From contig JANYKC010000082.1 of NCBI GenBank assembly GCA_025358255.1, forward strand, positions 17,236 through 81,235: DNA of 64,000 nt, written 5' to 3'. The stretch's first letter is position 1. The number at the start of each line of letters is the position of its first letter. The stretch is from Spirochaetaceae bacterium. GTDB taxonomy: Bacteria > Spirochaetota > Spirochaetia > Treponematales > Rectinemataceae. The notes below the pieces were generated by a model, which saw only the letters and a list, made by a program, of their open reading frames with translations, made no database searches and had not been told where the DNA came from. A program made the position numbers and the translations under genes. Positions 1-64,000 of the stretch are shown piece after piece.

Positions 1-1137
1 ATCATGGACTGCCTGCGCTATTGGGTCTCCGAGATGCATGTCGATGGCTTTCGCTTCGACCTGGGGTCCATCCTCGGCCGCGACCAGCAAGGCCGGCTTC
101 TCGAGAACCCGCCCATGATCGAGCAAATCGCCGAGGATCCCCTGCTGCGGCACACCAAGATCATCGCAGAGGCATGGGACGCGGGCGGTGCCTACCAGGT
201 CGGCTGGTTCCCCGGCGGACGCTGGGCCGAGTGGAACGACCGCTACCGGGACGATGTGCGGCGCTTCTGGCGCGGCGACGAGCGCTCTGTCCAGGGCTTC
301 GCGACCCGGGTGACGGGCTCCAGCGACCTCTACCTCCGCGACGGGCGCAAACCCTTCCATTCGATCAATTATGTGACCTGCCATGACGGTTTCACCCTCA
401 ATGACCTCGTAAGCTACAACGGCAAGCACAACGAGGAGAATGGCGAAGGGAATCGCGACGGCAACGACTCGAACTTCAGCTTCAACCATGGCTTCGAGGG
501 GCCGTCCACGAATGCCGCCATCATGGCCCTTCGCAATAGGCAGGCCAAGAACTACCTTGCCACCCTCCTCCTCTCGATAGGCACCCCCATGCTCCTCGGC
601 GGCGACGAATTCCGGCGCAGCCAGGGCGGCAACAACAACGCCTTCTGCCAGAACAACGCCACCAGTTGGTATGATTTCACTCAGGCCAAGATCCATTCAG
701 GCACATGGCGCTTCGCGAAGGGCCTCATCGCATTGCGACTCCGCCATCCTGCCTTCAGGAGGCCCGAATTTTTCACCGGAAATGATGCCGACTACAACGC
801 GACCCCGGACATCTCCTGGTTCGACGAGGACGGTAAAAGCCCCGATTGGGCGCGGATTGACAAGCGAATCGCCTGGCGCCTCGACGGCTCCAAGGCTGAC
901 ATCCTGGCGGACCGGGATGACAACGACTTTTACCTGATCTGCAACGCGTCGAACGACAGCATTAGCTTCAAGATCGGGCCAGCCCAGCACGGTAGGATCT
1001 GGGCCTTGGCGATGGACACGGCGCGCGAAAGCCCGAAGGATCTCCTGGAGCCGGGCAAAGAGGAGCCGATCAATCCGCAATCCTGCTTTGTGGCCGCCGC
1101 CCACTCCTTCATCCTGCTGCTCTCCAGGGAGGGCTAA
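1..1137 (+). CDS. glgX: Glycogen debranching enzyme (isoamylase/GlgX type), 3' part
   Basis: The gene enters the window already in frame, so only about 378 C-terminal residues are present; the family is usually 650-720 residues. The GH13 catalytic motifs are intact: DGFRFD carries the nucleophile Asp, IIAEAWD the acid/base Glu, and VTCHDGFTLNDLV is the conserved HD region IV. The protein should cleave alpha-1,6 branches of glycogen or limit dextrin in the cytoplasm. The long EENGEGNRDGNDSNFSFN stretch and the QNNATSWYDF region are typical of the isoamylase/GlgX subfamily. The ATG at position 4 is internal and is not the real start. Family assignment is secure; GlgX versus TreX cannot be separated without the N-terminus. 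Confidence 0.93.
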   Translation: MMDCLRYWVSEMHVDGFRFDLGSILGRDQQGRLLENPPMIEQIAEDPLLRHTKIIAEAWDAGGAYQVGWFPGGRWAEWNDRYRDDVRRFWRGDERSVQGFATRVTGSSDLYLRDGRKPFHSINYVTCHDGFTLNDLVSYNGKHNEENGEGNRDGNDSNFSFNHGFEGPSTNAAIMALRNRQAKNYLATLLLSIGTPMLLGGDEFRRSQGGNNNAFCQNNATSWYDFTQAKIHSGTWRFAKGLIALRLRHPAFRRPEFFTGNDADYNATPDISWFDEDGKSPDWARIDKRIAWRLDGSKADILADRDDNDFYLICNASNDSISFKIGPAQHGRIWALAMDTARESPKDLLEPGKEEPINPQSCFVAAAHSFILLLSREG

Positions 1138-1162
1138 AGGCGGCGCGGCTGAAAGCGCCTTT
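1136..1162 (+). terminator. Weak hairpin after glgX
   Basis: AAAGGCG and CGCCTTT form a 7-bp stem that starts within the glgX stop codon. No U-tract follows outside the stem, so it may be an inefficient terminator or an mRNA-end hairpin. Confidence 0.3.
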
Positions 1163-1197
1163 CGCGCGGGCCTCGGCTTGCCTTTGCGGCGACTCCT

Positions 1198-1851
1198 ATG
1201 TACTTTCCATATATGGCCGCCAGAAGAAAGAGCGAAGCGTCGCTGGATTTTGAACGAGGGGTCCGCGAGCTCACCAGACACCGACCGGACCTAGCGCTCC
1301 GCCTTTTTCGTGAGGCGGTGGACTCTTGTCCGGCCGGAAAAACCTCACTGCTGGAAAAGCGCCTCTATTGGCTTTCCATTGCGCTCTTGCGGCTTGACCA
1401 GCCTGAACTGGCGCTGAAAAGCCTCGCATCGGCTCGAAAAATCAAGCCTCGTGGCCATTCGGCAAAGCTGTTCGCCCGGCGGGTGAATGAATACGGGATG
1501 ACCCGTCGCTCCTGCTCCGACTTGGATGATTTCTACGCCTTTTTTTCCGTCCAGACCTGTCTTTTCCTGGCCTCGCGGGCAGCAAAGCGCTTTTCCTGCG
1601 ACGAGGAAAAAGACACGGTGACGCGGCTGATCGCCTTCGCCTGGCAAGAACTGAAGAAGTCGGGTCGCCTTGCGGACAAGAGATCCAAGGAAAGGCTTGC
1701 GCTTTTCCGCGACTGGCCAAAGGTCTTTCCGAGTTTCATGTCGGGCAGCGGTCACATCCCCCGCCCTATGACCGGCGCCAGTCGCTGTGAAGGCAAGGTG
1801 GTCAATTTCCGCCGCGTGGATCGATGCGAAGGTGGAGAAAGCAAGGCTTAG
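1198..1851 (+). CDS. Hypothetical protein with TPR-like N-terminus
   Basis: I do not recognise the family. The 217-residue product has no signal peptide or membrane segment and is rich in Arg, Lys and Ala. Residues about 15-85 read like two helix-turn-helix (TPR-like) repeats, e.g. RPDLALRLFREAVD and QPELALKSLASARKI. The second half is basic and helical. It lies 60 nt behind glgX on the same strand. The start is uncertain: neither the ATG at 1198 nor the ATG at 1213 has a clear Shine-Dalgarno sequence. The long frame and the absence of a better competing frame support it as a real gene. Confidence 0.6.
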   Translation: MYFPYMAARRKSEASLDFERGVRELTRHRPDLALRLFREAVDSCPAGKTSLLEKRLYWLSIALLRLDQPELALKSLASARKIKPRGHSAKLFARRVNEYGMTRRSCSDLDDFYAFFSVQTCLFLASRAAKRFSCDEEKDTVTRLIAFAWQELKKSGRLADKRSKERLALFRDWPKVFPSFMSGSGHIPRPMTGASRCEGKVVNFRRVDRCEGGESKA

Positions 1852-1897
1852 CCCTCGGCCTGTGGCCCTTGGACACAGTTGGCATATCGATCCGCCT

Positions 1898-1920
1898 TAC
1901 TGTATCCAAAAGAAACAGTA
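1898..1920. promoter_or_regulatory. Candidate activator site (inverted repeat) upstream of the sigma gene
   Basis: TACTGT and ACAGTA form a perfect 6-bp inverted repeat with an 11-nt spacer, about 255-280 nt upstream of the predicted sigma-54 start site. Sigma-54 promoters need a remote bound AAA+ activator, so this is a possible enhancer site. The rest of the 1852-2195 gap is AT-richer than its surroundings and contains no gene I can support. Confidence 0.3.
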
Positions 1921-2152
1921 TTATCCCCTGTTCCGTCAGTAGCGTGTCCGCAATATCCAGACAAGGTGATTTCCCTTATTGTCTCGGGCTCGGACCAAGG
2001 CGAGCAAATCCTGACGGTAGTCGCTCTGCCAGCTTGTTGATTTTGTTGGGTATTTAGTAAATCCTTTTACGAAAACAAAATAGATGAAATTTCACTTGCG
2101 CTTTCTCACTTGGGAACCTATCGGGTATTTCCTCTGGTTAATATTTGGGAAT

Positions 2153-2168
2153 TGGCACGCTATTTGCT
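2153..2168 (+). promoter_or_regulatory. Sigma-54 (-24/-12) promoter of the RpoS-like gene
   Basis: TGGCACG-N4-TTGCT matches the RpoN consensus at every core base, with exactly 10 nt between the invariant GG and GC. The predicted start site is near 2178-2180, leaving a 16-18 nt leader that includes the Shine-Dalgarno sequence GGAGG (2186-2190) of the sigma gene. Sequence match and position are seen directly; use by RpoN is inferred. Confidence 0.85.
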
Positions 2169-2195
2169 TAGTGATAAGTGCTACCGGAGGCGACC

Positions 2196-3077
2196 ATGAA
2201 CAAGATCAAGAACGCGAAAAGTGCCTGCCTGAACGAGAACAGTGATTGCGAGGAAAATGTCCTTTCCATCTACCTCAAGGAAATAAACCGCATCCCCCTC
2301 CTCACCAGGATGGAGGAAGATACTTACGCCCGCGCCGCCAAGAAAGGCGAAAAGCGGGCCGTCGATATGCTGGTCAAGGCCAACCTCCGCTTTGTGGTAA
2401 ATGTCGCGAAAAAGTACCAGAATCAGGGATTGCCGCTTTCTGACCTTATCTCCGAAGGGAACATCGGCCTCATGAACGCCATCGACCGATACGATGTCGA
2501 CAAAGGCTACCACTTCATTTCCTACGCTGTCTGGTGGATCCGCCAGGCCATCCTCAAGGCAATCTGCGAAAAGTCCCGCATGATCCGTCTCCCCCTCAAC
2601 CGAGCCAACGAGCTTGTGCAGATCGAAAAGGCCAGGAAAATGCTCGAAGGCGCGCGCACCGAGGACGAGGAGATACGCGAGATCGCACGCCTCCTCAATA
2701 TGGATTCTGACCATGTCGCCGACCTCGTCGCCGTCAGCCGCGAGCTTATCTCCCTGGAGACCCCTGTTTTTGATGAGCGCGATTCCTCTGTAGTTGGGGA
2801 TTTCGTCGAAAACAGCGCATATACCTCTCCTGAGGAGTATGTGGTCGACGAGAACCTGAAGTCGGATATCAACGCTGTCCTCCATACCCTTACCGACAAG
2901 GAACGGGAAGTGATCGAGTATCGCTTTGGCCTTAGCGGTCGCCGTGCCATGAGCCTCAAAGAGATCGGGGACCGGTTCAGCCTTACCAAGGAAAGGATCA
3001 GGCAGATCGAGAAGAATGCGCTGAAGCGCCTGTCCCAGCCCAACCGCGCGGAGCTCCTCGAGGATTACGTCGCCTGA
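2196..3077 (+). CDS. rpoS: RpoS-like group 2 sigma-70 family factor
   Basis: The 293-residue protein lacks the acidic region 1.1 of housekeeping RpoD. Region 1.2 (LSIYLKEINRIPLLT) is followed by region 2 (NLRFVVNVAKKYQNQGLPLSDLISEGNIGLM ... YAVWWIRQAI), region 3, and region 4 with its helix-turn-helix (MSLKEIGDRFSLTKERIRQIEKNALKRL). It directs RNA polymerase to an alternative promoter set. The start is the ATG at 2196, behind GGAGG with 5-nt spacing; the in-frame GTG at 2178 lies at the predicted transcription start. The sigma-54 promoter in front resembles the RpoN-RpoS arrangement of Borrelia. The name rpoS is by analogy; the regulon cannot be deduced here. Confidence 0.88.
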   Translation: MNKIKNAKSACLNENSDCEENVLSIYLKEINRIPLLTRMEEDTYARAAKKGEKRAVDMLVKANLRFVVNVAKKYQNQGLPLSDLISEGNIGLMNAIDRYDVDKGYHFISYAVWWIRQAILKAICEKSRMIRLPLNRANELVQIEKARKMLEGARTEDEEIREIARLLNMDSDHVADLVAVSRELISLETPVFDERDSSVVGDFVENSAYTSPEEYVVDENLKSDINAVLHTLTDKEREVIEYRFGLSGRRAMSLKEIGDRFSLTKERIRQIEKNALKRLSQPNRAELLEDYVA

Positions 3078-3101
3078 CCTTGGCTTTTATTGGTGCCAGA
3101 G

Positions 3102-3130
3102 GGAGCTGCCGATCGGGCGGCTCCTTTTTT
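3102..3130 (+). terminator. Intrinsic terminator of the sigma gene
   Basis: GGAGCTGCC pairs with GGCGGCTCC (9 bp, one G-U pair) around a GATCG loop, followed directly by six T residues. It lies 25 nt after the stop codon. Confidence 0.9.
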
Positions 3131-3161
3131 GGTCCAAGCTTTTAGCCTAAGCAAAAACAAT

Positions 3162-3237
3162 GTGGCGCGGATCCTGGCGGTATATGGCAGCAGGTGGTGC
3201 GCTGCGCTCAACCCCCTGCCGTCGCCCGCCGCGCCAC
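3162..3237. repeat. REP-like nested palindrome between convergent genes
   Basis: GTGGCGCGG at 3162 is the exact reverse complement of CCGCGCCAC ending at 3237, and GGCAG/CTGCC arms are nested inside. It lies between the ends of the convergent sigma and pmbA genes. I see no gene in 3131-3360; the element could be a REP-type repeat or a structured 3' end. Confidence 0.4.
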
Positions 3238-3360
3238 TTTGCCTCACATGGCCTGGGGCGGAGTTTGACCCATGAGGCGGCTTTCCGGGTCGGTCAACAA
3301 TCACGAAAGGATAGGTGGGACATATTCCTCTTCGTGAAAAACGGAGAGGGTGCCTTGCTG

Positions 3361-4707
3361 CTATTCGGCGCCGGTGATCGAGACTTTGGGGAGGAGGAGG
3401 GAGGAGGGGCCGAACATGGGTCCGGAAAGGGAAAGGGCATTAGAAAGGCGGATGCCGTCGCGGTTCTCGAAAAGGTTGCCGGTGATCGAGCCACCCCGAA
3501 CGGGACGGCGGGTCTTGCCGTCGGAGAGCCAGGCCAGGCGGATTTCCGCGCCAAAATCGCCTGAGTCCGCGGCGACGCCGAAGTCGGAAAAATAAGCCAC
3601 TTCGAGGTGGGGAATCGATCGGAGCGCGGATTCTGAGTGGGAGCCAGGCGCGACGGAAAAAAGGGGATAGTCACCCCGAACGGGGAGGCCAAGCCAGGTG
3701 GCGTACCGCGAAGGACCGACAAAATCCTTGACGATGCCCTGTTCGCAGAGGACGACGCGTGAGAGCCCGCAGCCTTCCGGATCGCATGGCGCAGAGTCGG
3801 GGTGGCCCAGGAGTTCGGACTCCGCAGAAATGGTAAGGAGGTCGCCACCATTCGCGGCAAGGGTGGATGGGTCCTGGACAGCGCCGCCCATGGAAAAGGG
3901 CGAGGACTTGGAATAGACGCGGGCGAGGTTGCAGTTTGTGAACCAATACCCGAGGACATCCGCGGCGGCGGCGCCGGTGAGGATAAGGGGGAGGTCGATG
4001 CCCGACGGCAAGGCGGCCGCGACCGCCCTGTCCTGGACAAGGGCAAGTCGCTTGGCCGTTTCGAGTTCGAAGCGGGCAAAATCCGGCTCGCTGAACGAGA
4101 AAGCGTCGGTCAGCTCGACCTTGCCTTCCTTGCCTTCCTTGCCTTCCGCTTCCACGGTGAACTCGACATATCCACGCCATGCCGAAAAGCTCGCTTCGAG
4201 GCCTCTGGAGTTGAGTATCCTCGTTTCCCGACGCGAGAGGAAAAGCTCCAGGGAATTGACGCGGGCTTCCGGATCTTCGGCCCTTGCGCGATCGCGGACC
4301 TGGCCACGATAGAAGGCGGAGCGGAGCAAAGGCATCCATTCGGCCGGTTCCCGGCCTTCGAAGGCGCTCGGCCTCCGCGTTTCGGAGGTGACGGCTTCAG
4401 GGAGAGGATACCAGGGATTGTGCGATTTCGACGCGGCGAAGACTGCCCGGGAAACGACAGTCGCCAGTTCCGCCGCGGCCATGGTCGGATGAATGGAGAC
4501 CGCAGCCTCGCCTCGAAGCCGCTTGCCATCCCGCTCGGTGTCCACGTAGACCACGAGGCGATAATCGATCGCCTCCACGTGTCGGCTCATGTCGAGGCTT
4601 TCCCTTACAAGGAAATACTCCGATCCCGAGCGGCGCAACTCGGATAGCCGCCAATCCGAGACACCGGGGCAGTCGGCCAAGGCCGCGATTACAGCTTCGA
4701 TCATCAT
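3361..4707 (-). CDS. pmbA: TldE/PmbA-type subunit of the TldD-TldE peptidase
   Basis: The 448-residue product has the PmbA/TldE C-terminal domain (LPLILTGAAAADVLGYWF, SAPCDPEGCGLSRVVLCEQGIV, SITGNLFE) and lacks the HExxxH zinc motif, as expected for the non-catalytic partner. With TldD it forms a metallopeptidase that trims unfolded or leader peptides in the cytoplasm. ATG 4707 is favoured because ATGATGA makes its start overlap the tldD stop by 4 nt, indicating translational coupling; the longer open frame upstream belongs to no homologous domain. A 9-nt tandem repeat encoding KEG units (4120-4146) interrupts the middle of the protein. Confidence 0.88.
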   Translation of the reverse strand: MMIEAVIAALADCPGVSDWRLSELRRSGSEYFLVRESLDMSRHVEAIDYRLVVYVDTERDGKRLRGEAAVSIHPTMAAAELATVVSRAVFAASKSHNPWYPLPEAVTSETRRPSAFEGREPAEWMPLLRSAFYRGQVRDRARAEDPEARVNSLELFLSRRETRILNSRGLEASFSAWRGYVEFTVEAEGKEGKEGKVELTDAFSFSEPDFARFELETAKRLALVQDRAVAAALPSGIDLPLILTGAAAADVLGYWFTNCNLARVYSKSSPFSMGGAVQDPSTLAANGGDLLTISAESELLGHPDSAPCDPEGCGLSRVVLCEQGIVKDFVGPSRYATWLGLPVRGDYPLFSVAPGSHSESALRSIPHLEVAYFSDFGVAADSGDFGAEIRLAWLSDGKTRRPVRGGSITGNLFENRDGIRLSNALSLSGPMFGPSSLLLPKVSITGAE

Positions 4708-6119
4708 CCGAGGTTCATCCTTGTCTTGACGCAGGGACCGCCCGAGGAAACCTTGACGAATTCCTTGTAGCCCTTTCCACAGGCTCCGGAGCCCGAAAGC
4801 TCGAAGTCGCTCGAAATCATGCTGATCGCGCCCAGGACGTCGGGCACGTAGCCAGAACAGAAGACAGGGGACGCGATCCGACCCGTCAAGGCGCCATCCT
4901 TGATTTCCTTGCCGATCAACGCCACGAGCTGGATGCCCCAATTCCGCGGGTCTTCCATTCCGGAATCGAGGCGATCGAGAAGCCAACCATGCCTTGTGGA
5001 CGCTATCATGTCGTCCAGGCTTGCCGCGCCTGAAGCGAAGTACGTATTGGTCATGCGGGCGTAAGCCTTGTGATCGTAGGCTTGGCGCCGGCCATTGCCA
5101 GTCAGGGGAAAGCCGAGTTCGAGGGCCGAAAGTCCGTCGGAAAAGGCGCCGACCAGGATTCCATCCTTGATGACCTCGGTTTTCGTGCCGAAGTTGCCTT
5201 CGTCGTCAAATAGGAATGAACCGACATGGCTGGTGCCCGATGCCCCGTCGTACATATTGACGATGGGACTGGCAACCCGTTTGCCGAAATACTCGGCGGC
5301 CTTGGCCCTTTTTTTCGCGAACATGTCAAGTTCGACCCCGTGGCCGAAAGCTTCATGGGCTAAGGTTCCGGCCATGTCAGGGCAGAGGATGACATCATAT
5401 TCGCCTGGCTCTACATGTCCGGCTTCGAGCAGGTCGCTCATCTCGGTGGCGAGGCCGGGAAGCTCCGGCTCGAGCAGATCAAGCACCTCAAGGCCGAGCA
5501 GACCCGACGCGACCCGGTAGGAGGACTTGGCCAACCCGGCCCGGCGGGCCACGCCGAAAAGATAGGCTTGGGACCAGTCGAAGCACTGGAACAGGTCTCG
5601 CCCGGGGCTGATAAAGCACCTCGATACTCGGACAAAATCCGCTCTGGCCATGGCGGATACGACGCCAGGAGCTCCAAGAAGCTTGTCCCGTATCGCTGCC
5701 AATCGGGCAAGGCAGGGTTCGGGATCGGCGCTCAGCGCGTCAATCGCGACTCTGCCAATAAATCGCTGTTCTGCGACTTCATCCGGAAGGGGAGGATAGA
5801 GCTTACCCCCGGCTTGTGCCGAAATAAGGGCATCCAGGCGCTCCCCGATTCGGCGACTGGTTTCGGCGACGTCCCCGAGCTCCTCATTGAAGGAGTATTC
5901 AACGACCAAGCCCTTCGACTGCGCGCGCGCCACAAAGCCACGCTGGATCCACATTGGTTCGCTCGCCGATGTCTCGCCCGGCACCGCGCGGCAGGAAAAG
6001 CCTGAATCGTCGGTGCCAAGGACGGAAATATAGTCGAAATGTCTCGAAAGCACGGCGACGATGGCTTCCAGGGGAGAGCGCATTGATTCAAGCCAGGGGC
6101 TCGGTGAACATTCCGGCAT
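4704..6119 (-). CDS. tldD: TldD metallopeptidase, catalytic subunit
   Basis: The 471-residue protein carries the TldD zinc motif HEAFGHGVELD (HExxxH near residues 255-260), preceded by the family stretch YDVILCPDMAGTLAHEAFGH. It pairs with the overlapping downstream pmbA product to form a heterodimeric peptidase. The start at 6119 is supported by AAGGAG five bases ahead of the ATG; the earlier ATG-type starts in the open frame lack a ribosome site. It diverges from the tRNA-Gly promoter region. The housekeeping role in leader-peptide or quinone-cofactor maturation is family knowledge; the substrate here is unknown. Confidence 0.92.
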   Translation of the reverse strand: MPECSPSPWLESMRSPLEAIVAVLSRHFDYISVLGTDDSGFSCRAVPGETSASEPMWIQRGFVARAQSKGLVVEYSFNEELGDVAETSRRIGERLDALISAQAGGKLYPPLPDEVAEQRFIGRVAIDALSADPEPCLARLAAIRDKLLGAPGVVSAMARADFVRVSRCFISPGRDLFQCFDWSQAYLFGVARRAGLAKSSYRVASGLLGLEVLDLLEPELPGLATEMSDLLEAGHVEPGEYDVILCPDMAGTLAHEAFGHGVELDMFAKKRAKAAEYFGKRVASPIVNMYDGASGTSHVGSFLFDDEGNFGTKTEVIKDGILVGAFSDGLSALELGFPLTGNGRRQAYDHKAYARMTNTYFASGAASLDDMIASTRHGWLLDRLDSGMEDPRNWGIQLVALIGKEIKDGALTGRIASPVFCSGYVPDVLGAISMISSDFELSGSGACGKGYKEFVKVSSGGPCVKTRMNLG

Positions 6120-6185
6120 GAAGGCTCCTTTTTCGTGAGCATCATAACGCAGGCATCCTTGATCGCGCCACTGCCATCGGCAGTC

Positions 6186-6214
6186 TTGACTGCCTCCCCT
6201 ATCACGGCTATATT
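6186..6214 (+). promoter_or_regulatory. Sigma-70 promoter of tRNA-Gly
   Basis: TTGACT and TATATT, each 5/6 to consensus, are separated by exactly 17 nt, with a predicted start about 32 nt before the mature tRNA. ACTGCC/GGCAGT palindromes overlap the -35 box and could bind a regulator. Confidence 0.75.
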
Positions 6215-6252
6215 TTTGCTTCAAGCAGCTAGCCCTGCGAATAGTTGCATCC

Positions 6253-6323
6253 GCGCCTGTCGTATACCGGTATTACCCGAGCTTCCCAAGCTCGTGAAGT
6301 GGGTTCGACTCCCATCAGGCGCT
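6253..6323 (+). tRNA. tRNA-Gly (anticodon CCC)
   Basis: The sequence folds as a complete 71-nt cloverleaf. The acceptor GCGCCTG pairs with CAGGCGC. The anticodon arm is CGAGC-TTCCCAA-GCTCG with CCC at positions 34-36, and the T arm is GTGGG-TTCGACT-CCCAT. The discriminator base is T and CCA is not encoded. The D stem is short (GTA/TAC). It reads GGG glycine codons. It has its own promoter upstream and a strong terminator directly downstream, so it is a single-gene unit. Confidence 0.93.
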
Positions 6324-6324
6324 G

Positions 6325-6365
6325 AAAAAAGAAGACCCTGGCCATGCGCTAGGGTTTTCTTTTTT
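6325..6365. terminator. Strong terminator after tRNA-Gly
   Basis: AAAAAAGAAGACCCT pairs with AGGGTTTTCTTTTTT (15 bp, one G-U pair) around an 11-nt loop. The A/T tracts on both sides would let it act in both directions. Confidence 0.92.
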
Positions 6366-6374
6366 CAATAGGCG

Positions 6375-6495
6375 CTGATGGGAGTCGAAGGGAAGGCGCT
6401 CCGCGAGGCGCCCGAGCATTTGAGGGCGACTCGCGGTCGAGCCGGCAAGGAGCGCGCGAGACATCGAGCGCGCGAGCCGGCGAGAGCGCCTTCCC
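6375..6495. repeat. Inverted copy of the tRNA T-arm followed by a GC-rich palindromic element
   Basis: CTGATGGGAGTCGAA (6375-6389) is the exact reverse complement of the tRNA T-arm/acceptor junction (6304-6318). Next, GGGAAGGCGCTC (6390-6401) is the exact reverse complement of 6484-6495, enclosing two copies of GAGCGCGCGAG (6450, 6466) and two of GAGCCGGC. No convincing reading frame covers this stretch. It may be a REP-type or tRNA-derived intergenic repeat. Confidence 0.55.
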
Positions 6496-6570
6496 CGGCC
6501 CGAAGGCCCGAGCCAAGGAAGGCGAGGGCCGCGGCGATAGCCGACGAAGGCGATGAAGACATTTTATGGC

Positions 6571-6576
6571 TATACT
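6571..6576 (+). promoter_or_regulatory. Candidate -10 box of the phosphoesterase lipoprotein gene
   Basis: TATACT (5/6) ends six bases before the ATG at 6583, so the transcript would begin at or near the start codon. No good -35 box is seen. Confidence 0.35.
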
Positions 6577-6582
6577 TGAGAT

Positions 6583-7395
6583 ATGCCCAGAGCAATTTTC
6601 CCAGTGCCGCTGAGTTTAGGGTGTTTTTTGGTTTCGGTTCTCCTGTCCTGCCATAACCCGGGCGGATCCATACCGGTGGCGCCTTGGGACCATATTGTCG
6701 TGGTGTGGGAGGAGAACCATAGTGCGAGTGAAGTGGCTGATCTTGCCTATATCGCACAGCTTCGCGCGGCTGGACTGACATATAGCCAATCGTTTGGATT
6801 GGCAAGGCCTAGCCAGCCGAATTATCTCGCCTTTTTTGCGGGAAGCACGATGGGCGTCACCGACAACCTCAACCATGAACTTGTCGGCGACAATCTCTAT
6901 TCCCGCTTCGCGGATGCAGGCTTATCCATGAAAAGCTATGCCGAAGGATTGCCTGTCGACGGTTTTCGGGGGGCATCCTCCGGCCAGTACCGCCGCAAGC
7001 ATAATCCCGCAGCGAGCTTTGCCGCGATTCCGGATGACGCAATCCTTCCCTTCTCCAAATTCCCCTCGGATTTCTCAACGCTTCCACAATTGAGTTTCGT
7101 GATTCCGGATCAGGACAATGACATGCATGACGGCACCCCCGAACAGGGAGACCAATGGCTGAAGCGGAATCTGGATGCCTACATATCCTGGGCCAAGGCG
7201 CATAGGAGCCTGCTGATCCTCGGCTTTGACGAACCGAGCACCGCCGCGGGTATTGGGCTCGACGCGCCCATTCTCACTGTATTTGTCGGCGAGGGCATTT
7301 CTCCGGGCGCGATCGATACGACCGTAATAGATCATTATCGGGTCTCGGACTATGTGCTCGATTGTTTCGAATTGGATCGCCTTTCCCAACCATGA
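6583..7395 (+). CDS. Phosphoesterase-family lipoprotein (acid phosphatase/phospholipase C-like)
   Basis: The N-terminus is a lipoprotein signal, with the hydrophobic stretch LSLGCFLVSVLL followed by a Cys in the lipobox LLSC. The mature part has the phosphoesterase (AcpA/plcC) signatures HIVVVWEENHS, RPSQPNYLAFFAGST, FVIPDQDNDMHDGT and LLILGFDEPS. It should hydrolyse phosphate monoesters or diesters at the cell surface or in the periplasm. The 270-residue length suits the short bacterial members. The ATG at 6583 gives the only basic n-region (MPRA), but no Shine-Dalgarno precedes it; GTG 6604 is an alternative. The substrate is unknown. Confidence 0.82.
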   Translation: MPRAIFPVPLSLGCFLVSVLLSCHNPGGSIPVAPWDHIVVVWEENHSASEVADLAYIAQLRAAGLTYSQSFGLARPSQPNYLAFFAGSTMGVTDNLNHELVGDNLYSRFADAGLSMKSYAEGLPVDGFRGASSGQYRRKHNPAASFAAIPDDAILPFSKFPSDFSTLPQLSFVIPDQDNDMHDGTPEQGDQWLKRNLDAYISWAKAHRSLLILGFDEPSTAAGIGLDAPILTVFVGEGISPGAIDTTVIDHYRVSDYVLDCFELDRLSQP

Positions 7396-7431
7396 CACCG
7401 CAAAGGTCCTTGGCTGGTTAATGCCGGTATA

Positions 7432-7725
7432 TCAGAATTCCACGGAAAACCCTTTGAAGCGGCCGCTTGGAGCGATGGGGCGGATCTTGACGGATGAGAC
7501 ATGTGCCCCTGGGGGGCCTTCGTGCAGCCATGCGGCGAGCTCGTCCAGCGCGGCTTTGGGGCCTTCGGCTTGCACTTCAACGTCGCCTTCGTCGGTGTTG
7601 CGCACCCAGCCTACCAGGCCCAGCATGCGTGCCGCATCCACGGCGGTATAACGGTACCCGACACCTTGGACTCGGCCGGAGACAAGGGCATGAAAGGCGT
7701 AGGTTTTAGCCTTCGCTTTTTCCAT
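7432..7725 (-). CDS. acyP: Acylphosphatase
   Basis: The 97-residue product has the canonical acylphosphatase signatures VSGRVQGVGYRY, holding the phosphate-binding Arg, and GLVGWVRNTDEGDVEV, holding the catalytic Asn. It hydrolyses carboxyl-phosphate bonds in the cytoplasm. MEKAKAKTYAFHA at 7725 is chosen as the start because the family begins here and the longer frame adds unrelated residues. The start lies inside the upstream receiver gene (20-nt overlap), so the two are cotranscribed. Association with two receiver-domain genes is suggestive, because phospho-Asp in receivers is itself an acyl phosphate. Confidence 0.92.
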   Translation of the reverse strand: MEKAKAKTYAFHALVSGRVQGVGYRYTAVDAARMLGLVGWVRNTDEGDVEVQAEGPKAALDELAAWLHEGPPGAHVSSVKIRPIAPSGRFKGFSVEF

Positions 7726-8077
7726 GCATCGCGTCCAGGAGCTGGGCGACATGGGCTTCAAGTTCGGAATAGTCGAAGGGTTTGTAGACCACTTCAAAGG
7801 GAATGTGGAAATCGGGCCTCAGGAAGCCCGAGGTGATGATCACTTTCTTGTCTGAGCAGTATTTCCGGAGGAATTTGACCCAATAGTCCCCGCCCAGGAC
7901 ATCCATGCGGTAATCGGTGACGATGATGTCCACCTCATAATCGAGGAGTTGCTTGATCGCACCCACGCCATCGGAAGCAACGAGGACGTCATAGCCTTTT
8001 TTCCGAAGATAGTCCCTGAGGGTGAGGCGAATCGCGTCCTCGTCCTCTACGACAAGTAGGAGTCCTTTACTCGACAT
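7706..8077 (-). CDS. Single-domain response regulator (CheY-like receiver)
   Basis: The 123 residues form just a receiver domain. LLLVVEDEDAIR supplies the acidic pocket, DIIVTDYRMD the phospho-accepting Asp, VIITSG the conserved Thr/Ser, and VVYKPFDYSEL the conserved Lys-Pro. There is no output domain, so it probably works by protein-protein contact in phosphorelay or chemotaxis-like signalling. It overlaps the preceding HTH-receiver gene by 11 nt and the acylphosphatase gene by 20 nt. No histidine kinase is encoded nearby, so the phosphodonor is unknown. Confidence 0.9.
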   Translation of the reverse strand: MSSKGLLLVVEDEDAIRLTLRDYLRKKGYDVLVASDGVGAIKQLLDYEVDIIVTDYRMDVLGGDYWVKFLRKYCSDKKVIITSGFLRPDFHIPFEVVYKPFDYSELEAHVAQLLDAMHGKSEG

Positions 8078-8690
8078 TCCGCTCTTTTACCTTCGAGGCC
8101 AGTTCCGCGACTGCCATCGCGAGACCTTCGAAATCGAGGGGCTTGGCGAAGAAGGCGTCCGCACCGTCGGCGAGAATTGCTTCCTTTTCCTCGGGCCGGT
8201 CAAGGCCTGTCATCGCGATGACAAAAGGCTTGCCAAAAACCGGATCTTCCTTGATCTTCTTGCACACGGCATGGCCGTTGAGGCCGGGCAGGTCTATGTC
8301 GAGGATCACAAAACCCGGGCGTTTTTCGGAGACAAGTTTTCCCGCTTCGAAGCCGTCGTGGGCCTGGGAGATGCGCATGGGCTCGGGACGCTTCTCGAAG
8401 AAGCGCTTGATGATGTCGTTGAGTTCGGCATCATCGTCGACGATGAGGAGAGCCCCCCAGTCGACATCATCCCTGAAGTAGTCATCAAGTTCATGGGGGA
8501 TGCGCATGCCCCGCTTTTCCAGGAAGCCCATGAGGTCTTCCGCGTAAATCCGGTACTGGCCACCGGGGGTCGTAAAGGCCTTGAGGTAGCCGTTCCGTAT
8601 CCAATTGATCGCGGTCTGGTTGACGACGCCGCACAGGTTCGCGACTTCAAGGGCCGAGAAAATGCGGACCTTTTTTACGTTCTTCGGCAT
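8067..8690 (-). CDS. DNA-binding response regulator with N-terminal MerR/excisionase-like HTH and C-terminal receiver
   Basis: Residues about 5-60 (IFSALEVANLCGVVNQTAINWIRNGYLKAFTTPGGQYRIYAEDL) form a MerR/excisionase-type winged helix-turn-helix. Residues about 80-200 are a receiver with LLIVDDDAEL, VILDIDLPG (phospho-Asp) and FFAKPLD (Lys). The DNA-binding domain comes first, the reverse of the usual order. The ATG at 8690 is preceded by AGGA with 6-nt spacing, better than the upstream TTG. It heads the operon with the lone receiver and acylphosphatase. Target genes cannot be read from the sequence. Confidence 0.88.
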   Translation of the reverse strand: MPKNVKKVRIFSALEVANLCGVVNQTAINWIRNGYLKAFTTPGGQYRIYAEDLMGFLEKRGMRIPHELDDYFRDDVDWGALLIVDDDAELNDIIKRFFEKRPEPMRISQAHDGFEAGKLVSEKRPGFVILDIDLPGLNGHAVCKKIKEDPVFGKPFVIAMTGLDRPEEKEAILADGADAFFAKPLDFEGLAMAVAELASKVKERNVE

Positions 8691-8775
8691 GTCCCATCCT
8701 GGCAAACGGAAAATTTTGGTTTACCGCTGATAGCTGGACGGTGAGGCCCCAAACAGCCTCGCCCCATAGCTTTTC

Positions 8776-8784
8776 ATTGTAGCA
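8776..8784 (-). promoter_or_regulatory. Extended -10 promoter for the HTH-receiver operon
   Basis: On the minus strand TGCTACAAT is a TGN-extended -10 box (TACAAT, 5/6), about 85 nt upstream of the ATG at 8690. No -35 box is obvious. Confidence 0.5.
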
Positions 8785-8890
8785 TGCCTGCGAAGAGGCC
8801 GCTAGACCGGAATGATAGGAATTTCAAGCGTGTTTTTCGATATTTGGCCCTTCCGCTGCCTGCTTCCTGCCTTCGAGCCCCGCTCCGGTC

Positions 8891-8919
8891 TTGAAATTTG
8901 GGCGCGCATCCCGTACCGT
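8891..8919 (+). promoter_or_regulatory. Candidate tex promoter
   Basis: TTGAAA (5/6) and TACCGT (3/6, including the key first, second and last bases) are separated by 17 nt. The predicted start falls on the ATG at 8927, which would give a leaderless mRNA. Confidence 0.4.
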
Positions 8920-8926
8920 AGCGCCC

Positions 8927-11449
8927 ATGGAATTGACTCAAAGCTTCATCGAGGGACTCAAAGTCGATGAGGTTGCCATCATGGACCGAATCGCCAAGGA
9001 ATTCTCCATCAGGACTGCCCAGGTATCTGCGGTCATCGGCCTCATCGGCGAGGGCTGCACCGTCCCCTTCATCAGCCGCTACCGGAAGGAAGCGACCGGA
9101 AGCCTGGACGAAGTGCAGGTACGGGACAGCGCCCACAAATTCGAGAGCTACAAGAACCTCGAAGAGCGCCGTCTGGAGGTTGTCCGCGGCATCTTCGCCC
9201 TTGGCAAGCTTGACGAAGCCCTGCTCAAGAACCTCAAGAAGGCCCAGACCCTGGCCGAGATCGAGGATATCTGGCTTCCTTTCAAAAAGAAAAAGAAAAC
9301 CCGGGGCATGCTTGCCCTGGAACGGGGCCTCGAGCCCCTTGCCAGCATCATGCTCAAGGGCGGCGATGCCGAGGTCGAGGAAGCCGCTCCAGGCTTTGTC
9401 AGGGCTGCCGCCGAAGGCGAAGCGCCCGAGTTGGCCGTCCCCACGCCGCGGGACGCCATCCAAGGTGCGATGGATATCATCGCCGAGCGCCTCTCCCAGG
9501 ACCCGGACAATCGTGCCGCGGTGAAGGGTCTTTATCTGCAATATGGAAAACTCGTCACCAAGGGTGTGGGCGACGCAACCAAGAAGGAGACCTCGACCTA
9601 CCAGATGTACTGGGACTTCGCCGAACCCCTCGGGTCCCTCAAGCCCCACCGCATCCTGGCGGTCAACCGCGGCGAGCGCGAAGGGGAACTCGAGGTCAAG
9701 CTCGAGGTCGATGAGGACATTGCCATAGACACCCTCATGAGCCGCCGCACGGTCAGCAACCGCTACCATAAGGAGGCCGTTGATGACGGCCTGCGGCGCC
9801 TGCTGTCCCCTGCCGTCCTTCGCGAGATCCGCTCCGACGCCGGGGATTCCGCCGACGGCCATGGCATCCATGTCTTCTCGGAGAACCTCAAGAACCTCCT
9901 CATGTCGCCCCCCATCAAGGGGACGCGCGTCCTGGGGGTGGATCCAGGCATCAGGACGGGCACCAAGTGCGCATGCCTCGACGAGACGGGCAAGTTCCTG
10001 GACTATTTCGTGGTCTTCCAGGAGCAGAAGCCGGACGAGGCGAAGAAAACCATAGCGGCAGCGATCAAGAAGCACGACATGAAGCTTGTCGCGGTCGGCA
10101 ATGGAACCGCGAGCCATGAGATGCAGGAAATCGTGGCCGCGGCCATCTCCGAAAACGCCCTTACCTGCGAGTTCACGGTCGTGGACGAGGACGGCGCCTC
10201 CGTCTATTCGGCGAGCGACGCGGCCCGCGAGGAGTTCCCCGAGCTCGACCTGACGATCCGTGGCGCCATCTCCATCGGCCGCCGCCTCCAGGATCCCCTT
10301 GCCGAGCTCGTGAAGATCGATCCCAAGTCCATCGGCGTGGGCCTCTACCAGCACGACGTGAACCAGAAGCGCCTCTCCGAAAGCCTGGACGAAGTTGTCG
10401 GCTCCGTGGTCAACAATGTCGGGGTAAACCTGAACACGGCCAGCCACTCCCTCCTCAAGTATGTCTCCGGCATCAATACGGGACTCGCCAAGAAAATAGT
10501 GAAGTACCGCGACTCCAAGGGCAGGATCACCGCCCGCGCCCAGCTCCAGGACATCCCGGGCCTCGGCGAGAAGACCTTCGAGCAGTGCGCGGGCTTCCTC
10601 AAGATCCCGGAGAGCGCAAACCCCCTGGACAACACCTGGGTCCATCCAGAGAACTATGCCCTGGCCGAGTCCCTCCTCCCCATTGTGCGGGGAGGGCGAG
10701 ACCCCTCCCATGACGAAAGGGCTGGCTACAAGGGAAAATTCAGTGTCGGCGACACGACCCTCGACGACATCATCATGGAGCTTAAGAAGCCCAACCGCGA
10801 TCCGCGGGAGAGCTTTCCCATGCCCATCCTCCAGAAGGGCGTGATCAAGTTCGAGGACCTGGTCGAAGGCATGATGGTCAAGGGCAAAGTCAAGAACGTG
10901 GTCGACTTTGGCGCCTTCATCGACATCGGCATCAAAGAATCGGCCCTCATCCATGTCTCCGAGATGTCGGACCGCTTCGTGAAGGACCCGATGGAGGTCC
11001 TCAAGGTCGGCGACGTGAGGGATTTTCGCATCATCAGCCTGGATATCGCGCGCAAGCGCATCGGGCTTTCGCTCAAGAGCGACCGGAGCCAGGGCGGCGG
11101 CGCGGATGGCCCTTCTCGCCAGGGAGGCAACAGTGGCAGTGCCAGAAGCGCCGGGAGCACGGGGAGCACCGGCGATACAAGCCCTGCCGCGGCCAGACGG
11201 GTCTTGGTGGTGAAAAAGGGCGAGGGGCCGGACGGTCGAGGGCGGGATGCGGCGCGCCCCGCGCCCAGGCCTGAAAACAGGCCTGGGCCAAGGAAGGAAG
11301 GGCCCCCCGGCGGACGGGATGCCGGCGGTGCGCGGCCTCCCCGCCAGGAAAAGAGCTGGGAAGTCCGGAAGCCGGTCAAGGAAGACGACGGGATGACCTA
11401 TAACCCCTTCGCGGAACTCCTCAAGAGGAAAGAGGAACCCAAGAAATAG
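8927..11449 (+). CDS. tex: Tex, S1-domain transcription accessory protein
   Basis: The 840-residue protein has the Tex order: helical N-terminus, a YqgF/RNase H-like domain (RVLGVDPGIRTGTKCA), helix-hairpin-helix modules (KYVSGINTGLAKKIVKYR, LQDIPGLGEKTFEQCAGFL) and an S1 RNA-binding domain (GMMVKGKVKNVVDFGAFIDIG). It binds nucleic acid and is implicated in transcription and RNA turnover. A Gly/Arg/Pro-rich, probably disordered stretch of about 100 residues separates the S1 domain from the conserved end motif MTYNPFAELL. ATG 8927 is preferred over the TTG at 8891, which lies in the putative -35 box. No Shine-Dalgarno is seen. Confidence 0.95.
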   Translation: MELTQSFIEGLKVDEVAIMDRIAKEFSIRTAQVSAVIGLIGEGCTVPFISRYRKEATGSLDEVQVRDSAHKFESYKNLEERRLEVVRGIFALGKLDEALLKNLKKAQTLAEIEDIWLPFKKKKKTRGMLALERGLEPLASIMLKGGDAEVEEAAPGFVRAAAEGEAPELAVPTPRDAIQGAMDIIAERLSQDPDNRAAVKGLYLQYGKLVTKGVGDATKKETSTYQMYWDFAEPLGSLKPHRILAVNRGEREGELEVKLEVDEDIAIDTLMSRRTVSNRYHKEAVDDGLRRLLSPAVLREIRSDAGDSADGHGIHVFSENLKNLLMSPPIKGTRVLGVDPGIRTGTKCACLDETGKFLDYFVVFQEQKPDEAKKTIAAAIKKHDMKLVAVGNGTASHEMQEIVAAAISENALTCEFTVVDEDGASVYSASDAAREEFPELDLTIRGAISIGRRLQDPLAELVKIDPKSIGVGLYQHDVNQKRLSESLDEVVGSVVNNVGVNLNTASHSLLKYVSGINTGLAKKIVKYRDSKGRITARAQLQDIPGLGEKTFEQCAGFLKIPESANPLDNTWVHPENYALAESLLPIVRGGRDPSHDERAGYKGKFSVGDTTLDDIIMELKKPNRDPRESFPMPILQKGVIKFEDLVEGMMVKGKVKNVVDFGAFIDIGIKESALIHVSEMSDRFVKDPMEVLKVGDVRDFRIISLDIARKRIGLSLKSDRSQGGGADGPSRQGGNSGSARSAGSTGSTGDTSPAAARRVLVVKKGEGPDGRGRDAARPAPRPENRPGPRKEGPPGGRDAGGARPPRQEKSWEVRKPVKEDDGMTYNPFAELLKRKEEPKK

Positions 11450-11505
11450 AAGTGAGCTCTCGGGCTTGTCATAACCGGGGGGATGATTCTTTTCGAGCGA
11501 CATTC

Positions 11506-11527
11506 GGCTTCCAATACGTTGGAAGCC
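11506..11527. terminator. Hairpin after tex
   Basis: GGCTTCCAA-TACG-TTGGAAGCC is a perfect 9-bp stem with a 4-nt loop, 57 nt after the tex stop. It lacks a U-tract, so termination may be weak or factor-dependent. Confidence 0.45.
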
Positions 11528-11570
11528 TTGTCGAGGAGAGAAAAACCTCCCTGCCTTTTCCTATCCTGTC

Positions 11571-11599
11571 TTGAAAAGACGTCCATCACGTGCTAGCTT
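11571..11599 (+). promoter_or_regulatory. Candidate promoter of the polysaccharide cluster
   Basis: TTGAAA, a 17-nt spacer and TAGCTT with a TGC extension (TGCTAGCTT) lie about 120 nt upstream of the MarR-type gene. No other promoter of similar quality is seen before 12325. Confidence 0.5.
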
Positions 11600-11616
11600 G
11601 TTCATGGATTGAACAA
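11598..11616. promoter_or_regulatory. Palindromic operator at the cluster promoter
   Basis: TTGTTCA-TGGAT-TGAACAA is a perfect 7-bp inverted repeat spanning the end of the -10 box and the expected start site. Repression by the adjacent MarR-type protein would be a simple autoregulatory design. Confidence 0.45.
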
Positions 11617-11727
11617 TCACGAGACGCCGGATTTCGTGACGGGGGAGCGTGTTTCGACCGCCTTCCGCCGGTCTGGCTGACAGGATCGGGGCCGATTCCG
11701 CTGTTTTACGGCGCGGAAGGCCCCTGT

Positions 11728-12315
11728 ATGCCCGAAATCCCGCCCGCCCACCATCAGAGCACCATGGAAATCGCCGAATCAGAACTCAGCCTCCTACAGA
11801 AGATCCATCAATCGGAACATGATTCCGTGCGCCTCACTCAAAGGGAGCTCGCCCGAGTCTCGGGGCTTTCCTTAGGGATGACAAACGCCTTGGTTCGGCG
11901 CTTTGCCGAGAGCGGTTGGGTCAAACTGACGCATTTGTCCACGAAAAGCGTCCGGTATGCCCTGACTCCCGAGGGCTTGTCCGAGATCGCCCGTCGAGCA
12001 GCCGGGCACTTCCAGCGCGCGGCACGCAACGCGGACCTATACCGCGATAAATTTGAGGCCTTTGTGCTTGAAGCCAAGTCCAGCGGGTTCATGACCCTTG
12101 TCCTTGCAGGCCAGAGCGAAATGGACTTTCTGCTGGAATATGTGTGCGAGCGCCATGGTCTGGCTTTTGTGAAGAGTGTCGATCGGAATCGGGCCATTGC
12201 CTTGGGCCGACGGCCTGACGTAATCCTGGTGAATGCCGAAAGCGGAGAATTGTCCGAGGACCCTGGCGCCGTTTCTATCCATTCAATCATCACGGGTGCC
12301 CTCCGGGGCGGCTGA
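11728..12315 (+). CDS. EPS-associated MarR-type transcriptional regulator
   Basis: Residues about 12-80 form a winged helix (SELSLLQKIHQSE, RLTQRELARVSGLSLGMTNALVRRFAESGWVKLTHL, VRYALTPEGLSEIARR), like the MarR-family regulators that open exopolysaccharide operons. The roughly 110-residue C-terminus (MTLVLAGQSEMDFLLEYVCERHGLAFVKSV) is an alpha/beta region of unknown role, perhaps ligand-binding. ATG 11728 has GGAAGG seven bases upstream. The next gene (WbaP-like) starts 9 nt downstream. It likely controls the whole cluster, including itself, through the palindrome at 11598. Confidence 0.75.
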   Translation: MPEIPPAHHQSTMEIAESELSLLQKIHQSEHDSVRLTQRELARVSGLSLGMTNALVRRFAESGWVKLTHLSTKSVRYALTPEGLSEIARRAAGHFQRAARNADLYRDKFEAFVLEAKSSGFMTLVLAGQSEMDFLLEYVCERHGLAFVKSVDRNRAIALGRRPDVILVNAESGELSEDPGAVSIHSIITGALRGG

Positions 12316-12324
12316 AAGGTTCCG

Positions 12325-13782
12325 ATGGACAGCAATAAAACCAAACTTGAAAGCGTTCTTGCCGGCTATCGTCGAGGTCGGGCGCGAAAAACGGCCTTCT
12401 GGACAAGTTCTGTCTTTGGCCTGGCCGACCTTGTCGCCGTGATGCTCTGCTTCGGCTTTGGCTTTTTTGTCGTCAACACCTATGACCTTGAGATCATCGA
12501 TTTCAAGTCCTTCGTGACATATTGGCCCTATCTTTTCGGCTTTCTTGCCGTCTTTGGCGTATTGCACCTCTATCCTGGACTTTCCCTGGCTCCCGCGGAA
12601 GAACTAAGGCGCTATACGATCGCCTCCTTTTTTTCCCATGCGAGCATAATCCTGGCGCTCTTCATCGATTCGCGACAGATGGACGCCTATTCGGTGGCTT
12701 TTTTCATATCCTGGATAGCCAGCATCCCGACGCTTGCCATGGCCAGGGCCGTCGCGCGCGCTATTTTCCGCACCTCGTCCTGGTGGGGATTGCCTGCCGT
12801 CATTTTCGGTGCGGGCCAGACCGGCAAGCTCGTTGTGGATCGTCTCCTTCGACATCCTTGGATCGGCTACAAGCCCGCGGTCATCCTGGACGACAATCCT
12901 GCCTTGGCCGGAGAATACCGGGACATTCCCATCCTGACTGGAACCGACCTTGGACCGGAATTGGCCAAGATCTGCGGCATCGACACGGCGATAGTCGCCA
13001 TGCCTGGCGCGGAGCGCGAACGCCTCGCGGCGATCGTGGCTGACTCGGTCCGTACCTTTCGCCACTATATCTTCATCCCCGACTTCCTTGGCATGACGAG
13101 CGGCTGGATGAGCGTGCGCGATATTGATGGAATATTGGGCCTCTATACCACGCAGAGGCTCCTTGTCCCGACAAACTGGGTGATCAAGCGCCTTATCGAC
13201 CTCGTGCTCACCATCGTCGGCGGCCTCATCATCCTGCCTTTTGTGGGGGTGATAGCCCTCCTCATCAAGCTCGACTCGCCCGGCTCGGTTTTCTATGGCC
13301 ACCACCGCTTGGGAATGAACGGCGTTCCGTTCAAGGCGTGGAAGTTCAGATCAATGGTTCGGGATTCCGGGAAGGTATTGAGCGACTTGCTTGCCAGCGA
13401 TGGGGAAGCTAGAGAGGAATGGGCGGCATCCTTCAAGTTGCATGATGATCCGCGCATTACGAGGATGGGGCGTTTCCTTCGAAAGACCAGCCTGGACGAA
13501 TTGCCCCAACTCTGGAATGTGATCACCGGCGAGATGAGCCTCATCGGCCCTCGCCCTATAATTGAGGACGAAGTGGCAAAGTACGGCCATCATTACAAGC
13601 TTTTTTCCAGCGTGAAACCTGGCATGTCAGGTCTCTGGCAGGTATCAGGCCGCTCCGACACCGATTATGCCGAGCGCGTGGCCCTCGACGTCTACTATAT
13701 CCAATCCTGGTCCCTCTGGCTCGATCTCTATATCCTGTTCAAGACCGTACGCGTAGTTGTCGTCGGCGACGGGGCTTATTAA
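12325..13782 (+). CDS. wbaP: Undecaprenyl-phosphate hexose-1-phosphate transferase (WbaP-like)
   Basis: The 485-residue polytopic protein has four N-terminal membrane helices, a Rossmann-like central domain (PAVIFGAGQTGKLVVDRLLRH) and a C-terminal phosphoglycosyltransferase domain. The transferase motifs are KAWKFRSM, DDPRITRMGRFLRKTSLDELPQLWN with the catalytic Asp-Glu dyad, and GEMSLIGPRP. It transfers a hexose-1-phosphate, typically galactose or glucose, to undecaprenyl phosphate and so starts a repeat unit at the inner membrane. The next gene overlaps the stop by one base (TAATG). Sugar specificity cannot be fixed from sequence. Confidence 0.9.
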   Translation: MDSNKTKLESVLAGYRRGRARKTAFWTSSVFGLADLVAVMLCFGFGFFVVNTYDLEIIDFKSFVTYWPYLFGFLAVFGVLHLYPGLSLAPAEELRRYTIASFFSHASIILALFIDSRQMDAYSVAFFISWIASIPTLAMARAVARAIFRTSSWWGLPAVIFGAGQTGKLVVDRLLRHPWIGYKPAVILDDNPALAGEYRDIPILTGTDLGPELAKICGIDTAIVAMPGAERERLAAIVADSVRTFRHYIFIPDFLGMTSGWMSVRDIDGILGLYTTQRLLVPTNWVIKRLIDLVLTIVGGLIILPFVGVIALLIKLDSPGSVFYGHHRLGMNGVPFKAWKFRSMVRDSGKVLSDLLASDGEAREEWAASFKLHDDPRITRMGRFLRKTSLDELPQLWNVITGEMSLIGPRPIIEDEVAKYGHHYKLFSSVKPGMSGLWQVSGRSDTDYAERVALDVYYIQSWSLWLDLYILFKTVRVVVVGDGAY

Positions 13783-14702
13783 TGGCGGCGCATGCCGCGG
13801 ATGGTCCCCGTATTACCGTTTTCACCGCGACCTATAACCGGGCGCCCACCCTTCCTGCCTTGGCCGCTTCGCTCTCCGCCCAGATTTTCCAGGATTTCGA
13901 GTGGATCGTGGTGGATGACGGATCTATCGATGATACGTCGGAGGTCCTGGCCAAGATTGTCGCGAGCGGGAACATCAGGCTTAGGGTAATCAGCGTATCC
14001 AATGGCGGAAAACATCGGGCAATAAACCTTGGCGTAGCCGAGGCAAGGGCCCCTTGGTTTTTTATCGTGGACTCCGACGACCGGCTTCCTCCCTCGGCAT
14101 TGGCAGTAATCGCACAATCAATTCCTCTCGCCGAGGCCGAGGAGCGGTGTGGTGGCATAATGGGGCTAAAGGCTGATTTTTCCCAAGCGGTCGTCGGGGA
14201 GAGGCTTCCGGAAAACCTCGCTTTCGCGGACAGCCTTGAATTGACCTACAAGTACGATATCCGGGGGGACAAGGCCGAGGTTTTCAAAACCTCGATATTG
14301 CGGGATTTTCCCTTTCCTGCCTTTCCCGGCGAGAAGCACCTGACCGAATGCGTGGTCTGGTATCGAATCGCCCGCGCAGGCTGGAAGCTTCTTCTCACGA
14401 ACGAAGTGCTCTATGAGGCCGACTATCAAGGCGATGGGCTTTCTTCCCGCAGCCTGGAACTACGCATCCGGGACATCGAGGGGACGCTTCTATTCTATCG
14501 TGAGGAGCTCGAAGGCGGATTGCCCCTTTTGGGAATGTTGAGGGAATCCTCCAATTACGTGCGCTTTTGTCTGCATGCGCGTCGTCTACGCCAGTTGCTT
14601 TCCGCGCCCGGCCGCCTTGCCTTGCCTTTCGTCCTGGCCGCCCTTCCCGCCGGCTTGATCATGAAGGCACGCGATGCGCGTACCCTTCGGCGGCTGCTGT
14701 GA
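13782..14702 (+). CDS. Family 2 glycosyltransferase
   Basis: The 306-residue protein has an N-terminal GT-A fold with PRITVFTATYNRAPTLPALAASL, EWIVVDDGSIDDT and FIVDSDDRLPP, the last being the DxD-type metal/nucleotide site. It should add a sugar to the growing lipid-linked unit on the cytoplasmic face. Its start shares one base with the wbaP stop and its end overlaps the next gene (GTGA), placing it firmly in the operon. Donor and linkage are unknown. Confidence 0.87.
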   Translation: MAAHAADGPRITVFTATYNRAPTLPALAASLSAQIFQDFEWIVVDDGSIDDTSEVLAKIVASGNIRLRVISVSNGGKHRAINLGVAEARAPWFFIVDSDDRLPPSALAVIAQSIPLAEAEERCGGIMGLKADFSQAVVGERLPENLAFADSLELTYKYDIRGDKAEVFKTSILRDFPFPAFPGEKHLTECVVWYRIARAGWKLLLTNEVLYEADYQGDGLSSRSLELRIRDIEGTLLFYREELEGGLPLLGMLRESSNYVRFCLHARRLRQLLSAPGRLALPFVLAALPAGLIMKARDARTLRRLL

Positions 14703-15799
14703 GGGTTCTCCATGTAATCAATTCCCTGGCGGCCGGCGGAGCCGAAAGGCTCATTTCGAACCTGGTTCCTGCCATGGCCGGACATGGCGTCGAGTGCAGC
14801 GTGTTCGTGCTCGACTGTCGGGCTGACGCGTTTTCCCCTGGAATGCGGCAAGCCGGGATCAGGGTGGCCTTCGCCAGGCCGGCGGGGGCTAGCCCCTACA
14901 GTCCAGCGCGTTTTTTCGATATCCTTCGCGAGATACGGCGCGAAAAGGCTGATATCGTCCATGCGCACCTTGGGCCGAGCTTCCACTGGTGCGCCTTGTG
15001 CAGCCTTGTGGCACGAGGAACCATATTCATCGCAACTGAGCATGCGAGTGAGAATCGGCGGATGGCCTTGCCGTTTTTTCGCGCCATAGAGCGTTTTTTT
15101 CATCGTCGCTTCGCCCGGATAGCCTGCGTAAGCGATGAGTCTGCCGCGGCTCTGGAGCGATGGCTCGGGAAACGCAATTTCCACGCAAGCGTGATACCAA
15201 ACGGCATCGCGACCCGTCAGTTTTCGGCCAGTGTGCCACCGGCGCCCGACATCAAGGCATGGGTTGGAACACGCACGGCACTGGTTATGACGGCTAGGCT
15301 TGTTCCTGCGAAAGACCATGTTACTGCCCTTGGCGCACTGGCTTTCCTGCCTGAGGATTTCTGCCTGATCCTGGTGGGCGATGGCCCCGAACGCAGAGCC
15401 CTTGGGGCCATGGCCATGAGGCTCGGTTTGGGCAGGCGCTGCCTGTTCGCCGGGACAAGGAAGGATGTTCCCGAGGTCCTGGCCTGCGCAAGCATCTACC
15501 TGCAGAGTTCGCGCGTCGAAGGCTTTGGCATAGCGGCCTTGGAAGCGATGGCTGCCGGTCTACCGGTTGTCGCCAGCGACGCTCCGGGGCTTGGCGAATT
15601 GGTCCGGGGAGCGGGGGAGATCTTTCGCGTCGGGGACGCCGAGGCATGCGCGGCCGCGATCAGGATGCTTGCCAGCGACACTGGGGCCATGGCGAGAGCC
15701 AAGGCCGTCGGACGGCTTCGGGCGCAGGAATTCTCCATCGATGCTTGCGCCGCGCGATACGCGCGCCTGTATTTGGAATGCCTAGAGGATGCGCGATGA
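14699..15799 (+). CDS. Family 4 glycosyltransferase
   Basis: The 366-residue GT-B protein starts RVLHVINSLAAGGAERLISNLVP and contains the C-terminal donor site SSRVEGFGIAALEAMAAGLPVVAS with the E-x7-E motif. The start is taken as GTG 14699, which makes a 4-nt GTGA overlap with the preceding gene; the longer open frame upstream is out of family. It probably adds the second or third sugar of the unit. The next gene overlaps by ATGA. Confidence 0.87.
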   Translation: MRVLHVINSLAAGGAERLISNLVPAMAGHGVECSVFVLDCRADAFSPGMRQAGIRVAFARPAGASPYSPARFFDILREIRREKADIVHAHLGPSFHWCALCSLVARGTIFIATEHASENRRMALPFFRAIERFFHRRFARIACVSDESAAALERWLGKRNFHASVIPNGIATRQFSASVPPAPDIKAWVGTRTALVMTARLVPAKDHVTALGALAFLPEDFCLILVGDGPERRALGAMAMRLGLGRRCLFAGTRKDVPEVLACASIYLQSSRVEGFGIAALEAMAAGLPVVASDAPGLGELVRGAGEIFRVGDAEACAAAIRMLASDTGAMARAKAVGRLRAQEFSIDACAARYARLYLECLEDAR

Positions 15800-16950
15800 G
15801 CTATGAATCGGCAAGAACGCGGGTCCTCAGGTTCTCCGGAGCCTTACTTCCTTTCGCGCTCGCCTTCGCATTCGCTTGGGCCGAGTACTCCAAGGCGGGC
15901 TCCATCTTTCTTCTCGCGCTTTGCGCCTGGTACGCGCTGTGGAACTTCCGCATGGTGATAGAGTCGCGATGGGCCCTCCTGATAATCGGTTTTTTCGCCG
16001 CAATAGCCCTCAAGGACGGAATCGTCTGGGCCTTCATGGACGGCCGTTTCCTGGCATTTCAAAAATCGGGTTCGCGCGTGCTTTCCCTTTTTGGGGCGGC
16101 GGCCATGCTTTCCGCCTATCCGCGCGAGGAGGGCGAAAGGATTTTCGGGATAGCCTTGGGCCTGCTCGCGGCGGCAGTCGCCGCGATAACTGTCCTGGAG
16201 CGTCTCCACAAGATTTCCTCAGTGTTCAACGCGAATTCCTTCGGGATGCTTTTCTGCTGGTTTCCCCTTTTTCTCGCCGCGGTGCAGAGGAGGAAGGGTG
16301 GATGGCGCAACGAGGTCGGCGCCATCGTCGTCCTCCTCGTCGGGGGCGCAGCCGTCTATCTGGAAGCGCGGTACAACGCGGGATCCAGGACCTCCCCCTT
16401 GGCCTTTCTCGTCGCGGTCCTGTTCGTGTACGCTCCGGGGAAGGCCGGCGGCAAGCGATTCCTTATGGTCGAGTATTTATTTGTTGTCATCGGCATTGCA
16501 GTTCTTTCGACCGTCTTCATCCCGCGCCTGAACACCATCCTGGCCGAACGCCAGCGTCTTTGGTTCGCATATCTATCAAGGGTTCTTGAGCATCCACTGG
16601 CTGGTTGGGGCTACATGGACGAAAAATCGAACTCGATTTTCCTCAATTTGACGCTTCCACAAAGCTGGCGAAGGGAGGCCTTTGTCCTGAGCGGTCCTGG
16701 TCCGCATAATTCCTTTCTCGCGATGCTTTTTGAGAACGGAGTGTTCTTCGCGATCGCATATATAGGCTTATTGGGGAAAAGGCTCTTGGCGGCCTTTCCC
16801 AGGCTTTCCCTCTTCGATGTGTCGCTTTCCGCGTATCTAATTTTCATGTTCACAGATGCCATGGCGCCCGGGGGGATCAGTTTCCTCGGATTCTTCCTCG
16901 GCGCCTGCATTCTTGCCCGCGACTCAAAACCCGACTTGGCGAAGGCCTGA
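15796..16950 (+). CDS. O-antigen ligase/polymerase-like membrane protein
   Basis: The 384-residue hydrophobic protein has about ten predicted membrane helices and a large loop near residues 235-320 containing ERQRLWFAYLSRVLEHPLAGWGYMD and GPGPHNSFLAMLFENG. That loop resembles the His-containing loop of the Wzy_C/WaaL family. It may polymerise units or ligate the chain to a lipid anchor. A second, clearer polymerase is encoded at 37380, so ligase is a reasonable alternative. It starts by ATGA overlap. Confidence 0.72.
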   Translation: MSYESARTRVLRFSGALLPFALAFAFAWAEYSKAGSIFLLALCAWYALWNFRMVIESRWALLIIGFFAAIALKDGIVWAFMDGRFLAFQKSGSRVLSLFGAAAMLSAYPREEGERIFGIALGLLAAAVAAITVLERLHKISSVFNANSFGMLFCWFPLFLAAVQRRKGGWRNEVGAIVVLLVGGAAVYLEARYNAGSRTSPLAFLVAVLFVYAPGKAGGKRFLMVEYLFVVIGIAVLSTVFIPRLNTILAERQRLWFAYLSRVLEHPLAGWGYMDEKSNSIFLNLTLPQSWRREAFVLSGPGPHNSFLAMLFENGVFFAIAYIGLLGKRLLAAFPRLSLFDVSLSAYLIFMFTDAMAPGGISFLGFFLGACILARDSKPDLAKA

Positions 16951-16954
16951 CCGC

Positions 16955-18034
16955 GTGCGGGTTCTCCATGTCATTACACGGTCAGAGATGGGTGGCGCAC
17001 AGTCCATCGTCACTTGCCTTGTTGCCGAACACGCAAGGCGGGGGCATGTGGTATCCATCGCTTCAGGTCCAGAGGGAGAGGGACGCGCATGGATTGCCCT
17101 GGGCAACGAAATAACGATACATGCAATTCCCGATTTGCGACGGGCGTTCCGCCCCGCGCAGGATTTTCGAGCCATGCTCGAGATTCGAGCCCTGTACCGG
17201 AGCTGGAAACCCAATATCGTGCATCTGCATACGTCCAAGGCGGGCGCGCTCGGTAGGCTTGCCGGGGCTTTTCCGGCAAGCCGGATCGTTTACACCATGC
17301 ACGGATATGACCAGCTAAGGATCGAGAACCGCGTGTTCCTTGGCATCGACCGTGGATTGAGGAAGCATGGCGGGGTGATCGTGGCAGTATCGGAGCGCGA
17401 TCGCGAGGTGATGCTGGCAGACGGATATGACGCGCGGCTTGTACGAAATGGCGTATCCGATGCCTTGAAAAGCCAGCCCCGTGATGCGGATGTGATCGGA
17501 CGGATTCTGGCACTTCGCAATCAAGGACTTCCCGTATTCTTAATGGTCGCGCGCGATGCCCGGCCTAAGCGTCTGGACTTGGCTCGAAGCGCGGCGGAAA
17601 GACTCATCGGAAAAGCGCAGATTGCCTGGATCGGAGGAGAAGCGCTTTCGACGGACCCGCCTAACTTCCATGCCATCGGGATTGTCCCGGGAGCATGCGG
17701 CTACCTGTCGCTGGTGGATGGCTTCCTGCTTTTGTCCGACCACGAAGGATTGTCCCTTTCCATCCTTGAGGCCATGAGCGCGGGCTTGCCCTCCATCGTC
17801 TCGGCAGTGGCGGGGATCCTTGAATGCCTTGGGGACGATCCCTGCGGCATCGCTGTCAACAACGATGTCAATAGCATCGTGCGCGGGATAGGACGGCTCT
17901 GTGCCGATCCATCCTTGAGGAAGCGCCTCGGTGAAGCGGCGCGAGGGCGCTGGCTGCGAGAGTTCAGCCTGCTGCGAATGGCTGACTCCTATGAGGCGAT
18001 CTATGGAGAGCTTCTCAGGCGGGACCGGCCATGA
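16955..18034 (+). CDS. Family 4 glycosyltransferase
   Basis: The 359-residue GT-B protein has the N-terminal glycine loop HVITRSEMGGAQSIVTCLV, the acceptor-domain stretch VHLHTSKAGALGRLAG, and the donor motif LLSDHEGLSLSILEAMSAGLPSIVS. GTG 16955, four bases after the previous stop with AAGG upstream, is the likely start because residues before VRVLHVITR do not belong to the family. Its stop overlaps the deacetylase start (ATGA). Specificity is unknown. Confidence 0.86.
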   Translation: MRVLHVITRSEMGGAQSIVTCLVAEHARRGHVVSIASGPEGEGRAWIALGNEITIHAIPDLRRAFRPAQDFRAMLEIRALYRSWKPNIVHLHTSKAGALGRLAGAFPASRIVYTMHGYDQLRIENRVFLGIDRGLRKHGGVIVAVSERDREVMLADGYDARLVRNGVSDALKSQPRDADVIGRILALRNQGLPVFLMVARDARPKRLDLARSAAERLIGKAQIAWIGGEALSTDPPNFHAIGIVPGACGYLSLVDGFLLLSDHEGLSLSILEAMSAGLPSIVSAVAGILECLGDDPCGIAVNNDVNSIVRGIGRLCADPSLRKRLGEAARGRWLREFSLLRMADSYEAIYGELLRRDRP

Positions 18035-18894
18035 TCCCTTCGCGCGTTGTGGATCTCGGACTAAAGGCGCTTGGCCGTTTTGGCGGCGCCACGATGTTCG
18101 AGATCATCGAAAAGCGAAAGCTGGGGATTTCCTTTGTCCGCGCCATCGGATACCACTCGGTTTCGAACTCTGGTCTCCCGGGTTTCCGTCGGCAGCTCGC
18201 ATGGTTGGCGATGGGATACACCTGCATGGACGAAACGGATTTTTCGTTATATCTCGAAGGGAAAATCCGGCTCTCCAAGCCGGGGCTCATAATCAGTTTC
18301 GACGATGGACTTGCTGACAACTATCGCAATGCGGTCCCTGCCCTCGAAGGTGCGGGCCTTAAAGGCTGGTTTTTTGTGCCGTCCGGGCTTGTCGGGCTTT
18401 CCGACTCCGACGCCCGGGTTTTTTGCGCAGCCGGAGCGCTAGGACTCCCCCTTTCCGCCGATGGCAGGCTGGTCATGAATTGGAAGGAATTGCGGGAACT
18501 GAAGGCTCGGGGCCATGTCATTGGCTGTCATACGAGAAGCCACATGAGACTGCGCTCGGGCATCGGGACCGAAAGGCTGGGCGTGGAAATCCGCGGCTCG
18601 CGCAAGTACCTCGAATCGGGTCTTGACGCGGAGGTCCGAAGCTTCGCGTGGGTGGGCGGCGAATCCGACACATATTCACCCGAAGCATTTATGGAAATCT
18701 CGGACGCCGGTTTCACGAATGCCTTTACGACGCTGTCCGCCCCATTCCTGCCGGGGGATGACCCCTTGGTAATCCATCGGACGATCCTGGATCCCGACCT
18801 GGATTTTGGCGTGTTCAGGATGAAAATGCTTGGCCTTTCAGATATCGCGCATCGCAAAGTCCGCTTGCGCGCGTTCCAAACAATAGACAACTAG
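18031..18894 (+). CDS. Polysaccharide deacetylase (CE4/NodB-like)
   Basis: The 287-residue protein has a NodB domain with motif 1 LIISFDDGLADNYRN (catalytic base and metal Asp) and motif 2 HTRSHMRL (metal-binding His pair). It contains YHSVSNSGLPGFRRQL, typical of cluster-encoded deacetylases. It should remove N- or O-acetyl groups from glycan or lipid-linked intermediates. No signal peptide is seen, so action may be cytoplasmic. It is coupled to the upstream glycosyltransferase by ATGA overlap. Confidence 0.85.
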   Translation: MIPSRVVDLGLKALGRFGGATMFEIIEKRKLGISFVRAIGYHSVSNSGLPGFRRQLAWLAMGYTCMDETDFSLYLEGKIRLSKPGLIISFDDGLADNYRNAVPALEGAGLKGWFFVPSGLVGLSDSDARVFCAAGALGLPLSADGRLVMNWKELRELKARGHVIGCHTRSHMRLRSGIGTERLGVEIRGSRKYLESGLDAEVRSFAWVGGESDTYSPEAFMEISDAGFTNAFTTLSAPFLPGDDPLVIHRTILDPDLDFGVFRMKMLGLSDIAHRKVRLRAFQTIDN

Positions 18895-18920
18895 AGGCAA
18901 GCAGGGTGATGGGCTTGCCT
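18895..18920 (+). other. Hairpin in the leader of rmlA
   Basis: AGGCAAGC and GCTTGCCT form a perfect 8-bp stem with a 10-nt loop, starting on the first base after the deacetylase stop. No U-tract follows; it could attenuate transcription or stabilise the mRNA. Confidence 0.35.
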
Positions 18921-18975
18921 TCAAGGGCATTGCGCCCTCTTGCCCGCTATCGAATTGCCAAAGGGAGAGTATGGA

Positions 18976-19842
18976 ATGAAGGGAATCGTCCTAGCCGGCG
19001 GAACGGCAACCCGGCTTTTTCCGGCGACCTATGCGGTCTCGAAGCAGATGCTTCCGGTATACGACAAGCCAATGATCTATTATCCCCTATCCACGCTCAT
19101 GCTTGCCGGCATACGGGAAATCCTCGTCATCTCGACCCCCCGAGACATCGTCGGTTTCAAGGAGCTTCTCGGGGATGGATCGCGGCTCGGCTTGAGCTTC
19201 ACCTACGCCATCCAGGAAAAGCCGCGCGGATTGGCTGACGCGTTTCTCGTCGGGGAAAGGTTCATCGGGGCTGACCATGTCGCCCTGGTCCTCGGTGACA
19301 ATGTCTTCTACGGCCAGAATTTCTCTTCCACCCTGGAACGAGCCGCGGCCCGTGTCACGGGGGCCACCATCTTCGGGTATTACGTCAAGGACGCGACTTC
19401 CTACGGGGTCGTGGAATTCAACGCGCGGGGACAAGCCCTTTCGATCGAGGAAAAGCCCAAGGCACCCAAGTCCAATTATGCCGTGCCGGGACTCTATTTC
19501 TACGACAACGAAGTCATTGCCATAGCGAAGAATGTCAGGCCTTCGGCGCGCGGAGAGATCGAGATCACTTCCGTGAACAATGAATACCTTTCCAAGGGGA
19601 CCCTTAATGTGGAGGTGCTCGGGCGAGGTTTTGCATGGCTCGACACGGGGAATCCGGATGACCTCCACGAAGCGAGCTCCTTCATTCGGACAATACAGAA
19701 GCGGCAGGGACTCTACGTTGCCTGCCTGGAAGAGATAGCTTTCCACAAAGGATGGCTCGACCGCGACGGCCTCCTCGCGGTGGCACAGTCGATGGGGAAA
19801 ACCGAATACGGGGAATACCTTAGCCATCTCGCAGCGACCTGA
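18976..19842 (+). CDS. rmlA: Glucose-1-phosphate thymidylyltransferase
   Basis: The 288-residue enzyme has the RmlA signatures [51 protein letters not shown] and [13 protein letters not shown]. It makes dTDP-glucose from dTTP and glucose-1-phosphate, the first step for dTDP-rhamnose and the dTDP-3-aminosugar. The nucleotide loop reads GGTATRL rather than the common GGSGTRL. ATG 18976 has GGGAGA about 7 nt upstream. It is separated from rmlC, rmlD and rmlB (47-50 kb) by 27 kb, so it may chiefly serve the nearby Fdt/Qdt genes as well. Confidence 0.95.
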
Positions 19843-19865
19843 GCCAGGTTCGAGGACGGTCGCGA

Positions 19866-21317
19866 GTGCCATCACTTCTTCGAAACTACCTGTACAATTC
19901 GCTCTTGACCGCGGCGAATATGGTCTTCCCCCTGGCGATTTTCATCTTTGTCTCAAGGGTGATCGGACCCGAGGGCATCGGCAAGGTTGGTTTCGCCCAG
20001 ACTTTCGGTGGCTATTTCGGGCTGTTTGGAATCTTTGGGGCCCAGCTCTACGGCGTGCGAGAAGTGGCGCGGGTGCGGGAAGACGCGGTCCAGCTCAAAA
20101 AAGTCTTCAACGAGATTTTTGTCATCAATTGCATCACGGTTGGATTTGCGATTGCCGTATTCGCGGTCTCCGTGGTGTCGAACCAGCGCTTGCGGGCAGA
20201 AGGCCCCTTATATGCCGTGACGGGCCTTTCCGTTTTGCTTGGCATTTTCTCCTTTGACTGGCTTTTCCAGGGACTCGAAAACTATCGCTATATCATGATC
20301 CGGAGCATCGCGGTCAAGGCTTTTTCCGCGGCCCTTGTCTTCGTCCTTGTCAGGAAAAGCTCCGACTATGTCCTTTTCGCCGCGCTTACCGTCCTCGGGA
20401 TCAGCGCGAACTATATCTTCAATTTCCTCTACGCCCAAAAGCTCGTTGGCTTCGATCTTTCCCATCTTGAACTAAGGCGGCACGTCCCGGCCTTATCCCG
20501 GTTTGCATTGATAACATTCGCCTCCTCCCTTTACGTTGGGATGGACAAGATTGTCCTTGGATTCCTGCAAGGCGACTACTATGTGGGACTTTACGCGCCA
20601 GCGGAAAAAATATCCCGCCTGGGATTGAGCATCATCGCGGCGGCTTCCGCCGTCCTCCTGCCTCGAACCTCCAACCTATTCGCCAATGGCGCCGCCGAGG
20701 AGTTCAAGCGCCATGTCTCGACTTCTCTCCATGCCGTGATGCTGATCGCAATACCGCTGTTTGTGGCGATCGAGCTCCTCGCCGGCCCCTTGATACTCCT
20801 GGTCAGCGGGAATGCCTATGTCGATTCGATCGCGACGCTTCGATTGGAGGCGCTTATCGTCATTCCCGTGGCCATCGCCAATGTCGCCGGCTACCAGGTA
20901 CTGATCGCAACCAACGAGGAATCGAAGTACCTATTGTCCATCATCGTTGGAGCCATCATCTTTTTCCTTACGGCCTTTCTTGCCATTCCGCTCTGGAAGC
21001 AAAATGGCGCAGCCTTGGCTGTCGCCGGGGCGGAAATGGCGGGCGCCGCATGCGAGCTATTCTTTGCCCGGAAGCACCTTTCGGGAATGTTGAAGGGGCA
21101 TTGGCTGGGGAAATGCGCCCTCGCGACCACGGCGATGGCCGGCCTTGTCGCCGCATTCACCCGGCTTGCGATTGCCCCCTTGCCCCTGTTCATGTTTTCC
21201 GCCATCGGGGGAGTGGTAGTCTACGCCCTGGCCGAAGTCATCCTGAAGGACGAGCTCATATTCACTGGATTTCTGGCCCTTCGAAAACGGATGGACATCG
21301 GAAGGGCGCGCGGATGA
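19866..21317 (+). CDS. wzx: Wzx-type polysaccharide flippase
   Basis: The 483-residue protein has 12-14 predicted membrane helices and the polysaccharide-transport N-terminus NSLLTAANMVFPLAIFIFVSRVIGPEGIGKVGFAQTF. The DYYVGLYAPAEKISRLGLSIIAAASAVLLPRTS segment is also typical. It should flip undecaprenyl-linked repeat units across the inner membrane. The start is GTG 19866; the stop overlaps the next ATG. A second flippase of a different sequence type lies at 35837. Confidence 0.9.
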   Translation: MPSLLRNYLYNSLLTAANMVFPLAIFIFVSRVIGPEGIGKVGFAQTFGGYFGLFGIFGAQLYGVREVARVREDAVQLKKVFNEIFVINCITVGFAIAVFAVSVVSNQRLRAEGPLYAVTGLSVLLGIFSFDWLFQGLENYRYIMIRSIAVKAFSAALVFVLVRKSSDYVLFAALTVLGISANYIFNFLYAQKLVGFDLSHLELRRHVPALSRFALITFASSLYVGMDKIVLGFLQGDYYVGLYAPAEKISRLGLSIIAAASAVLLPRTSNLFANGAAEEFKRHVSTSLHAVMLIAIPLFVAIELLAGPLILLVSGNAYVDSIATLRLEALIVIPVAIANVAGYQVLIATNEESKYLLSIIVGAIIFFLTAFLAIPLWKQNGAALAVAGAEMAGAACELFFARKHLSGMLKGHWLGKCALATTAMAGLVAAFTRLAIAPLPLFMFSAIGGVVVYALAEVILKDELIFTGFLALRKRMDIGRARG

Positions 21318-22096
21318 TGGCGAACCTCAGTATCGTGACAATCGTCAATGATCAGGGACAGTATTCCACGTCAAGGCGTTCCCTTGAAAGGCAGGGCAAT
21401 GGACGCTTCCTGCAGTTCATACCGATCGACGCGGATGGCGTGGGGATCAATGCGTCGACGGCCCTCAACAGGGGCCTTGCGATGGCCGAATCGGAATGGG
21501 TGCTTCTCGTTCATCAGGATGTCATCTTCCCCATAGCCTGGCTTGATCGCTTTGTCAGCGCCATGGAAAGCCTCCCGCCGGCCACAGCTGTCGCTGGGCT
21601 TGTAGGCATACGCCCAAACGGGGCCTTCGTCGGCCATGTAAAGGATCCGCATGGCCATCATCGATGGCTTCCCATGCCGGCATCCGTGGTTTCCCTTGAC
21701 GAGCATTGCCTGGCTGTGCGGAAAAGCTCCGGTCTCCTTTTTGACGAAACCTGTCCTGGATTCCATTGCTACGGGACTGATATATGCCTTTCCGCGAGGG
21801 AGCACGGGTTCCTCGCGATGGTCATCGACGCGCCGGTGATCCACCTCTCGGGAGGAAGGCTGGACGCGAGTTTTGACCTTGCCTCCCGCTGGCTTCTCGC
21901 AAAATGGGGCCCGACACGCCACTATGTCATATCGACCTGTGCCATCCTCTTGCGGGAAGCCAAGGCATCGAACCTCTTTCGCCTTCTTCGCGCGAGATTG
22001 AAACAGCGCAAGAGCTTTCGCGAAAGTTTTTGCCGCTGTGATTGTAGCCTGCTCGACGATGCGGAGCCTTATGTGACGACAAGGGCCGGGCTTTGA
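21314..22096 (+). CDS. Glycosyltransferase-like protein (GT-A, HQDV type)
   Basis: The 260-residue protein resembles the family 2-like group with a 'VHQDV' motif: IVTIVNDQGQYSTSRRSLER, ESEWVLLVHQDVIFPIAWL, and a late CYGTDICLSAREHGFLAMVIDAPVIHLSGG. The HQDV segment takes the place of the usual DxD. Start ATG 21314 overlaps the flippase stop (ATGA); ATG 21317 is also possible. It ends one base into the next glycosyltransferase gene. Role within the unit is unknown. Confidence 0.75.
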   Translation: MMANLSIVTIVNDQGQYSTSRRSLERQGNGRFLQFIPIDADGVGINASTALNRGLAMAESEWVLLVHQDVIFPIAWLDRFVSAMESLPPATAVAGLVGIRPNGAFVGHVKDPHGHHRWLPMPASVVSLDEHCLAVRKSSGLLFDETCPGFHCYGTDICLSAREHGFLAMVIDAPVIHLSGGRLDASFDLASRWLLAKWGPTRHYVISTCAILLREAKASNLFRLLRARLKQRKSFRESFCRCDCSLLDDAEPYVTTRAGL

Positions 22097-22989
22097 TGCA
22101 TGGCATCGACGTGTCCGTCATCATCGTCAACTACAACACCGGGGAATTGCTCGGCCAGTGCCTTGATTCCATACGGTCCCAGACAACAAGCGTCACCATC
22201 GAGGTGATTGTCGTCGACAACGCTTCGAGGGACGATTCGGTAAATATTGTCGCCTCGAGATATCCTTGGGTCCGTCTTATTATCAACACCGAAAACCTCG
22301 GCTTCGGCGCCGCAAACAACGTAGGCGCAAAAGCCGCGCAAGGCGATTACCTGTTGTTGCTCAACTCGGATACCGTCCTGCTCAACGATGCGATAGGCCT
22401 CTTCGCGGCAGACGCCAGGCATCGGGGCTTGACAGGAGTTACAGGTTGCCTTCTATGCGATGCGGAGGGGAAGCCTTCGAATTCCTTCGGAGTATTCCCG
22501 ACTCCACTTGGCATGCTGGTCAATCGGCTGAGGATGCTGTTTTTTTTGAAGGATCGAGCGGGTCATGGGAAAATCTCCGGCGAATTGGCCGTTGACTTCG
22601 TTACCGGGGCGGACATGTTCCTCCGCCGCGACCTCTATATGGAAATCGGTGGATTTGATGAACGATTCTTCATGTATTACGAAGAGACCGACATGCAGCG
22701 CCGCATCGCTGACAAGGGCCTGCCTAACAGGGTCATTGAAGGGCCGCGCATCGTGCATCTTGTAGGGGGCGGTGGCAAGGCCAAGATCGGCTCCCGGATC
22801 CTTCATGAGGAAAGCATGTACCGGTATTTCATGAAGCGCGGCATGGGGCGCTCCGGCGCGGCGCTTTTCTTCGTGGCGTATTCAATGCTTGGTCTTCTCT
22901 CGATACCTAAATACAGCTTGTCAGAGAACCGTCGATACTGGGCTGCGGGTTTTCGCCGCATCTCGGGGATCATGGTTTGCCGTGCCTGA
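22096..22989 (+). CDS. Family 2 glycosyltransferase (rhamnosyltransferase-like)
   Basis: The 297-residue protein has DVSVIIVNYNTGELLGQCLDSI, EVIVVDNASRDDS, NLGFGAANNVG, LLLLNSDTVL and the late VTGADMFLRRDLYMEIGGFDERFFMYYEETDMQRR. These are typical of WbbL/RfbF-type rhamnosyltransferases, which fits the dTDP-rhamnose genes in the cluster. The start ATG shares a base with the previous stop. The C-terminal SGAALFFVAYSMLGLLSIPK is hydrophobic and may dock to the membrane. Confidence 0.87.
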   Translation: MHGIDVSVIIVNYNTGELLGQCLDSIRSQTTSVTIEVIVVDNASRDDSVNIVASRYPWVRLIINTENLGFGAANNVGAKAAQGDYLLLLNSDTVLLNDAIGLFAADARHRGLTGVTGCLLCDAEGKPSNSFGVFPTPLGMLVNRLRMLFFLKDRAGHGKISGELAVDFVTGADMFLRRDLYMEIGGFDERFFMYYEETDMQRRIADKGLPNRVIEGPRIVHLVGGGGKAKIGSRILHEESMYRYFMKRGMGRSGAALFFVAYSMLGLLSIPKYSLSENRRYWAAGFRRISGIMVCRA

Positions 22990-23128
22990 ACCGAGAATAC
23001 AGGCCGTACCCGGGACTTCGATCATGCCGGTCTTGCCGCCGGGTTGGGGCGGTCCAGGCCAGGTCTGGCTTGTCTTTGGAGATGTCGTTTCCGCAAGCAT
23101 CGCGGGTCTGCCGGAGGGGGATCGATGA
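22982..23128 (+). CDS. Candidate 48-residue small protein
   Basis: A GTG-started frame overlaps the end of the glycosyltransferase gene by 8 nt and ends in TGA within the ATGA start of the acyltransferase gene. It thus bridges a gap that would otherwise be unusually wide for this part of the operon. The product is Pro/Gly-rich (VLPPGWGGPGQVWLVFGDVV), with no recognised domain. It may be a real coupled small ORF, a remnant of a larger gene, or chance. Confidence 0.3.
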   Translation: MPEPRIQAVPGTSIMPVLPPGWGGPGQVWLVFGDVVSASIAGLPEGDR

Positions 23129-23787
23129 GCACTTATGGCGTAGCCAGGAAAATCTGGCAGCTCGCGAAGAAGCCAATGAAAAAGGCCAAGGCCCTCGGCA
23201 TTATAATAACTAACAATAAGATCGCGGAATCCAACAATTTTGGACGCGGTTGCCATTTGCGGAACACTGCTTGGGGCAAATACAGCGGATGCAACCACGG
23301 CTGCACGATTTGGGATACTTCCATCGGCAATTACACCAATATCGCCTGGAACGTATCGATCGGTCCTCGCACCCATATCTACGAGAACTTCACCACGCAC
23401 GACGAGTTTTATCAGCCGGGTGAAGGCGATACCGACCGTGGAAAGATGCCTTTTGACGGCTTTATCTGCCGGATCGGGCATGACGCATGGATAGGATGCA
23501 ATTCGGTCATTTTGCCCGGTGTCAGCATCGGGAACGGCGCTGTAATTTCGGCGGGATCCGTTGTCACGAAATCCATCCCCCCGTATGCGATTGTCGGAGG
23601 CGTTCCCGCGAAGATCCTGAAAATGCGTTTTTCCGATGAGACGATTGGAAGACTTGAAGAAACGCAATGGTACATGAAAAGCAAGGGCGAAATCCTTCTT
23701 ATGAAGGAAACGCTGGAAGGTCTAGTCGGTTTCAACATGAAAGATTACCAGGAAAAATACCTGCGGGTCAGGACCATGCTCACCTGA
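23125..23787 (+). CDS. Hexapeptide-repeat acyltransferase (Vat/XAT-like)
   Basis: The 220-residue protein is a left-handed beta-helix acetyltransferase with hexapeptide turns (WDTSIGNYTNIAWNVSIGPRTHI, RIGHDAWIGCNSVILPGVSIGNGAVISAGSVVTKSIPPYAIVGGVPAKIL) and the catalytic His region NFTTHDEFYQ. It should O- or N-acetylate a sugar using acetyl-CoA. ATG 23125 sits 7 nt behind GGAGG, which fixes the start well inside the longer open frame. Confidence 0.85.
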   Translation: MSTYGVARKIWQLAKKPMKKAKALGIIITNNKIAESNNFGRGCHLRNTAWGKYSGCNHGCTIWDTSIGNYTNIAWNVSIGPRTHIYENFTTHDEFYQPGEGDTDRGKMPFDGFICRIGHDAWIGCNSVILPGVSIGNGAVISAGSVVTKSIPPYAIVGGVPAKILKMRFSDETIGRLEETQWYMKSKGEILLMKETLEGLVGFNMKDYQEKYLRVRTMLT

Positions 23788-23903
23788 CGGGACGGCGCAG
23801 CGTCGATCCCTGATATGGCAAAGGTCCCGGGCCTGGCGAGACGCCTTGGAATGGATGGGTTGGCGGCGCATTTGCTGATCCAGGCGATAAAATGGAGGAA
23901 CCT

Positions 23904-24743
23904 GTGAAAATCGGTATCGTTGGTCTAGGAACGATCGGGCTCAAGCTAACCGAGTACTTGCCACAGAAAGGATTCGACGTCGTAGCGTACAATTACCGGG
24001 CAATCGATGCGAAAATGGCGGAAGTGACCCGAAATTTCGAGAAGAAAATCAAGTACGAAAAGCTTAGTTATGAATACCTTGACCTGATGCTTCCCAGGAT
24101 TTCCTATACATCGGATCTGGGGGTCGTGGCGGATGCTGACATCGTCATTGAATGCAGCAAGGAAGATTACGAAACCAAGAGCCTGCTCCTGCAAAGGCTC
24201 TTTGAGCTGGCAAAGCCGCATGTGGTCATTTCGTCCACCACATCCAGCCTAAACCTCGAAAAACTATGCGCCGCCGAGAACTGGAACCGCTTCTGCGGCA
24301 TCCACTTCTTCAACCCCCCCACGAGGATGAGGCTGGTCGAATTGGCGTTCATGCGCACGACATCGGATGGCACCAAGACCAAGGTCTTGGGGTTCCTCAG
24401 CCAACTTGACGACAAGCGCGTCATCGAGCTTCCTCCCATTCAGGGATATGTGGTCAACAAACTGCTATTTCAGTACATAAACTCTGCGATCAACCTTGCC
24501 TCGGCCGAAAAAATCTCCCTGGGTGACGTGGATGAAGCGATGAAGCTTGGAACAAATTCCCCAATGGGACCGTTTGAGCTGGCGGACTATGTAGGCTTGG
24601 ACGTGACGCTTCAAATCCTCATTACCCTTTTCGACGCGACCGGCGATCCGACGTTCAATCCCAACAAGGACCTTCGCGCGCTGGTTGCGTCCGGCAAGCT
24701 AGGACGGAAGACCGGCCAGGGCTTTTACACATATCAGAAGTGA
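23904..24743 (+). CDS. 3-hydroxyacyl-CoA dehydrogenase family protein
   Basis: The 279-residue protein has an N-terminal NAD-binding fold (KIGIVGLGTIG) and the 3HCDH motifs ADIVIECSKEDYETKSLL, SSTTSSLNLEKL, GIHFFNPPTRMRLVEL and SPMGPFELADYVGLDV. These keep the Ser, catalytic His, Asn and late Pro-Phe-Glu region of the family. It could interconvert 3-hydroxy- and 3-ketoacyl thioesters. GTG 23904 follows GGAGG by 5 nt and is preferred over the ATG at 23892, which lies inside that ribosome site. Its place between acyltransferase genes and the Fdt/Qdt genes suggests supply of an acyl donor; this is inference. Confidence 0.85.
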   Translation: MKIGIVGLGTIGLKLTEYLPQKGFDVVAYNYRAIDAKMAEVTRNFEKKIKYEKLSYEYLDLMLPRISYTSDLGVVADADIVIECSKEDYETKSLLLQRLFELAKPHVVISSTTSSLNLEKLCAAENWNRFCGIHFFNPPTRMRLVELAFMRTTSDGTKTKVLGFLSQLDDKRVIELPPIQGYVVNKLLFQYINSAINLASAEKISLGDVDEAMKLGTNSPMGPFELADYVGLDVTLQILITLFDATGDPTFNPNKDLRALVASGKLGRKTGQGFYTYQK

Positions 24744-24752
24744 GGTTCCGCA

Positions 24753-25595
24753 ATGAAGAAGATAAGCGATACCGCACGCATCTCACGAAGCGCGAAGATC
24801 GGGGAAAATGTGGTCGTTGGCCACAATGTCACGATAGGAGATGGTTGCGTAATTGAAGAAGGCGTGACAATTTCCGATAATTGCATTGTATATCCCAATT
24901 GCGAAATTGGCTCGAATTCCTTCATTGGACCCTTCGCGACGATTGGTGAACCAACATTTCCATACTATGAAAAGCGGGACGAATTCGTTTTTCCCACGAC
25001 GAGGATCGGGAAAAAGGCGCTGGTTAGGTCCTATTCATTGATTTACTCCGACGTGATCATCGGAGACGACTTCCAGTGCGGCCATCGGGTATCGATACGC
25101 GAGCGTGCCCAGATCGGAAACAATGTTCGTATCGGCACAGTATCCGATATCCAGGGCTATTGTAGCATCGGGGACTACACGCGCATCCACAGCAATGTAC
25201 ATATCGGGCAGAAGAGCTCTGTCGCCGCCTTCGTGTGGATTTTCCCTTACGTCGTGCTGACGAATGACCCGACCCCTCCATCGGACGAGCTATATGGCGT
25301 GACCGTCAAGAGCTTTTCAGTGATCGCGACGGGAAGCATTCTCCTTCCGGGGATAACCGTAAATCTCGACGGGTTCGTGGGTGCCCATTCGCTCGTCAAG
25401 AAGGATGTACCGGCGGAGACTGTCGTCTCGGGAGTCCCGGCGAGCGAGATCTGCAATGTGCGAAAGCTGAAAAACCGCAAGACCGGGGAGACATGCTACC
25501 CATGGCGGTTCTATTTCGATCGCGGCATGCCTTGGGAAGGCTTGGGCTACGAGGTTTGGGAAAAGGCCCAGGCTTCGGATAAGCAGGGACTTTGA
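24753..25595 (+). CDS. Hexapeptide-repeat N-acyltransferase, probably for a dTDP-amino sugar
   Basis: The 280-residue protein is a long left-handed beta-helix with many I-G-x-x-x-x turns (ARISRSAKIGENVVVGHNVTIGDGCVIEEG, VRIGTVSDIQGYCSIGDYTRIHSNVHIG, GVPASEICNVRKL). It lies directly before the ketoisomerase and aminotransferase of a dTDP-3-aminosugar, so it likely N-acylates the 3-amino group (compare QdtC/FdtC). It is longer than the usual QdtC, and a short non-helical C-terminus (CYPWRFYFDRGMPW) is added. The acyl donor could be acetyl- or a hydroxyacyl thioester. It is coupled to the next gene by a one-base overlap. Confidence 0.78.
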   Translation: MKKISDTARISRSAKIGENVVVGHNVTIGDGCVIEEGVTISDNCIVYPNCEIGSNSFIGPFATIGEPTFPYYEKRDEFVFPTTRIGKKALVRSYSLIYSDVIIGDDFQCGHRVSIRERAQIGNNVRIGTVSDIQGYCSIGDYTRIHSNVHIGQKSSVAAFVWIFPYVVLTNDPTPPSDELYGVTVKSFSVIATGSILLPGITVNLDGFVGAHSLVKKDVPAETVVSGVPASEICNVRKLKNRKTGETCYPWRFYFDRGMPWEGLGYEVWEKAQASDKQGL

Positions 25596-26014
25596 TGGAA
25601 ATCCGAATCTTCCCCCTGGCCGTCAAGGGGGATGCCCGCGGATCCCTGGTCGCGATCGAGGGCAATCAAGACATCCCTTTCGATGTCCGGCGCATTTATT
25701 ACATCTATGATACCTGCCCTGGGGTTGTCAGGGGCAAACACGCGCATATCGCCTTAAAGCAGCTTCTTATTTGCATTCACGGCACATGCACGATACTCCT
25801 CGATGATGGGACCGAGCGGGTTGAAGTACCGCTCTCCCGGCCGGATGAAGGCCTGTTCATCAACTCGCTCGTATGGAGGGAGATGAAGGATTTTTCGTCG
25901 GATGCCGTGCTGCTTGTCTTGGCCAGTGAGCATTACGATGAATCCGATTATATTCGTAAATATGATGATTTCCTGGAAATCGCGGAAAAAGAGCGCGCGC
26001 GGAGGCAAGCATGA
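25595..26014 (+). CDS. fdtA: dTDP-4-keto-6-deoxyglucose 3,4-ketoisomerase (FdtA/QdtA)
   Basis: The 139-residue cupin has the family pattern [51 protein letters not shown], with the paired His of the active site and the late [15 protein letters not shown] motif. It moves the keto group from C4 to C3 in dTDP-4-keto-6-deoxyhexose. The ATG at 25595 shares a base with the previous stop, and the stop overlaps the aminotransferase start (ATGA). FdtA (galacto product) and QdtA (gluco product) cannot be told apart by eye. Confidence 0.88.
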
Positions 26015-27123
26015 TTCCCTTCCTTTCCCTGAAAGACATCTCCGAATCCTTCCAGCCGGAAATGGATGAAGCCATAGCGAAAGTCGTGCATTCGGGCTGG
26101 TACATCCATGGCGCGGAGGTCTCGGCCTTTGAAGAGGAGTTTGCGGCCTTTTGCGGCGCCCGCAATTGCATAGGTGTCGCCAATGGACTGGACGCTCTTG
26201 TCCTCATCCTACGGGCATACCTGGAAATGGGCAAGCTGCATGCCGGTGATGAAGTGGTGGTTCCGGCCAACACCTACATCGCCTCCATCCTTGCGATTTC
26301 CGCCAATGGTCTTTCGCCCGTGCTCGTCGAACCTGACCCCAGGACGTTCACGATCGATCCAGCACGAATCGAGGCCTCACTTACCGCAAGGACCAAGGCG
26401 ATCATGCCGGTGCACCTGTATGGACAAGTCGCGGAGATGGAGCCTATCCTTGCCCTCGCTTTCCGCCGCGGATTGTTGGTCATCGAGGACTCTGCCCAGT
26501 CGCACGGCGCCCTTTACCATGGAATGCGCGCAGGAAGCATCGGGGACGCCTCGGGATTCAGTTTCTACCCAGGCAAGAACCTCGGCGCGCTCGGCGATGC
26601 CGGCGCCATCACGACAAATGACGATGGTTTGGCGGAATGCGCGCGTTCGCTCGCGAACTACGGCTCACGCGAAAAGTACGTCAATGATTTCAAGGGCACG
26701 AACTCCAGGCTGGATGATATCCAGGCCGCTGTCCTGCGGGTGAAACTAAGGCGATTGGATGCCGACAATGATCGTCGCCGGCGGATTGCCGAACGCTACC
26801 TCGCAGGCATGAAGAATCCCTCTGTCGAGACCCCGCAGGACCTTGATAAGCTGAGGCATGTCTGGCACCTGTTCGTGGTCCGTTCGAAGAAAAGGGACGC
26901 GTTGCAAGCGCATCTGCTTGCAAAGGGAATCCAGACGATAATACATTATCCAATACCTCCCCATCGCCAAAAAGCGTATTCAGAATGGACGGATCGGGAA
27001 TACCCGATCACCGAGGCGATACATGAGGAAGTCGTAAGCCTTCCCATGAGTCCCTTGCTTTCCGACGCGCAAATCGATGCAGTTATCAGCGCCGTAAATT
27101 CATTTAGAGCCGATACGCAATGA
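26011..27123 (+). CDS. fdtB: DegT/DnrJ aminotransferase (FdtB/QdtB type)
   Basis: The 370-residue PLP enzyme has [46 protein letters not shown] and the Schiff-base Lys in [17 protein letters not shown] (about residue 189). It should transaminate the 3-keto sugar made by the preceding ketoisomerase to dTDP-3-amino-3,6-dideoxyhexose. The [12 protein letters not shown] form is typical of the 3-aminotransferase subgroup. Coupled by ATGA. Together with rmlA and rmlB the pathway to dTDP-Fuc3N or dTDP-Qui3N is complete. Confidence 0.88.
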
Positions 27124-27187
27124 TGGCTTCCAAGGGAACGGGTAACGGTCCACTCAACAGGGAAAAGACAGCAAGCAGGAGCCACCG

Positions 27188-28309
27188 TTGAAAAAGATCC
27201 TCTTCATTTACGGCACAAGACCGGAAGCCATCAAGATGGCACCGTTGATCCTGGAATTTCGCAAGCATCCTGCTGAATTCTCCACAGTGGTCTGCCTTAC
27301 CGGACAGCACCGGGAAATGCTTGACCAGGTGAACCAGTTTTTCGGGATTGTCGGCGATCATGACCTCAATTTGATGAAACCGAACCAGAGCCTCGGGGAC
27401 ATAACCGCACGCTGCATTGAAGGCCTTGGACCGATTATTGAAAGCGAGAAGCCAAATCTGGTCTTCGTCCAGGGGGATACTACTTCTGTCATGGCCGCGG
27501 CCCTCGCGTCGTACTACTGCAAGACCTCCGTGGCTCATCTCGAAGCCGGATTGCGGAGCGGCAACAAGTACTCGCCTTTCCCCGAAGAGATGAACCGGAA
27601 GATCGCGGGTCAGATCGCGGAGTTCCATTTCGCCCCGACACAAGGAGCGGTGGAGAACCTCCGGGCAGAGGGGATTGTCGACAAGGTTCTCAATGTCGGG
27701 AATACCGTTATCGACGCGCTCCACTTGGGCCTTCGACTCATCGAGAAGAACGGCGATGCCGACATACGGGAGCATTTCTCGTACCTGGATTTTGGCAAGC
27801 GGATCATACTCGTCACCGGGCATCGCCGGGAAAGCTTCGGGGATGGGTTTGAGAATATCTGCGAGGCGATAAAGACCGTCGCGGAAATCTCGGACGACCT
27901 TGAAGTCGTCTATCCGGTGCATCTCAACCCAAACGTGCGCGCGCCGGTAAATCGAATCCTCAAGGATCGACCGAATATCCACCTGATCGAACCGCTTGAT
28001 TACCGGTTCCTGATATGGCTGATGGGGAAAAGCTACTTCGTGCTGACGGATTCCGGCGGAATACAGGAAGAAGCCCCCGCCCTCGGGAAACCGGTACTGG
28101 TCATGCGCGAGGTGACGGAAAGGATGGAAGGAGTCACGGCCGGGACCGCGCGGCTGGTCGGAACAAGCCGTGATTCGATAATCGCCAGCTGCAGGGACCT
28201 CTTGACGAATCGAGCGAGTTACGATGCCATGTCAAAGGCCGTGAATCCATATGGGGACGGAAAAACCAGCGAAAGAATCGTCCAATGCGTGCGATCCGCT
28301 AGTGTGTAA
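27188..28309 (+). CDS. wecB: UDP-N-acetylglucosamine 2-epimerase (non-hydrolysing)
   Basis: The 373-residue enzyme has KILFIYGTRPEAIKMAPLI, QHREMLDQVNQFFGI, HLEAGLRSGNKYSPFPEEMNRKI, VTGHRRESFGDGFENI and LTDSGGIQEEAPALGKPVLVMREVTERMEG. These are all WecB hallmarks. It interconverts UDP-GlcNAc and UDP-ManNAc. The start is TTG 27188, placed 5 nt behind AGGAGC. No WecC-type ManNAc dehydrogenase is present in the window, so ManNAc may be used directly or oxidised by a distant gene. Confidence 0.94.
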   Translation: MKKILFIYGTRPEAIKMAPLILEFRKHPAEFSTVVCLTGQHREMLDQVNQFFGIVGDHDLNLMKPNQSLGDITARCIEGLGPIIESEKPNLVFVQGDTTSVMAAALASYYCKTSVAHLEAGLRSGNKYSPFPEEMNRKIAGQIAEFHFAPTQGAVENLRAEGIVDKVLNVGNTVIDALHLGLRLIEKNGDADIREHFSYLDFGKRIILVTGHRRESFGDGFENICEAIKTVAEISDDLEVVYPVHLNPNVRAPVNRILKDRPNIHLIEPLDYRFLIWLMGKSYFVLTDSGGIQEEAPALGKPVLVMREVTERMEGVTAGTARLVGTSRDSIIASCRDLLTNRASYDAMSKAVNPYGDGKTSERIVQCVRSASV

Positions 28310-28372
28310 GGGCCAACTCGAACCTAGTCAAATCCATTACATGGTACAGCTTTCCTTAATCCAGGAGGTTAC

Positions 28373-29407
28373 ATGAAAAAAGCCTTTATAACCGGAATAA
28401 CCGGTCAGGATGGATCATATCTCTCCGAGCTTCTGCTTGCCAAAGGGTATGAGGTTCACGGCATAATCAGGCGCTCTTCGATGTTCACCACGGCGCGCAT
28501 TGAACGATTGTTCGGCAACGAGCGATTTTTCATCCATCATGGGGACCTGACCGATTCAAGCAACCTGCACAGGCTGGTCGCAGCGATCCATCCCGATGAA
28601 GTATACAATCTGGGCGCGCAATCGCATGTAGCCGTTTCATTCGAGGTTCCTGAGTATACGGCAGAGGTCGACGCCGTAGGAACGGTCCGCCTCCTCGACG
28701 CGATACGCGACCAGGAGCTAAAGACACGATTCTACCAGGCATCGACGTCGGAGCTGTTCGGGGGACTCCCCGAAACGGTCCCGCAAAACGAGCAGACCCC
28801 GTTCTATCCGAAGTCCCCTTATGGCGCAGCCAAACTGTATTCCTATTGGGTGACAGTCAATTACCGGGAATCCTATGGCCTTTTTGCCTGCAACGGGATC
28901 CTGTTCAACCATGAATCACCGAGGCGCGGGGAAACATTCGTAACCAAGAAGATCACGAAGGCCGTGGCGGCGATCTCCAAGGGAAAGCAGCAGGTGCTCA
29001 AGCTCGGCAACATGGACGCCAAGCGCGATTGGGGCTATGCGAAAGAATATGCCGAGGCGATGTGGTTGATGCTCCAGCAGGACACGCCCGAGGATTTTGT
29101 GATCGCGACCGGAAAGGCTTATACCGTGAGGCAATTCGTTGAATACGCGTTCGAGGAGATCGGCGTCACCATCGAATGGAGAGGCGCGGGGGCCAACGAG
29201 AAAGGCTACGACCGTTCGACCGCTATCCTTCGGGTGGAGATCGATTCCCGATATTTCCGCCCTGCTGAAGTGGATTACCTCCTCGGTGATCCCTCGAAGG
29301 CAAGGCGCAAATTGGGATGGGCTCCCAAGACCGACGTTCGCGAACTTTGCAAGATGATGGTCCAATACGATCTAGCGAATGAAACCTACGGCGGAGAGGA
29401 AAAATGA
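28373..29407 (+). CDS. gmd: GDP-mannose 4,6-dehydratase
   Basis: The 344-residue enzyme has [24 protein letters not shown], the catalytic STSELFG and [12 protein letters not shown] (Tyr-x3-Lys), and [16 protein letters not shown]. It makes GDP-4-keto-6-deoxy-D-mannose, the branch point for fucose, perosamine, colitose and rhamnose-type GDP sugars. A strong ribosome site, AGGAGG, lies 4 nt before the ATG. It overlaps the next reductase gene by ATGA. Confidence 0.95.
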
Positions 29408-30315
29408 TACTTGTCCTTGGCGCTACCGGTTTCCTGGGGAAACGGGTGTGTCGCAAGCTCGACTATGCGGGGCTTGAGTACCGAACATCCTCGTTGACGC
29501 AGGGCTGTGACCTGAGGGACTTCGGCCAGACCGACAAGCTTTTTTCCGAAATCAAGCCTGAGTACCTGCTTAATTGCGCAGCCTATGTAGGGGGCATCCA
29601 GTTCGGCTACAAGCATCCGGCCGAGCTATTCCGGAACAACCTCCTCATGACGCTCAATGTCCTGGAGTGCGCCCGGATGCATGGGACGCGCCGGATCGTG
29701 AATCCCATCTCTAATTGCGCATACCCGGCGCGGGCAACGCTCTTCAGGGAAGACGAATTCTGGGACGGTCCCCTTCATGAGTCCGTGCTGTCGTACGGGT
29801 TTGCCAGAAAGGCCTCCTGGGTTGGCTCCTGGTCGTATGCGAAACAATACGGTCTCGACCAGGCGAACATTGTCCTATCGAACATGTATGGCCCCGAGGA
29901 CCATTTCGAGGAAGAGCGTTCCCACGCGCTGGGAGCGCTCCTAATGAAGATGGTGGAGGCGAAACGCAAGTCCTTGCCCTTCATAATGGTATGGGGCACG
30001 GGTACGCCGGTGAGGGAATGGCTCTACGTCGACGATGGCGCCGAGGCAATGATCCGCGCAATGTCCATCGCCCGGAGCGACGAGCCGATAAACATCGGGG
30101 TTTCGAGGGGCATCAGCGTCATCGACATGGCATTATTGATCAAGCGGCTTGTCGGCTATGAAGGGGAGTTGAGGCTCGACGCATCAAAGCCGGATGGAGC
30201 GCCCTATAAAACCGTGGACGGGACCAAAGGGGCAAGGCTTTTTGGCTGGACGCCGACCGCGAATTTTGAAGAGACGGTGGCTGACACCGTGTCATGGTAC
30301 ATATCCAATCGCTAG
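29404..30315 (+). CDS. GDP-fucose-synthase-like NAD-dependent epimerase/reductase
   Basis: The 303-residue protein has the N-terminal [15 protein letters not shown], then [36 protein letters not shown] and [10 protein letters not shown], which match Fcl (WcaG). The expected Tyr-x3-Lys reads YGFARKAS, so Arg sits at the catalytic Lys position with a Lys one residue later. It probably acts on GDP-4-keto-6-deoxymannose made by gmd, as a reductase and/or epimerase. The Lys change makes the exact reaction uncertain. Confidence 0.75.
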
Positions 30316-30324
30316 GAGCGCCAT

Positions 30325-30723
30325 ATGCGGAATATCGAAAAGGACGGAGTCGTTCTGGCCCGCCATATCACGCAGGCAGACTGGAAGGACGGCCTGAGTT
30401 TTTTCTCCGAAGCTGCGGACGGGATCCAGGTCGGAGCGTGGAAATATGACAAGGGCGTGGAGTTGAAACGCCATTGCCACAATGAGGTTCCACGGCAGGT
30501 GGTACGCACCCATGAGGCGCTCTTCGTTCTTCGAGGGCGAGCGGAAGCTACCGTTTATGATCTAAACGATATCGAAGTGGCGCACATAACGCTTGAAGCC
30601 GGCGACATCCTGACGCTCCTCGACTCGGGCCATGGCTACCGGATCCTTGAAGACGGGACCCAGGTCCTGGAGGTGAAGAACGGACCGTATCTCGGTGCCG
30701 ACGTGGATCGACGGCGGTTCTAG
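30325..30723 (+). CDS. Cupin-fold sugar-cluster protein
   Basis: The 132-residue protein is a single cupin domain with RHCHNEVPRQVVRTHEALFVLRGRAEATVYD and LEAGDILTLLDSGHGYRILEDG, carrying several His residues at metal-binding positions. Small cupins of this kind sit beside hexapeptide acyltransferases and DegT aminotransferases in O-antigen loci; the reaction is unknown to me. It lies 9 nt after the reductase gene and directly abuts the next gene. Confidence 0.65.
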   Translation: MRNIEKDGVVLARHITQADWKDGLSFFSEAADGIQVGAWKYDKGVELKRHCHNEVPRQVVRTHEALFVLRGRAEATVYDLNDIEVAHITLEAGDILTLLDSGHGYRILEDGTQVLEVKNGPYLGADVDRRRF

Positions 30724-31281
30724 ATGGAAAACCTTTTTTTCGACCGAAAGGACCTCAAATACTGCGGCGAAAACGTGATTATCGGAAAAACGGTCAGGAT
30801 CAGGAAACCGCACCTCGTATCGATTGGGGATAATGTAATAATTGATGATTTTACCTACATCCCCTGCGCGATGGAGATCGGTGACTACACCCATATTGGC
30901 GCAAACAACACCTTCATCGGGGGGCCAGGATCCGTAAAAATCGGTTCATTTGTGAATATAGCGCCCGGATGCCAGATCGTGACCGGCTCCAACGACTATC
31001 GTGGCGGCGGGCTCGTCGGGCCGACGATTCCCGCGGAATTCCTGGGAGACGCGGTCATTGAGGCTATTATCATTGGCGATCATTGCCTGCTCGCTTGCCA
31101 GACCATCGTGCTTCCGGGGGCCGTACTCCCGGAAGGCCTGGCGACTGGCGCGATGTCGCTCGTGAAAGGCGGCACTTACAAGGCATGGACGCTTTATGCG
31201 GGGATACCTTGCGTGGAAATCGGGAAAAGAGACGGGACCAAGATGTTGCATGACGCAGAAATTCTGATGCGGAGGAAATAG
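30724..31281 (+). CDS. Hexapeptide-repeat acyltransferase
   Basis: The 185-residue protein shows left-handed beta-helix turns (VIIGKTVRIRKPHLVSIGDNVIIDDFTYI, MEIGDYTHIGANNTFIGGPGSVKIGSFVNIAPGC) and a late IIIGDHCLLACQTIVLPGAVLPEGLATGAMSLV. It should transfer an acyl group to a sugar hydroxyl or amine. Its position between the cupin and the DegT gene suggests N-acylation of the 4-amino sugar of the GDP branch. The ATG follows the previous stop without a gap. Confidence 0.82.
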   Translation: MENLFFDRKDLKYCGENVIIGKTVRIRKPHLVSIGDNVIIDDFTYIPCAMEIGDYTHIGANNTFIGGPGSVKIGSFVNIAPGCQIVTGSNDYRGGGLVGPTIPAEFLGDAVIEAIIIGDHCLLACQTIVLPGAVLPEGLATGAMSLVKGGTYKAWTLYAGIPCVEIGKRDGTKMLHDAEILMRRK

Positions 31282-31283
31282 GT

Positions 31284-32372
31284 ATGGAATTCATCATCCA
31301 GATGGAGCCGTGGTTCGACGAAAAAGAGACCAATCATATTGTCGAGTACATGAATGGCGGCGGTTGGGTCACCGAGTTCAAGAAAACCCGCGAATTCGAG
31401 GCGATGATCGCAGAGTATACGGGCGCGAAATTCTGCTCGGTGCTGCCCAATGGCACGATCACCCTTAGCGTGGCCCTGCAGGCCTGCGGTATAGGGATTG
31501 GTGACGAAGTGATCGTCCCCGACTATACGATGGTCGCTTCGCCGAACAGCATTGAGCTCATCGGCGCAAAAGCCGTTTTCGCCGACATTGAACGAGACAC
31601 GCTTTGCCTTGATTTCGAGTGCATGAAAGCCGCGGTAACGCCGAGGACCAAGGCGGTGATGCTAGTGACGATCAACGGTCGCTGCCCGAGCAGGATGGCC
31701 GAGATGATCGAGTATTGCGCCGCGAAGGGGATCCACCTGATCGAGGATGCTGCCCAATCGCTGGGTTCGTTCAAGGGCGGAGTCCACTTGGGCCGTTTCG
31801 GCCGTATTGGAAGCTTTTCCTTCAGCGCCCCCAAGATTATCACTACGGGGCAGGGCGGCGCGCTCATCACTGATGACGAGGATTTGATAAAGCAGATACG
31901 CTATATCCGGGACTTCGGGCGGGAACGCGGGGGTATCGATCATTACCTCGTGAAGGGATGGAACTACAAGTTCACCGACCTGCAGTCAATTGTCGGAATT
32001 GAGCAAATGCGCAAACTGCCCTGGCGGGTGGAGCGCAAGAAGCAGATGGGCAAAATGTACAATGAGCTGCTTGCCGGCATCCCGCAGGTCGGGCTAATCC
32101 CGACGGACCTGGAGGAAACCGCCCCATGGTTCTATGATATCCTCGTCGAAGACCGCAGCGCTCTTCTGGACCACCTCAAATCGAAGGGCATTGGCACAAG
32201 GGAATTCTATCCCGCGCTGCATGCGGAGCCCGCCTATGGGTATAACCAGCTGCATTTCCCGATTACGGAGGAGATCGCGCGGAAGGGCCTATGGCTTCCT
32301 TCGAGCTGCAAGCTTGCCGACGCGCAAATCGGCTACATCTGCGACACGATACGCGCGTACTACCGGAAGTAG
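31284..32372 (+). CDS. DegT/DnrJ aminotransferase (GDP-perosamine-synthase-like)
   Basis: The 362-residue PLP enzyme has SVLPNGTITLSVALQACGIGIGDEVIVPDYTMVAS, HLIEDAAQSLGSF, and the PLP-binding Lys in SFSAPKIITTGQGGA (about residue 184). The KIITTGQGG context resembles GDP-perosamine synthase, which aminates GDP-4-keto-6-deoxymannose at C4; gmd three genes upstream would provide the substrate. Alternatives such as GDP-colitose-pathway C3 dehydratases are less likely because the active-site Lys is kept. GGAGG lies in the preceding codons. Confidence 0.8.
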   Translation: MEFIIQMEPWFDEKETNHIVEYMNGGGWVTEFKKTREFEAMIAEYTGAKFCSVLPNGTITLSVALQACGIGIGDEVIVPDYTMVASPNSIELIGAKAVFADIERDTLCLDFECMKAAVTPRTKAVMLVTINGRCPSRMAEMIEYCAAKGIHLIEDAAQSLGSFKGGVHLGRFGRIGSFSFSAPKIITTGQGGALITDDEDLIKQIRYIRDFGRERGGIDHYLVKGWNYKFTDLQSIVGIEQMRKLPWRVERKKQMGKMYNELLAGIPQVGLIPTDLEETAPWFYDILVEDRSALLDHLKSKGIGTREFYPALHAEPAYGYNQLHFPITEEIARKGLWLPSSCKLADAQIGYICDTIRAYYRK

Positions 32373-32441
32373 AGGCTCCCGGGGCAGGATAGGCAATGCC
32401 TTGAAAGCCGGATACGGGATGGAAAAGGAAAGGAATTCAAG

Positions 32442-33680
32442 GTGAATCCTCGGAAATGCATTTGGATAATCAATTTCAACGCCGTCCCGCCTCAATACGC
32501 GACGATGTTCCGTCATATCTGTTTCGCCCGGGAGCTTGGGCGCCTCGGCTATGATGTCAGGATTTTCGGCGCGAGCATGATTCACAACACCGATATCGGG
32601 ATCGATACCGGGGGAAAGGCCTTCCTGGAGAAGGACTATGATGGAATCAAGTTCGTACACATAAAGACGAAGAGATATCATGGCAACGGCCTGGCCAGGA
32701 TGATCGAACTCTGGCGATTCCCTAGGAAGATCCTGTCCCATGCCGCGGAGTTCCCGAAGCCGCACGCGATTATCCACAGCGCCACGGTTCCATTCGATAC
32801 GATCGTGTCCAAGATAGCACGTCGATTCGGTGCCAAATACATAGTCGAGATACATGACCTTTGGCCGGCCGCATTCGTAGCCTACGGCTTTATTGGACCG
32901 AAGAATCCCCTGCTTTCGCTTCTTTATCGAGAGGAGCGGCGGCTTTACCATCTTGCCGACGAGCTTGTCTTCACCATGGAGGGCGGGAAGGATTACGTCC
33001 GGGAAAAAGGATGGGACAAGGCCCGCGGCAGGCGCGTAGCGCTCGAAAAGATCCATAATATCAACCAAGGCGTCGACCTTGCCGCGTTCGAGGCGGAAAA
33101 AAACGTCCGCGTCGCCGATCCGGATTTGGATGATGCGGATGTTTTCAAGGTTGTCTACGTTGGATCGATACGCTTGGCCAACAATCTCTCCGCCGTCATT
33201 GACGCAGCCGGATTGATAAAGTCCCGTGGTTTCAAAAAGACAAGATTGATCATCTACGGAGATGGGGATAAGCGCGAGGAGTTGGAAGCCTATTGCAGGG
33301 TTCAAGGCCTCGATAACGTTGTCTTCAAAGGACGGGTCAAGCCGCAAATCGTGCCCGGGATCCTGGCCAGGGCCAACCTCAACATCTTCAATTTCGGCGA
33401 GACACCCCTCCTGAAATACGGGGCCAGCCCCAATAAGCTATTCCTCTATTTTGCGAGCGGGAAACCAGTCCTTTCGACCCTTACGCCCAATTATGACCTT
33501 GTGGAAAGGTATAAAGCGGGCCGGTCCGTCAAGAACGATCCCGAGAGCATCGCCGAGGGTATCATGAGTTTTGTCAACCTCGATCCGAGCACTTATTCCG
33601 CGTATTGCGTCGGTGCCTCGGCTGCCGCTCGGGACTACGATTATCCCAATCTCGTGAAAAAGCTCGAGGCGATTCTATAA
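32442..33680 (+). CDS. Family 4 glycosyltransferase
   Basis: The 412-residue GT-B protein has an N-terminal acceptor domain (CIWIINFNAVPPQYATMFRHICFARELGRLGYDV), VEIHDLWPAAF, and a C-terminal donor site with LIIYGDGDKREELE and ASPNKLFLYFASGKPVLS, a WbuB-like pattern. GTG 32442 is preceded by AAGG. It probably adds an amino sugar, since WbuB relatives use such donors, but this is a weak inference. Confidence 0.83.
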   Translation: MNPRKCIWIINFNAVPPQYATMFRHICFARELGRLGYDVRIFGASMIHNTDIGIDTGGKAFLEKDYDGIKFVHIKTKRYHGNGLARMIELWRFPRKILSHAAEFPKPHAIIHSATVPFDTIVSKIARRFGAKYIVEIHDLWPAAFVAYGFIGPKNPLLSLLYREERRLYHLADELVFTMEGGKDYVREKGWDKARGRRVALEKIHNINQGVDLAAFEAEKNVRVADPDLDDADVFKVVYVGSIRLANNLSAVIDAAGLIKSRGFKKTRLIIYGDGDKREELEAYCRVQGLDNVVFKGRVKPQIVPGILARANLNIFNFGETPLLKYGASPNKLFLYFASGKPVLSTLTPNYDLVERYKAGRSVKNDPESIAEGIMSFVNLDPSTYSAYCVGASAAARDYDYPNLVKKLEAIL

Positions 33681-33742
33681 AGCAGAAAGACAAGGAATGA
33701 TGACCGGAAACCGCAATGCACCAAGGTGATCGGAGGACATTT

Positions 33743-34546
33743 TTGAAAGGAAATCTCGCCATTCTCGTCATTTCTTGTGACAATTACCGAGATGTCTGGA
33801 AGCCGTTTTTCGAGCTCTTTTCCAAATTCTGGCCAGACTGTCCGTATCGCCTGTATCTGGGTTCGAACAAGGCGGATTTCGAGTATCCCGATGTCACCGT
33901 GGTGAAATCCGGAGAGGACATATCCTGGGCGGATAACGTCAGGAAGTATCTTGCCCAGATCGATGAAGAGTACGTCCTGACATTTCTTGAGGATTTTTTC
34001 ATTTGCCGTCCAGTCCCTACCGCGGCCATCGAGAGCGCGTTCAAAACCATGGTGAAAGACCATATCGATTTGTTCAGCTTCACATTGCCCAAAAAGGGCG
34101 AACCTTTCCCGCAATCGGAGAACGTCTACTATATCGATCCGAGAGCGGAATACTGCGTCAATACAGCCATAGCGATCAGGGCGAAAAATGCTTTCCTGAC
34201 GCTACTGAAGCCGGGATATAGCGCTTGGGATTTCGAGGTGAAAAACAGCAAGCAAGTGAACGAGGCGGGTTCGTTTCCTGGCGTTTTCGTAACCTCCGGG
34301 ATCGATTACTTTCCTTTGCTGAATGGCATCTGGAGGGGGAAATGGGTCCCCGGAAGCGTCCGGTTCTGCCGACGAGTGGGCATAGACGTTGATACATCGG
34401 TTCGCCCTTTCATGGAGCCTAACGAACGGATTTGGGAGTTTGCGAAAGGGACCGGCCGAAGGTTGATGAACCCTTCCATCCGAAGGATGCTGAAACGCCT
34501 CCTGATTCGGTTTGGCCATTCCCGCAGGTTTGTTTCCCAGGATTAA
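33743..34546 (+). CDS. Glycan-cluster protein, possible glycosyltransferase
   Basis: I cannot name the family with certainty. The 267-residue protein starts LAILVISCDNYRDVWKPFFELFSKFWPDCPYRLYLGSN, like a GT-A nucleotide-binding fold, and has EEYVLTFLEDFFICRP in the place of a DxD site. It has no membrane segment. The TTG at 33743 follows GGAGG by 6 nt and is preferred over the ATG at 33716, which has no ribosome site. Its location among glycosyltransferases supports a role in building the unit. Confidence 0.65.
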   Translation: MKGNLAILVISCDNYRDVWKPFFELFSKFWPDCPYRLYLGSNKADFEYPDVTVVKSGEDISWADNVRKYLAQIDEEYVLTFLEDFFICRPVPTAAIESAFKTMVKDHIDLFSFTLPKKGEPFPQSENVYYIDPRAEYCVNTAIAIRAKNAFLTLLKPGYSAWDFEVKNSKQVNEAGSFPGVFVTSGIDYFPLLNGIWRGKWVPGSVRFCRRVGIDVDTSVRPFMEPNERIWEFAKGTGRRLMNPSIRRMLKRLLIRFGHSRRFVSQD

Positions 34547-34582
34547 TATTCTTTTCTGGCCCAAGTGCGATCGGAGCATGCA

Positions 34583-35734
34583 GTGAACGATGTTGGCGTG
34601 ATTTTTGTCAGGAATGCGAATTTTGTCTATGATGTCAGGACGAACAAGGAAGCGGATGTCGCGCTGGCGTTGGGCTATCCAGTTTCCGCCCTCGGCTGGA
34701 TCCGCGATGGCTCGGATGCAAGCGCCCGATCGATCAAGAAAAAGGGCGGGGACATCTCATTGGAGCTTTATGACCGGAACTCGGCGTTCGGCCAGGGCTT
34801 CAAGAACATCTTCAATTTGCTTGCCTATAATCTCTGGATTTTCAGGTCCTTGTTCAAGAAGCGGAAAAGCTATTCGATAATCCATTCATGCGATCTGGAT
34901 GTGTCCTTTCCCGCGTTGCTCGCGGCCCGTCTATTGAAAAAAAAGATCGTCTACGATATTTTCGATTACTACTCGGACACCCATGCCATGCCCGCCCGCA
35001 TCGCCAGGGTCGTCGCCGGCCTGGAAAACTTCGTGATCAATCATGCCGATGCCGTGATCCTATGCAATGAAGCCCGGTATAAGCAGATAGCCGGGACAAG
35101 GCCAAAACGCTGCGTTGTCATACACAACACCCCGGATCTGGACTTTGAGATGGCTCCGGCGAGGATCTGCCGCGGGAAGCCATCCTCGTTCAAGGTCGTC
35201 TACACGGGTATCCTCTGCAAGGAAGGGAGGCTCCTGTCGGAAATACTTGAGAGCCGCGAAGCCCTCGAACATTTCGAGGTGCATATAGCCGGCGATGGTC
35301 CATATCGCGAAAGGATCGAGCAAATGGCCAGCGAGACTCCGAGCATCTTTTATTACGGCCAGGTCACGAATCAGCAGTCGCTGCAGCTCGAGAAGGAATG
35401 CGATGTCTTGTTCGCGACCTATGATCCAAGCATCAAGAACAACCGCTACTCAGCGCCAAACAAGCTTTACGAGGCGATGGCCCTCGGGAAGCCCGTGGTC
35501 GTCTCCAGGGGCAGTTGCTCCGACGAACTTGTGCTTGAGGAAAAAACCGGATTGATCATAGGATATGCCGCGGCGGAGTTTTGGGAAGCGGTGGCAACCC
35601 TCGAGAAGGATCCTGGCCTATGTAATGAGCTTGGCAGGAACGGGCTCCGGGCATATGCGACCAAGTACGAATGGAACATCATGAAAGAGCGGCTAGCGGA
35701 TCTCTATTCAAGCCTGAACGCGATGAACAGGTGA
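34583..35734 (+). CDS. Family 4 glycosyltransferase
   Basis: The 383-residue protein has the GT-B donor elements VVYTGILCKEGRLLSEIL, VHIAGDGPYRERIEQ and NRYSAPNKLYEAMALGKPVVVSRGS, and an acceptor domain with KIVYDIFDYYSDTHAMPARI. GTG 34583, seven bases after GGAG, is the favoured start; GTG 34565 is in frame but overlaps no ribosome site. Sugar specificity is unknown. Confidence 0.84.
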   Translation: MNDVGVIFVRNANFVYDVRTNKEADVALALGYPVSALGWIRDGSDASARSIKKKGGDISLELYDRNSAFGQGFKNIFNLLAYNLWIFRSLFKKRKSYSIIHSCDLDVSFPALLAARLLKKKIVYDIFDYYSDTHAMPARIARVVAGLENFVINHADAVILCNEARYKQIAGTRPKRCVVIHNTPDLDFEMAPARICRGKPSSFKVVYTGILCKEGRLLSEILESREALEHFEVHIAGDGPYRERIEQMASETPSIFYYGQVTNQQSLQLEKECDVLFATYDPSIKNNRYSAPNKLYEAMALGKPVVVSRGSCSDELVLEEKTGLIIGYAAAEFWEAVATLEKDPGLCNELGRNGLRAYATKYEWNIMKERLADLYSSLNAMNR

Positions 35735-35836
35735 ACGATTGCGAAATATAATTGCCATTCCCTCGAGCGTCGCCCATTTTGGACCTGAATCCCCATTCCC
35801 CGAGCCTGAAAGCGGACGACGGCCAGCATCCTGCTG

Positions 35837-37351
35837 GTGCGGGAAGTCTGGGGCGGTCCAGTGACGACACGCCGACGCCTTGCCGCGGCTGCTGGCTTGT
35901 CCTTCATGGGGAGCATGGTCACAGCCCTATTGAGCTACCCACGAAACTGGCTGATGGCTCGCGCCTTGGGGCCGGAAGCGCTCGGCACCTACGTATTGGG
36001 CGGAACCATCGCCCTGCTTGGCGCAACCATCTTCGGATTCGGGTTGAGCACGAGCATCACCAAATACATCGTCGAGTATTCTGAAAACCCCGTCCATCTT
36101 CGCGGCGGCGCCCGAAAAACCATGAAGATCGGTTTCCTGTCAGGGACGATCGGCGCGTTGATCCTCGTCATTGTCAGCTTGCCCCTGTGCAAATTCGTGT
36201 TTCACCAGCCAGAACTGGCTCCAATTATGATAATTGTTTCCTTCAGTATCCCGATCACCATCCTGATGAACATCGCAAGCGGAATCAGCCTCGGTTTGGG
36301 AAACGTCAAGCACCAGGTGATCGTCAACAGCATCCTGCTCCCCTTGATCTGGACCGCATTCGTCGCGCTGGTCTGGTACAAGAAGCTTGGCCTCTCCGCC
36401 ATGGCGTTGACAATTCCGGTTTCCACGCTTGTCGCCGCGTCTTTGGCGACCTGGTTTGTCCTCAGGTCGGTAGGCGCAGGCCCGGCGGACATGCCCGAGG
36501 GCGGGGTCCGCCAAATAGTCTCAATTGGATTGATCCTCTTTGTCTCATCGCTTGCCTATACGGTCTGGCTCAGGATGGACACGCTCGCCTTGGGTGCCTT
36601 CTGGGGGCCTTCGGAAGTCGGCCTATATACGCCGGCGTTCCAGGCGAGTTCCCTCCTTACCTATATGCTCGTAGCCGTCTCATCCTTGTTCTCCCCGACC
36701 GTGACTTCCCTTTTGGCAAAGAACGAGAAGGCGGAACTCGGAAAGCTCTTCAAGGAGATGAGCCGCTGGTGTTTCTACGGGAATATCCCAATCGCCTTGA
36801 CCCTGTATTTCGGAGCCGCGCCGTTCCTAGGCTTTTTCGGTCGCGCGTTCGTGACCGACATTTCAATAATGACCCTGCGGGTGCTTCTTGCCTTCTTCCT
36901 CTTCTATTCCCTCGTCGGGGCAATGCCTTCTATCGTGCTGGCGATGGGCGGCCAACACAAGAACCTGGCAAAACTCGAGATCCTGATGGTTTTCATTGCG
37001 GGTGTATTGCACCTGCTGCTTACCAGGAAGCTAGGCATCATCGGAGCGGCGCTGGCCAGCGGATGTTCGTTGGCTGTCGTCGCGATCTTGAGGACGGCGC
37101 TCGTAAAAATGGTGTTCGGCTTCCTGGGATTCGACCGTACAATATGGAAGGGGATCGTGACGGTCTTGGTCGGTGGGCTGATAATCGCAGGCATCAACAC
37201 GGTGACCATTGCGTTTCCGGCCTTGATCCGCCTCTTGATCCTCGCCGTGGCATCAGTCCTCGTGGAGATCTCCCTTCTTTTAATCATGCGCGATTCGACA
37301 GTCTTCGACATAATTAACGTAATTGTCAGGAAGATGAAGACGATCAGGTGA
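35837..37351 (+). CDS. Second polysaccharide flippase (MATE/MOP superfamily)
   Basis: The 504-residue protein has about 14 predicted membrane helices and the MOP-type N-terminus GSMVTALLSYPRNWLMARALGPEALGTYVLGGTIALLGATIFGFGLSTSITKYIVEY. It differs clearly from the flippase at 19866. It should export a lipid-linked oligosaccharide. The GTG at 35837 is taken; GTG 35861 is an equally plausible start. About 100 nt without a gene precede it. Two flippases in one array suggest two glycans or a cluster merger. Confidence 0.87.
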   Translation: MREVWGGPVTTRRRLAAAAGLSFMGSMVTALLSYPRNWLMARALGPEALGTYVLGGTIALLGATIFGFGLSTSITKYIVEYSENPVHLRGGARKTMKIGFLSGTIGALILVIVSLPLCKFVFHQPELAPIMIIVSFSIPITILMNIASGISLGLGNVKHQVIVNSILLPLIWTAFVALVWYKKLGLSAMALTIPVSTLVAASLATWFVLRSVGAGPADMPEGGVRQIVSIGLILFVSSLAYTVWLRMDTLALGAFWGPSEVGLYTPAFQASSLLTYMLVAVSSLFSPTVTSLLAKNEKAELGKLFKEMSRWCFYGNIPIALTLYFGAAPFLGFFGRAFVTDISIMTLRVLLAFFLFYSLVGAMPSIVLAMGGQHKNLAKLEILMVFIAGVLHLLLTRKLGIIGAALASGCSLAVVAILRTALVKMVFGFLGFDRTIWKGIVTVLVGGLIIAGINTVTIAFPALIRLLILAVASVLVEISLLLIMRDSTVFDIINVIVRKMKTIR

Positions 37352-37379
37352 GCGGTATCTTCATTTTTACGGAGAGGAA

Positions 37380-38702
37380 GTGAGTATGCTTCTTGTCGCG
37401 CTCTTTCTTTCGTATTTTGCGATACTCTTCCTGGAATTCAGGCGCAAATCGCTGGCCATCATCCTATGGGCGGGGCTTTTTGTTTTCTTCATGTTGCCGC
37501 ATACGATTGACGCGATGCTTGGCACCCGGGAGTATCTCGAATCGACATATGTAAAGGCATCGGTTTTCGCGCTTTGCTTCAATTTGATCTATTTCTTCAC
37601 CCGCTTCGTCTTTTCGGTGCCCATCGCGCATCTGGAGAAGCTGGATTCGAACAGGGATATTTTCGAGCGGGTAACCAAGGATTCGATCCCGAACATCGAT
37701 CGGTTGTTCATCGGCACGCTTTTCATCTCGCTTGTGCTCTCCTTCTTGCTCCTTCTATTCTTCATAATTACGCATATTGACAACCTCATGTCGTCCACAT
37801 GGGTCGACATGTTCAACAACAGGGGCGGTTTCTCCTATTTGATGTTCAGCTACCTATTTCCGATAAGCCTGCCGGTCCTCTTCTTGTCGTACAAATACCG
37901 CATGCGCAAGAAATTCATCATCTCCTTGCTCATCACCCTGTTTGTGGTGCTCGTGTTCCGGGTCAGGTCCTACATGATCCCCGCGATATTGCCATTTATC
38001 GTTTTCTACATATTCCGGAACAGGTTCAAGCTGAATCTCAGGAATATCCTGATAACGCTCCTGCTCGCGATAAGCTTGCTTTACGTGATTTTCGGCATCG
38101 GAGTGTTTCGCATATACGGGTCGCTGAACAATTTCTTCGCCAATGTGACATTTTCCGATTTTAACAAGACGATGTACGGACTGCTTTTTTCCAGATATAG
38201 CGAACTCGGACTTCGGAACGCGTTCTACCTGTTTCTGGAAAAGGGCAACAATTTCCCGAACTTTGGAACAGGTCAAGGCTACCTGCGCCTCTTGATGCTT
38301 CCGATCCCCTCATCGTGGTCATTTGGGCTGAAGCCGCAGGATTTCGCGATGGATATGGCCATGGCCTATGATCCGGTGAACTCGGTGCCAGGCGTCAACA
38401 GCATGCATCCGACGCTGTATGGTGATAGCTACGCAAACTTCGGATGGGCCGGGGTCGGCTTGGGCGTTTTTTGGTCCTTGTTCGCGACCCTGTCCGACTT
38501 GTTGACGAGGAATACGAGAGAGGGACATGGCTGCATCGTAAAGACGAGCATGCTGGTCTCGTTTTCCTATGCATTCACCTTGATCGCGCGGGGCGCTGTT
38601 TACTATGGGGTAATAAACGCAGTATTGATTTTCGTCTTTCATTCTGCGCTGTGGATGCTGCTGAAGGACCGCCGGCATTATTTCGCGGTTTCCCGGCAAT
38701 GA
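37380..38702 (+). CDS. wzy: Oligosaccharide repeat-unit polymerase (Wzy-like)
   Basis: The 440-residue protein has about 11 membrane helices and a periplasmic loop ending in NSMHPTLYGDSYANFGWAGVGLGVFWSLF, a hallmark of O-antigen polymerases, as is VRSYMIPAILPFIVFYIF. It joins repeat units at the outer face of the inner membrane. The start may be GTG 37380 (GGAG five bases upstream) or ATG 37386. It lies directly behind the second flippase, which suggests they handle the same unit. Confidence 0.8.
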   Translation: MSMLLVALFLSYFAILFLEFRRKSLAIILWAGLFVFFMLPHTIDAMLGTREYLESTYVKASVFALCFNLIYFFTRFVFSVPIAHLEKLDSNRDIFERVTKDSIPNIDRLFIGTLFISLVLSFLLLLFFIITHIDNLMSSTWVDMFNNRGGFSYLMFSYLFPISLPVLFLSYKYRMRKKFIISLLITLFVVLVFRVRSYMIPAILPFIVFYIFRNRFKLNLRNILITLLLAISLLYVIFGIGVFRIYGSLNNFFANVTFSDFNKTMYGLLFSRYSELGLRNAFYLFLEKGNNFPNFGTGQGYLRLLMLPIPSSWSFGLKPQDFAMDMAMAYDPVNSVPGVNSMHPTLYGDSYANFGWAGVGLGVFWSLFATLSDLLTRNTREGHGCIVKTSMLVSFSYAFTLIARGAVYYGVINAVLIFVFHSALWMLLKDRRHYFAVSRQ

Positions 38703-38730
38703 AACCGGCTTCTTCAGGCGGAGGGCATAC

Positions 38731-39087
38731 ATGATTGGGATCGATCTTGTGAACATAAAAAGGTTCGAAAAGGCGGTCTGCGGGAAAAACCGGAATCGAG
38801 CGCTGCCGAAGCTCTTCACTTCGGAAGAGCTCAAGCAATGCGAGGACGCGACCGGCGAACTCAAGCTTGATTCCTTGGCAGGGCGGTTTGCGATAAAAGA
38901 GGCAGTTATCAAGGCCTCGAGAGGCGAGTTGTCATTTTTCGACCTTGATCATATCGCGATACGGCAGGACCTCAAGGGCTTTCTTGCGGCAGTCGTCGTC
39001 GGCAAGGATGTGCGATGTCCTTTCTACGAGGTCTCGATGAGCCACGATGGCGAGTATGCTGTCGGAATGGCAGTTCAAGGCAACTAG
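38731..39087 (+). CDS. acpS: Holo-acyl-carrier-protein synthase (AcpS type)
   Basis: The 118-residue protein has the AcpS motifs MIGIDLVNIKRFEKAV (metal Asp), LFTSEELKQCE, LAGRFAIKEAVIKAS (Glu and Lys for metal and phosphate) and SMSHDGEYAVGMA. It moves 4'-phosphopantetheine from CoA to the Ser of an acyl carrier protein. It lies 29 nt behind the polymerase and ahead of an ACP gene, so it may serve that carrier; it could also be the only AcpS of the genome. Confidence 0.92.
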   Translation: MIGIDLVNIKRFEKAVCGKNRNRALPKLFTSEELKQCEDATGELKLDSLAGRFAIKEAVIKASRGELSFFDLDHIAIRQDLKGFLAAVVVGKDVRCPFYEVSMSHDGEYAVGMAVQGN

Positions 39088-39202
39088 CCTGTCTCCTTCG
39101 TCCGGGAAACTTCGCGTTGCCGCCGATCGGTGCAAGGGTGGCAGGCCCGTCAATTGCGTTTCGATCGGCTCTATCCCCGAGCACCGCATTCTTTTCGCGC
39201 AA

Positions 39203-39224
39203 GGATTGCCGCCTTCGGCAATCC
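39203..39224. other. Hairpin between acpS and the ACP gene
   Basis: GGATTGCCG-CCTT-CGGCAATCC is a perfect 9-bp stem with a 4-nt loop and no U-tract. It could be an attenuator or a processing site in the 287-nt gap, where I see no convincing gene. Confidence 0.45.
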
Positions 39225-39235
39225 GGATTACGCAC

Positions 39236-39264
39236 TTGAATTATCCAATGTTGGCAAGTAATGT
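39236..39264 (+). promoter_or_regulatory. Candidate internal promoter before the ACP gene
   Basis: TTGAAT, a 17-nt spacer and TAATGT lie just after the hairpin and about 105 nt before the ACP gene. It could drive the acyl module independently of the long operon. Confidence 0.35.
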
Positions 39265-39374
39265 TCCTCGTTGGGATAGCGCTGGAAAGGCAGAGCCTTC
39301 ATGGCGCATCGGTTTTTTTCGACGAAGTGACAGGTTTTCCCAAAGTCAGACCACTATAAGAAAGAGGTAGCAGT

Positions 39375-39674
39375 ATGTTGTCCCAGGAAAAGGCGATGAC
39401 CATGATCGAGGATTCGATCGCCGGATTGAGGCGAGCTGGCCTTCTTGGCGCGGATCTCGCCGTTGATGGTGGCTTGGTGCTATTAGGCACCGGATCGCCG
39501 CTGGATTCGATCGCGTTCGTGACGTTTATCACCGACCTCGAAGATCGACTCAATGGCGAGACCGGCAAGGATCTCTATCTGGTACTGACGGATATCCATG
39601 AGTTCAATACAGACAATGCGCGCTTGACCGTCGAGACCCTGGCGCGCTATCTGGTGAAGCTGGCTCAGCAATAG
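39375..39674 (+). CDS. Acyl carrier protein
   Basis: The 99-residue helical protein has the carrier motif GTGSPLDSIAFVTFITDLEDRL, with the phosphopantetheine-accepting Ser at about residue 45 after Asp (DSI, as in DSL). It is less acidic than fatty-acid AcpP and has an insertion after helix II (NGETGKDLYLVLTDIHEFNTDNARLT), as in specialised carriers. It probably holds the acyl chain made by the neighbouring reductase and condensing enzyme. Confidence 0.85.
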   Translation: MLSQEKAMTMIEDSIAGLRRAGLLGADLAVDGGLVLLGTGSPLDSIAFVTFITDLEDRLNGETGKDLYLVLTDIHEFNTDNARLTVETLARYLVKLAQQ

Positions 39675-39684
39675 GCCGGATTCC

Positions 39685-40392
39685 ATGACGGAGCAAACGG
39701 TCCTTGCCATTACGGGAGCCAGTCGGGGCATTGGCTTGGCGATGGCTGAGCATTTCGCAAGAAAGGGCATTCGCGTGGCTGGTTGCAGCCGCGGGCCGAG
39801 CCAAATCGCGGCCGATAACTACCTGCATACGCAAGTGGACATCACGGACGACAAAGAGGTTCGCGGCTGGATTCGCGGCATAAAAAAGGCCTATGGCAGG
39901 CTCGACGTCGTGGTGTGCAACGCAGCGCTCGTGCCTCCCGCCGCACTTCTGCTGAACACCGCGACCGAGACCTTGGATGCCGTATTTCGGGCAAACGTGA
40001 ACGGCACGTATCTCGTTTGCCGTGAGGCGGCGAAAATGATGCTGCTGCAGCGATTCGGCCGGATCATTACCGTATCGAGCATGGCTGTCGGACTGCATAG
40101 CGAAGGAAGCTCGCTCTATGCGGCCTCGAAAAGCGCGGTCGTCGAAATGACAAAGATACTGGCAAAGGAACTGGCACCTTCGGGAATAACCTGCAATGTC
40201 ATCGCGCCATCGGTGTATGAATCCTCCGCTGTCGCGAATTTGGGCGAGGCCGTTGTCGCGCATGCCCTCGGCCAGTTGACGCTCAAGCGGGCGCTTACGA
40301 TCGCGGAGATCTGCAATGTCATCGAATTCTATGCTGCCCCTGAAAGCGGTTGCATCACCGGGCAGGTAACGCACCTTGGGTTGGTGGTCTGA
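39685..40392 (+). CDS. FabG-like short-chain dehydrogenase
   Basis: The 235-residue Rossmann protein has LAITGASRGIGLAMAEHF (cofactor loop), CNAALVPPA, the catalytic SSMAVGLHSEGSSLYAASK (Ser, Tyr-x3-Lys) and GCITGQVTHLGLVV at the end. In the company of an ACP and a KAS III protein it most likely reduces a 3-ketoacyl-ACP to a 3-hydroxyacyl-ACP with NADPH. It starts 10 nt after the ACP gene, and its stop shares a base with the next start. A sugar substrate is an alternative. Confidence 0.85.
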   Translation: MTEQTVLAITGASRGIGLAMAEHFARKGIRVAGCSRGPSQIAADNYLHTQVDITDDKEVRGWIRGIKKAYGRLDVVVCNAALVPPAALLLNTATETLDAVFRANVNGTYLVCREAAKMMLLQRFGRIITVSSMAVGLHSEGSSLYAASKSAVVEMTKILAKELAPSGITCNVIAPSVYESSAVANLGEAVVAHALGQLTLKRALTIAEICNVIEFYAAPESGCITGQVTHLGLVV

Positions 40393-41096
40393 TGGCCACG
40401 AGCTTGAATGCCCGGGAGATACTCGTGGGCGAGTATCACATCTCCACCTTCGTCACGGGCGGGTCCTGGAAAGAAAACACCTACTTGATCCGTCATGTTG
40501 GTAGCGGCGAGATGGCAGTCATCGATCCGGGAGAGGACGAAGGCGAGATCGCGGCCACCATCCAGTCCCAGGGCGGGCGGCTGAAATACATCCTGCTGAC
40601 CCATGGGCACCACGATCATGTTGGCGGAGTCGCCGCCCTTGGACGGGAACATGGAATTTGCTGCTACGTGCATCCTGAAGACCTGCGTTTGCTCCATCAT
40701 GCCCCGATGTATGCGCTTCGGTTCGCGCAGAGGAAAATCGAAAAACCTGAACCATATTGCCTCCTCGACGATGCGCAGGACCTCAACTTGGGGGCCCATC
40801 CGATCGGCATCATCAAGACGCCTGGCCACACCATGGGGAGCGTATGCTACGTGATTGGCGGAGCGGTATTCACGGGTGATACCCTTTTCTTCGAGCATGT
40901 CGGACGTGTAGACCTGCCCGGGGCGAATGCCTCCCTGCTGCCGGCATCGATCGGGATTCTGGTCGATTCGGTCCAGCCGTCGGCAATCATCTTGCCCGGG
41001 CATGGACGCACCTGGTCGATCGCCGAAGCGAGCCTGTGGTGGCTGTCCGCCGGGAAGGCCGAGTTGCCTCAATATACCGAACCATCGAAGAAATGA
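40392..41096 (+). CDS. Metallo-beta-lactamase-fold hydrolase
   Basis: The 234-residue protein has the metal site LTHGHHDHVGG (HxHxDH near residues 71-76), KTPGHTMGSVCYV, VFTGDTLFF and ILPGHGRTW, like the glyoxalase II group. It probably hydrolyses a thioester or lactone. In this module it may release or proofread acyl chains from the carrier. The start shares a base with the reductase stop. The substrate is not known. Confidence 0.85.
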   Translation: MATSLNAREILVGEYHISTFVTGGSWKENTYLIRHVGSGEMAVIDPGEDEGEIAATIQSQGGRLKYILLTHGHHDHVGGVAALGREHGICCYVHPEDLRLLHHAPMYALRFAQRKIEKPEPYCLLDDAQDLNLGAHPIGIIKTPGHTMGSVCYVIGGAVFTGDTLFFEHVGRVDLPGANASLLPASIGILVDSVQPSAIILPGHGRTWSIAEASLWWLSAGKAELPQYTEPSKK

Positions 41097-41119
41097 CCAA
41101 GCCATGGAGTGGTTAAAGC

Positions 41120-42148
41120 GTGAACAATCCGCAATCCCCCGACCGCCGCGCCAAAATCCTCGGTATCGATTACGTTTTGCCGTCGAATCGTGTCACCAAT
41201 GACATGTTGGACAAGCTTCATCCTGCATGGCAGATGGAGCAAGTTGCCCTTCGTACCGGCGTCCTCGAACGCCGATGGTGCGCTCCCGGGGAAACAGCCC
41301 TTGACCTCGCGGTGACCGCATGCCGAAAGGTGATCGACCGGGTCGGCCCCAAGCCAAATGAGATCGACGCGATCCTATTCTGCACGCAGTCGCCTGACTA
41401 TATAATGCCGCCCAACGCGTGCCTCTTGCAGTCGAAATTGGGATTGGGCACGGAAATCGCCGCATTCGATTTTTCCCTCGCATGCTCGGGATATATATAC
41501 GGATTGTATATCGCAAAGGCCTTGATCGAATCAGGGCAGGCCCGAAACGTCCTGCTCGCTACGGCCGAGACATATTCAAAGCATATGAATCCCGATGATA
41601 GGGGGCCGATCACGCTCTTCGGCGACGGCGCCGCCGCGACCTTGCTTGGGTTGGGAGAAAGCGGGCTCGAGTCCGTGGTTGTCGGAACGGACGGGCGCGG
41701 CGCCGAGACCTTCATGATCCCCGCTGGCGGCGCGCGCCTGCCGCTGTCAGGCGAAACGAGAGTGGCGAAGGAAGATCCCAGCGGCAACCTGCGTAGTGCC
41801 GAGGACATTTACATGAACGGCGGCGAGGTTCTTGATTTTGTAAAAAGGGATATCCCTGGCATGATTCGTTCGGTCCTCAAACGGGAAGGCTGCGATTTCC
41901 AGGACATTGACCTTGCGGTTTTCCATCAAGCGAGCAAGGTCACCCTTGATTTCCTGAATCGTGCCTTGCATATACCGCCGGAAAAGCAATTCAGCAATAT
42001 CGCTCTTGTCGGGAATACGGTTTCGGCTTCGATTCCCATTGCGCTTCGTGACGCGGAACTTCAAGGCGTCTTGACAAGCGGAATGCGCGTAGTGATCGCC
42101 GGATTTGGCGTTGGGTTGTCGTGGGGCGGTTGCGTCCTTACATGGTGA
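41120..42148 (+). CDS. Beta-ketoacyl-ACP synthase III-like protein
   Basis: The 342-residue thiolase-fold protein keeps the KAS III triad. The Cys is in FSLACSGYIYGL (about 122), the His in VFHQASKVTLDFL (about 269) and the Asn in LVGNTVSASIPIAL (about 299). It condenses an acyl-CoA with malonyl-ACP to a 3-ketoacyl-ACP. Start GTG 41120. The NTVSASIP form replaces the NTSAASIP of FabH. With the FabG-like reductase and no dehydratase or enoyl reductase, it points to a short 3-hydroxyacyl product. Confidence 0.9.
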   Translation: MNNPQSPDRRAKILGIDYVLPSNRVTNDMLDKLHPAWQMEQVALRTGVLERRWCAPGETALDLAVTACRKVIDRVGPKPNEIDAILFCTQSPDYIMPPNACLLQSKLGLGTEIAAFDFSLACSGYIYGLYIAKALIESGQARNVLLATAETYSKHMNPDDRGPITLFGDGAAATLLGLGESGLESVVVGTDGRGAETFMIPAGGARLPLSGETRVAKEDPSGNLRSAEDIYMNGGEVLDFVKRDIPGMIRSVLKREGCDFQDIDLAVFHQASKVTLDFLNRALHIPPEKQFSNIALVGNTVSASIPIALRDAELQGVLTSGMRVVIAGFGVGLSWGGCVLTW

Positions 42149-42172
42149 AATTCTTTCGGAGGATGGACTATC

Positions 42173-43546
42173 ATGGAATCAATTGATGCTGTTCTTGGTC
42201 GCATGCGCAAAAACGACACGGCGCCGGCGCTTTTTTGGCGTGATAGGGAATACTCGTACAGCCAATTCATGGCCCTCGTAGATGCATGGACCGTGAGCCT
42301 GGTGGAAAAAGGGATCGGGAAAGGCGTCGTTTGCGGAGTGCTGGGCGAATTTTCGCCGCAAATCTGCGCTTTGTTCTTCGCATTGATGAAGGTCCGGGCC
42401 ATCCTGGTGCCTTTCAGCCATGCCGCTGAACCTGAGATGCCCGCATTCATCGCATTGGCGGGAGTCCAGAAACTGTTCAGGTTCAACGCCGATGATGAAT
42501 GGACTCTCGAATCCTTCTCGGACGCGGTGCCAAACGATCTCGTCACCGGTTTCCTTCAACGAAACGAGCCGGGACTCATAGTGTTCACCTCGGGTTCCAC
42601 CGGGAAGCCCAAGGGAATCCTGCACGATTGCGAACTGGTGATGCGGAAATTCGTAAGCGAGCGTGAAGGATGGCGAACCTGCCTCTTCCTGATGATAGAC
42701 CATTTCGGTGGCTTCAATACATTCCTTTCGACCTTCGCCTACGGTGGGGTGGCCGTATGCCTCCCGCAGCGGACGGCGGAGGCAGTATGCCGGGCCATCG
42801 AGCAATCCAAAGCCACATTGCTGCCAACGACCCCGACATTCCTCAATCTCCTGATCGCCTCCGGCACGTATCGGAGTTTCGACCTTTCGTCGATCAAGCT
42901 GATTTCCTACGGTACGGAGCTCATGCCTGAAGCGACCTTGAGCAAGGTGCAGTCAATATTCCCCAATGCCCAGTTCAAGCAGACATACGGCCTCTCCGAG
43001 CTTGGCGTGTTGCGGTCAAAATCCGAGAACGACGGTTCCGTTTGGGTGCGCGTCGGAGGAACGGGATTTGAGAGCAAGATAATCGACGGAATACTCTGGG
43101 TCCGCTCGGAAGCCAATATGGTAGGCTACCTGAACGCCCCTAGCCCCTTCGACGCCGAAGGCTGGATGTGCACTGGCGATGAGGTCGAGGTCAAGGGCGA
43201 GTACATTCGCTTCCTCGGACGCAAATCGGAGATCATCAACGTTGGCGGCCAGAAAGTCTTCCCGATCGAGGTGGAGACCGTGCTCCTGCAGGATCCCAAC
43301 GTGAGGGAGGCGACCGTCTTCGGTGTCAAGCATTCCCTCATGGGCCAGGTCGCGCATGCGCGCATTTCCCTGCACGAGCCCGAGGAGCAAGGCGCACTGA
43401 CCGAAAGGCTGAGGAAGCTCTGCTTGTCCCAATTGGTCAAGTACAAGGTGCCAATGCGCTTCGTTGTCGTCGAAGAGGATTCACAGCATGGCACCCGGTT
43501 CAAGAAGCTGCGTCAGGGCTTTGACGGCGAAAAGGCCAATCCATGA
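42173..43546 (+). CDS. Acyl-adenylating ligase (ANL superfamily)
   Basis: The 457-residue protein has the ANL motifs IVFTSGSTGKPKGI (phosphate loop), TYGLSELG, GWMCTGDEVEV and FLGRKSEIINVGGQKVFPIEVE, and a C-terminal lid ending RFKKLRQG with a candidate catalytic Lys. It activates a carboxylic acid as acyl-AMP and loads it on CoA or on the carrier protein. At about 460 residues it is compact. GGAGG-like spacing precedes the ATG, and the stop overlaps the GNAT gene by ATGA. Confidence 0.88.
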   Translation: MESIDAVLGRMRKNDTAPALFWRDREYSYSQFMALVDAWTVSLVEKGIGKGVVCGVLGEFSPQICALFFALMKVRAILVPFSHAAEPEMPAFIALAGVQKLFRFNADDEWTLESFSDAVPNDLVTGFLQRNEPGLIVFTSGSTGKPKGILHDCELVMRKFVSEREGWRTCLFLMIDHFGGFNTFLSTFAYGGVAVCLPQRTAEAVCRAIEQSKATLLPTTPTFLNLLIASGTYRSFDLSSIKLISYGTELMPEATLSKVQSIFPNAQFKQTYGLSELGVLRSKSENDGSVWVRVGGTGFESKIIDGILWVRSEANMVGYLNAPSPFDAEGWMCTGDEVEVKGEYIRFLGRKSEIINVGGQKVFPIEVETVLLQDPNVREATVFGVKHSLMGQVAHARISLHEPEEQGALTERLRKLCLSQLVKYKVPMRFVVVEEDSQHGTRFKKLRQGFDGEKANP

Positions 43547-44157
43547 AGGTGAGGCTGGCCAATCGCAACGACGCGCCATGTCTGGCGGAATTGCATGAAC
43601 AAAGCTCCGCCAAGCAGCCCGGCGGATTCATGTTCCGCCTCGGGCGGAAATTCCTCTCGAAATACTATCGCTTCCTCATCGATGATGGCAGCAGCCTGAT
43701 CCTTTGCGCGACGGATGACTCCGGTCGACTTATCGGCTTCGTTGCCGGCGCCCTTGACGCCGAGGGCCGGATGGAAAGCCTCAAGAAAAGAAGGCTGCAG
43801 CTCTTTTTGGCATCCCTTCCCGCGCTGCTGCGCCATCCAAGCCTCATACGCGAAGTTCTGGCGAGGCAGAATTCCGAATCGGTGGATGAGTCCGGCACCG
43901 GATACGTGGTCCAGGCAGGGGCTCATGAGGAATTCTGGGCCTGGATACCCGAGCATAACGGGGGCGGTGCGATAGAATTGCACTTGAAGTGGCTTTCCCT
44001 TATGCGGCTTCTTGGCGCAGAGACCATAAGCGGCGAGGTCGACAAGGTGAATGACGCGATCATGAGGACCCATCGAATGCTCGGAGCGAAGGTCGTCAAG
44101 GAATTCGTCACCCCCGACGGGCGGGAACGCGTCCTCATCCAATATCGATTGAAGTAA
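43543..44157 (+). CDS. GNAT-family acyltransferase
   Basis: The 204-residue protein has a GNAT fold, with LANRNDAPCLAELHEQS at the start, SLILCATDDSGRLIGFVAGAL as the central strand pair, and AIELHLKWLSLMRLLGAETISGEVDKVNDAIMRTHRMLGAKVVKEF at the acceptor end. It is a candidate for moving the acyl chain made by the preceding genes onto an amino sugar, since the next gene is an aminotransferase. It is coupled to the ligase gene by ATGA. Acetyl-CoA as donor cannot be excluded. Confidence 0.75.
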   Translation: MKVRLANRNDAPCLAELHEQSSAKQPGGFMFRLGRKFLSKYYRFLIDDGSSLILCATDDSGRLIGFVAGALDAEGRMESLKKRRLQLFLASLPALLRHPSLIREVLARQNSESVDESGTGYVVQAGAHEEFWAWIPEHNGGGAIELHLKWLSLMRLLGAETISGEVDKVNDAIMRTHRMLGAKVVKEFVTPDGRERVLIQYRLK

Positions 44158-44232
44158 GCCACGGCCAAATAGCTAGCATTTTCCCGTACCTTCGCATTTC
44201 ATAAGCCCCCAAGTTCCAACGGAGGAGACGAC

Positions 44233-45393
44233 ATGGCAGCGGAATCCAGCATTTGGAAAGTCCAGCTTTTCAAGCTCAATTACGATGAACGCGAATACAA
44301 GGCAGCCCAGGAGACGCTCGAATCCGGCTGGATAACGATGGGGCAGCGCACCCTGGATTTTGAGGAAGCCTATGCCAAGCTGCTTGGCGAAGGCTCGAAA
44401 TGCATCGCCGTCTCGAATGGCACCGCTGCCCTTCATATCGCCGTGCTTGCCGCAGGGGTCCTTCCCGGCGACGAGGTGATCGTACCCTCCCTCACCTTCA
44501 TCGCGGACCTCAATTCGGTCACCGTCTCCGGTGGCAAAGTGGTTCTATGCGACGTCACCTCAAAGGCCGATTGGGCGATGGATCCTGCGGACATCGAGCG
44601 CAAGATCACCAAGAAAACGAAAGCCGTGATGATCGTACATTACGCGGGCTATGCGTGCGACATGGAAGCGATCATGGATGTCTGCAAGCGGCATGACCTC
44701 AAGCTTATCGAGGACTGCGCCCATGCGCCCGGAGCCGACTACAAAGGCAGGAAGCTGGGTACTTTCGGGGATATCGCCGCATGGAGCTTCTTCTCGAACA
44801 AGAATCTCGCGGTTGGCGAAGGCGGAATGATCTCGATGCGGGACCCCGGACTTCACCAGAAGTGCAAGAACCTCCGGTCCCATGGCATGACGGTGGCGAG
44901 TTTTGACCGAATGAAGGGTCGTGCGGTCTCGTACGATGTTCTTGAAGCCGGGTTCAATTACCGGATCGATGAAGTAAGGTCCGCGCTCGGGCTGGTCCAG
45001 CTCTCGAAGCTCGCGGGATCCAACCTGCGGCGCAAGGAACTGACCCTGAGGTACTTCATGCGCCTGGATGCGATGAAGGGCCTTTCAGTACCCTTCCGCA
45101 AGTTCAACCGTGGACTTCCCTCCTACCATATAATGCCCGTGCTGCTCGACGAAAAAATGGATCGTGCGAGGATAATCGAGGTGCTGAAGGAGGACGGGGT
45201 GCAGACAAGCATCCATTATCCCTCCATACAGTCGTTCACCGCTTACAAGAGCCATGTGGGTCCGACGCCTGAGTCCGAGTATATAAGTGACCATGAGCTT
45301 ACCCTTCCGCTCTATCCGACGATGACAGACGCCGACGTGGACCTTGTGTGCGCGTCGCTTGAGCGAGCCTTGCCGCTCGCTCGCCAGGGGTAG
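44233..45393 (+). CDS. DegT/DnrJ aminotransferase (UDP-4-keto-6-deoxy-GlcNAc 4-aminotransferase-like)
   Basis: The 386-residue PLP enzyme has AVSNGTAALHIAVLAAGVLPGDEVIVPSLTFIADLNSV, LIEDCAHAPGADY and the Lys in WSFFSNKNLAVGEGGM (about residue 190), with NYRIDEVRSALG. The FFSNKNL pattern and the 4,6-dehydratase next door suggest amination of UDP-4-keto-6-deoxy-HexNAc at C4, as PglE or PseC do. A strong GGAGG lies before the ATG. It stands 7 nt ahead of the dehydratase gene. Confidence 0.85.
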   Translation: MAAESSIWKVQLFKLNYDEREYKAAQETLESGWITMGQRTLDFEEAYAKLLGEGSKCIAVSNGTAALHIAVLAAGVLPGDEVIVPSLTFIADLNSVTVSGGKVVLCDVTSKADWAMDPADIERKITKKTKAVMIVHYAGYACDMEAIMDVCKRHDLKLIEDCAHAPGADYKGRKLGTFGDIAAWSFFSNKNLAVGEGGMISMRDPGLHQKCKNLRSHGMTVASFDRMKGRAVSYDVLEAGFNYRIDEVRSALGLVQLSKLAGSNLRRKELTLRYFMRLDAMKGLSVPFRKFNRGLPSYHIMPVLLDEKMDRARIIEVLKEDGVQTSIHYPSIQSFTAYKSHVGPTPESEYISDHELTLPLYPTMTDADVDLVCASLERALPLARQG

Positions 45394-45399
45394 TCGGGC

Positions 45400-46590
45400 A
45401 TGGACTTCATCCTCGATCTTATCGGCAGGGACCGAGAACTTTTTTCGACCGATGTCCATGCGAACGAAAAGGAACTCTCCCGGATTGTCGCAGGATCGAC
45501 TTTCCTCGTGATCGGCGGCGCAGGGTCGATAGGCCAGGCCGTGACGCGCGAAATTTTCCGCAGGAATCCGCGGCGGCTCCATGTCGTGGATATCTCGGAA
45601 AACAACATGGTGGAGCTTGTCAGGGACCTCAGGTCCTCGATCGGCTATATCGAAGGTGAATTCGCCACGTTCGCGATCGATGCGGGCTCCGCCATTTTCG
45701 ACGCATTCTTCGAAGACGGGCCTGGATATGATTACGTCCTCAACCTGTCGGCACTGAAGCATGTGAGAAGCGAAAAAGATCCTTGGACCTTGATGCGCCT
45801 GGTCGACGTCAATGTTTTCAATACTGAGAAGACAATGATGCAGGCGAAGGCCAAGGGATCCTCCAGGTATTTCTGCGTCTCCACAGACAAGGCGGCCAAC
45901 CCCGTCAACATGATGGGCGCGTCGAAACGCATCATGGAGATGTTCCTCATGCGGCGCAGCCTCGAGATGCCGGTTTCGACCGCTCGCTTCGCGAATGTGG
46001 CATTTTCGGACGGAAGTCTTCTTTTCGGTTTCAACCGCCGAATGGAAAAAGAGCAGCCGCTTTCGGCGCCTAATGACGTCCGCAGGTATTTCGTGACGCC
46101 CAAAGAGTCAGGGGAGCTCTGCCTCATGTCCTGCCTCCTCGGCGAAAACCGGGACGTTTTTTTCCCTAAGCTCGACCATGACCTGAATCTCATCACCTTC
46201 AGCGAGATAGCCGAAAGGTACCTTCGAAGGATTGGCTACGAGCCGGTCCCCTGCGCATCGGAGGAAGAGGCGCGGGGGCGGGTGCAGGAACTAAAGGCAC
46301 AGCATAAATGGCCAGTGCATTTTTTCGCAAGCGATACCACCGGCGAGAAGGACTTCGAGGAATTTTTCATGGAAGGCGAAAAGCTGGATATGGCCAGGTT
46401 CGGCTCGGTGGGTGTCATAAAGAACGAGGCTCGTTATGACGAGGCAAGGCTTGCAAGGTTCGAAGCCCGAATCGCCGAACTGAAGACCATTGGAAAGTGG
46501 ACTCGAGGCGACCTTATCGACCTATTCAACGAGATGATTCCCGATTTCAACCATAGGGAAACCGGAAAGTTCTTGGACGGGAGAATGTAG
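45400..46590 (+). CDS. UDP-N-acetylhexosamine 4,6-dehydratase (WbpM/CapD catalytic type, soluble)
   Basis: The 396-residue protein has a Rossmann start (STFLVIGGAGSIGQAVTREIFRRNPRRLHVVDISENNMVELVRDLR) and the active site VSTDKAANPVNMMGASKRIMEMFL, in which Met replaces the classical Tyr, as in WbpM-type dehydratases. WbpM itself is membrane-anchored and about 660 residues; this form lacks the anchor domain. It should make UDP-4-keto-6-deoxy-HexNAc for the aminotransferase encoded just upstream. A C-terminal extension of about 60 residues is unassigned. Confidence 0.87.
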   Translation: MDFILDLIGRDRELFSTDVHANEKELSRIVAGSTFLVIGGAGSIGQAVTREIFRRNPRRLHVVDISENNMVELVRDLRSSIGYIEGEFATFAIDAGSAIFDAFFEDGPGYDYVLNLSALKHVRSEKDPWTLMRLVDVNVFNTEKTMMQAKAKGSSRYFCVSTDKAANPVNMMGASKRIMEMFLMRRSLEMPVSTARFANVAFSDGSLLFGFNRRMEKEQPLSAPNDVRRYFVTPKESGELCLMSCLLGENRDVFFPKLDHDLNLITFSEIAERYLRRIGYEPVPCASEEEARGRVQELKAQHKWPVHFFASDTTGEKDFEEFFMEGEKLDMARFGSVGVIKNEARYDEARLARFEARIAELKTIGKWTRGDLIDLFNEMIPDFNHRETGKFLDGRM

Positions 46591-47259
46591 ATGGCGAGAC
46601 TATTCGATATCATTTTCTCCTTGATCGCGATGGTCATCCTTTTCCCATTCATGCTGCCCATCATGATCGCGCTCAAGCTCAGCGGCGAGCACTATGTTTT
46701 CTACTTGCAGCCGAGGGTCGGGAAGGGCGGGAGGGATTTCAGGGTTTTCAAGTTCGCCACAATGCTCAAGGATAGCCCGAATCTGCCTGGGGGCGTGCTT
46801 ACCCAGAAGAGGGATCCACGTATCCTTCCAATGGGCAATTTCCTGCGCAAGACGAAAATAAACGAACTCCCGCAACTCATGAACATTTTCATAGGGCAGA
46901 TGAGCTTTGTCGGTCCTCGGCCGCAGGCTCGACGCCATTATGAGCTATACGGCCCCGAGGTGCGCCAGGCGATAGACCTCCTGCGCCCCGGCCTGACCGG
47001 CATCGGGTCTGTCGTCTTCCGCGATGAGGAATCGATGCTCGACAAGGTGTCGGGAGACCGCGACCATTTTCATGACACTGTGATAGCGCCCCACAAGGGA
47101 GAGTTGGAAGTCTGGTACACAAGGCATCAAGGCTTGGGTTCTTATTTTGCTCTGGTTTTCCTGACGGCGCTCGCCGTAGCGAAACCTTCTAGCGACCTGT
47201 ATAGGAGGATTTTCAAGGATCTTCCAAGGCCTCCGGCGGAACTTGCAGCGCTCCTATAG
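46591..47259 (+). CDS. Monotopic phosphoglycosyltransferase (PglC/WcaJ-like), atypical active site
   Basis: The 222-residue protein has an N-terminal membrane helix (IIFSLIAMVILFPFMLPIMIAL) and the transferase motifs QPRVGKGGRDFRVFKFATM, DPRILPMGNFLRKTKINELPQLMNIFIG and MSFVGPRPQ. The catalytic dyad reads Asn-Glu (INELPQ) instead of Asp-Glu, and KFRTM is KFATM. It would transfer a 6-deoxy-HexNAc-1-phosphate to undecaprenyl phosphate, matching the two preceding genes. The substitutions leave activity uncertain. The ATG follows the dehydratase stop directly. Confidence 0.82.
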   Translation: MARLFDIIFSLIAMVILFPFMLPIMIALKLSGEHYVFYLQPRVGKGGRDFRVFKFATMLKDSPNLPGGVLTQKRDPRILPMGNFLRKTKINELPQLMNIFIGQMSFVGPRPQARRHYELYGPEVRQAIDLLRPGLTGIGSVVFRDEESMLDKVSGDRDHFHDTVIAPHKGELEVWYTRHQGLGSYFALVFLTALAVAKPSSDLYRRIFKDLPRPPAELAALL

Positions 47260-47272
47260 AAGGTCATAACTT

Positions 47273-47860
47273 ATGCCATTCTCGATTCGCTCCTATGAGA
47301 TAGACGGCCTGTTTGTCATCCAGCCGGTCGTGTTCGGTGATGACCGGGGCAATTTCGTCGAAACCTATAGCGAGCGCGATTTTGCGGCTTCGGGATTGGA
47401 CCTGCATTTCGTACAGGACAACCAGTCGAGATCCCGCAAGGGAGTGCTGCGCGGTCTCCATTTCCAGCAGGCTCATCCCCAGGGAAAGCTCGTCCGGACC
47501 ATCTCCGGGGAAGCATTCGATGTGGTCGTCGACCTTCGCGAGGGTTCCCCCACGAAAGGCAAGTGGGCAGGCATCATCCTGTCCGGGGATTTGCATAACC
47601 AGTTCTATATTCCTCCCGGGTTTGCGCATGGCTTCATGGTCCTTTCGGACTCGGTCGTGTTCGCCTACAAATGCACGGATTTTTTCTATCCGCAGGACGA
47701 GGGCGGGCTCCATTGGGATGACCCCCTGATCAACATCGAGTGGCCTGCGATGGACACCGCCCTCCAGTTGTCGGCGAAGGACCAGGACCTCCCGTTCTAT
47801 GATCCGTCGCGTTCCTACTTCAAGCGGGACGGCTCTCCTTTTCCGGCATCGCTTCCTTGA
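47273..47860 (+). CDS. rmlC: dTDP-4-dehydrorhamnose 3,5-epimerase
   Basis: The 195-residue cupin has GVLRGLHFQQAHPQGKLVRTISGEAFDVVVDLR with the catalytic His, YIPPGFAHGFMVLSDSVVFAYKCTDFF with the catalytic Tyr, and INIEWP. It epimerises C3 and C5 of dTDP-4-keto-6-deoxyglucose. It lies in the gene order rmlC-rmlD-rmlB, with rmlA located separately at 18976. Confidence 0.95.
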   Translation: MPFSIRSYEIDGLFVIQPVVFGDDRGNFVETYSERDFAASGLDLHFVQDNQSRSRKGVLRGLHFQQAHPQGKLVRTISGEAFDVVVDLREGSPTKGKWAGIILSGDLHNQFYIPPGFAHGFMVLSDSVVFAYKCTDFFYPQDEGGLHWDDPLINIEWPAMDTALQLSAKDQDLPFYDPSRSYFKRDGSPFPASLP

Positions 47861-47894
47861 TCCACCAAGCCGCAAGCGGCCTCACGGAGGCACC

Positions 47895-48800
47895 ATGATC
47901 TGGCTTATCGGCGCCCGTGGAATGCTCGGCACGGAGCTTTCCCGCGTCTTCTCGAACGCGCATCTGGCATTTGTCGGCACCGATAGCGAACTGAGCATCC
48001 TTGATCCAGAGGGCATGGCTGCTTATGCCGCGCGCATCAATCCATCCTGGATCGTGAATTGCGCCGCATATACCTCTGTGGACAAGGCCGAGGACGAAAA
48101 AGACCAGGCTGCCCTCCTTAACTCGAAAGGGCCGGAAAACATCGCAGTCTTGGCAAAGGCCCTTGGCGCGAAAATGATGCACTTCTCGACCGATTACGTC
48201 TTCGACGGAAAGGCGCGCCGGCCCTACCGGGAAGATGATCCAGTCTGTCCGCTGGGAGTTTACGGAAAAACCAAGGCCGAAGGCGAGGTGCGCGTCAGGG
48301 AGGCCACCGAGGCCCACGTCATAATCAGGACGGCCTGGCTCTATGGGAGGCATGGCCAGAATTTCGTGCATACGATGCTTCGCCTGATGGCAGCGAACTC
48401 CAATGTCAGGGTAGTGGCCGATCAGCAAGGAACACCTACCGGCGCAATGGACCTCGCCGCGGCCGTCCTGACCATCCTTCGCGCCCGGCGGACCTCGTTC
48501 GGCACCTATCATTTCACTGGCGCAGGAAGTACCAACTGGCATGAATATGCGGTTGAAATAGGTGCCTTGGCCCGGAAGCGCGGTCTGCTCCACCCAGGCT
48601 GCCATGTCGAAGCGATCACCACAGCCCAATATGCGACCAAAGCCATGAGACCGGAATACTCCGTGCTCGATAATGCGAAGATCGTCCGCGACTATTCGCT
48701 TGAGATCCCTGGCTGGAGAGAAAGCCTTTCCAGGTATATCGACCTGCTAGCTGCCGACGTGGAAAACCCCGAGGTCCGGGGATCCTTGAAGCCCCAATAA
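47895..48800 (+). CDS. rmlD: dTDP-4-dehydrorhamnose reductase
   Basis: The 301-residue protein has MIWLIGARGMLGTELSRVF, NCAAYTSVDKAEDE, FSTDYVFDGK, PLGVYGKTKAEGE (Tyr-x3-Lys), IRTAWLYG and a late RPEYSVLDN, all typical of RmlD. It finishes dTDP-L-rhamnose synthesis. The ATG at 47895 follows GGAGG by 4 nt; the longer open frame upstream is rejected. Confidence 0.95.
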   Translation: MIWLIGARGMLGTELSRVFSNAHLAFVGTDSELSILDPEGMAAYAARINPSWIVNCAAYTSVDKAEDEKDQAALLNSKGPENIAVLAKALGAKMMHFSTDYVFDGKARRPYREDDPVCPLGVYGKTKAEGEVRVREATEAHVIIRTAWLYGRHGQNFVHTMLRLMAANSNVRVVADQQGTPTGAMDLAAAVLTILRARRTSFGTYHFTGAGSTNWHEYAVEIGALARKRGLLHPGCHVEAITTAQYATKAMRPEYSVLDNAKIVRDYSLEIPGWRESLSRYIDLLAADVENPEVRGSLKPQ

Positions 48801-48811
48801 AAGGAACCGAT

Positions 48812-49885
48812 ATGAAAAGAAAATTCGACACGCTGATCGTCACGGGAGGCGCTGGGTTCATCGGATCGAACTTCATCCGCTATCTTTTCGAAAAGGCGGG
48901 TTTCGAGGGCAAGGTCATCAACCTCGATGCCTTGACCTATGCGGGCAACCTCGAGAGCACGGAGGATATATTCCGCAGGTTCGGGGGAAAGCGCTATTTC
49001 TTCGAAAAAGCCGATATCGGCGACAGGCCTTCCGTCGAGGCGATTTTCGGGAAGTACAAGCCTGACGCAGTTGTGCACCTAGCGGCCGAAAGCCATGTCG
49101 ATCGGTCCATCCTTGGCCCCGAGGCCTTCATCCGAACGAATGTCATGGGAACCTTCACCCTTTTGGACGTCGCGCGCAATGCATGGAAAGACAGGAATGA
49201 TGTCCTGTTCCATCATGTATCCACCGATGAGGTCTTCGGATCCCTCGGCGATTCAGGATACTTCTCCGAGGACACCTCCTATGATCCTCGCTCGCCCTAT
49301 TCCGCCAGCAAGGCGTCAAGCGACCATCTCGTCATGGCATACCACCATACCTACGGGCTTCCTATCACGCTGTCCAACTGTTCCAACAACTACGGGCCAA
49401 ACCAGTTTCCCGAAAAGCTGGTCCCTCTCATGATCCTCAACATGCTTGAGGGGAAGCCTCTCCCGGTATACGGGGATGGCAAGAACATCCGTGACTGGCT
49501 TTTCGTCGAGGATCACAATTCGGCGGTTTGGGCAATCATGCGCGACGGCGAGTCCGGGCGAAGCTACAACATCGGCGGGGAAAACGAATGGGAGAACATC
49601 AAGCTTCTTGACTGCCTTATCGAACTTGTCGCCGAGGCGAGCGGGACACCGCCAGCCCAATTCCGGTCATTGGTGCACTACGTCAAGGACAGGCCGGGCC
49701 ACGATCGGCGCTATGCCATCGACTGCTCGAGGCTCAAGAAGGAACTGGGCTGGAAGCAGGAGCATAGCTTTGACAGCGGACTCCGACTCACGGTCGGCTG
49801 GTATCTCGCCAACAAGCCATGGTGCGACCGGGTCAGGTCTGGCGCGTATCGCAATTGGCTAGAGGAAAACTATACGGCACGTTGA
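48812..49885 (+). CDS. rmlB: dTDP-glucose 4,6-dehydratase
   Basis: The 357-residue enzyme has LIVTGGAGFIGSNFIRYLFEK, HLAAESHVDRSI, HVSTDEVFGSLG, SPYSASKASSDHLV (Tyr-x3-Lys) and NNYGPNQFPEKLVPLMI. It makes dTDP-4-keto-6-deoxyglucose, the shared intermediate of the rhamnose and the 3-aminosugar branches. AAGGA precedes the ATG. It directly follows rmlD. Confidence 0.96.
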   Translation: MKRKFDTLIVTGGAGFIGSNFIRYLFEKAGFEGKVINLDALTYAGNLESTEDIFRRFGGKRYFFEKADIGDRPSVEAIFGKYKPDAVVHLAAESHVDRSILGPEAFIRTNVMGTFTLLDVARNAWKDRNDVLFHHVSTDEVFGSLGDSGYFSEDTSYDPRSPYSASKASSDHLVMAYHHTYGLPITLSNCSNNYGPNQFPEKLVPLMILNMLEGKPLPVYGDGKNIRDWLFVEDHNSAVWAIMRDGESGRSYNIGGENEWENIKLLDCLIELVAEASGTPPAQFRSLVHYVKDRPGHDRRYAIDCSRLKKELGWKQEHSFDSGLRLTVGWYLANKPWCDRVRSGAYRNWLEENYTAR

Positions 49886-49939
49886 GGGCTGTCTTGCCGC
49901 GAACGCCCCATCACTGGCTAAGGAAAAACGAGGCTCACC

Positions 49940-51028
49940 ATGACCTTTCTTCTTACATTCCTGCTTTCAGCCTGTCTCGCCTTGGTTTTGGTCCCTGTTG
50001 TCACCTCTGTCGCGAAGAAGAAGGGCTGGTTCGATTCAGTGGGCGAGCGGAAGATCCACAATGGCCAGATTCCCCGACTCGGCGGCATAGCGATTGCGGC
50101 CAGCTTCTACATCGCCTTCCCTCTTTCAATAGTCATAATTAGCTCCATAAAATCCGTGCAGATCTCCATCCCGTGGACATTTTGGGCCTTGCTTGCCGGT
50201 GGCCTGGGCTTTCATGTCATCGGCCTTATTGATGATTTCCGCAACCTGAAGGCTAGGCTCAAGTTCATCGTCCAGCTTCTCCTGGCCGTGGCCATCGTCG
50301 CATCGGGTTATTATTTCCGTGTTGTCGAGATTCCCGTAGCCCCCTTCCGGGTGGAGTTGGGGCTTTTCGGCCCCCTTCTGACGGTGCTCTGGATTGTCGG
50401 GATCACCAACGCGGTCAACTTGGTCGATGGGATGGATGGGCTTGCAGGCGGCATCGCCCTGATCGGAGCCGGCGTCTGGGCCATGCTCTACCTGAAGACC
50501 GGACAGTACCTTCCGGCTATCGTGGCCCTTTCGGCCGCAGGCGCCGTCCTTGGCTTCGTTTTTTATAACTTCCCGCCCGCCACGATCTTCATGGGCGATT
50601 CTGGCAGCTTGTTCCTTGGCTATATCATGGCGATCCTTCCCCTCCTTGGACGATCCGGAGCCGCGATGGAAACCGGCTTGATCCCTGCCATCACCATTTG
50701 CCTGATTCCTATCCTGGATACCCTTGCGGCGATCCTTCGCCGCTGGCGACGGGGCGTCTCCTTTTTTACCGCGGACAAGTTCCACCTTCACCACAAGCTC
50801 CTCAACCTCGGTTTTTCCGCGCGCCAGATCCTTGCGATCATCTATGGCCTTTGCTCCTTGCTGGGCTTTGGTGTCCTGGCCGCCGTCTATGTCTCCCCCG
50901 TACTGGGTTTCTGGCTCATGATGGGAGGTTGGCTTTTATGGGGAGCTATTTTCATCCTCCTTCACCTTCTCAAGGAGCGAAAGATAAAGTTCTTCCAGGC
51001 CAAGGAAGAGACCGCTCCCGAGAAGTGA
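49940..51028 (+). CDS. wecA: WecA-like polyprenyl-phosphate GlcNAc-1-phosphate transferase
   Basis: The 362-residue polytopic protein of the MraY/WecA family has about eleven membrane helices, LIDDFRNLKARLKF (Asp-Asp site), NLVDGMDGLAGG, FMGDSGSLFLG and DKFHLHHKLLNLGFS (the His-rich loop). It should load GlcNAc-1-phosphate, or a related HexNAc, on undecaprenyl phosphate. It is the third initiating transferase in the array and is separated from rmlB by 54 nt. Confidence 0.92.
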   Translation: MTFLLTFLLSACLALVLVPVVTSVAKKKGWFDSVGERKIHNGQIPRLGGIAIAASFYIAFPLSIVIISSIKSVQISIPWTFWALLAGGLGFHVIGLIDDFRNLKARLKFIVQLLLAVAIVASGYYFRVVEIPVAPFRVELGLFGPLLTVLWIVGITNAVNLVDGMDGLAGGIALIGAGVWAMLYLKTGQYLPAIVALSAAGAVLGFVFYNFPPATIFMGDSGSLFLGYIMAILPLLGRSGAAMETGLIPAITICLIPILDTLAAILRRWRRGVSFFTADKFHLHHKLLNLGFSARQILAIIYGLCSLLGFGVLAAVYVSPVLGFWLMMGGWLLWGAIFILLHLLKERKIKFFQAKEETAPEK

Positions 51029-51095
51029 CCAAGCTGGACGGTCATTCATTTGTGCAATGTCCAATCCCGGGTACTAAGCAGGAAAAATTCGTCGA

Positions 51096-52562
51096 ATGAT
51101 CATACTCAAGTTGGCTTTTCGCAATCTTGCCCGAAACCGCAAGAGCACCTTGGTCCTTACGGGACTCGTCATTGTCGGTGTGTTTGTTTTCGTTTTCGGG
51201 GATTCTATCCTAGGGTCGGCTACAGACGGAATGAGCCGCGAGTTCCAGAATGCCTATACGGGCGATATAGCCATTCGCTCCCAATTCGATCGGAAATTCG
51301 GCATATTCGGCTTCAGCGTGCCCACCATCGGTGAGTATGAACAAATGCCTACCCTGACCGAGGCGTCAGCCATCGAGGCTGTCCTTTCAGCGAATCCACG
51401 GCTCGGCGGCCATGCATCATTGGTGTCCGGCGCAGCACTGCTCGAGGGTCCTGGTGGCTACCAGATAAAGGTCCCGGTTTTCGGCGTGGACGAAAGCACC
51501 TATTTTGGTTTTTTCCCGCAATTGTCGTTTCGCGCCGGCTCGCCGGCCACGCGAGACCTGCCCTGGATTGTCCTCCCCAAGAATCGCGCTGATGAGCTGG
51601 AGAAGGGGGGCGGCAAGCCTCTGGTGATCGGGGAGAGCCTCCAGCTCACCATGGCATCGGGGTCGGCCTTTACGATCCGGGCGGTTCAGCTCGTCGGCAT
51701 CGTCGATTTGCCTGGGCGCGGCATCGCGGAAGCTGCCGCGGTTTACACCGGTGCGGAAACCCTGAGGGGATTGCTCGGATTGGCGGGGGCGAAAACGGTC
51801 ATGCCGCGGGGCGAAGGCGGAGCCGCCCCGAAGATGACCTCCATCGAATCCATGTTCTCCGTTCCTGACGCCGAAGCGGCGCCGTCCAACGACCCGGCTG
51901 CTTCCGTGGGGATGGAGCTTGCCGCCCAGTACCTTTCCGACAAGAGCCTCTCTACGGCGCGAACCGATCCAAAGCTGGGAGCGTGGCACTTTATCCTGGC
52001 CAGGCTGGCGCCTGGAAGCCGCCCTGGTCCCGCCATCCGCGCCATCAACGCGGATCTCAGGAAAGCCGGAATCCCCGCCGAGGCTGTCGGCTGGCTCTCT
52101 GTCGCAGGCCTCAACGCTGGCGTGCTGTTTTTGCTCAAGTCGATCTTCGAACTTGGGATACTCGTCCTGTCAGGCGTCGTTGTCCTCGTCCTGGCGAATG
52201 GTTTGGCTTTCTCGGTGATAGAGCAGACAAGGGAAATAGGATCGATGCGGGCGATGGGCGCCCAACGGGACTTCGTTCGGCTCATGTATTTCACCCAAGC
52301 GCTCGTGATTGTTTTCGCCGGCGCGGCCATGGGCATACTGGTTTCCGCGCTGATCCTCAAGAGCATTGGTCGGGCGGGGATCCCCCTTGGCAATCCCTAT
52401 CTTGTGATGCTCTTCGGTGAAACGCTTCTCAAGCCGAGATTCCTGCCGCAATCCGCAATGCTTGCGATCGCGGGATCCATTTTTGTCGCAGCCATTTCTG
52501 CGATTTATCCCATGTTGCTCGCCGACCGGACCACGGTCGCCGAAACCATGCAAGCGGAATGA
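51096..52562 (+). CDS. ABC transporter permease (FtsX/MacB-like)
   Basis: The 488-residue protein has one N-terminal membrane helix (STLVLTGLVIVGVFVFVFG), a long extracytoplasmic domain, and three C-terminal helices in an FtsX domain (LGILVLSGVVVLVLANGLAFSVIEQTREIGSMRAMGAQRDFVRLMYF). This is the LolC/MacB layout. It overlaps the next permease gene by ATGA, so the two likely form a heterodimer. No ATP-binding subunit is encoded in the window. It probably extracts a lipoprotein or lipid from the inner membrane. Confidence 0.87.
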   Translation: MIILKLAFRNLARNRKSTLVLTGLVIVGVFVFVFGDSILGSATDGMSREFQNAYTGDIAIRSQFDRKFGIFGFSVPTIGEYEQMPTLTEASAIEAVLSANPRLGGHASLVSGAALLEGPGGYQIKVPVFGVDESTYFGFFPQLSFRAGSPATRDLPWIVLPKNRADELEKGGGKPLVIGESLQLTMASGSAFTIRAVQLVGIVDLPGRGIAEAAAVYTGAETLRGLLGLAGAKTVMPRGEGGAAPKMTSIESMFSVPDAEAAPSNDPAASVGMELAAQYLSDKSLSTARTDPKLGAWHFILARLAPGSRPGPAIRAINADLRKAGIPAEAVGWLSVAGLNAGVLFLLKSIFELGILVLSGVVVLVLANGLAFSVIEQTREIGSMRAMGAQRDFVRLMYFTQALVIVFAGAAMGILVSALILKSIGRAGIPLGNPYLVMLFGETLLKPRFLPQSAMLAIAGSIFVAAISAIYPMLLADRTTVAETMQAE

Positions 52563-53866
52563 TACCGATGCGTGTTCCCTTTGCGATCAAGAGCGTGGCC
52601 CGGCGAATGGGCCGCTATGGGTTCCTCGTGGCCATGACGGCCTTCGGCATCGCTGCGGTGACCCTCGTGCAATCAGTGACGGTCGGAATGAACGCAAACG
52701 TGATCGAAGGCTCCGCCCGATACCTTGGCGGTCGATACCTAGTAATTGCGCGATCCGCGCATGGATGGGCCGAGAACCGAATGGCCAAGCCCGACGAGCT
52801 GACGGCCGCTGTCAGGGACGCCGGACTAGCACCCCGATTGGTAATAAAGCGGCAGATCGCCGGCGACAATGACCAGACGCTATTCTTCAATGGCGCGTCA
52901 TTCAAGGTGCGCCGCATATCCGGCATTGATGCCAGCAACGAGGCATCGGTATTCGAAAAGATAACCTTTGTCGCGGGAGGAACGTCCGGTCTTCCCGGGA
53001 CCGCTGGAATCCTCATTTCGAAACAGGTGGCAGATCGATTCGGAGTCAGGCTCGGGGATGAAATCACGCTTCGCCTGGTTAACTCCGCTGGCTATATCGA
53101 TAGCGCAAACCTCGTCGTGCAGGGAATATTCAAGGATGCGAGCATTTTTGGCTTCTATAATTGCTATGTCGATGCCGGACTCCTTGGAAGGCTCAAGGCG
53201 GAGTCCGAGGGGGCGGCTTCGATACTCGGTTTTTATTTTTCCGGACGCGAAAACGAAAGCGAGACTGCCGCGGCGATACGCTCGGCCCTTGCGGTGGCTG
53301 GTTACGAACTGATGCCTGGAGTGGAAAGACGGGATGACCTCGACGCCGTCTGGGGCAAGGAATGGAAAGGCACGCGGTATGCGGTCCTTCCCGTCGAGGA
53401 ATACATAGACGCGAAAGTCATGGATCTTATCCGGGCCATCCAGGTCATTTCCTATGTCTTCCTTGGATTCATCCTCCTTATCATCCTTGTCGGCATGCGC
53501 AACACGACGCAGATCATGACCCGCAAGCGCTTCAAGGAAATCGGCACCGCCAGGGCCCTCGGGATGACAAGGGGCGGGGCGTTGCGCCTCATACTATCCG
53601 AATCGTTGCTTGTGGCGACGATCGGCTTTGCCGCGGGCGTCGTCGCCGCGGTGATTATCCTTGGGATGCTCCAGACGCTTCCCTTTTCCTGGTCTGACGG
53701 CTTTGACATCTTCCTCAAACGAGGGCGCATAACCTGGATATTGTCCCTCCCATTCCTGGCGGCCAACTACGGCGCGCTTGGCCTCATGACGCTTGCCGGC
53801 GCACTTCCTGCCGCCCGGCGCGCATCCACGATTTCCCCTGCAGTCGCCATGTCCACCATTGAATGA
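52559..53866 (+). CDS. ABC transporter permease (FtsX/MacB-like), partner
   Basis: The 435-residue protein has an N-terminal helix (FLVAMTAFGIAAVTLVQSV), an extracytoplasmic domain, and three C-terminal helices around LIRAIQVISYVFLGFILLIILVGMRNTTQIMTRKRFKEIGTARALGMTRGGALRLI. It partners the preceding permease. A LolA-like gene follows 13 nt downstream, which supports a Lol-type function rather than drug efflux. Confidence 0.87.
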   Translation: MIPMRVPFAIKSVARRMGRYGFLVAMTAFGIAAVTLVQSVTVGMNANVIEGSARYLGGRYLVIARSAHGWAENRMAKPDELTAAVRDAGLAPRLVIKRQIAGDNDQTLFFNGASFKVRRISGIDASNEASVFEKITFVAGGTSGLPGTAGILISKQVADRFGVRLGDEITLRLVNSAGYIDSANLVVQGIFKDASIFGFYNCYVDAGLLGRLKAESEGAASILGFYFSGRENESETAAAIRSALAVAGYELMPGVERRDDLDAVWGKEWKGTRYAVLPVEEYIDAKVMDLIRAIQVISYVFLGFILLIILVGMRNTTQIMTRKRFKEIGTARALGMTRGGALRLILSESLLVATIGFAAGVVAAVIILGMLQTLPFSWSDGFDIFLKRGRITWILSLPFLAANYGALGLMTLAGALPAARRASTISPAVAMSTIE

Positions 53867-53879
53867 TAAGGGAACAAGC

Positions 53880-54647
53880 ATGAAGAGATACCGAATGGCC
53901 CTTGTTCTCTCCCTTGCCTGCTTGTCGGGCTTGTCGACGGCACAGGATCAGTCAATTGCAGTTCTCCGCAAGGTGGACGAAAAGACCAATTTCGCCGAGA
54001 ACGATTTCGCCAGCGAATACGCGATCACCCAGGTGAAACCAGGCGAAGGTACGACATTCAACCGCGCTATCGTTTTCCGGCGCGACCGGCGGTCGCAATT
54101 CCTCGTGCTCCTTGTCGAACCGGTGGAGGACAAGGGGAAAGGTTACCTCATGATCGAGGGGGGCATCTGGCTCTACGATCCGCATGACAGGCGCTTCACC
54201 TTCACTTCGGCACAGGATGCGTTCCGGAATACCAATGCCAGGAATTCCGATTTTGCCCTCTCGAACCTCGCAGGCTACTACCGGGTCGAAAAGACCTCCA
54301 AGGAAAAACTTGGCATATTCGATTGCGACAAGCTCGATCTTGTCGCGACGAGCCCCGATGCCCCATTCCCCAGAAAGTCGATCTGGGTCTCTCAGGAGAT
54401 GCAGATCAGGCTTTCGAGAGAGTATAGCCTTTCCGGCCAGCTGCTGCGGACGGTAGCGTTCCAATACCAGAAATTCCAGGGAAGGGAAGTGCCCGCGAAG
54501 GTCATCATCATTGACGAGCTCAAGAAGAAGGTCATCGCCGGGCAAGAACAGAAGGAAAACACCACGATCATAGTCACCAAGCCGTCCTTTGCGATCTTGC
54601 CTTCCGAGCTTTTCACCAAGGATTACCTGGAGAGGATCAGCAAATGA
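53880..54647 (+). CDS. Outer-membrane lipoprotein-sorting-like protein (LolA/LolB fold)
   Basis: The 255-residue protein has a signal peptide (MALVLSLACLSGLSTAQ) and a beta-rich body with YLMIEGGIWLYDPHDRRFTFTSAQDAFRNTNARNSDFALSNLAGYYRVE, typical of the outer membrane lipoprotein-sorting family. It may carry the cargo delivered by the two permeases through the periplasm. The ATG at 53880 gives a proper signal peptide; the longer frame does not. It overlaps the barrel gene by ATGA. Confidence 0.82.
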   Translation: MKRYRMALVLSLACLSGLSTAQDQSIAVLRKVDEKTNFAENDFASEYAITQVKPGEGTTFNRAIVFRRDRRSQFLVLLVEPVEDKGKGYLMIEGGIWLYDPHDRRFTFTSAQDAFRNTNARNSDFALSNLAGYYRVEKTSKEKLGIFDCDKLDLVATSPDAPFPRKSIWVSQEMQIRLSREYSLSGQLLRTVAFQYQKFQGREVPAKVIIIDELKKKVIAGQEQKENTTIIVTKPSFAILPSELFTKDYLERISK

Positions 54648-55906
54648 GGATCGGTATCCGAATCCTTGCCGGTGTCTTTCTCGCGTGGATGACAACCGCG
54701 GGGATTGCATCCGCGACGGCGGATGAAGTCGACGACCTTTTTTCCACGCCTGCCGCGGATGCGCCGCCTGCGGTTCCCGACAATGGTGGCAGCCTATTGG
54801 CAGCCTATCAAAAATCGCAGGAGAAGATCGCATTCTCCTTCGACCTCTCGGCCGGTGGCGGCTTCTATGCAGGCTACCGGGTCACTCCGGACCTCGCGGA
54901 CACATCCCGGAATTTTACGCACAATTCCTTCGGTGGGCTAACCATCAGCCCATCGATCGACGTCCGGCCTTTCGATTATTTTCGTCTTCATGGTTCTGGA
55001 ACCATCCTCTATCCGACCGTGACTTCGGGCAACTACGCGTTTGGCGCTTCCCTCAACGAGTTGTTTTTCGACTACTCCGCCCCAGGCCTCCTTGCCCTGC
55101 GGATGGGGCGCTTTTCCACAGGCTGGGGCAATGCGCGAATCCTCGGCATCGCCGATCTCTCCAACCGGACCGTGGATACCACGAACCTCGACTCTTCGAT
55201 TTCCATCCTTCCTGCATGGCTCCAGGCGACACAGCCGAGCCTTTGGCTGAAAACGACTTTTCCGATCGGAGGAATCGGCTTCACGGGGCTGGTCGGGCTT
55301 CCCGCCAATGACAGCGAGGGCATTTCCAGCCTTGGCTACGGGCTATTGACTGAGTTGGTGAAGAACAAGACATGCGTGAGCCTCGCGGGGTATTATAAAA
55401 GCGATAGGACTCCGCGGCTCGCTTTCATGGTCAAGACGTCGGTCAAAAGGCTAGACCTGTTCCTGGATACAACCACCTCGTTCCCGACCTCGGGCGATCC
55501 TTTGCTCAATGCCGTCGGGGGCCTGTATTGGCAGGCATCGAGCGGCCCCGATCTCAAGATCACCGCCGAGCTCAAATGGAATGGGGAAAATCCGACGGGA
55601 TCAACAACACTCGTGCCGGATCCGATTGTCATCGGCGGACTTTCCAACGCGCTCGCGTTTTCCTGGAGCGATATCGGAGGATCGGCGCTGAGTATCGGCG
55701 GTACCTGGTATCATTCCTGGGTCGACAATTCCGGTGCCTTATGTCCCTATGTCGACATTGATCTTGGAAGGCTTGCCAGCATCAAGATGGTATTCCCCTG
55801 GGTGTACGGAGCCGATGGCTCCTTGTATCGATCGAGTCCTCCTGGCGAGGCCGGTGGATATGTGTTCGGCGCTGGTTTTGTCCTGGCGCTCAAGACGAGC
55901 TTTTAA
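54644..55906 (+). CDS. Predicted outer-membrane beta-barrel protein
   Basis: The 420-residue protein has a signal peptide (RIGIRILAGVFLAWMTTAGIASATA) and alternating aromatic strands (FSFDLSAGGGFYAGYRV, YFRLHGSGTILYPTV, FFDYSAPGLLALRMGRFSTGWGNARIL), ending in Phe (ALKTSF) as barrels do. I do not recognise the family. Coupling to the LolA-like gene by ATGA suggests that it is a cargo or the outer-membrane end of that system. Confidence 0.7.
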   Translation: MRIGIRILAGVFLAWMTTAGIASATADEVDDLFSTPAADAPPAVPDNGGSLLAAYQKSQEKIAFSFDLSAGGGFYAGYRVTPDLADTSRNFTHNSFGGLTISPSIDVRPFDYFRLHGSGTILYPTVTSGNYAFGASLNELFFDYSAPGLLALRMGRFSTGWGNARILGIADLSNRTVDTTNLDSSISILPAWLQATQPSLWLKTTFPIGGIGFTGLVGLPANDSEGISSLGYGLLTELVKNKTCVSLAGYYKSDRTPRLAFMVKTSVKRLDLFLDTTTSFPTSGDPLLNAVGGLYWQASSGPDLKITAELKWNGENPTGSTTLVPDPIVIGGLSNALAFSWSDIGGSALSIGGTWYHSWVDNSGALCPYVDIDLGRLASIKMVFPWVYGADGSLYRSSPPGEAGGYVFGAGFVLALKTSF

Positions 55907-55917
55907 GGAAGCGCAAA

Positions 55918-56955
55918 ATGGATAGGAACTTGCAGAACCCTGTAAGCGACCGCGAGGACGAGATAGGTCTCGTCGATTTCCTAGCTGTTCTTGTCAAAAA
56001 AAGAAGGCTTTGGATCGGCATCCTCGCGTTCGGGCTGGTGTTGGGCGGCATCTTCCTGGCGCTCGGCCATTTTTCACCCGAGCTCATGGATGTGAAGTCC
56101 AGGTATTCCTTCACCGCACGCGCGATCGTCTTGGATGGCAACGAGGGACAGAGCTTCGCAGCGCTGGTGACCAACAAGGCGAGCACCGACATCGTGGCCA
56201 GGAAGACCGGAAAGACCCTCGGATCCATATATGGCAAGAACGCCAGCGCTACATTCGATCCAGTCAGCCGAATAATGACAATTGTCATCAATGCGCGCAC
56301 GGACGAGGAGTCCAGGATCCTTGCCATGGCGGGATACGATGCAGTCCTCGAGCTGACCCAGTCAAGCGGTCCGGACCTGTACGGGAAAATGGCGGCGGGC
56401 CTCGAGGATTTGGCCAAGGGCCTGCTCCTCGACGAGAAGCCCGCGATCCTGGATTCGCGCCAGGTGGCGGCCATCGATTCGGTCGCCGGGGCTCGCATAG
56501 CGCGAATCTTGGCCGAAACCTACGTGCGTTCGGTTGCGCCCAGCGGCGAAAGGAAGGACATCGTCAGCGGCGCGTACGACGCCCTCATCGACGGCTATCG
56601 GCTTGTCGAGGCGGCAGCCGAGGAGGAGCTGGCGAGGATCGAAGGTTCGGCGGGGACGACAAAAGCGTCGAATGCGGCCATATCTGCCATCATCGCGAAG
56701 GAGTTGCGCAAACAGGCCGGGTTCTATCGCGGACTCAAGCCCAAGGAACACCTGCATTTCCTCGATCTCCAGCCGACCGAGCCCAAGGATTTTTCGTCCA
56801 AGCAAGTCCTGGTCATCTTATTCGCCGCTTTTTTCATCGCCATGTTCGCGGCATTCGCCGCCAACCTGTGGGATCATATCGCCCAGGATCCCAGGGCCAT
56901 GCGCAAGTTGAGGGAAGCAATGGCAGATGGCTCTGGCAAGAAAAGGCCGCACTGA
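55918..56955 (+). CDS. Wzz-like polysaccharide chain-length/co-polymerase protein
   Basis: The 345-residue protein has the Wzz arrangement: EIGLVDFLAVLVKKRRLW leading into a first membrane helix (IGILAFGLVLGGIFLAL), a long helical periplasmic part (YGKMAAGLEDLAKGLL to AAAEEELARIEGS), and a second helix (VLVILFAAFFIAMFAAFAANLW). The Pro-rich segment before the second helix is PTEPKDFSSK. It should set chain length or couple polymerisation to export. No Wzc kinase domain is fused. Confidence 0.83.
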   Translation: MDRNLQNPVSDREDEIGLVDFLAVLVKKRRLWIGILAFGLVLGGIFLALGHFSPELMDVKSRYSFTARAIVLDGNEGQSFAALVTNKASTDIVARKTGKTLGSIYGKNASATFDPVSRIMTIVINARTDEESRILAMAGYDAVLELTQSSGPDLYGKMAAGLEDLAKGLLLDEKPAILDSRQVAAIDSVAGARIARILAETYVRSVAPSGERKDIVSGAYDALIDGYRLVEAAAEEELARIEGSAGTTKASNAAISAIIAKELRKQAGFYRGLKPKEHLHFLDLQPTEPKDFSSKQVLVILFAAFFIAMFAAFAANLWDHIAQDPRAMRKLREAMADGSGKKRPH

Positions 56956-57015
56956 AAGAGCCATCCCGCTTCGATGGCGCGATCGGTTTGGGGGCAGTAG
57001 GGAGGAAAGCTTTCC

Positions 57016-58635
57016 ATGAAACCCTGGTTCTCCATGTTCATCTTGCTCGCCTCAATGCTGGGCGCTCCGTCGCTTGAGGCCGAGGAAGGGGTATCAGCGC
57101 CCAAGCGCATCCTCCCCGTCAAGTCTCCAGTCTACGCCCTCGTGGACGCCCTCTACCTCGAGCAGGGCTTCGCTACAGCGGCCGCCACCCGGCCATGGGC
57201 AATGGACCAGGCCAGGGCCATGCTGGACGAGATCGACATGGCATCGCTTTCCTCCGCGGGACTTCGGGCATTCGAGGAAGCGCGCCGCCTCCTTGAATGG
57301 AAGCCCATCACAAGAGGCAGGGACTTCGCGTTTGGAATGGGGCTCAACCTCAGCCCGGAGACCTTCTGGCATTTCCGCCTTGATGGCGATGCCGGTGCGA
57401 CCGATGAGAATTATTCCTGGATCCATGCGGCCCAAAAGCGATCGTCCTTTTTCGATATTCCCCTGCAGATGGCCTGCGGCCAGGGATTGTTCCTCGAGAT
57501 CGACGTGGAGGCGAAGGAGGAGTTCGATGCGGTTGGCGTCGCTTCGAACCATTTCAACGCCATCCTTGACGACGCTTCGCCCTGGCTCGACATCAACACG
57601 CCTTTCAAGGCCCTGGCCTCTGGAGGAGGATCGTGGTGGACGGTCCGTTTCGGCCGGGACGCGCTGTCGTGGGGAAACGGCGGGACGGGGGATTTCATGC
57701 TCTCGGACTGGGACGAGTACCATGATTTCGTCGGCTTTGACCTTTACGGGAAAACCGCAAGTTTCACCGGGACCTATATCGCGATGGAACCCTACAAACC
57801 CGATGGGACGGCCTTGGCCTATTCGGCCTTCGTGGGCCATCGCCTGGAGTTCCGCCCATGGCGATGGTTGAGATTCGCCTTGAGCGAATCCTCGACCCTC
57901 GCCGGGACCGGAGCCAACAGCACCTTTTCCGACCTTGTGCATGACCTCAACTTCCTCATGATTTATCATAATTGGAATATTCCCGAACGCGCAAATTCCC
58001 TAATGACCGCCGAGCTTTCCGTGAATCCGTGGAAGTACGTGGACGTCCATGGCCAGTTCGCCATGGACGAGGTGGCGACCGCCTACGAGACTTCGGGTGA
58101 CGGCGGAGGGGGACCATTCATCGGAGCGTGGCTGGCAGGGTTCAAGGCTGAAATCCCCGCCGGCCAAGGTTATCTTTCGCTGGCTGGCGAGGCGGCACAG
58201 ACGAGCCCATGGCTGTACAACCGCCGGGCGGCTCCCTACTACTACGATGTCCGCCAGTATTGGAGCCTCGTCCAGGACAAGTTCGTATACCTTGCGAAGC
58301 CCTTGGGCTACGGCTGGGGACCGGATGCGCTCATCTTCTGGGCAAAGCTCGGCTATGCGGTGCCTGGCGACTGGTTCGTTTCACTCGAATGCACCTGGGC
58401 TTCCATCGGTGAGACCGGCATCGGCGCCCCATGGAGCCCTGCCGCGGCCGATGTCTCCCCGAGCGGGACGGCAGAGAACCGGACCATCCTCCATTTGGAG
58501 GGCGGAGTTCCCCTTTCCGATTGGCTCTCCTTCGGAGGGGACGCCTACTACATCGATACGACCAATCGTGATCATCTCGAGGGGGCATGGTCGCGCGATG
58601 TCGAGGTCGCGGCCCATATCACGCTTATCCTTTGA
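57016..58635 (+). CDS. Wzi-like capsule assembly outer-membrane protein
   Basis: The 539-residue protein has a signal peptide (MKPWFSMFILLASMLGAPSLEA), a short helical region (QARAMLDEIDMASLSSAGLRAFEEARRLLEW) and then a barrel with WWTVRFGRDALSWGNGGTGDFMLSDWDEYHDFVGFDLYGK, the capsule-assembly Wzi pattern. It may anchor or guide the polysaccharide at the surface. It ends in hydrophobic strand residues (HITLIL). Confidence 0.75.
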   Translation: MKPWFSMFILLASMLGAPSLEAEEGVSAPKRILPVKSPVYALVDALYLEQGFATAAATRPWAMDQARAMLDEIDMASLSSAGLRAFEEARRLLEWKPITRGRDFAFGMGLNLSPETFWHFRLDGDAGATDENYSWIHAAQKRSSFFDIPLQMACGQGLFLEIDVEAKEEFDAVGVASNHFNAILDDASPWLDINTPFKALASGGGSWWTVRFGRDALSWGNGGTGDFMLSDWDEYHDFVGFDLYGKTASFTGTYIAMEPYKPDGTALAYSAFVGHRLEFRPWRWLRFALSESSTLAGTGANSTFSDLVHDLNFLMIYHNWNIPERANSLMTAELSVNPWKYVDVHGQFAMDEVATAYETSGDGGGGPFIGAWLAGFKAEIPAGQGYLSLAGEAAQTSPWLYNRRAAPYYYDVRQYWSLVQDKFVYLAKPLGYGWGPDALIFWAKLGYAVPGDWFVSLECTWASIGETGIGAPWSPAAADVSPSGTAENRTILHLEGGVPLSDWLSFGGDAYYIDTTNRDHLEGAWSRDVEVAAHITLIL

Positions 58636-58654
58636 CCATGCAAGAAGGCAGCAC

Positions 58655-60181
58655 ATGAATCCTAAAACCCCGAGCCCGGCTTTCAAGGCCGGGCTTTGCT
58701 TTTTCCTGACCGCGGTCTGTTGTCTTTCGGCATTCGCCGATGGGGCTGTCGGGCAACCTGTGCCAGCCGGACCCGCGGCTCCCATCGAGATTGCCGTCGA
58801 TCTTTCGGGAAGCTACAAATTCGGCCCCAATGGGGACGAACAAGACCAAGCGGCTTTTTCCCCGGCAGGGCGATTTTCATTCTCTTCGAGTTCGCCCTAT
58901 TTCGATGTCATGGCTTCCCTCAGCCTTGACCGTGACGGAAAATACGGCGCAGCCCTCGCCGACATCCCGGGCGGCAACCTATATGGATTCTATGCCCTTC
59001 TTGACGAGGGAGGGGTCCGCGCCCGACTGGTGGGGGCGCAGGTCGAGCTTGGGCGTTTTCGTTTTCAGGACGAGGTTGATTCGCCTTATTCCCTCTTCGT
59101 CAACTCCAACGGGATTTCAGGGCCAGGCATGGCCATCTCCTACGCGGCAGGGTCATTTTTCTACAACTCACGATGGATCGGGCTCAACCACGATTCGATG
59201 GCTGGCATCAGCGAAGCTTGGCCCAGCGGTTTCCCCGAGCGCGGAGCCACGATAAAGAGCTTCGGCCTGGAGATAGGTGAGATGCGTTTTGGCTTCCAGG
59301 ACGCCATCGTCTATGCTGGCCGCTGGTTCGACTTTGAGTACTTCCTTTCACCTCTTCCCATGTACGCTACCCAGTATGTGCGCGGGACAGGCGGCGCGCC
59401 TTGGGCAGCCAGCTATGACGACAATACGATCATGGGCTTTTTCTGGACCTGGAACCGCCCGGGCGCCTTTTCATGCCTTGCCCAGGTGCTTGTGGATGAT
59501 ATCGGATTTGGGGGAATACTCGATGGCTGGCCCCTCAATCCCTGGCAATTGGCAGCGGGTCTCGGCGGCAGGATGGAGACGCAGGCAGGAAGCTTCGGCC
59601 TCTATGCCGCCATGGCGACGAAGTATTGCTTTGAGCCCTCTAGCGCGAACTCCAGTACGGACGCCTATGGATATACATGGTATCCGGATACCCGATTTAC
59701 CAGCTATTGGCAGGACATAGCATCCACCGTGACCTCCCCCATCTCGGTGGAGGACAATGAAATCGGCTATAAATATGGCGAGAACAACCTTGCCATCCAA
59801 GTGGACTGGAAGGGAAAGCTAGGACCCGTCGATGCCACCGCCCTTCTGGAATTCCGCCTGTCGGGCTCGAACAGCCCGGCCAATCCCGGTCACGATGACG
59901 CTTCCATCCTGTCCGAGGGCACGAAATGGCTGGATGACGCCGTGCTTGAGAAGCGAATCGTGCTGGCGCTCGCGGTCTCGAAAGCCTTCGGGCCGCTGCG
60001 GATCTACGGAAATGTCCTGGGAGGCTATGCCCTGGATGCCTTGACGCTGCGGGCGGCGGAAGGCACAAGCACCGGCGCCAATTCGGCATGGATCTATAGT
60101 CCAGCCGCCGGCACGGACAAGGCACTGTTTTCAATAAGCGTGGGCGGCCGTTATGCCACGGGCCTCGGAGGGAGACAGTGA
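58655..60181 (+). CDS. Predicted outer-membrane protein
   Basis: The 508-residue protein has a signal peptide (AGLCFFLTAVCCLSAFADG) and barrel-like strands (VDLSGSYKF, FSFSSSSPYFDVMASLSLDRDG, FALVGAQVELGRFRF-like segments) ending SVGGRYATGLGG. I do not recognise a family. The ATG at 58655, behind AAGG, is taken as the start; the 200 extra residues of the open frame overlap the preceding gene and have a different composition. It probably belongs to the same surface system as the Wzi-like protein. Confidence 0.72.
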   Translation: MNPKTPSPAFKAGLCFFLTAVCCLSAFADGAVGQPVPAGPAAPIEIAVDLSGSYKFGPNGDEQDQAAFSPAGRFSFSSSSPYFDVMASLSLDRDGKYGAALADIPGGNLYGFYALLDEGGVRARLVGAQVELGRFRFQDEVDSPYSLFVNSNGISGPGMAISYAAGSFFYNSRWIGLNHDSMAGISEAWPSGFPERGATIKSFGLEIGEMRFGFQDAIVYAGRWFDFEYFLSPLPMYATQYVRGTGGAPWAASYDDNTIMGFFWTWNRPGAFSCLAQVLVDDIGFGGILDGWPLNPWQLAAGLGGRMETQAGSFGLYAAMATKYCFEPSSANSSTDAYGYTWYPDTRFTSYWQDIASTVTSPISVEDNEIGYKYGENNLAIQVDWKGKLGPVDATALLEFRLSGSNSPANPGHDDASILSEGTKWLDDAVLEKRIVLALAVSKAFGPLRIYGNVLGGYALDALTLRAAEGTSTGANSAWIYSPAAGTDKALFSISVGGRYATGLGGRQ

Positions 60182-60248
60182 GCCGGGGGCGACCACCGCA
60201 GCGCAGGCCCGAGTTGACATCCTGCCTTCCGCAGACCACTATTTAGCC

Positions 60249-61637
60249 ATGCCTCTTTTTGTCCCAGTCATCGCCGCCGTCGTGGTGCTTGCCTTTGTCC
60301 TCGTCGTTATCGGTTCGGCATCGGCTCGTCGCAAACCGAAGGCGGGCATGCGAGGCAGGAAGCTTCACCAGAAGGATCGCAGCCAGGTAGTCAAGGAAGC
60401 CAATCGCCGCCTGGCTTCGAATCCGAAGGACGGGGACGCCCTCCAGGCCATCGGGGAGATCCTTTGGGCGGAGCAGGACTGGGAGCGGGTATTGCGGACC
60501 TACGAGGCCCTGTGCGAGGTTTCGGCAGGCCATCCTGAGATGGATGAGTTCACCGCCAACCTTCGCTACGGCATCGCCTGCCTGCGGCTCTCCCGCTTCG
60601 ACGACGCCTATAAGGGACTTGCGGTCGCAAGGACCTTCAACCAGGAAAGCTTCGAGGTCAACTTCAACCTGGGCTACCTCGAATTCCAGAAAAAACAGTA
60701 TGAACGCGCCGCTGCCCTGCTCAAGCAGGCAAGCCAGGAGAACAGCGAGCACGGCCTGTGCTGGAGATACCTTGGCCACTCCTACGTGAAGCTCAAGGCC
60801 TTCAAGGAGGCCCTTATGGCCTTGCGCAAGGCCGTGGACCTTGACCCTGAGGATAAGGAGTCGATCTTCGCGATGGCCGAGTGCTATTACGAGAGTGGCA
60901 ACCTCGACCAGGCACTCAAGATTTTCACCCACTTGCGCGCCGACCCGCAATTGGGCCCGCAAGCCGCCTTGTTCGCGGGGACGGTCCACCTGAACCAGCA
61001 CCTTACCGACAAGGCGATCCAGGATTTCGAGATTGGCCTCAAGCACCCCGACATCAAGGTCGAGACAGTGGCCGAACTCAAGTACCGGCTGGCCGCGGCC
61101 TACCTTAAGTGCCAGGAGATAGGCAAGGCGGTATCCTGCTTTGCCGAGGTCCTTACCCTAATCCCAAACTACAAGGATGTGGCCTCCCTGCTTTCGAAGT
61201 ACCGGGAGCTCAACTCCAACCGCAACCTCCAGACCTACCTCATGGGCGCCACGAGCGACTATGTGACGCTTTGCCGGAAGATCGTCCTCAACTTCTTCCC
61301 CAAGGCGAAGGTCAAGATCACCGACATTTCCGTATCAAAGAACGACTTCGCCGATATCCTCGCTGAGATCGAGACCTCGAAATGGCAGGACGTCGTCCTT
61401 TTCCGCTTCATCCGCTCCTCGAGCGCAGTGGGCGAGCTCATGGTCCGCGACTTCCATGCGCGGGTGAAGGACCTGAAAGCCGGCAAGGGACTTTGCCTAT
61501 CAGGCGGGACCTATTCGGAGGAGGCCAAGAAATTCGTCGAGGCCCGCCTGATCGACCTCATCGAGAAGCCGATGCTCATGGCCCTCCTCAATACGATCGA
61601 TTCGCGAGCCCGGAGCCCCGTCGTCGACCAGGACTAG
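60249..61637 (+). CDS. Membrane-anchored TPR protein with degenerate Mrr-like C-terminal domain
   Basis: The 462-residue protein starts with one membrane helix (PVIAAVVVLAFVLVVIGSA), followed by a basic stretch and at least six TPR repeats (e.g. VNFNLGYLEFQKKQYERAAALLKQA, CWRYLGHSYVKLKAFKEALMALRKAVDLDPED). The last 110 residues (WQDVVLFRFIRSS, GKGLCLSGGTYSEEAKKFVEARLIDLIEK) resemble the Mrr/restriction-endonuclease-like fold without a clear catalytic D-x-n-ExK. It may be a scaffold in envelope biogenesis. The start at ATG 60249 gives the membrane helix at the N-terminus. Confidence 0.78.
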   Translation: MPLFVPVIAAVVVLAFVLVVIGSASARRKPKAGMRGRKLHQKDRSQVVKEANRRLASNPKDGDALQAIGEILWAEQDWERVLRTYEALCEVSAGHPEMDEFTANLRYGIACLRLSRFDDAYKGLAVARTFNQESFEVNFNLGYLEFQKKQYERAAALLKQASQENSEHGLCWRYLGHSYVKLKAFKEALMALRKAVDLDPEDKESIFAMAECYYESGNLDQALKIFTHLRADPQLGPQAALFAGTVHLNQHLTDKAIQDFEIGLKHPDIKVETVAELKYRLAAAYLKCQEIGKAVSCFAEVLTLIPNYKDVASLLSKYRELNSNRNLQTYLMGATSDYVTLCRKIVLNFFPKAKVKITDISVSKNDFADILAEIETSKWQDVVLFRFIRSSSAVGELMVRDFHARVKDLKAGKGLCLSGGTYSEEAKKFVEARLIDLIEKPMLMALLNTIDSRARSPVVDQD

Positions 61638-61644
61638 GCCAAAC

Positions 61645-62802
61645 GTGAATATACCAACCTTCCATACCTACGATAGCCTTGAGTCCGCGCGGGACGAATG
61701 GCTTGCGATTGAATCGACGGCTATCTCCTATCCCTTCCAGCGCTACCACTGGCTCGAGGCCTGGCAAAGAACCCTTGGCGACGCCCGCGGCGTCCGCCCC
61801 CTCATCGTAGTTGTAGAAGGGAGTCCAGCCGGGGGGAAAGCCCTGCTCCCCTTGGGCTTCTGGCGGGAAAAAGGAATGCTCGTCATGGGATGGCTGGGGG
61901 CGGGAGTCTCGGACTACCGCAACGCGCTTTTTGCCGGAGAATTTGAGTCGCTTGAACTCTTGGATCTCACCATGCGGTTGGCCCGGCAAAATGGCGCGGA
62001 CCTGGTTCATCTTGATCAGATCCCTGGCCGCCTGAGCGATGGCAAGCCGAATCCCCTTGTCGGCGGCCATCTGCACCGCCTGCATTACATGGCGCACAGC
62101 CTTACCCTGCCCATTGATTTCGGCCAATGGCTTGAGCAAAGGACCAGCCCAAAAGAAAGGTACAACCATCGGCGCGCCGAGAAAAAACTGGGTGAGATCG
62201 GGCACCTCGAATTCGTTGTGGCAAAAAACAAATCGGAGCGGGAGAGCTTCACCGAAGCAATGATCGGGCAAAAGCGCGAACGCTATCGGTCGACTGGTGT
62301 CGCGGATCTCTTCGAAGAGGCGGCCTTTGCCCAATTCTATCACCTGGCCGCGGCAAGCGACGATATCTGTCCCCATATTTCGGCCTTGCTCCTGGACGGG
62401 AAGCCGATAGCCACCCACTGGGGCATGGCCGATTCTGGATCTGCGGTCATCAATGCAAATGCGGCGTATTTCCTTATGCCGACCTTCGAGGGTGGCGAGC
62501 TTGGCCGCCACTCCCCAGGCCTCGTATTCCTTTTGCATTTCATCGAGCACCTGGCCGAGGCAAAAAAGCAGGTTCGCCTTGATTTTACGATCGGGGACGA
62601 GGGCTACAAGGAAAAATGGTGTGACGAAGAGATGTCCTTGTACTCGTGGCATCGGGGCATAAGTCTTCGGGGGAGGGTCGCTGCCGCAGTCGATTCGATT
62701 GTGGAAAAGCTCAAGGACGGACCCGCACTGGAGATGGTCCGGCGCCTCAGGAAATGGCGGCAGCGGCGAAGAGGCATTGCGCACCTCGGCCGGCAGGGTT
62801 AG
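61645..62802 (+). CDS. GNAT-superfamily protein of the CelD/BcsL type
   Basis: The 385-residue protein has the double-GNAT layout of the BcsL/CelD family: SYPFQRYHWLEAWQRTLGDARGVRPLIVVV at the start, RYNHRRAEKKLGEIGHLEFVVAKN in the middle, and GKPIATHWGMADSGSAVINANAAY with FDFTIGDEGYKEKWCDEEM-like motifs later. Such proteins acylate sugars or peptides linked to extracellular polysaccharide. Start GTG 61645, 7 nt after the TPR gene stop. Substrate unknown. Confidence 0.8.
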   Translation: MNIPTFHTYDSLESARDEWLAIESTAISYPFQRYHWLEAWQRTLGDARGVRPLIVVVEGSPAGGKALLPLGFWREKGMLVMGWLGAGVSDYRNALFAGEFESLELLDLTMRLARQNGADLVHLDQIPGRLSDGKPNPLVGGHLHRLHYMAHSLTLPIDFGQWLEQRTSPKERYNHRRAEKKLGEIGHLEFVVAKNKSERESFTEAMIGQKRERYRSTGVADLFEEAAFAQFYHLAAASDDICPHISALLLDGKPIATHWGMADSGSAVINANAAYFLMPTFEGGELGRHSPGLVFLLHFIEHLAEAKKQVRLDFTIGDEGYKEKWCDEEMSLYSWHRGISLRGRVAAAVDSIVEKLKDGPALEMVRRLRKWRQRRRGIAHLGRQG

Positions 62803-62856
62803 GCGCGACAAAATACGGTCCGAATGCCACGCTCAGAGATACGCGACCTTGCGGCT

Positions 62857-62897
62857 CCCCGTGCCCTCCTGATGAAGGCGGCTGCGGGGTTTTTTTT
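62857..62897 (+). terminator. Probable terminator after the polysaccharide/envelope array
   Basis: CCCCG and CGGGG, extended inward by GCC/GGC with a bulge, are followed by eight T residues. It is the first good intrinsic terminator on the plus strand after the one at 6325. Confidence 0.65.
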
Positions 62898-62922
62898 GGC
62901 GGAGAAGCCCCCGGATAAGTTC

Positions 62923-62951
62923 TCGACATTGATTCCGGTAGATGCTAGTCT
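62923..62951 (+). promoter_or_regulatory. Promoter of the SdiA-regulated-like gene
   Basis: TCGACA (5/6), a 17-nt spacer and TAGTCT with a TGC extension (TGCTAGTCT) give a start near 62958, about 17 nt before the ATG. Confidence 0.55.
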
Positions 62952-62974
62952 CGAGCGATGTTCTAGGGGGTGCG

Positions 62975-63811
62975 ATGCGAAGAGCCGCCGCAAGTTGCTT
63001 GCACAAGGCCTTCCCCGGTAAGGCCGCCCAATTGTCATGGCTGCTCTTGTTTTTTTCCCTTCGGGCGATAGGCGCGGAGGGTGTCTTTGTTCCCTATCTT
63101 GAGATACGAATCGCCCCATGGGCCGAGTTGTCCGGATTAGTTTTCGACCCGTCGCGGGGAGCCTTTATCGCCGTAGGTGACGAGGGTGACATTTTCGTGA
63201 TTTCCCAGGCCGGCGAAATAGCCGAGCACCATGTCATACCGAAAGCCGATCTGGAGGATGTGGGCCTTGATTCGAAAGGAAGGGTCCTTTATGTGCTCGA
63301 CGAAGCCATTCCGGAGATATATGTACTGGATGCTGACACCTTCCAGTTCCAGGGGAAGATCGATCTTTGGCAACCCGGGAAAGCCTTCAAGAAATTCCGG
63401 GAAAATTCCGACGGTTACGAAGGCCTGGTTTTCCTTCCACCAGGCAAGGCCGGCGAGAAGGCCCGCTTGATGGTATCAAACCAAGTCCTGGCCACCGGAA
63501 GCAAGCTGGAGAAGGGTAGCGGCATCCTCATCATGGCCCTTGATGGAAGCGAGGCGAGATTTGTCTCTACAGGCCTCTATGATTGCGCAGGCCTTGCCCT
63601 TGATCCCGATGGCAAGAAAGCATGGGCTATCCTCGATATCCCCAACGAGGTCTTCGAGATCCGCCCAGACGGATCGGTAGGGCTCCACTTCCATTTGCCC
63701 GGGAAAAACCAGGAGGGCATAACCTGGGCGGGAAATGATTTCGCGGTCATCAGCGAAGATGGCGTTTTTCGGGTAGGGCGGCTTGGCGGCAAGTTCGCCT
63801 TTCGGCGCTAG
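62975..63811 (+). CDS. Secreted beta-propeller protein (SdiA-regulated/phytase-like family)
   Basis: The 278-residue protein has a basic N-terminus and a hydrophobic export segment (LSWLLLFFSLRAIGA). Repeated beta-propeller blades follow (LSGLVFDPSRGAFIAVGDEGDIFVISQAGEIAEH, DLEDVGLDSKGRVLYVLDEAIPEIYVLDADT, EGLVFLPPG, CAGLALDPDGKKAWAILDIPNEVFEI, GITWAGNDFAVISEDGVF). This matches the SdiA-regulated family of calcium-binding propellers. The start is ATG 62975, behind AGGGGG. Function is unknown beyond periplasmic or surface location. Confidence 0.78.
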   Translation: MRRAAASCLHKAFPGKAAQLSWLLLFFSLRAIGAEGVFVPYLEIRIAPWAELSGLVFDPSRGAFIAVGDEGDIFVISQAGEIAEHHVIPKADLEDVGLDSKGRVLYVLDEAIPEIYVLDADTFQFQGKIDLWQPGKAFKKFRENSDGYEGLVFLPPGKAGEKARLMVSNQVLATGSKLEKGSGILIMALDGSEARFVSTGLYDCAGLALDPDGKKAWAILDIPNEVFEIRPDGSVGLHFHLPGKNQEGITWAGNDFAVISEDGVFRVGRLGGKFAFRR

Positions 63812-63866
63812 ACAGAGGATGAGGAGAAAATGAGCCCAGGACCGACTTTCAACGCGCCTCCCGCGG

Positions 63867-63960
63867 TGCCTCATAAGTAAAACACGACGAAGGTAGGTTG
63901 ATGCCTCATAAGTCTTTCACGACGAAGGCATGGCAGGCGACGCCTGCGTATGGAAGACTT
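63867..63960. repeat. Direct repeat and nested palindromes at the window end
   Basis: TGCCTCATAAGT-N4-CACGACGAAGG occurs twice with a 35-nt period (63867 and 63902). The second copy is framed by ATGCCT/AGGCAT. AAGTCTT (63910) and AAGACTT (63954) flank GCAGGCG-A-CGCCTGC (63933-63947). No gene is evident in 63812-64000; the element may continue beyond the window. Confidence 0.6.
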
Positions 63961-64000
63961 TATACGCCTTGAAGGGGTTTGTCACGGGTGCCGCGAGAGG

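Follow-up and report, generated by a model that had tools for sequence, protein, structure and literature searches.

An acyl-carrier gene module with a very probable role in amino-sugar decoration in a glycan cluster of a Spirochaetaceae bacterium

The stretch of DNA analyzed here (the window; 64,000 nt of contig JANYKC010000082.1 from a Spirochaetaceae bacterium) carries seven intact open reading frames between positions 38,731 and 44,157, all at the place given in the initial annotation, followed by three genes of amino-sugar and glycan type (Table 1). The order of the seven genes stands, while the description of five of them as touching or overlapping was generous, the gaps being 287 bp (AcpS-ACP), 10 bp (ACP-SDR), −1 bp (SDR-MBL), 23 bp (MBL-KAS III), 24 bp (KAS III-ANL) and −4 bp (ANL-GNAT). 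An ORF at 39,047–39,370 was rejected as an extra gene in the 287-bp gap, having no relatives in any fetched locus, and a promoter scan gave matches at chance numbers only. Another AcpS copy is located on contig C85 of the same genome. For the DegT aminotransferase, ArnB structures are the top PDB matches, and the phosphoglycosyltransferase is found again beside the same dehydratase elsewhere in the phylum.

Table 1. Genes of the module and of the adjoining amino-sugar region (window coordinates)
Product	Position	Strand	Basis and remarks
AcpS	38731..39087	+	PF01648, E 3.6e-13; second phosphopantetheinyl transferase of the genome
Divergent acyl carrier protein (ACP)	39375..39674	+	Ser45 in DSI motif; 60 relatives, nearly all beside SDR and ANL
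SDR reductase, module-specific clade	39685..40392	+	PF13561/PF00106
MBL-fold hydrolase (GloB-like), probable thioesterase	40392..41096	+	PF00753, HGHHDH
KAS III, module clade, Cys-His-Asn	41120..42148	+	PF08541/PF08545
ANL (AMP-forming) ligase, MupQ/TmlQ subfamily by sequence	42173..43546	+	PF00501 and PF13193
GNAT-fold N-acyltransferase (predicted)	43543..44157	+	AF2/Foldseek match to GNAT, E 7e-9
DegT aminotransferase, PseC/ArnB-like, predicted 4-aminotransferase	44233..45393	+	PF01041; TIGR03588 E 5e-88, below cut-off
UDP-GlcNAc 4,6-dehydratase	45400..46590	+	Full-length match to 3PVZ, E 9e-182
Small phosphoglycosyltransferase, PglC-like size	46591..47259	+	PF02397

Two of the products, the ACP and the GNAT, matched no Pfam or NCBIfam family in the profile search, and PDB sequence searches with both gave chance matches only. 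In the confident AF2 model of the ACP (pLDDT 94.8) four helices form a bundle, and Ser45 lies where helix II starts; in an alignment of 17 relatives Ser45 is invariant and Asp44 nearly so. The fold search with the ACP was without significant match, ACP structures being matched weakly only, and a plasmid search with it as query returned no match. Relatives of the GNAT pass Acetyltransf_1. Its assignment to the module is borne out by other genomes, where a GNAT of some type is present in 7 of the 9 type-a and 12 of the 16 type-b loci; window-type GNATs are encoded directly behind the ANL in L072, L087 and L095 and adjoin a DegT aminotransferase in L007 and L008.

In the KAS III, Cys122-His269-Asn299 align to C112/H244/N274 of the E. 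coli enzyme, and the protein scores above the NF006829 cut-off. It groups with the KAS IIIs of other modules (support 100/99), apart from FabH, and the nearest KAS III outside this clade is that of B. glumae, encoded beside vioA and flagellin. The SDR, with its TGASRGIG and YAASK motifs, falls in a module clade of 54 rows that is separate from FabG, TmlS and the B. glumae SDR, and the tree thereby rules out both of the latter as its identity. Housekeeping fatty acid synthesis was likewise rejected, because KAS III and SDR lie outside the FabH and FabG branches, and FabH/FabZ, an ACP and an AcpS are encoded separately elsewhere in the genome. The genome has a single FabA/FabZ match, on contig C13 next to the housekeeping FabH; the neighbourhood of the module yielded no FabZ, as the initial annotation had reported, and the window-type module is without dehydratase. 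The pairing of the SDR with the KAS III, which the annotation had also proposed, is not supported in that form: the SDR clade accompanies ANL and ACP with or without KAS III, and in 40 of 55 loci SDR, ACP and ANL occur together where KAS III is absent, which means that the substrate of the SDR need not come from KAS III.

The order ACP-SDR-MBL-KAS III-ANL recurs in Geobacter relatives, Bacteroidota, Gemmatimonadota and Burkholderiales, where its neighbours are usually amino-sugar genes and a GNAT. The block order is the same in L020, L025, L026, L077 (Acidovorax sp. SRB_14), L083 and L089 and partly so in L029. Because this five-gene order recurs across phyla, the module is more than a chance assembly. 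A constant shell holds one of two inserts, either KAS III alone or a KAS III'-methyltransferase-MaoC/SDR-FkbH-like set, with at least seven alternations between them along the ANL tree; the latter set, variant b, is that of Pseudoduganella namucuonensis (L090). A FabZ/FabI set regularly accompanying the module had been named as evidence against a 3-hydroxyacyl product; one variant does carry a dehydratase, as a MaoC-SDR fusion, whereas the window type does not. The MBL tracks the condensing insert: 15 of the 18 loci that have the insert carry it, and none of the 25 that lack the insert do.

Amino-sugar or nonulosonic-acid genes are found in 15 of the 18 loci with a condensing insert as against 7 of the 25 without one, a tentative association that comes down to only about four independent pairs when relatedness is controlled. 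The kind of sugar is less constant than was assumed. Most relatives lie beside FdtA-type 3-amino-sugar or Pse-type nonulosonic-acid genes, which argues against a 4-amino sugar as the general target; what speaks for the 4-amino target is therefore gene adjacency in the window and in L026. The trio of aminotransferase, dehydratase and phosphoglycosyltransferase recurs without the module in L158; its neighbours in L144 are, instead of the module, a 3-hydroxyacyl-CoA dehydrogenase and a hexapeptide transferase.

The idea of acyl-carrier sugar decoration is already known from other bacteria. The viosamine island of P. syringae and the flagellin glycosylation island of P. aeruginosa PAK contain vioA, vioS, vioR, acp and vioB; here an ACP, a KAS III, a 3-oxoacyl-ACP reductase, an acyltransferase and a 4-aminotransferase lead to an N-(3-hydroxybutanoyl) 4-amino sugar, and a P. 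syringae vioR mutant lost the modified viosamine (PMC3927599). The window has the same kinds of enzymes, and the KAS III noted above as closest to the module clade belongs to the B. glumae relative of the island on pBGF3. However, the product of the island is dTDP-viosamine, destined for flagellin, its descriptions mention no ANL, MBL or AcpS, and the B. glumae SDR is of another clade. In F. psychrophilum, the O-antigen R-group genes are wfpC-G, pglE, pglF and wfpB, with roles assigned by homology, and NMR showed a hydroxyacyl amide, 3,5-dihydroxyhexanoyl on QuiNAc4N (PMC6519341). This locus resembles the window in having an ACP, two 3-ketoacyl-ACP synthases, a reductase, an acyltransferase, UDP-QuiNAc4N enzymes and the PglC-like WfpB. 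It differs in that the acyltransferase is PglD-like rather than a GNAT and that no ANL, MBL or AcpS is mentioned in the description consulted. The FdhC/QdhC 3-hydroxybutanoyltransferases of E. coli O103, Acinetobacter and Hafnia (PMC4869667) also decorate amino sugars in this way, but as single transferases with no dedicated ACP module described. An acyl-decorated nonulosonic acid is the di-O-methylglyceric pseudaminic acid of Campylobacter jejuni (PMC3068675). In concept the C. jejuni locus is like variant b of the module and not like the window type.

The features common to the vio and wfp types are found in the window: a 3-ketoacyl-ACP synthase and a reductase beside an ACP, a predicted phosphopantetheine attachment site in that ACP (Ser45 of DSI, in an ACP-like model), and an adjacent sugar aminotransferase, 4,6-dehydratase and acyltransferase, the last being a GNAT and not a hexapeptide enzyme. 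These experimental precedents, together with the amino-sugar gene linkage in other genomes, uphold the earlier view of a dedicated carrier-protein module for amino-sugar N-acylation, and it is very probable that the block makes a short acyl group on a carrier protein of its own and links this group to an amino sugar. The exact gene set, with its order kept across many phyla around an exchangeable middle, was not found in searchable papers; literature queries combining carrier protein and amino-sugar terms returned no paper, and other queries led to the precedents cited.

The best joint explanation, which we consider somewhat probable, is that the glycan cluster has a module of its own for building and transferring an acyl group, which places a hydroxyacyl group on UDP-QuiNAc4N. 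AcpS would activate the private ACP, on which ANL, SDR and KAS III would form a short hydroxyacyl thioester with no dehydration, and the MBL-fold enzyme may hydrolyse thioesters of the condensing step for release or editing. The 4,6-dehydratase and the aminotransferase would provide UDP-QuiNAc4N, the GNAT would transfer the acyl group from the ACP, rather than from CoA, to its 4-amino group, and the phosphoglycosyltransferase would start the glycan with the acylated sugar.

The ANL bears on which acyl group is made. By sequence it is a member of the MupQ/TmlQ subfamily, with 36% identity to TmlQ over the full length and 60–68% to the nearest module ANLs; it groups with TmlQ, far from other ANLs, on a long branch whose place within the group is unsure, and the L018 gene is inferred to be TmlQ from its plasmid and gene order. 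Since this subfamily loads hydroxyacyl groups onto ACPs, products other than a 3-hydroxyacyl one are also open, and the ligase as supplier of an acyl-CoA starter, as first proposed, is kept as one option only, the member MupQ loading an ACP. It is possible, if unlikely, that the ANL couples malonyl- or succinyl-CoA through its free carboxylate to the ACP, the SDR reduces the CoA end to give 3-hydroxypropionyl- or 4-hydroxybutyryl-ACP and the KAS III adds one C2 unit, so that the decoration would be an omega-hydroxy or dihydroxyacyl amide in place of a simple 3-hydroxyacyl amide. Priming through such a bis-thioester is reported in the original mup/tml work. MupQ/MupS/MacpD of mupirocin and TmlQ/TmlS/TacpD of thiomarinol likewise form an ANL, SDR and ACP triad followed by a ketosynthase (in the order ANL-SDR-ACP-KS on pTML1), the mupirocin chemistry with MmpF extension yields 3,5-dihydroxypentanoyl, and the module SDR, too, is linked to the ANL and not to the KAS III. 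However, these cassettes make an antibiotic side chain, their SDR is of another clade, the module has a KAS III that is not like the KAS I-like MmpF, and the ACPs are too divergent for useful comparison. A rather unlikely extension is a cross-phylum plug-in for amino-sugar decoration, in which mupirocin-type priming on a shell of ACP, SDR and ANL, usually with MBL and GNAT, gives an omega-hydroxyacyl starter and a swap of the exchangeable building insert rewrites the surface acyl group.

GNATs normally use acyl-CoA. This, the tracking of the condensing insert by the MBL and the GloB-type thioester hydrolases among its solved relatives fit a route in which KAS III and SDR build the chain on the ACP, the MBL thioesterase releases it as the free acid and the ANL reactivates this to acyl-CoA for a CoA-dependent GNAT; we regard it as quite improbable, as the ANL is still linked to ACP and SDR where MBL and KAS III are absent and the release step would cost ATP to no gain. 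A small secondary metabolite or lipid as the product, with the module placed in a glycan cluster by chance, is very improbable, for although PKS clusters too contain ANL relatives (L015, L016, L018) and Deinococcus PKS loci contain KAS III relatives, the nearest, order-conserved relatives adjoin FdtA/DegT, phosphoglycosyltransferase or Pse genes.

Where surface amino sugars carry unusual N-acyl groups, these help to set serotype and recognition, and the genes that produce them are known in few cases. A cassette that keeps its order with two interchangeable inserts is a sequence signature by which such groups may be predicted in many phyla, and it connects the decoration of glycans with the starter-unit chemistry of mupirocin and thiomarinol, a link that lends itself to direct assay.

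The initial annotation named seven genes (AcpS, an ACP, a FabG-like SDR, an MBL-fold hydrolase, KAS III, an ANL ligase and a GNAT), and all were found intact and in this order in the window. The SDR/MBL and ANL/GNAT pairs overlap, the AcpS-ACP distance is 287 bp, and the remaining gaps are 10–24 bp. Elsewhere the source genome encodes another AcpS, as well as a housekeeping ACP, FabH and FabZ. Five of the seven genes have clear family assignments; the ACP and the GNAT matched no family and were therefore examined separately. The ACP family comprises 60 members in the loci fetched from other genomes (L-numbers), almost all adjoining an SDR and an ANL. All aligned relatives have Ser45 and nearly all have Asp44, and the predicted structure is a confident four-helix bundle in which Ser45 begins helix II; the nearest meaningful matches in a fold search were ACPs, although weak ones. 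The predicted GNAT structure has only moderate confidence (pLDDT 72), yet GNAT enzymes head the list of its fold matches, and relatives of the protein score past a Pfam GNAT model.

Scanning 85,462 species genomes with an ANL alignment revealed at least 80 loci from many phyla, with identity to the ANL reaching 68% among the matches listed. The order ACP-SDR-MBL-KASIII-ANL is kept in L020, L025, L026, L077, L083 and L089, and L029 retains SDR-MBL-KASIII-ANL. In the KAS III tree the window enzyme groups with those of these loci (support 100/99), with the B. glumae flagellin-island enzyme adjacent and FabH distant. A search of 392 other genomes from the window's phylum turned up no close KAS III, the nearest being two at 37%, and the module was likely acquired horizontally. 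On the Deinococcus plasmids L012 and L013, KAS III of the module clade and an ACP adjoin a radical SAM or coproporphyrinogen-oxidase-like protein, a GNAT and PKS/NRPS genes.

The building part of the module is exchanged while the shell (ACP, SDR, ANL, usually MBL and GNAT) is kept. The window-type insert is KAS III alone; variant b consists of KAS III', a methyltransferase, a MaoC-SDR fusion and a ~600-residue protein with a NIF/HAD-phosphatase match, which may be read as FkbH-like. The ANL tree shows seven or more alternations between the two types, an approximate count as several branches are weakly supported. Variant-b modules occur in L019, L022, L023, L033, L070, L074 and L093, the methyltransferase in some only, often within Pse-type or 3-amino-sugar loci. 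Among fetched loci that carry a module SDR and extend 3 kb or more to each side, MBL is present in 15/18 with a condensing insert versus 0/25 without. Amino-sugar or nonulosonic-acid genes lie near 15 of the 18 versus 7 of the 25, a contrast that is not free of relatedness, the roughly four independent pairs being too few to decide it. The SDR had been proposed as the partner of KAS III, a scheme altered here: in 40 of 55 loci lacking KAS III, SDR and ACP accompany the ANL, and the SDRs of such loci form one clade with that of the window, so the SDR partners ANL and ACP, and KAS III only optionally. In Chloroflexota (L036–L038, L040–L048, L066), ACP-SDR-ANL is followed by a ~485-residue protein without any Pfam match; a WecB-like epimerase is often present, and KAS III and MBL are absent.

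Behind the window GNAT lie a PseC/ArnB-like aminotransferase, a dehydratase that aligns with 3PVZ from end to end, and a small PGT. This trio occurs without the module in L158, from the same phylum; in L144 a 3-hydroxyacyl-CoA dehydrogenase and a hexapeptide transferase take the module's place beside it. Together these arrangements point to acylated UDP-QuiNAc4N as the first sugar, as in the F. psychrophilum O-antigen (PMC6519341). Most relatives differ here: their module lies beside an FdtA-type ketoisomerase and a 3-aminotransferase-like gene, or, in L019, L033 and L070, beside Pse genes. The window also holds a possible CoA-based hydroxyacyl 3-amino-sugar route, separate from the module in the same array (23892-27123).

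Features of the window and of compared loci
Source	Coordinates	Content
Window	23892-27123	Consecutive 3-hydroxyacyl-CoA dehydrogenase, hexapeptide acyltransferase, FdtA-type ketoisomerase (PF05523), DegT aminotransferase
Window	33716-34546	276-residue protein without Pfam match, inside glycosyltransferase array
Window	38731-44157	Module
L026	6216-7022	Protein directly upstream of module; N-terminus resembles that of window 33716-34546 (by eye)
L144	10093-12427	3-hydroxyacyl-CoA dehydrogenase (47% to window 23892 gene) and hexapeptide transferase, adjoining PGT-aminotransferase-dehydratase

ACP-based acyl decoration is a kind of system already known; the searchable literature, outside which most subscription journals lie, yielded no account of the version containing AcpS, ANL and MBL, of its cross-phylum order conservation or of its exchangeable insert. 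The window ANL falls in the TmlQ subfamily. MupQ/MupS/MacpD yield 3-hydroxypropionyl-ACP, which MmpF, with MupD present, extends to 3,5-dihydroxypentanoyl. The window KAS III retains the catalytic triad in alignment and has Met at E. coli Phe87 and Val at Arg249, a hint that its starter and ACP preferences may depart from those of FabH. The vio precedent (PMC3927599) suggests 3-hydroxybutanoyl as the acyl group. On the best-supported reading, a short hydroxyacyl group would be assembled on the ACP and then N-transferred by the GNAT.
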